This document shows positions 1-10,788 of a stretch of DNA of 10,788 bases, piece by piece. Numbering within the stretch: the first letter of the stretch is position 1; every line of letters begins with the position of its first letter. Source of the stretch: Thermoflexales bacterium. GTDB lineage: Bacteria > Chloroflexota > Anaerolineae > S140-20. The notes beneath the pieces were generated by a model. The model was not told the origin of the DNA, made no database searches, and worked only from the letters and a program-made list of their open reading frames with translations. The position numbers were made by a program, and so were the translations under genes. Location of the stretch: NCBI GenBank assembly GCA_015484715.1, contig WFUY01000448.1, positions 1 to 10,788 on the forward strand, written 5' to 3'.

Positions 1-99
1 ACACGGAGGGGACGGATGCCCACGGGCCCCTTGGCAACCACCCGCGCCGATCCGTCGCACCCGCGTTGACCCGTGTCCTATGTAAGCCCCGGAGAACAG
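1..99. other. Intergenic stretch with no gene seen
   Basis: No convincing coding region is visible on either strand here. Short open stretches at the left edge stop by about base 84 and resemble no family I recognise. The 10-mer CGTCGCACCC at 53-62 recurs at 7644-7653, where it forms one arm of a perfect hairpin, so both may belong to one dispersed intergenic repeat. A TTGACC at 66-71 looks like a -35 box but has no -10 at suitable spacing. Confidence 0.4.
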
Positions 100-128
100 T
101 TGCGCATCTACCTCACCTCGGCTATAAT
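100..128 (+). promoter_or_regulatory. Sigma-70-type promoter upstream of the COG2403/cDPG synthase-like gene
   Basis: A perfect -10 box TATAAT lies at 123-128. A weak -35 box TTGCGC (3 of 6 consensus matches) lies at 100-105, and the spacer is exactly 17 bp. Transcription would start near 135, leaving a leader of about 165 nt before the ATG at 302. The surrounding DNA is GC-rich, so an exact TATAAT with ideal spacing is unlikely to be trivial. The start site is inferred, not observed. Confidence 0.6.
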
Positions 129-147
129 TACCCCTGCCTTTGAACCC

Positions 148-266
148 TCTACTGTTCACCCTCCCGCAGGTTAGGCGCGTTTCCGACGCGAAACCGTGCC
201 TCAAATAGCCCATCGGGGCCGAAAGCGCCCTCGACCGGTGACCTGTGGGAGGGTAGGCTGAATAGA
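148..266 (+). ncRNA. Strongly structured leader RNA or small RNA (family not recognised)
   Basis: A 14-nt arm at 158-171 pairs with 241-254 with a single G-U wobble. The helix can extend outward through TTCA 155-158/TGAA 259-262 and TCTA 148-151/TAGA 263-266, with bulges. The 69-nt interior contains further hairpins: CGCGT 176-180 with ACGCG 186-190, and CATCGG 211-216 with CCGGTG 235-240, enclosing GGC 217-219/GCC 227-229. The closing arm GAGGGT (249-254) could instead pair with ACCCTC at 272-277, just before the Shine-Dalgarno sequence AAGGAG (284-289), so two mutually exclusive folds are possible. The octamer GAACCCTC is repeated directly at 142-149 and 270-277, flanking the structure. Placement between a promoter and a start codon suggests a cis-regulatory leader. 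A standalone RNA or a small inverted-repeat element are alternatives. I could not match it to a known riboswitch. Confidence 0.45.
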
Positions 267-301
267 TACGAACCCTCAAGCCGAAGGAGCAGAACCGCGC
301 T

Positions 302-1618
302 ATGATCCGAACCCGTGTCATCATTATGGGCGCCGCCGGGCGCGACTTCCACAACTTCAACTGCTTCTTCCGAGACAACGAAGCCTACGAGGTCGTGGCC
401 TTCACCGCCACCCAGATCCCCAACATCGAAGGACGCCGTTACCCGCCGGCTCTGGCCGGCTCCCTCTACCCTGACGGCATCCCCATCCTGCCCGAGGAGG
501 AGCTACCCGACCTGATCCGTACCTTCGACGTGGATCAGGTCGTCTTCGCTTACTCCGACGTCTCCCACGAGTACGTGATGCACCGGGCCTCCATCGCCCT
601 GGCCGTCGGCGCCGACTTCTGGTTGATGGGGCCCAAGGCGACCCAACTGAAGAGCAGCAAGCCCGTGGTCGCCGTCGGCGCAGTGCGCACCGGCTGCGGC
701 AAGAGCCAGACCACCCGCCGGGTGGCCGACATCCTGCGGGAGATGGGCAAGAAGGTCGTCGTCGTGCGCCACCCGATGCCCTACGGGGACCTGGTCGCCC
801 AGGCGGTCCAGCGCTTCGCCACCTACGAGGATCTAGACCGCTACCAATGCACCATCGAGGAGCGGGAGGAGTACGAGCCCCACCTGGACCGGGGGATCAT
901 CGTCTACGCCGGCGTGGACTACGAGCGCATCCTGCGCCAGGCCGAAGCCGAGGCCGACATCATCGTCTGGGACGGAGGGAACAACGACATCCCCTTCTTC
1001 AAGCCCGACTTCCAGATCGTCGTCACCGATCCCCACCGCCCCGGCCACGAACTGCGCTACCACCCCGGCGAGACCAACCTACGCCAGGCCAACGTGGTGG
1101 TGATCAACAAGATTGACACGGCGGACCTGGCCAACATCGCCACCGTGCGCGAGAACGTGATGGCGGTGAACCCCGGGGCCGTCCTCATCGAGGCGGCCTC
1201 GCCCATCTTTGTCGAGAACCCCGGGGCGATCCGGGGCAAGAGCGTCCTCGTCGTCGAGGACGGTCCCACCCTCACCCACGGGGAGATGGCCTACGGGGCC
1301 GGCGTGGTGGCTGCTCGCCGCTTCGGCGCGGCGGAGATCATTGACCCCCGCCCCTACGCCGTCGGTTCCATCGTGGAGACCTACGAGAAGTACCCCACCA
1401 CCGGGCCGGTCCTGCCGGCGATGGGCTACAGCCCGGAGCAGGTCCGGGAGCTGGAGGAGACGATCAACAACACCCCTTCGGACCTGGTGATCATCGCCAC
1501 GCCCATTGACCTGCGGCGGGTAGTCGAGATCCACCGGCCTACCGACCGGGTGCGCTACGAACTCCAGGAGATCGGACGTCCCACCCTCTACGATGTTTTG
1601 GCCGAGCGGTTTGGGTAA
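302..1618 (+). CDS. Cyclic 2,3-diphosphoglycerate synthase-like P-loop protein (COG2403 type)
   Basis: This 438-residue protein resembles archaeal cyclic 2,3-diphosphoglycerate synthetase, which closes 2,3-DPG into its cyclic form using ATP. Bacterial relatives are often annotated simply as GTPases. It starts with a Rossmann-like segment, VIIMGAAGRDFHNFN (residues 6-20), typical of the family. A Walker A loop, GAVRTGCGKSQ, lies at about 126-136. WDGGNND at 223-229 is a probable acidic metal/nucleotide site, and NKID at 269-272 is a guanine-type specificity motif. The length fits the family. The ATG at 302 is preceded by AAGGAG at 284-289, a rather long 12-nt spacing, and by the promoter and structured leader above. 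No transmembrane segment is seen, so it should be cytosolic. The family call is firm. The actual product in this bacterium is unknown, since cyclic DPG is best known from thermophilic methanogens. Confidence 0.85.
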   Translation: MIRTRVIIMGAAGRDFHNFNCFFRDNEAYEVVAFTATQIPNIEGRRYPPALAGSLYPDGIPILPEEELPDLIRTFDVDQVVFAYSDVSHEYVMHRASIALAVGADFWLMGPKATQLKSSKPVVAVGAVRTGCGKSQTTRRVADILREMGKKVVVVRHPMPYGDLVAQAVQRFATYEDLDRYQCTIEEREEYEPHLDRGIIVYAGVDYERILRQAEAEADIIVWDGGNNDIPFFKPDFQIVVTDPHRPGHELRYHPGETNLRQANVVVINKIDTADLANIATVRENVMAVNPGAVLIEAASPIFVENPGAIRGKSVLVVEDGPTLTHGEMAYGAGVVAARRFGAAEIIDPRPYAVGSIVETYEKYPTTGPVLPAMGYSPEQVRELEETINNTPSDLVIIATPIDLRRVVEIHRPTDRVRYELQEIGRPTLYDVLAERFG

Positions 1619-1658
1619 GGGGCTCTTGACAGAGCACGATGGGCGCTGCGATGGGCCG

Positions 1659-2657
1659 ATGGCAGGGAAACGGGCGCCGGAAGAGACACGGAAAGGGCAG
1701 AGGTGGCTACGGCGACTCCTGGGAGCGGTGGCCACCGGCGTGCTGCTGGTCGCCGTTGTGGTGACCGCCTTCACCTTTGCCGCCGTCCAGTGGACCACCC
1801 GGGCTCCTTGTAGCGATCCAACCCGCACCCCGGCCGACGTGGGGTTGCCCTACGAACCCCTCCTACTCCGCGCCGCGGATGGGGTCACCCTACGGGGCTG
1901 GTACATCCCCCCCCGTCATGGCATTGTCATCCTCCACGTGGCCAACCTGCGCAACCCGCTGGATGGTGCCCTGGATGAGGCAGCGATGCTGGCCCGGCAT
2001 GGCTACGGGGCCTTGCTCTATGAAGCCCCCCCCTGCGCCGGCGTGGTCAACAGCCTGGGCGGGCGGGAGGTCCTGGACGTGAGGGCAGCCCTGGACTACC
2101 TGGCCGGCCGGCCGGAGGTGGAGCGGATCGGGGCCATCGGCTTCTCCGTCGGTGCCGTCACCCTGCTGCGGGCAGCGGCCCGCTATCCGGAGATCGAGGC
2201 CGTCGTCGCCGAAGGAGGGATGGCAGACCTGGCCCAGGGGCTGGCCCCGGTCCCGGACAACGGACTGGGGTGGTGGATGCGGGTGGTGGTGCTCTTCTCC
2301 TATCGGGTGGCCACCGGCCTGGACCCCCACACCGTCCGTCCGGTGGAGGAAGTGGGGCGGATCAGTCCGCGGCCGCTACTGCTCATCTACGGCGATCGGG
2401 AGCCCAACTACACCAGCGGCGCGGCGGAAGCCCTCTACCGGGCTGCTGGGGAGCCTAAGTTCCTCTGGGTGATCCCCGGGGCGCGCCACGGGGCCTATCG
2501 GTGGGTGGCCGGCGAGCGGTACGACCGCTGTCTGCTGGCTTTCTTCAACGTCGCCCTCCGATCGGATACCTCATCGTCACCCTTTTCATCGCCTTCCGAT
2601 TGGTGTACAATGGATGCAGACCTCTCTCCGTCGAAGCCGGCGGAGCCCTCGCCGTAG
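1659..2657 (+). CDS. Membrane-anchored alpha/beta hydrolase
   Basis: This is a 332-residue serine hydrolase of the alpha/beta fold, probably held at the membrane by an N-terminal signal anchor (residues about 19-43, LLGAVATGVLLVAVVVTAF) with its catalytic domain outside. The nucleophile elbow is GFSVGA (Ser163). Asp246 in YGDRE and His277 in GARHGAY complete a plausible triad. The region before the elbow (VTLRGWYIPP, then ALDYL near the elbow) matches COG1073-type esterases, but the substrate cannot be told. The frame opens upstream at 1593 inside the previous gene. I chose the ATG at 1659 because it gives a basic N terminus followed by the anchor. TTG at 1626 is an alternative, and neither has a strong ribosome site. 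The last 30 residues are Ser/Pro-rich and coincide with a promoter for the next gene, so the C terminus may be under little constraint. Confidence 0.8.
   Translation: MAGKRAPEETRKGQRWLRRLLGAVATGVLLVAVVVTAFTFAAVQWTTRAPCSDPTRTPADVGLPYEPLLLRAADGVTLRGWYIPPRHGIVILHVANLRNPLDGALDEAAMLARHGYGALLYEAPPCAGVVNSLGGREVLDVRAALDYLAGRPEVERIGAIGFSVGAVTLLRAAARYPEIEAVVAEGGMADLAQGLAPVPDNGLGWWMRVVVLFSYRVATGLDPHTVRPVEEVGRISPRPLLLIYGDREPNYTSGAAEALYRAAGEPKFLWVIPGARHGAYRWVAGERYDRCLLAFFNVALRSDTSSSPFSSPSDWCTMDADLSPSKPAEPSP
2583..2611 (+). promoter_or_regulatory. Promoter inside the hydrolase 3' end, for the toxin-antitoxin module
   Basis: TTTTCA (2583-2588) and TACAAT (2606-2611) are separated by 17 bp; TACAAT matches the -10 consensus at 5 of 6 positions. 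The site lies about 90 bp upstream of the nucleotidyltransferase ATG at 2701 and inside the low-complexity end of the hydrolase gene. This would let the small module be transcribed independently, as is common for toxin-antitoxin loci. Prediction only. Confidence 0.5.
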
Positions 2658-2700
2658 CCCTCATCGTCCCCGGTTGCCGCCGCATAGTTGAGGAGACCCA

Positions 2701-3219
2701 ATGGATCAGGCCCTCGATCTCACGGCCCTGAAGCGCTACTTGGAGCGGCGGGAGGAGGTGGTGGCCGCCTACCTCTTCGGCTCCCACGCCCGGGGGGAGG
2801 CCGACACCCGCTCCGACGTGGACATCGCCCTCCTGCTCCGCCCCAACCTGCCGGACCTGGCCCACCTGGAACTGCGATTGGATGGGGAAGTCAGGGCAAC
2901 GCTGGGCGACAGGGACGTGGATGTGCTTTTCCTGAACGATGCGCCTCTGGAGGTCCAGGCCGAGGTCATCCGCACCGGTCGGCTCATCGCGGTCAACGAC
3001 GAGGCGGCCCGCGTTGACTACGAGGTCCGCACGATGAACCGTTGGTGGGACCTTCGGCCCTTCTTCGAGGCATACCAACGCACCTTCTTCCGCCGTCTCA
3101 AGGAGGAATTCAGCGATGAGCAGCGCCGCGCGTATGAGGAAGCACGTCGAGCATTTGCACGAGCGTATCGCAAGGCTCAAGATGTATCAGCACCTGCAGG
3201 AGGACATCCGCCATTTTGA
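2701..3219 (+). CDS. MNT-type nucleotidyltransferase (MntA-like antitoxin)
   Basis: This 172-residue minimal nucleotidyltransferase carries the signature GSX10DXD: Gly27-Ser28, ten residues, then Asp39-Val-Asp41. A further acidic strand, DVDVLFLN, lies at about 72-79. In this family MntA proteins AMPylate and thereby silence a HEPN-type HepT toxin. The C-terminal helical part (RTMNRWWDLRPFFEAYQRTF, about 110-129, then a charged helix) is typical of family members ending near residue 155. The last 15 residues (DVSAPAGGHPPF region) look unnatural and lie where a second ORF is read in another frame, so a shorter ancestral end or a frameshift is possible. The start has a good ribosome site (AGGAG, 2691-2695). 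No HepT with an RX4-6H C-terminal motif is recognisable next door; small overlapping ORFs follow instead. Confidence 0.8.
   Translation: MDQALDLTALKRYLERREEVVAAYLFGSHARGEADTRSDVDIALLLRPNLPDLAHLELRLDGEVRATLGDRDVDVLFLNDAPLEVQAEVIRTGRLIAVNDEAARVDYEVRTMNRWWDLRPFFEAYQRTFFRRLKEEFSDEQRRAYEEARRAFARAYRKAQDVSAPAGGHPPF
3101..3106 (+). promoter_or_regulatory. Internal ribosome binding site inside the nucleotidyltransferase gene
   Basis: AGGAGG (AAGGAGG counting the preceding A) sits 9 nt upstream of the ATG at 3116, within the nucleotidyltransferase coding sequence. It decides the start of the overlapping 55-codon ORF and is the main argument that this ORF is translated. In the nucleotidyltransferase frame the same bases encode part of a Lys-Glu-Glu helix, where GAG/GAA codons can mimic a ribosome site by chance. 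Confidence 0.6.
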
Positions 3220-3283
3220 GGCTTTTGAGGCGGTCGCGCTGGGATGGCTGGAAGAGCGAGAACGGTTGGAGGGGAAGGCGTGA
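3116..3283 (+). CDS. Small overlapping ORF, putative partner of the nucleotidyltransferase
   Basis: This ORF encodes 55 residues starting MSSAARMRKHVEHLHERIAR and ending LEEREREL-like (actual end ERLEGKA). It overlaps the 3' end of the nucleotidyltransferase by 104 nt in the +1 frame. An excellent Shine-Dalgarno sequence lies 9 nt before the ATG; an in-frame ATG at 3134 is an alternative start. The product is predicted to be helical and charged, with a central block HLQEDIRHFEAFEAVALGWL. I do not recognise a family. Position and polarity suggest a component of the MNT toxin-antitoxin locus, either a reduced HepT-like partner or an accessory peptide. It lacks a clear HEPN RX4-6H site in the usual C-terminal place. 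A similar block occurs again just downstream (3288-3374), which supports real coding. It could also be the remnant of a longer gene. Confidence 0.55.
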   Translation: MSSAARMRKHVEHLHERIARLKMYQHLQEDIRHFEAFEAVALGWLEERERLEGKA

Positions 3284-3377
3284 CTGAACGGACATTTACT
3301 TGCAGGAGGACGTCACGCTTCTCGAACGGTTCCGGGCTTTTGCCCTGGCTATGTTGAGAGAGGCGGACGAAACATAA
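3280..3377 (+). pseudogene. Probable frameshifted small ORF similar to the preceding one
   Basis: A GTG at 3280 overlaps the previous stop in a GTGA arrangement and is preceded by GGAGGGG. Its own frame reads only into a Cys/Arg-rich nonsense tail. The frame at 3288-3374 reads TDIYLQEDVTLLERFRAFAL and ends AMLREADET before TAA (3375-3377). It shares the pattern YxLQED[IV]xxxExFxAxALxxLxE with residues 23-46 of the previous ORF. Adding one base near 3290-3291 (GG to GGG) would join the GTG start to this frame as a 32-residue protein beginning MTERDIYLQED. So this looks like a short gene with a one-base deletion, real or a sequencing error. Function unknown. Confidence 0.45.
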
Positions 3378-3409
3378 CCACCCTTTCACACGCGATGGAG
3401 GGCAGAGAG

Positions 3410-4561
3410 ATGATCCGAGAAGTGGCCATCGTAGGGGTGGGATGGAGCCCCTTCCGCTCCATCACCCCCGACCTCTCGTACAAAGAGATGATGTACGAGG
3501 CTGCCGTCCGCGCCTACGAAGACGCGGGCATTGACCCCCGCCGGGACGTGGACAGTTTCGTTACCGTCGCCGAGGATTTCAACGAAGGCACCAGCATCTT
3601 CGACGAATACACGCCCGACCAGATCGGCGGGGTGCTCCGGCCCAACCACACCATCACCGGGGAGGGCATCCACGGCCTGGCGGCCGCGGTGATGCAGATC
3701 CTCACCGGCCAGTTCGACGTGGTCGTCGTCGAGGGGCACAGCAAGGCCTCCAACATCCTCACCCTCCCCCATATCCTCGCCTACGCGATGGACCCCGTCT
3801 TCAACCGCCCCCTGGCCGCCCATCCCTACTTCATCGCCGGGATGGAGATGCGGCGGTACATGGCCGAGACGGGGACGCCCCACGAAGCCTGCGCCCAGGT
3901 GGTGGTCAAGAACCGGCGCAACGCCCTCGTCAACCCCCTGGCCGGTTACGGAGCCGACCTCACCCTCGACGATGTGCTGGCCTCGGAGCCGGTGGCCGAC
4001 CCCCTCACCCGGCTGGAGTGCTCCGACCACGCCGACGGAGCCGTCGTGATGGTCCTGGCCTCGGGCGAGACGGCCCGCGCCCTCACCGACCGGCCCATCT
4101 GGGTGCGTGGGATCGGCTGGGCCAACGACACCTTCTGGCTGGAGAGCCGCCCCTGGGGCGAGGCCCGGCACGCCTCGATGGCCGCCCAGATGGCCTACCG
4201 CACGGCGGGGATCCGAAGCCCCCGAACGGAGATTGACTTCGCCGAGATAGACGACACCTTCGCCTACAAGGAACTCCAGCATCTGGAGGCGCTGGGGCTC
4301 TGCCGGCCCGGAGAGGCCGCCGCCTGGACGCTGGAGGGAGGGACCGAGCTGAGCGGTGACTTCCCCGTCAACCCCTCCGGGGGGAGCCTGGGGATGGGCC
4401 ACCTGCTGGACGGCACCGGGCTGGCCCGCGTGCTGGAGGTGGTGCTGCAACTGCGCGGGGAAGCCGGCCCCCGCCAGGTCGAAGGTGCCGAGGTCGGGCT
4501 CGCCTTCGGCTGGCGCGGCCTCCCCACCACCGGCGGCGCTGCCGTCATCCTGAGCAACTGA
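3410..4561 (+). CDS. Thiolase-fold protein 1, lacking the nucleophilic Cys (Ltp2/DitF-like)
   Basis: This is a 383-residue thiolase-superfamily protein acting on an acyl-CoA type substrate in the cytosol. Visible landmarks are the N-terminal strand EVAIVGVGWSPF, then GEGIHGLAAAV (about 84-94) where thiolases have CxSG. By alignment Gly86 occupies the Cys position. KNRRNAL lies at about 167-173, IDDTFAYKEL (280-289) corresponds to the thiolase HDAF region, and NPSGGSLGMGH (321-331) keeps the GH of the C-terminal GHP motif. The C-terminal catalytic Cys is also absent. Cys-less thiolase folds include lipid-transfer and Ltp2-type retro-aldolases that work with a DUF35 partner; two DUF35 genes lie downstream. 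The ATG at 3410 is preferred over 3395 because GGAGGG (3397-3402) sits 7 nt before it. The real substrate is unknown. A structural or CoA-binding role is possible. Confidence 0.8.
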   Translation: MIREVAIVGVGWSPFRSITPDLSYKEMMYEAAVRAYEDAGIDPRRDVDSFVTVAEDFNEGTSIFDEYTPDQIGGVLRPNHTITGEGIHGLAAAVMQILTGQFDVVVVEGHSKASNILTLPHILAYAMDPVFNRPLAAHPYFIAGMEMRRYMAETGTPHEACAQVVVKNRRNALVNPLAGYGADLTLDDVLASEPVADPLTRLECSDHADGAVVMVLASGETARALTDRPIWVRGIGWANDTFWLESRPWGEARHASMAAQMAYRTAGIRSPRTEIDFAEIDDTFAYKELQHLEALGLCRPGEAAAWTLEGGTELSGDFPVNPSGGSLGMGHLLDGTGLARVLEVVLQLRGEAGPRQVEGAEVGLAFGWRGLPTTGGAAVILSN

Positions 4562-4599
4562 CCGATTATGGATCACCACACCTTCGGAGAGGGTAACCG

Positions 4600-4872
4600 A
4601 TGAAAGCACCTCCTCTTGTGCCCACAGAAGGAGATTTTCCTGAGAAGCTCACCACGACTGACCTGCAGATGATGCTGGACGCCCTCCAGACCATCGAGGG
4701 GGCTGTCGTCACCTTGAGGCGGTTGATCGAGCAACTTCAGGAACGCCCCTCCACCGAGCCAGAAGAGCCATCCCTGTTCTCCCTCTACGGGATTTTCGCC
4801 CCCACCGAGGTGACCTGGCAAGACTTCCAGGAAGCCAAGCGTGGCTGGCTTAAAGAAATCCAGGAGATTTAG
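4600..4872 (+). CDS. Small antitoxin-like protein paired with the PIN toxin
   Basis: This 90-residue acidic, mostly helical protein lies 3 nt upstream of a PIN-domain gene, the usual order for a VapBC pair. The middle (residues about 20-50) could form an amphipathic or coiled-coil helix (LQMMLDALQTIEGAVVTLRR). The C-terminal part, SLYGIFAPTEVTWQDFQEAK (60-79) followed by a Trp-containing helix, resembles the toxin-wrapping tail of VapB-type antitoxins (LxGI...VTxEDxxEAK). I see no standard AbrB, RHH or Phd/YefM DNA-binding domain at the N terminus, so autoregulation cannot be inferred. The ATG is supported by GGAGAGGG at 4586-4593. The gene starts 38 nt after thiolase 1, so read-through from the metabolic operon is likely. 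Confidence 0.65.
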   Translation: MKAPPLVPTEGDFPEKLTTTDLQMMLDALQTIEGAVVTLRRLIEQLQERPSTEPEEPSLFSLYGIFAPTEVTWQDFQEAKRGWLKEIQEI

Positions 4873-4875
4873 AGG

Positions 4876-5265
4876 ATGGTCTACGTCCCAGATACCCATA
4901 CCTTAGTCTGGTATCTCACCGCCGATCGGCGCTTGGGTGCTCAGGCGAAGGCGGCCCTCTCCCAGGTTGACCGAGGAGAGGCCCAGGCCATCGTGCCCAT
5001 CATCGTGCTCACCGAAATCCTCGACCTGGAGGAGAAGGGACGTATCGCCATACGGTTAGAGAGCTTACTCCAGCATTTGCAGAAGCACAGCCACTACCAA
5101 ATCGTTCCGTATACCCTCCAGGTCCTCGTGGCGGTTCGTGAGGTTCGGGATGTGCCAGAGTTGCACGACCGCATTATCGTGGCAACCGCCAAGCATTATG
5201 GCGCTACAGTGCTCAGCAAGGACCCCGCCATAGCAGCATCTACGGCTGCCAAGACCATTTGGTAG
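4876..5265 (+). CDS. vapC: PIN-domain ribonuclease toxin (VapC-like)
   Basis: This 129-residue protein has a complete PIN domain. VapC toxins are Mg-dependent RNases that typically cleave tRNA or rRNA when freed from antitoxin. The expected acidic residues are Asp6 in VPDTHTLVWYL, Glu47 in VLTEILDLEEKG, Asp98 in PELHDRIIVATAKHYGA and Asp116 in LSKDPAI. The length is normal and the C-terminal fold appears intact, so it should be active. It lies 3 nt after the antitoxin-like gene and 18 nt before thiolase 2, in the same orientation, which places it inside the acyl-CoA gene cluster. RNA target unknown. Confidence 0.9.
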   Translation: MVYVPDTHTLVWYLTADRRLGAQAKAALSQVDRGEAQAIVPIIVLTEILDLEEKGRIAIRLESLLQHLQKHSHYQIVPYTLQVLVAVREVRDVPELHDRIIVATAKHYGATVLSKDPAIAASTAAKTIW

Positions 5266-5283
5266 AGCCAGGGAGGAAGCGAT

Positions 5284-6450
5284 ATGAGCCGAGACCGCGT
5301 TGCCATCGTCGGCGCGGGGATGACCAAATTCGTCCGCCGTGCCCAGGAGACCCCCAAGGAACTGGCTTGGGAGGCCGCCAGCAAAGCCTTGGAATCCTGC
5401 GAGATGACCCTCGATGACATTGACGCCGTCGTCATCGGCACGGCACCGGAGGCCTTCGACGGCGTCCATATGAAGAGCGAGTACCTCTCCGATGGGGCCG
5501 GCGGTTGGGGCAAGCCGGTCATCCGAGGTTACGTGGGCGGGGGCACCGGCGTCTTCTCCGTCATCCAGGGCTGGTACCACGTCGCCAGCGGCCTCTTCGA
5601 CACGGTGCTGGTCGTCTGCGAGGAGAAGATGTCTTCCTGCCAGCCCCACCCCCAGGGAGCGTTCCTGACCATCTTCGACCACACCCTGGAGCGCCCCTTG
5701 GGGCCCAACCTGCTGTGGATCTTCGCGCTGGAGATGAACGCCTACATGAGCCGTTACGGGCTGAACAAGCGGGACATCGCCCTCGTCTCCGTCAAGAACA
5801 AGCGCAACGCTGCCGACCACCCGGCGGCCCTCCTGGGCGATCCCAACATCACCGTGGAGGATGTGCTCAACTCGGAGGTGCTGGCCTGGCCCGTGCAGCG
5901 GCTGGACGTCAGCCCCATCAGCGACGGGGCCGTGGCCATCGTGATGGCTGCCGAGTCCGTCGCCCGCCGGGTCACCAACAAGCCCGTCTGGGTCGAAGGG
6001 GTGGGGTGGAGCCTGGACACCGCCTACTGGACCAACCGGGACCTTTCCTACCCGACCTACGTGGAGGAGGCAGCCCGGATGGCCTACAAGATGGCCGGCA
6101 TCACCGAGCCTCGCAAGCAGATCCACATCGCCGAGCCCTACGACCCCTTTGACTACAAGGAACTGCACCACCTGGAAGGGCTGATGCTCTTCGACAAGGG
6201 CAAGGCCCCGGAGGCCACCGCCCTGGGGATCACCCAGCGAGATGGAGACCTGCCCGTCTGCCCCAGCGGTGGGCTGCTGGGTGTGGGCAACCCCATCGCT
6301 GCCGCCGGCCTGATGAAGGTGGCCGAGATCTTCTGGCAGCTTCGTGGGGAGGCCGGCGACCGCCAGGTGCCCGGGCAGCCCCGGCGCGGTGTGGCCCAGG
6401 CCTGGGGCGACCTGATGCAGGTCGGAACCGTCGTGGTCTTGGGAATTTAG
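5284..6450 (+). CDS. Thiolase-fold protein 2, lacking Cys and the C-terminal His
   Basis: This 388-residue paralogue of thiolase-like protein 1 can be aligned to it almost without gaps. Shared landmarks are RVAIVGAGMTKF, KNKRNAA (171-177), YDPFDYKELHHLEGL (286-300) and the C-terminal QLRGEAGxRQV block. The nucleophile position is again glycine (VGGGTG, about 84-89, Gly86 expected). GNP at 335-337 replaces the GHP that supplies a catalytic His in thiolases. YDPF replaces HDAF and presents a Tyr that could act as acid/base, in line with Tyr-based catalysis described for Ltp2-type aldolases. No C-terminal catalytic Cys is present. A good ribosome site (GGGAGGAAG) precedes the ATG. Canonical thiolase activity is very unlikely. 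A lyase/aldolase role, or a non-catalytic half of a hetero-oligomer with protein 1, fits better. Confidence 0.8.
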   Translation: MSRDRVAIVGAGMTKFVRRAQETPKELAWEAASKALESCEMTLDDIDAVVIGTAPEAFDGVHMKSEYLSDGAGGWGKPVIRGYVGGGTGVFSVIQGWYHVASGLFDTVLVVCEEKMSSCQPHPQGAFLTIFDHTLERPLGPNLLWIFALEMNAYMSRYGLNKRDIALVSVKNKRNAADHPAALLGDPNITVEDVLNSEVLAWPVQRLDVSPISDGAVAIVMAAESVARRVTNKPVWVEGVGWSLDTAYWTNRDLSYPTYVEEAARMAYKMAGITEPRKQIHIAEPYDPFDYKELHHLEGLMLFDKGKAPEATALGITQRDGDLPVCPSGGLLGVGNPIAAAGLMKVAEIFWQLRGEAGDRQVPGQPRRGVAQAWGDLMQVGTVVVLGI

Positions 6451-6454
6451 TCGG

Positions 6455-6560
6455 GTGGTCGGGTGGTCTGGTGGTCCGGTGGTCGGGTAGCCGGAAGATC
6501 CGATGACGGGAGCGGCCGGCCGACCAAGCAACCACCCGACCAAACGACCAAGCGACCAAT
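6455..6560. repeat. Array of 8-bp repeats in inverted arrangement
   Basis: Four tandem octamers of pattern GTGGTCNG occupy 6455-6486. Five octamers of the complementary type (mostly CGACCAAN, one CAACCACC) occupy 6521-6560. The two blocks are separated by 34 nt. Since GTGGTCGG is the reverse complement of CCGACCAC, they can form a long imperfect hairpin in several registers. The array fills most of the gap between thiolase 2 and the first DUF35 gene. It ends a few bases before the DUF35 ribosome site and lacks a T-tract, so it is not a classic intrinsic terminator. It could be a protein-binding array, an mRNA processing or stability element, or slippage-prone filler. Confidence 0.75.
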
Positions 6561-6576
6561 TGCGAGGAGACAAACG

Positions 6577-7083
6577 ATGAAAGAACACGTCTACGACACC
6601 GTGTACCTGCGCAGCAAAGATTTCGAGGAGGGGCGTGTCCTCTTCGAGACCTGGGACCCGAAGGCCCGCTACGCCTGGGACGCCGGCGTCGCTATCGGGC
6701 GCTTCCTGGCGGAACTGAAGGCCGGCCGCCTGGTCGGTCGCCACTGCCCCGGCTGTCGGCGCGTGCTGATCCCTCCCCGGATGGTCTGCGAGCACTGCTT
6801 CCTGCCCACCGATGCCTGGGTGCCCCTCCAGGACACCGGCACCGTCGTCACCTACTCCCTCTGCTACATTACCTGGGATATGGTGCACCTGAAGGAGCCC
6901 CAGATCCCGGCGGTCATCGCCATAGATGGCGCATCGCCGGGGATGGGCATTATGCACCTCCTGGGCGAGGTGGACCCGGAGGCGGTGAAGATCGGAATGC
7001 GGGTGCAGGCCGTCTGGAAGCCTGCCGAGGAGCGCACCGGCGCGATCACCGACATCGCCTACTTCAAGCCGGTGGAGTCGTAG
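6577..7083 (+). CDS. DUF35 OB-fold/zinc-ribbon protein 1
   Basis: This 168-residue COG1545 (DUF35) protein is a small partner of thiolase-fold enzymes that binds acyl-CoA and couples subunits in archaeal HMG-CoA synthase complexes and in Ltp2-ChsH2 aldolase. After an N-terminal helical segment of about 50 residues, a rubredoxin-like zinc ribbon has Cys57, Cys60, Cys71 and Cys74 (CPGC...CEHC). The OB fold follows (WVPLQDTGTVVTYSLCYI to about 163), with a typical IGMRVQAVW strand. The frame opens upstream at 6463 inside the repeat array. The ATG at 6577 is chosen because it follows GAGGAG (6564-6569) and matches the family N terminus. It is probably a partner for one or both upstream thiolase-fold proteins. 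Confidence 0.88.
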   Translation: MKEHVYDTVYLRSKDFEEGRVLFETWDPKARYAWDAGVAIGRFLAELKAGRLVGRHCPGCRRVLIPPRMVCEHCFLPTDAWVPLQDTGTVVTYSLCYITWDMVHLKEPQIPAVIAIDGASPGMGIMHLLGEVDPEAVKIGMRVQAVWKPAEERTGAITDIAYFKPVES

Positions 7084-7124
7084 GTTCGCCGCCCGTCGAG
7101 TACAACAGTGCTGAAGGAGGTACG

Positions 7125-7604
7125 ATGGCCCTGATAGAGCGCGTTACCCGGCTGGATCAGACGAAAGCCTGGCTCGGCGAAATCCCCATCCAGAGCCGCT
7201 ACACCGTGGGCATCGCCGGCGAGCGCTTCTTCCGCGAGATCCAGGAGCATGGACGATTCCTGGGCACCCGCTGCCCGGAATGCGACCTCATCTACGTGCC
7301 GCCTCGCCTCTACTGCGAAGCGTGCTTCGCCCACCTGGAGGAGTGGGTAGAGGTGCCCACCACCGGTTACGTCTACACCTACACCGTCGTCCACCAGGAC
7401 CTGGACGGGGAGCCCCTGCCGGAGCCCCGCCTCCTCGCCTTCATCCAGTTGGACGGCACCGACGGCGGGCTGGTCCACTTCCTGGGCGACGTGGAGCCGG
7501 ACCAGGTCCGTCTGGGGATGCGGGTGGAGGCGGTCTTCAAGGAGAAAGCTGAACGTCGGGGTAGCATCCTGGACATCGTCCATTTCCGTCCGGTGAAGGG
7601 ATAA
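7125..7604 (+). CDS. DUF35 OB-fold/zinc-ribbon protein 2
   Basis: This second DUF35 protein has 159 residues. The zinc ribbon is Cys50, Cys53, Cys64 and Cys67 (CPEC...CEAC). The OB fold spans about 70-155 (WVEVPTTGYVYTYTVVH, then LGMRVEAVFKE and a closing IVHFRP strand). The N-terminal region differs from that of DUF35 protein 1, as expected if each paralogue docks on a different thiolase-fold partner. The ribosome site AAGGAGG (7114-7120) is perfect, 4 nt before the ATG, suggesting strong translation. Two thiolase-fold genes followed by two DUF35 genes argue for two matched pairs or one four-subunit complex. Confidence 0.88.
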   Translation: MALIERVTRLDQTKAWLGEIPIQSRYTVGIAGERFFREIQEHGRFLGTRCPECDLIYVPPRLYCEACFAHLEEWVEVPTTGYVYTYTVVHQDLDGEPLPEPRLLAFIQLDGTDGGLVHFLGDVEPDQVRLGMRVEAVFKEKAERRGSILDIVHFRPVKG

Positions 7605-7621
7605 GCCGAAAGAGCACGCTT

Positions 7622-7653
7622 GGGTGCGACGCGCCGTCAGGTGCGTCGCACCC
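7622..7653. repeat. Perfect 11-bp inverted repeat (hairpin) between DUF35-2 and DUF4230 genes
   Basis: GGGTGCGACGC (7622-7632) is the exact reverse complement of GCGTCGCACCC (7643-7653), with a 10-nt loop. There is no T-run after it, so it is not a standard intrinsic terminator. The core CGTCGCACCC also occurs at 53-62. It could be a dispersed intergenic palindrome, or a hairpin that limits read-through and protects the upstream mRNA 3' end. Confidence 0.7.
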
Positions 7654-7676
7654 GGATCACCGCAAGGAGGGAGGGG

Positions 7677-8357
7677 ATGAGTGAAACGTCAGCCACCCGC
7701 CGTAGCAAGTGGCTAGCTGCCATTGGATACATCGTCCTGATCGCTTTCCTCGTCGGTTCCATCTCATTCACCTATCGAGCCTACAGAACGATCCAGGGGA
7801 TCGCCAATCTGCCCAACCAGGTCGAGCGAACTGTCAAAGGGGCACTGGCTCAGCCCACCCCCACGGTGACCGTGCTGCCGCCGGCCATTGACCAACTCCG
7901 CCCTCTGGCCCGATTGCAGACCGAAGCCTACTTCCTCTCCACGGTTGTGGATGTCACCATCCCCCGAGGGTTGCTGGAAATCTGGCCCGATGACTACCTG
8001 CTCCTGGTCGCCTGCGGCAAGGTGACGGCTGGCGTGGACCTCAAGAAGCTGACCGAGGATGACGTCCGGGTCAACAACGGCACCGTCATCATCCGCCTGC
8101 CGCCAGCCGAGATCTTCGATGTCTTCCTCTTCGAGGATCGCGATTGCACCTATGTCTACCGACGTAAGGAAGCCCCCCTCGTCTCCCCCAACGAGGTCAT
8201 TGAGAGCGAGGCCCGCCAGCAGGCCGTGGAGAGCTTCCGCCAGACCGCCCTGGATAACGGCATCCTGGAGCGGGCCCAGCGCAACGCCGAGCAGGAGATC
8301 CGCCGGCTGCTTCAGCTCGTCGGCTACGACCAGGTCGAGTTCGTCACCAGCGAGTGA
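7677..8357 (+). CDS. DUF4230 membrane-anchored protein
   Basis: This 226-residue protein has one N-terminal transmembrane helix (about 12-33, WLAAIGYIVLIAFLVGSISF) and a soluble domain that should face outside. The domain matches the DUF4230 pattern: LLLVACGKVTAGVDLKKL (108-125), then VIIRLPPAEIFDV (137-149), and a C-terminal helix of the type ALDNGILERAQRNAEQEI leading to LLQLVGYDQVEF. Family function is unknown. A Pro/Thr-rich linker lies at about 59-70. The frame opens at 7620, but the ATG at 7677 is chosen because AAGGAGGGAGGGG stands just before it and the upstream residues are encoded by the hairpin repeat. An intrinsic terminator follows directly, so this gene closes the transcription unit. 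Confidence 0.82.
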   Translation: MSETSATRRSKWLAAIGYIVLIAFLVGSISFTYRAYRTIQGIANLPNQVERTVKGALAQPTPTVTVLPPAIDQLRPLARLQTEAYFLSTVVDVTIPRGLLEIWPDDYLLLVACGKVTAGVDLKKLTEDDVRVNNGTVIIRLPPAEIFDVFLFEDRDCTYVYRRKEAPLVSPNEVIESEARQQAVESFRQTALDNGILERAQRNAEQEIRRLLQLVGYDQVEFVTSE

Positions 8358-8382
8358 CCCTCGAAAGTAGCTCAGGCCCGCC

Positions 8383-8419
8383 ATCCCCGGCTCTCCCTCC
8401 CACGAGCCGGGGATTTTTT
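8383..8419 (+). terminator. Intrinsic terminator after the DUF4230 gene
   Basis: ATCCCCGGCT (8383-8392) pairs perfectly with AGCCGGGGAT (8405-8414), and C8393-G8404 can add another pair, giving an 11-bp GC-rich stem with a 10-nt loop. A run of six T follows at 8414-8419. This is the clearest terminator in the window and separates the acyl-CoA/DUF4230 region from the surface-protein gene. Confidence 0.92.
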
Positions 8420-8428
8420 AATCTGATT

Positions 8429-8456
8429 TTAACATTTCCTTTATGAGGGTTAAAAC
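8429..8456 (+). promoter_or_regulatory. Candidate promoter for the secreted surface protein
   Basis: TTAACA (8429-8434, 5 of 6 matches to the -35 consensus) and TAAAAC (8451-8456, 4 of 6 to -10) are separated by 16 bp. They lie in a locally AT-rich patch between the terminator and the ATG at 8524. The start codon has only a modest ribosome site, GGGAG at 8507-8511, 12 nt away. A promoter is expected here because a terminator lies directly upstream, but the exact boxes are uncertain. Confidence 0.4.
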
Positions 8457-8523
8457 GGGAAGTGATAGATTGGAATGGGGGCAGTCGGTCTGTCGAAAAT
8501 CACTTTGGGAGCGTGATACGGCG

Positions 8524-10788
8524 ATGAAAAAGGGATACCGAACTCTAGCGATCGTAACGATACTCTTGCTGCTCACTGTGCCCGTTGCCTGGGCCGATGG
8601 CGAGACCGGCACAGTGTCCGGGTGGAAGCCCGGGGCGATGGTTGAAGGCACGCTTAACGGCAGTCCGTGGAGCGGGTGGGGCGGAACCATCTACATGGAC
8701 CTGACCAATGGCCCCACCGTCCCCGTCTTCTGCACCGATATGCTCCACCATGTCGGCGTGGGGGACACCTTCGTCGCCAGCGACCAGGAGATGGACTGCC
8801 GGGTCAAGTGGCTGCTGATCCACTACCCGCCTCGTTCCAACAACTACACACCCTGGCCCGATGGGGCTCCCGGCACCCTGAGCAATCGGAACCAAGAGAT
8901 GGCAGCCCGTCAGGCGGCCGTTTGGTACTTCTCCGATGGCTTCCAGCCGGACCCCAACACCACCATCGGCCAGCGAGCCTGGGAGATCATCCAGGCGGTT
9001 CCGGCCAATGCCTGCGCCGCTGATGCGCCCAACATCGTCATCACCCCGGCCAGCACCGTCAACCCCGTTGGGGCCAGCCAAACCTTCACCGTCACCGTCA
9101 CCCAAGGTGGGACGCCGGTGGCCGGCCGCCAGGTCACCTTGGCCACCAGCCAGGGAACTCTCTCCACGGATGTAGTCACCACCGATGCCAACGGAGAGGC
9201 GACCTTCACCCTCAGCCTGGGCATGGCGGGGACCGCCCACATCACCGCCTCGGCCACCCTCTCCCTCCCTGTGGGAACCGTCTTTGTGGGGGTGGACACC
9301 AACAAGCAGAAGCTGGTCCTGGGTGAGGAGAGCAGCGGCCTGGTCTACGGCTACGCCACCGGCACCTGGACGGGCAACGGCTCCATCACAGCCCTCAGCT
9401 TCGACGACTACAACATGAACGGGGTCCACGATGAGGGAGAGCCGGCACTGGCCGGCTGGACGATCCGCCTCTACCGAAATGGTGCCTTCATCGCCCAGCA
9501 GACCACCGACGCCAACGGCCAGGTCACCTTCAGCGGCCTCAACGGCACCTACACCGTCGTCGAAGTGCTCCAAAGCGGCTGGTACTCCACCACGGCCACA
9601 GCCCAGACCGTCACGGTGAACAACGACACCCGGTCCGTTGGCTTCGGCCAGGTGAAGCTGCCCGTCATCATCGGGCGGACCTTCCAGGACGATGATCTGG
9701 ACGGCACCTGGGACGCCGGCGAAGCGCCGCTGGCCGGCTGGGAACTCCAGCTCTTCCGCGACGACGGTTCCGCCGTCGTGGGGATGAAGGGGGTGACCGA
9801 TGACCAGGGACGGGTCGTCTTCAGTTCTGATCCCAACCGCGATCCGCCAGACCTAACCGCCGGCACCTACTACGTCCAGGAGACGCTCCAGAGCGGCTGG
9901 TACGCCACCACCGGCATCTCCGGAACCGTGACGGTGGGCTCCGGGGATGTTAAAGAGGTGGCGTTGGGCAACCTTCGGCCCCAGCCGGCGCTGGCCCTCA
10001 GCAAGCTCGGACCGGCCCAGGCTCACGCCGGGGAGACCATCACCTACCACTTCACCGTCACCAACACCGGCAACGTTCCGCTGCAGAACGTGCAGGTCAG
10101 CGACCCCCTGCTGGGCGGCGTGATCGCCGATTGCTCGACCGGCAGCCTGGCCGTCGGCGAGGCTCGCTCCTGCAGCGCCAGCTACGCGATCCCGACCCAG
10201 GCTCCGGACCCCTTGCCCAACACGGCCACGGCCACCGCCACCGAGTCGCTGCTGGGGCAGGCGACCTCTGTCAGCGCCACGCACACGGTGGACCTGCTCC
10301 ACCCCGCCCTGGATCTCCAGGCCGGCGGTCCGGCCCATGCCTATCCCGGGGAGACACTGACCCTCACCGCGGTCATTACCAACACCGGTGACGCCCCGCT
10401 GGAGCAGATCACCGTGGATGCCGGTTTCACCATCACCTGCCCCTCCACGACGCTGGATCCCGGCGCGACGGTGACCTGCAGCGGCAGCACCGTAGCCGGT
10501 CAGGCGAACGTCATCACCTTCACCATGACGGCCTCCGGCAGCGACAGCGTGGGTGGTCAGGCCAGTGCGCAGGACCAGGTCGTCGTCTCCATTGACGCCG
10601 ACGGCGATGGGATCCCCGATCTGGATGAGGGCACCGGTGACGCCGACAACGACGGCACCCCCAACTACCTGGATACCGACGCCGACGGTGACGGCATCGC
10701 CGACGGCACCGAGGGCACCGGCGACGCCGACAACGACGGGACGCCCAACTACCTGGACGCCGATTCCGACGGCGACGGCATCGCCGAC
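8524..10788 (+). CDS. Large secreted thioester-domain adhesin-like protein (3' end beyond the window)
   Basis: The frame is open from ATG 8524 to the last base (755 codons), with no stop. A signal peptide covers 1-24, with likely cleavage after VAWA. Residues about 36-165 look like a thioester (TQXA-type) domain: Cys70 in PVFCTDM and Gln130 in [13 protein letters not shown] could form the internal Cys-Gln bond used by Gram-positive adhesins for covalent attachment. Next is an invasin-type Ig domain (169-247, [11 protein letters not shown]...[11 protein letters not shown]). Two SdrD-B-like domains (about 291-370 and 384-483) share [15 protein letters not shown] motifs. Two DUF11-like domains follow (489-590 and 594-689, [20 protein letters not shown]). 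Acidic DxDxDG repeats begin at 691. Such proteins are exported and act in adhesion or surface structure. The C-terminal anchor is not in view. The thioester call is by motif only, with Arg instead of Thr before the Gln. Confidence 0.85.
10594..10788 (+). repeat. 84-bp tandem repeats encoding 28-residue calcium-type repeats
   Basis: Two full units (10594-10677 and 10678-10761) and part of a third (10762-10788) encode DADGDGIxD...[16 protein letters not shown]. These resemble thrombospondin type-3 DxDxDGxxD repeats, which bind calcium and form rigid stalks. The units are similar at DNA level but differ at several synonymous sites, so they are not freshly duplicated. The array runs off the window edge, so the copy number is unknown. 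Confidence 0.9.

Follow-up and report, generated by a model that had tools for sequence, protein, structure and literature searches.

Two thiolase-fold proteins without the catalytic cysteine and two DUF35 proteins form a conserved gene unit that may encode a heteromeric acyl-CoA carbon-carbon lyase

We show that the window, the whole stretch of 10,788 nucleotides analysed here, encodes on its plus strand two full-length thiolase-fold proteins of 388 amino acids, T1 (3395..4561) and T2 (5284..6450), both without the nucleophilic Cys, followed by two proteins, DUF35-1 (6577..7083) and DUF35-2 (7125..7604), that combine a CxxC...CxxC zinc ribbon with an OB fold. T1 more likely starts at the ATG at 3410, which is preceded by GGAGGGCAGAG, than at 3395, the position from which its residues are numbered here. 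T1 matches Pfam Thiolase_C_1 (5e-31), and the confident AlphaFold2 models of T1 and T2 (pLDDT 91.9 and 92.1, respectively; pTM 0.93) match solved thiolases in structure comparison. Pfam zf-ChsH2 and OB_ChsH2_C both score above gathering in DUF35-1, on a longer frame from 6463, and in DUF35-2 (4e-9 and 2e-18, respectively), and the four Cys are kept in 76/76 DUF35-1 and 72/75 DUF35-2 orthologues. The original prediction had named these two thiolase-fold proteins and their two DUF35 zinc-ribbon/OB followers, and the models and Pfam matches bear it out. It did not mention the insert (4600-5265) that separates T1 from T2, which lies outside the conserved unit and comprises a small plus-strand ORF (4600..4872; 90 amino acids), a possible antitoxin gene that matched nothing in Pfam or NCBIfam, and, after it, a plus-strand gene for a PIN-domain protein (4876..5265; Pfam PIN, 4.5e-11), VapC-like by position. 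The PIN gene is present in only seven of the 81 loci described below, the window included.

These 81 loci, namely the window and 80 from a scan with T2, belong mostly to Chloroflexota, with some records named for five other phyla. All four genes are present in 70 of them (T1 in 75, T2 in 81, DUF35-1 in 78 and DUF35-2 in 76), and in the remaining 11 the missing gene would fall beyond the contig end. The linkage therefore exceeds chance, and T1-T2-DUF35-1-DUF35-2 is a genuine unit; in four loci other than the window, T2 is moreover fused to DUF35-1. Among 11 local proteins measured, T2 shows the strongest conservation: its median pairwise identity in 19 loci is 81.7%, whereas T1 reaches 66.1% and FabG 60.4%. 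The overall identity of T2 between phyla, 77-80%, reveals a tighter constraint than that on FabG or NusB. Conservation beyond that of the measured housekeeping neighbours indicates that T2 probably has an important role in uncultured anaerobes and thermophiles.

The active-site columns of the two paralogues differ sharply in their constancy. In T2, Gly86 occupies the nucleophile column, Asn336 takes the place of the GHP His, and Tyr286 lies in a YDPF motif, each in 80/80 aligned sequences; this invariance is partly selected, as YDPFDYK was one of the two scan patterns, but the 15 T2 rows reached via T1 all show it too. T1 has DDTF (Asp286, Asp287) at this motif. Its nucleophile column is residue 88 by alignment, which is Thr in the window and varies among 70 orthologues (Thr 23, Ala 19, Pro 9, Gly 8, Ser 7, Cys 4); if the register is set by where the helix begins in the two models, it is instead Gly89 (Gly in 67 and Ala in 3 of 70). 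Window T1 has no Cys at residues 80-95. Column 336 of T1 is His in the window and in 49/70 orthologues, the others having Asn (11), Tyr (5), Asp (3) or further residues. The hallmark thiolase pair, a nucleophilic Cys and the GHP His, is thus found in neither protein. The original prediction was right that T2 has Gly for the nucleophile and Asn for the GHP His, and that the C-terminal Cys is missing from both proteins, whose last Cys are residues 303 (T1) and 326 (T2). Its Gly in T1 holds only in the helix-start register, and the His that it credited to T1 is true of the window without being a conserved state.

Clear placement in the Ltp2 clade, proposed as a test of the original prediction, did not materialize. 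A branch with 100/99 support separates T1 and T2 from Ltp2, IpfD and Sal, and forcing T2 (p-AU 0.006) or T1 and T2 together (p-AU 0.038) into the Ltp2/IpfD/Sal clade is disfavoured, in tests for which the rows of that clade were picked after the tree had been seen. Instead, T1 and T2 group with an actinobacterial thiolase-like pair that adjoins a double DUF35 gene. T2 passes the cut-off of NCBIfam NF004721 (PRK06065; 653.5 bits, cut-off 455), and T1 falls just below that of NF004722 (PRK06066; 485.3 bits, cut-off 516), still its best family. Both families are named 'thiolase domain-containing protein', with no stated function, and both exceed their cut-offs in Sulfolobus acidocaldarius, the sole case among 14 control genomes.

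Comparison with characterized thiolase-fold systems identified one shared catalytic residue and several differences. Like T2, the steroid aldolase Ltp2-ChsH2 (6ok1) joins a thiolase fold having Gly in the nucleophile column to a DUF35 partner, and its catalytic Tyr294 (YDHF in TcLtp2) aligns with T2 Tyr286, a position held by Asp286 in T1; its second catalytic residue, Tyr344, corresponds to Asn336 in T2 and His336 in T1. Ltp2-ChsH2 presumably has a single thiolase-fold subunit, against two paralogues here. In the bile acid aldolase Sal-Shy (9myr), which also has Gly in the nucleophile column, Tyr302 corresponds to T2 Tyr286 and Gln352 occupies the column of Asn336, but Cys304, the essential partner in a Tyr302/Cys304 dyad, is replaced by Pro288 in T2; its DUF35 is fused to a hydratase and its core is a Sal dimer. 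The Tyr equivalent to T2 Tyr286 is essential there, the Y302F variant of CtSal being inactive (PMC12329534). On the ibuprofen plasmid pIBU218 of Rhizorhabdus wittichii, a lipid-transfer gene that plasmid and gene order suggest to be ipfD encodes a Cys-less thiolase fold and adjoins an OB-fold (DUF35-type) gene, but it is a lone thiolase-fold gene, scores above the NF005892 cut-off and falls in the Ltp2 clade; a passage in PMC9195938 credits ipfDE with propionyl-CoA release. The archaeal thiolase/HMG-CoA synthase/DUF35 complex differs in keeping the nucleophilic Cys and the HDCF and GH motifs, and no match to HMG-CoA synthase models of Pfam or NCBIfam was found among the ten window proteins scanned.

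A close parallel lies on the T1/T2 side of the 100/99 branch. The actinobacterial pair NF005924 (PRK07937) and NF006180 (PRK08313) likewise consists of two adjacent Cys-less thiolase-fold genes next to a DUF35 gene, and the YDPF and GNP of T2 correspond to YVPF and SNP in the larger subunit. The DUF35 modules of this pair are joined to each other in a gene with two OB stretches and a single zinc ribbon above threshold, whereas those of T1/T2 loci are separate, and T1 (113 and 203 bits) and T2 (95 and 287 bits) score far under the PRK07937 and PRK08313 cut-offs (419 and 514). Judging from gene order and family, the Tsukamurella pair is probably Ltp4/Ltp3 (Rv3522/Rv3523 beside Rv3521). The Ltp3-Ltp4-type layout, a pair of neighbouring thiolase-fold genes accompanied by two DUF35 modules, is found in the window and in the unit of the 81 loci. 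According to a review, Ltp3-Ltp4 is a heteromeric aldol-lyase that acts once a branch has been carboxylated and hydrated (PMC6678751); the substrate given for it is a sterol side chain branched at C24 (PMC6678751, PMC6593523).

Our best explanation, which we hold tentatively and with somewhat less than even confidence, is that T1, T2, DUF35-1 and DUF35-2 make up one heteromeric enzyme, most likely cleaving a beta-hydroxyacyl-CoA by retro-aldol chemistry or catalysing the reverse reaction, with T2 as catalytic subunit and T1 as partner. This reading starts from the fold, the Cys loss, the four-gene linkage over several phyla, the T2-DUF35-1 fusion and the conserved Tyr286 and Asn336; we infer the physical complex with T1, the chemistry, the direction and the substrate. 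T2 would be gripped by DUF35-1, and T1, as a diverged subunit completing the thiolase-type dimer, probably by DUF35-2. Tyr286 of T2 would act on the beta-hydroxyl of the substrate, and the thioester enolate may be held by Asn336 together with backbone amides from the glycine loop. Branched or tertiary beta-hydroxyacyl-CoAs, which block ordinary beta-oxidation, would be the likeliest substrates; since the nucleophilic Cys is missing, thiolysis is not expected. An acyl-CoA lyase, as originally predicted, thus stands as the best guess on the strength of the lost nucleophile, the conserved DUF35 proteins and the Tyr that T2 shares with Ltp2 and Sal, even though T2 falls outside the Ltp2 clade and has Asn336 and Pro288 where Ltp2 and Sal, respectively, have their second catalytic residue. 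The predicted hetero-oligomer with division of labour fits the asymmetry of an invariant T2 site, a drifting T1 site and the T2-DUF35-1 fusions, the complex itself being presumed. It is possible, though doubtful, that the unit defines a deeply conserved, previously undescribed family of acyl-CoA C-C lyases (or ligases), masked by thiolase-type names, that extends across several phyla of bacteria and reaches at least one Sulfolobus. Its one-tyrosine site (Tyr286/Asn336, distinct from the dyads of both Ltp2 and Sal) would operate within an obligate hetero-complex whose T2-DUF35-1 half is catalytic and whose T1-DUF35-2 half has lapsed in catalysis. Solving the mechanism would reveal a third way to cleave C-C bonds on the thiolase fold and show how work is divided in paired thiolase-fold subunits with DUF35, as in Ltp3-Ltp4 and PhlABC.

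Gene neighbours within the loci speak for a lyase, as they include an acyl-CoA dehydrogenase (26/81), glutaconate-type CoA-transferase subunits (10/81 each) and a CitE-like lyase (7/81). Several observations weigh against it. T2 has the second catalytic residue of neither known aldolase, which leaves the enolate without an assigned proton partner. There is no hydratase among the recurrent neighbour clusters identified, and the listed loci named outside Chloroflexota have no recurring metabolic neighbour. Strong Thiolase_C (PF02803) matches are already present in 16/16 T1/T2 genomes checked, so these genomes may not need a further lyase. Among 60 genomes, 15 with T1 and 45 without, T1 was not significantly associated with acyl-CoA dehydrogenase (15/15 against 37/45; Fisher, p 0.18).

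The same subunits could instead run in the synthetic direction, as a condensing enzyme of non-covalent aldol type or decarboxylative type that supplies lipid or polyketide synthesis, and the acyltransferase PhlABC, with two thiolase-superfamily subunits and a DUF35 protein, has an analogous architecture. Acyl transfer of the PhlC type depends on a Cys, however, where T2 has Gly, and the fab genes are confined to loci with Chloroflexota-named records, where they accompany NusB, Asp23 and TatC and may reflect mere synteny; we consider this reading unlikely, if worth bearing in mind.

Rather unlikely, too, is an HMG-CoA-lyase-like reaction that splits a tertiary 3-hydroxyglutaryl-CoA, such as HMG-CoA or a homologue, into acetyl-CoA and a keto acid during leucine or isoprenoid breakdown. 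The neighbouring CoA-transferase subunits most resemble glutaconate CoA-transferase, followed by entries named for that family (5mzw, which we take to be M. xanthus AibAB), and the carboxylated, hydrated branch on which Ltp3-Ltp4 is described as acting is a substrate of analogous type (PMC6678751). Although classical HMG-CoA lyase occurs in 0/15 T1 genomes, it is also lacking in 41 of the 45 without T1 (0/15 against 4/45; p 0.56, no significant association), so its absence is uninformative, and the recurrent neighbours included no protein recognised as a carboxylase.

Two further roles each have a slim chance. A malonyl-CoA-type decarboxylase or acyl-CoA hydrolase would recall the weak activity of the Cys-less T. 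brucei SCP2-thiolase-like protein (TbSLP), but the TbSLP rate is very low, the authors of the Sal study (PMC12329534) propose that TbSLP is in fact an aldolase, and beyond the fold we found no specific residue match. Two pseudo-thiolases might instead form a non-catalytic acyl-CoA-binding scaffold or regulator, in keeping with the loss of Cys and His in T2, the loss of Cys in T1 and the drift of the T1 columns; yet T2 site columns that are invariant at 77-80% identity between phyla, tighter than FabG or NusB, are not expected of a mere scaffold.

An ordinary thiolase with its Cys elsewhere in the site is highly improbable: T2 Cys326, just ahead of the GHP-like loop, is kept in 69/80 sequences but is Thr or Ser in 11/80 and matches neither known Cys position, and Cys at T1 residue 88 occurs in 4/70 and is absent from 66/70. 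The family is nonetheless easily misread as beta-oxidation thiolases in metagenome-based metabolism, because NCBI names say 'thiolase domain-containing protein' and relatives carry acetyl-CoA acetyltransferase annotations; here that reading is very probably wrong. The host genome does carry beta-oxidation genes, and these lie away from this locus.

We show that the window, a complete contig of 10,788 bases (G000:C448) from a host genome of 588 contigs with an estimated completeness of 70.6%, carries two thiolase-fold paralogues followed by two DUF35 partner proteins, all on the plus strand. The paralogues, T1 (3395-4561) and T2 (5284-6450), match Thiolase_C_1 at 5e-31 and 1.6e-28, respectively, and both DUF35-1 (6577-7083) and DUF35-2 (7125-7604) contain zf-ChsH2 and OB_ChsH2_C domains. 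T2 scores above the cut-off of its best named family (NF004721; 653 bits, cut-off 455) and T1 below that of its own (NF004722; 485 bits, cut-off 516), the sole name that NCBIfam gives to either being 'thiolase domain-containing protein'. The same strand encodes, upstream, a P-loop-like protein (302-1618) that reached the cut-off of no Pfam or NCBIfam model, an alpha/beta hydrolase (1593-2657) and an MntA-type nucleotidyltransferase (2701-3219; NF047752, 93 bits, cut-off 60), for which no HepT-type partner was matched among the ten window proteins scanned. A small open reading frame and a PIN gene (4600-5265) lie between T1 and T2. Downstream come a DUF4230 protein (7620-8357) and, from 8443 to the open end at 10788, the first part of a large protein with repeats.

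T1, T2 and the two DUF35 genes form a recurrent four-gene unit. Among 60 genomes searched from the window's class, 15, the window's own included, contain T1 with a score of at least 540 bits, and each has T2 on the same contig; one further genome (G053) was left out of the count, as its T1 is fragmentary (a stop, and 61% over residues 6-93). Across the phylum, NF004721 was matched at E <= 1e-100 in 8 of 301 genomes. Scanning a collection of named genomes with 15 aligned T2 proteins yielded 493 confirmed stretches, of which the best 80 were studied as loci, and the counts therefore represent the part of the family nearest to T2; with the window these make 81 loci, excluding L031-L044, whose genomes partly duplicate L047-L126. 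The best 80 are chiefly from Chloroflexota (Thermoflexus, Anaerolineales), the other record names being Acidobacteriota, WOR-3, Actinobacteria, Symbiobacterium and Candidatus Nitrosymbiomonas. They are mostly metagenome bins, some possibly misplaced, and one recorded as Acidobacteriota (L080) groups with Thermoflexus in the tree, making its bin doubtful.

By tblastn, the 81 loci (the window and the best 80 of 493) contain T2 in 81, T1 in 75, DUF35-1 in 78, DUF35-2 in 76 and all four genes in 70; an earlier open-reading-frame count on the same loci had given 71 for T1, 76 and 75 for the DUF35 genes and 64 for the full set. In all 11 loci left incomplete by tblastn, the absent gene would fall beyond the contig end: T1 is missed on six contigs in which T2 starts 1-266 bases from the end, and one or both DUF35 genes on five contigs that end soon after T2 or DUF35-1. 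T1 is upstream of T2 on the same strand in each of the 71 loci with both genes in the open-reading-frame count, with insertions of up to 1,967 bases between them in some loci. In four loci (L115, L124, L092 and L125), T2 and DUF35-1 are a single open frame with both sets of Pfam domains, followed by a separate DUF35-2, which directly supports contact between T2 and DUF35-1. As a separate observation, an asparaginase/isoaspartyl-peptidase-like gene and a small membrane-type protein, both named by eye, stand between T2 and the DUF35 genes at L032 2666-3960 and L034 7340-8661.

T2 is 77-80% identical to the window protein in 12 genomes from several phyla. Across 19 loci that share one gene set (171 pairs unless stated), median pairwise identity was 81.7% for T2, 66.1% for T1, 63.2% for DUF35-1 and 53.4% for DUF35-2; the neighbouring genes gave 60.4% (FabG), 57.6% (NusB), 46.7% (Asp23), 44.5% (TatC), 72.0% (P-loop protein, 21 pairs), 64.7% (acyl-CoA dehydrogenase, 21 pairs) and 51.2% (FabD, 105 pairs). 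Searches of open-licence papers brought up no mention of the four-gene unit, nor any paper naming PRK06065, PRK06066, PRK08313 or PRK07937. We call the unit a variant of known DUF35/thiolase-fold enzymes.

Active-site features emerged from an alignment of T1 and T2 with chains of Ltp2 and Sal, two characterized thiolase-fold aldolases, and of several thiolases. As a check on the register, the alignment reproduces the Ltp2 numbering correctly, with YDHF starting from residue 294 and the second Tyr falling on 344. At the nucleophile column, 6esq, 7yvy and BbsB have Cys, Ltp2, Sal and T2 (Gly86) have Gly, and T1 has Thr88; the predicted pair of Cys-less thiolases with two DUF35 partners is borne out, with Thr in place of the expected Gly in T1. 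The HDCF column reads YDHF in Ltp2, YDCY in Sal, YDPF in T2 and DDTF in T1, and the His of GHP corresponds to Tyr344 in Ltp2, Asn336 in T2 and His336 in T1. Gln352 of Sal is reported to stand opposite Tyr344 of Ltp2 (PMC12329534). A further non-standard site is found in PDB 4yzo (ST0096 of Sulfolobus tokodaii), with Ser in the nucleophile column and HDMA replacing HDCF.

Among the full-length proteins of the open-reading-frame count (window and best 80 of 493), Gly86, Tyr286 and Asn336 are without variation in 80 of 80 T2 sequences. The 70 T1 sequences retain Asp286 (69) and Asp287 (70), and residue 88 varies (T23 A19 P9 G8 S7 C4); the active-site His assigned to T1 in the original prediction is kept at position 336 in only 49 of them. 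These patterns indicate that T2 has a fixed but re-tooled site, whereas that of T1 is drifting around a fixed Asp-Asp. The YDPFDYK motif, present in 79 of 80 T2 sequences of the best 80 of 493, is partly selected, as it was one of the scan patterns; the other pattern occurs in 54 of 80, 53 of which have both, and YDPF is found in all 15 T2 rows recovered via the T1 search.

In CtSal, which has Gly at the nucleophile column, thiolytic cleavage is reported to be impossible, and Tyr302 and Cys304 are each essential; the catalytic pair of TcLtp2 is Tyr294 and Tyr344 (PMC12329534). T2 differs from both in retaining only the Tyr that their pairs have in common. Since the Gly column precludes thiolysis in CtSal and T2 retains this Tyr, we can fairly infer that T2 would catalyze a retro-aldol reaction. 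The proposal that the unit is an acyl-CoA lyase acting without thiolysis is plausible, although T2 lacks the second catalytic residue of both pairs, the weak point being the proton partner for the enolate. The fixed site of T2 against the drifting one of T1, together with the T2-DUF35-1 fusions, is best read as a putative hetero-complex with division of labour, in which T2 would be the working subunit.

Clear placement in the Ltp2 clade, to which the original prediction had looked for support, is ruled out by the trees and the AU test. In a tree of 59 rows, T1 and T2 each form one clade (100/100), and a 100/99 branch sets them, a thiolase-like pair from the actinobacterium Tsukamurella and a Rhodococcus protein apart from the other 18 rows, namely the thiolases that bear Cys together with the Ltp2/IpfD/Sal/4u4e group; this split recurs in a 41-row tree. 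With T2 constrained into the Ltp2 group, p-AU is 0.006, at a cost of 43.8 log units, and with T1 and T2 constrained together it is 0.038, at a cost of 28.3. Because the trees are unrooted and Tsuk_ThA, one member of the actinobacterial pair, is a very long branch, we place less confidence in the grouping with this pair than in the split from Ltp2. T1 and T2 as closest kin, and T2 with ThB, the other member, are both compatible with the data (p-AU 0.39 and 0.23, respectively).

The closest annotated analogue of the four-gene unit that we found is on a Tsukamurella plasmid (L129 1984-5161), where a double DUF35 gene, with two OB stretches and one zinc ribbon over threshold, precedes the two thiolase-fold genes (NF005924, 593 bits, cut-off 419; NF006180, 734 bits, cut-off 514), with transport and esterase genes nearby. 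From gene order, we take this pair for the Ltp4/Ltp3 type, Rv3521 presumably being a DUF35 protein. In the published description, ltp4 (Rv3522) and ltp3 (Rv3523) adjoin Rv3521 (PMC6429209). According to a review, Ltp3 and Ltp4 form a heteromeric aldol-lyase, which splits a side-chain branch that has been carboxylated and hydrated (PMC6678751), and both proteins have been termed aldol lyases (PMC6593523). Loss of either ltp3 or ltp4 in one strain reportedly did not prevent formation of the product under study, a different bond being concerned (PMC10398937).

A role for T1/T2 as a stand-in for an absent thiolase is ruled out, as PF02803 is over cut-off in all 16 T1/T2 genomes examined. PF02737 and PF00441 are likewise over cut-off in 16 of these 16 genomes and PF00378 in 15. 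Replacement of HMG-CoA lyase gave no signal (HMG-CoA lyase in 0/15 T1 genomes vs 4/45 others), and T1 is not significantly associated with acyl-CoA dehydrogenase (15/15 vs 37/45).

The genes fabD, fabG, asp23, nusB and tatC and a P-loop gene often precede the unit in Chloroflexota, and the listed loci with names outside this phylum showed no recurrent metabolic neighbour. Of the 81 loci (window and best 80 of 493), 26 carry an acyl-CoA dehydrogenase gene, for the most part downstream, and 10 carry each CoA-transferase subunit; the nearest solved relatives of these subunits are glutaconate CoA-transferase (alpha 1.6e-35, beta 5e-54). A CitE-like lyase gene (cluster F20, 7/81 loci) is immediately upstream of T1 in L078, L087, L093, L105 and L107; the L093 copy scores 235 bits to citE (cut-off 443). 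The P-loop-like protein of the window (cluster F12) adjoins the unit in 10 of these 81 loci.

NF004721 and NF004722 both exceed their cut-offs in Sulfolobus acidocaldarius, alone among 14 control genomes. In a transcriptome of this species, the consecutively numbered saci_2232/2233, described as acetyl-CoA acetyltransferases, are up on nutrient excess, as are the neighbouring acyl-CoA dehydrogenase (saci_2234) and acyl-CoA synthetase (saci_2235) genes (PMC11486757). It is a guess that saci_2232/2233 correspond to T1/T2, as the profile matches place the two families in the genome as a whole.

Other features of the window were noted in passing. The small open reading frame and PIN gene have a VapBC-like arrangement, and the PIN cluster (F19) occurs in 7 of the 81 loci (window and best 80 of 493), the window included. 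The protein at 8443-10788 has the look of a surface protein, with repeats that look DUF11/SdrD-like and others of a DxDxDG type. Finally, an imperfect inverted repeat of an 8-base unit (GTCGGGTG-like) lies at 6447-6559, between T2 and DUF35-1, and translations resembling its own were noticed by eye in further Chloroflexota loci.
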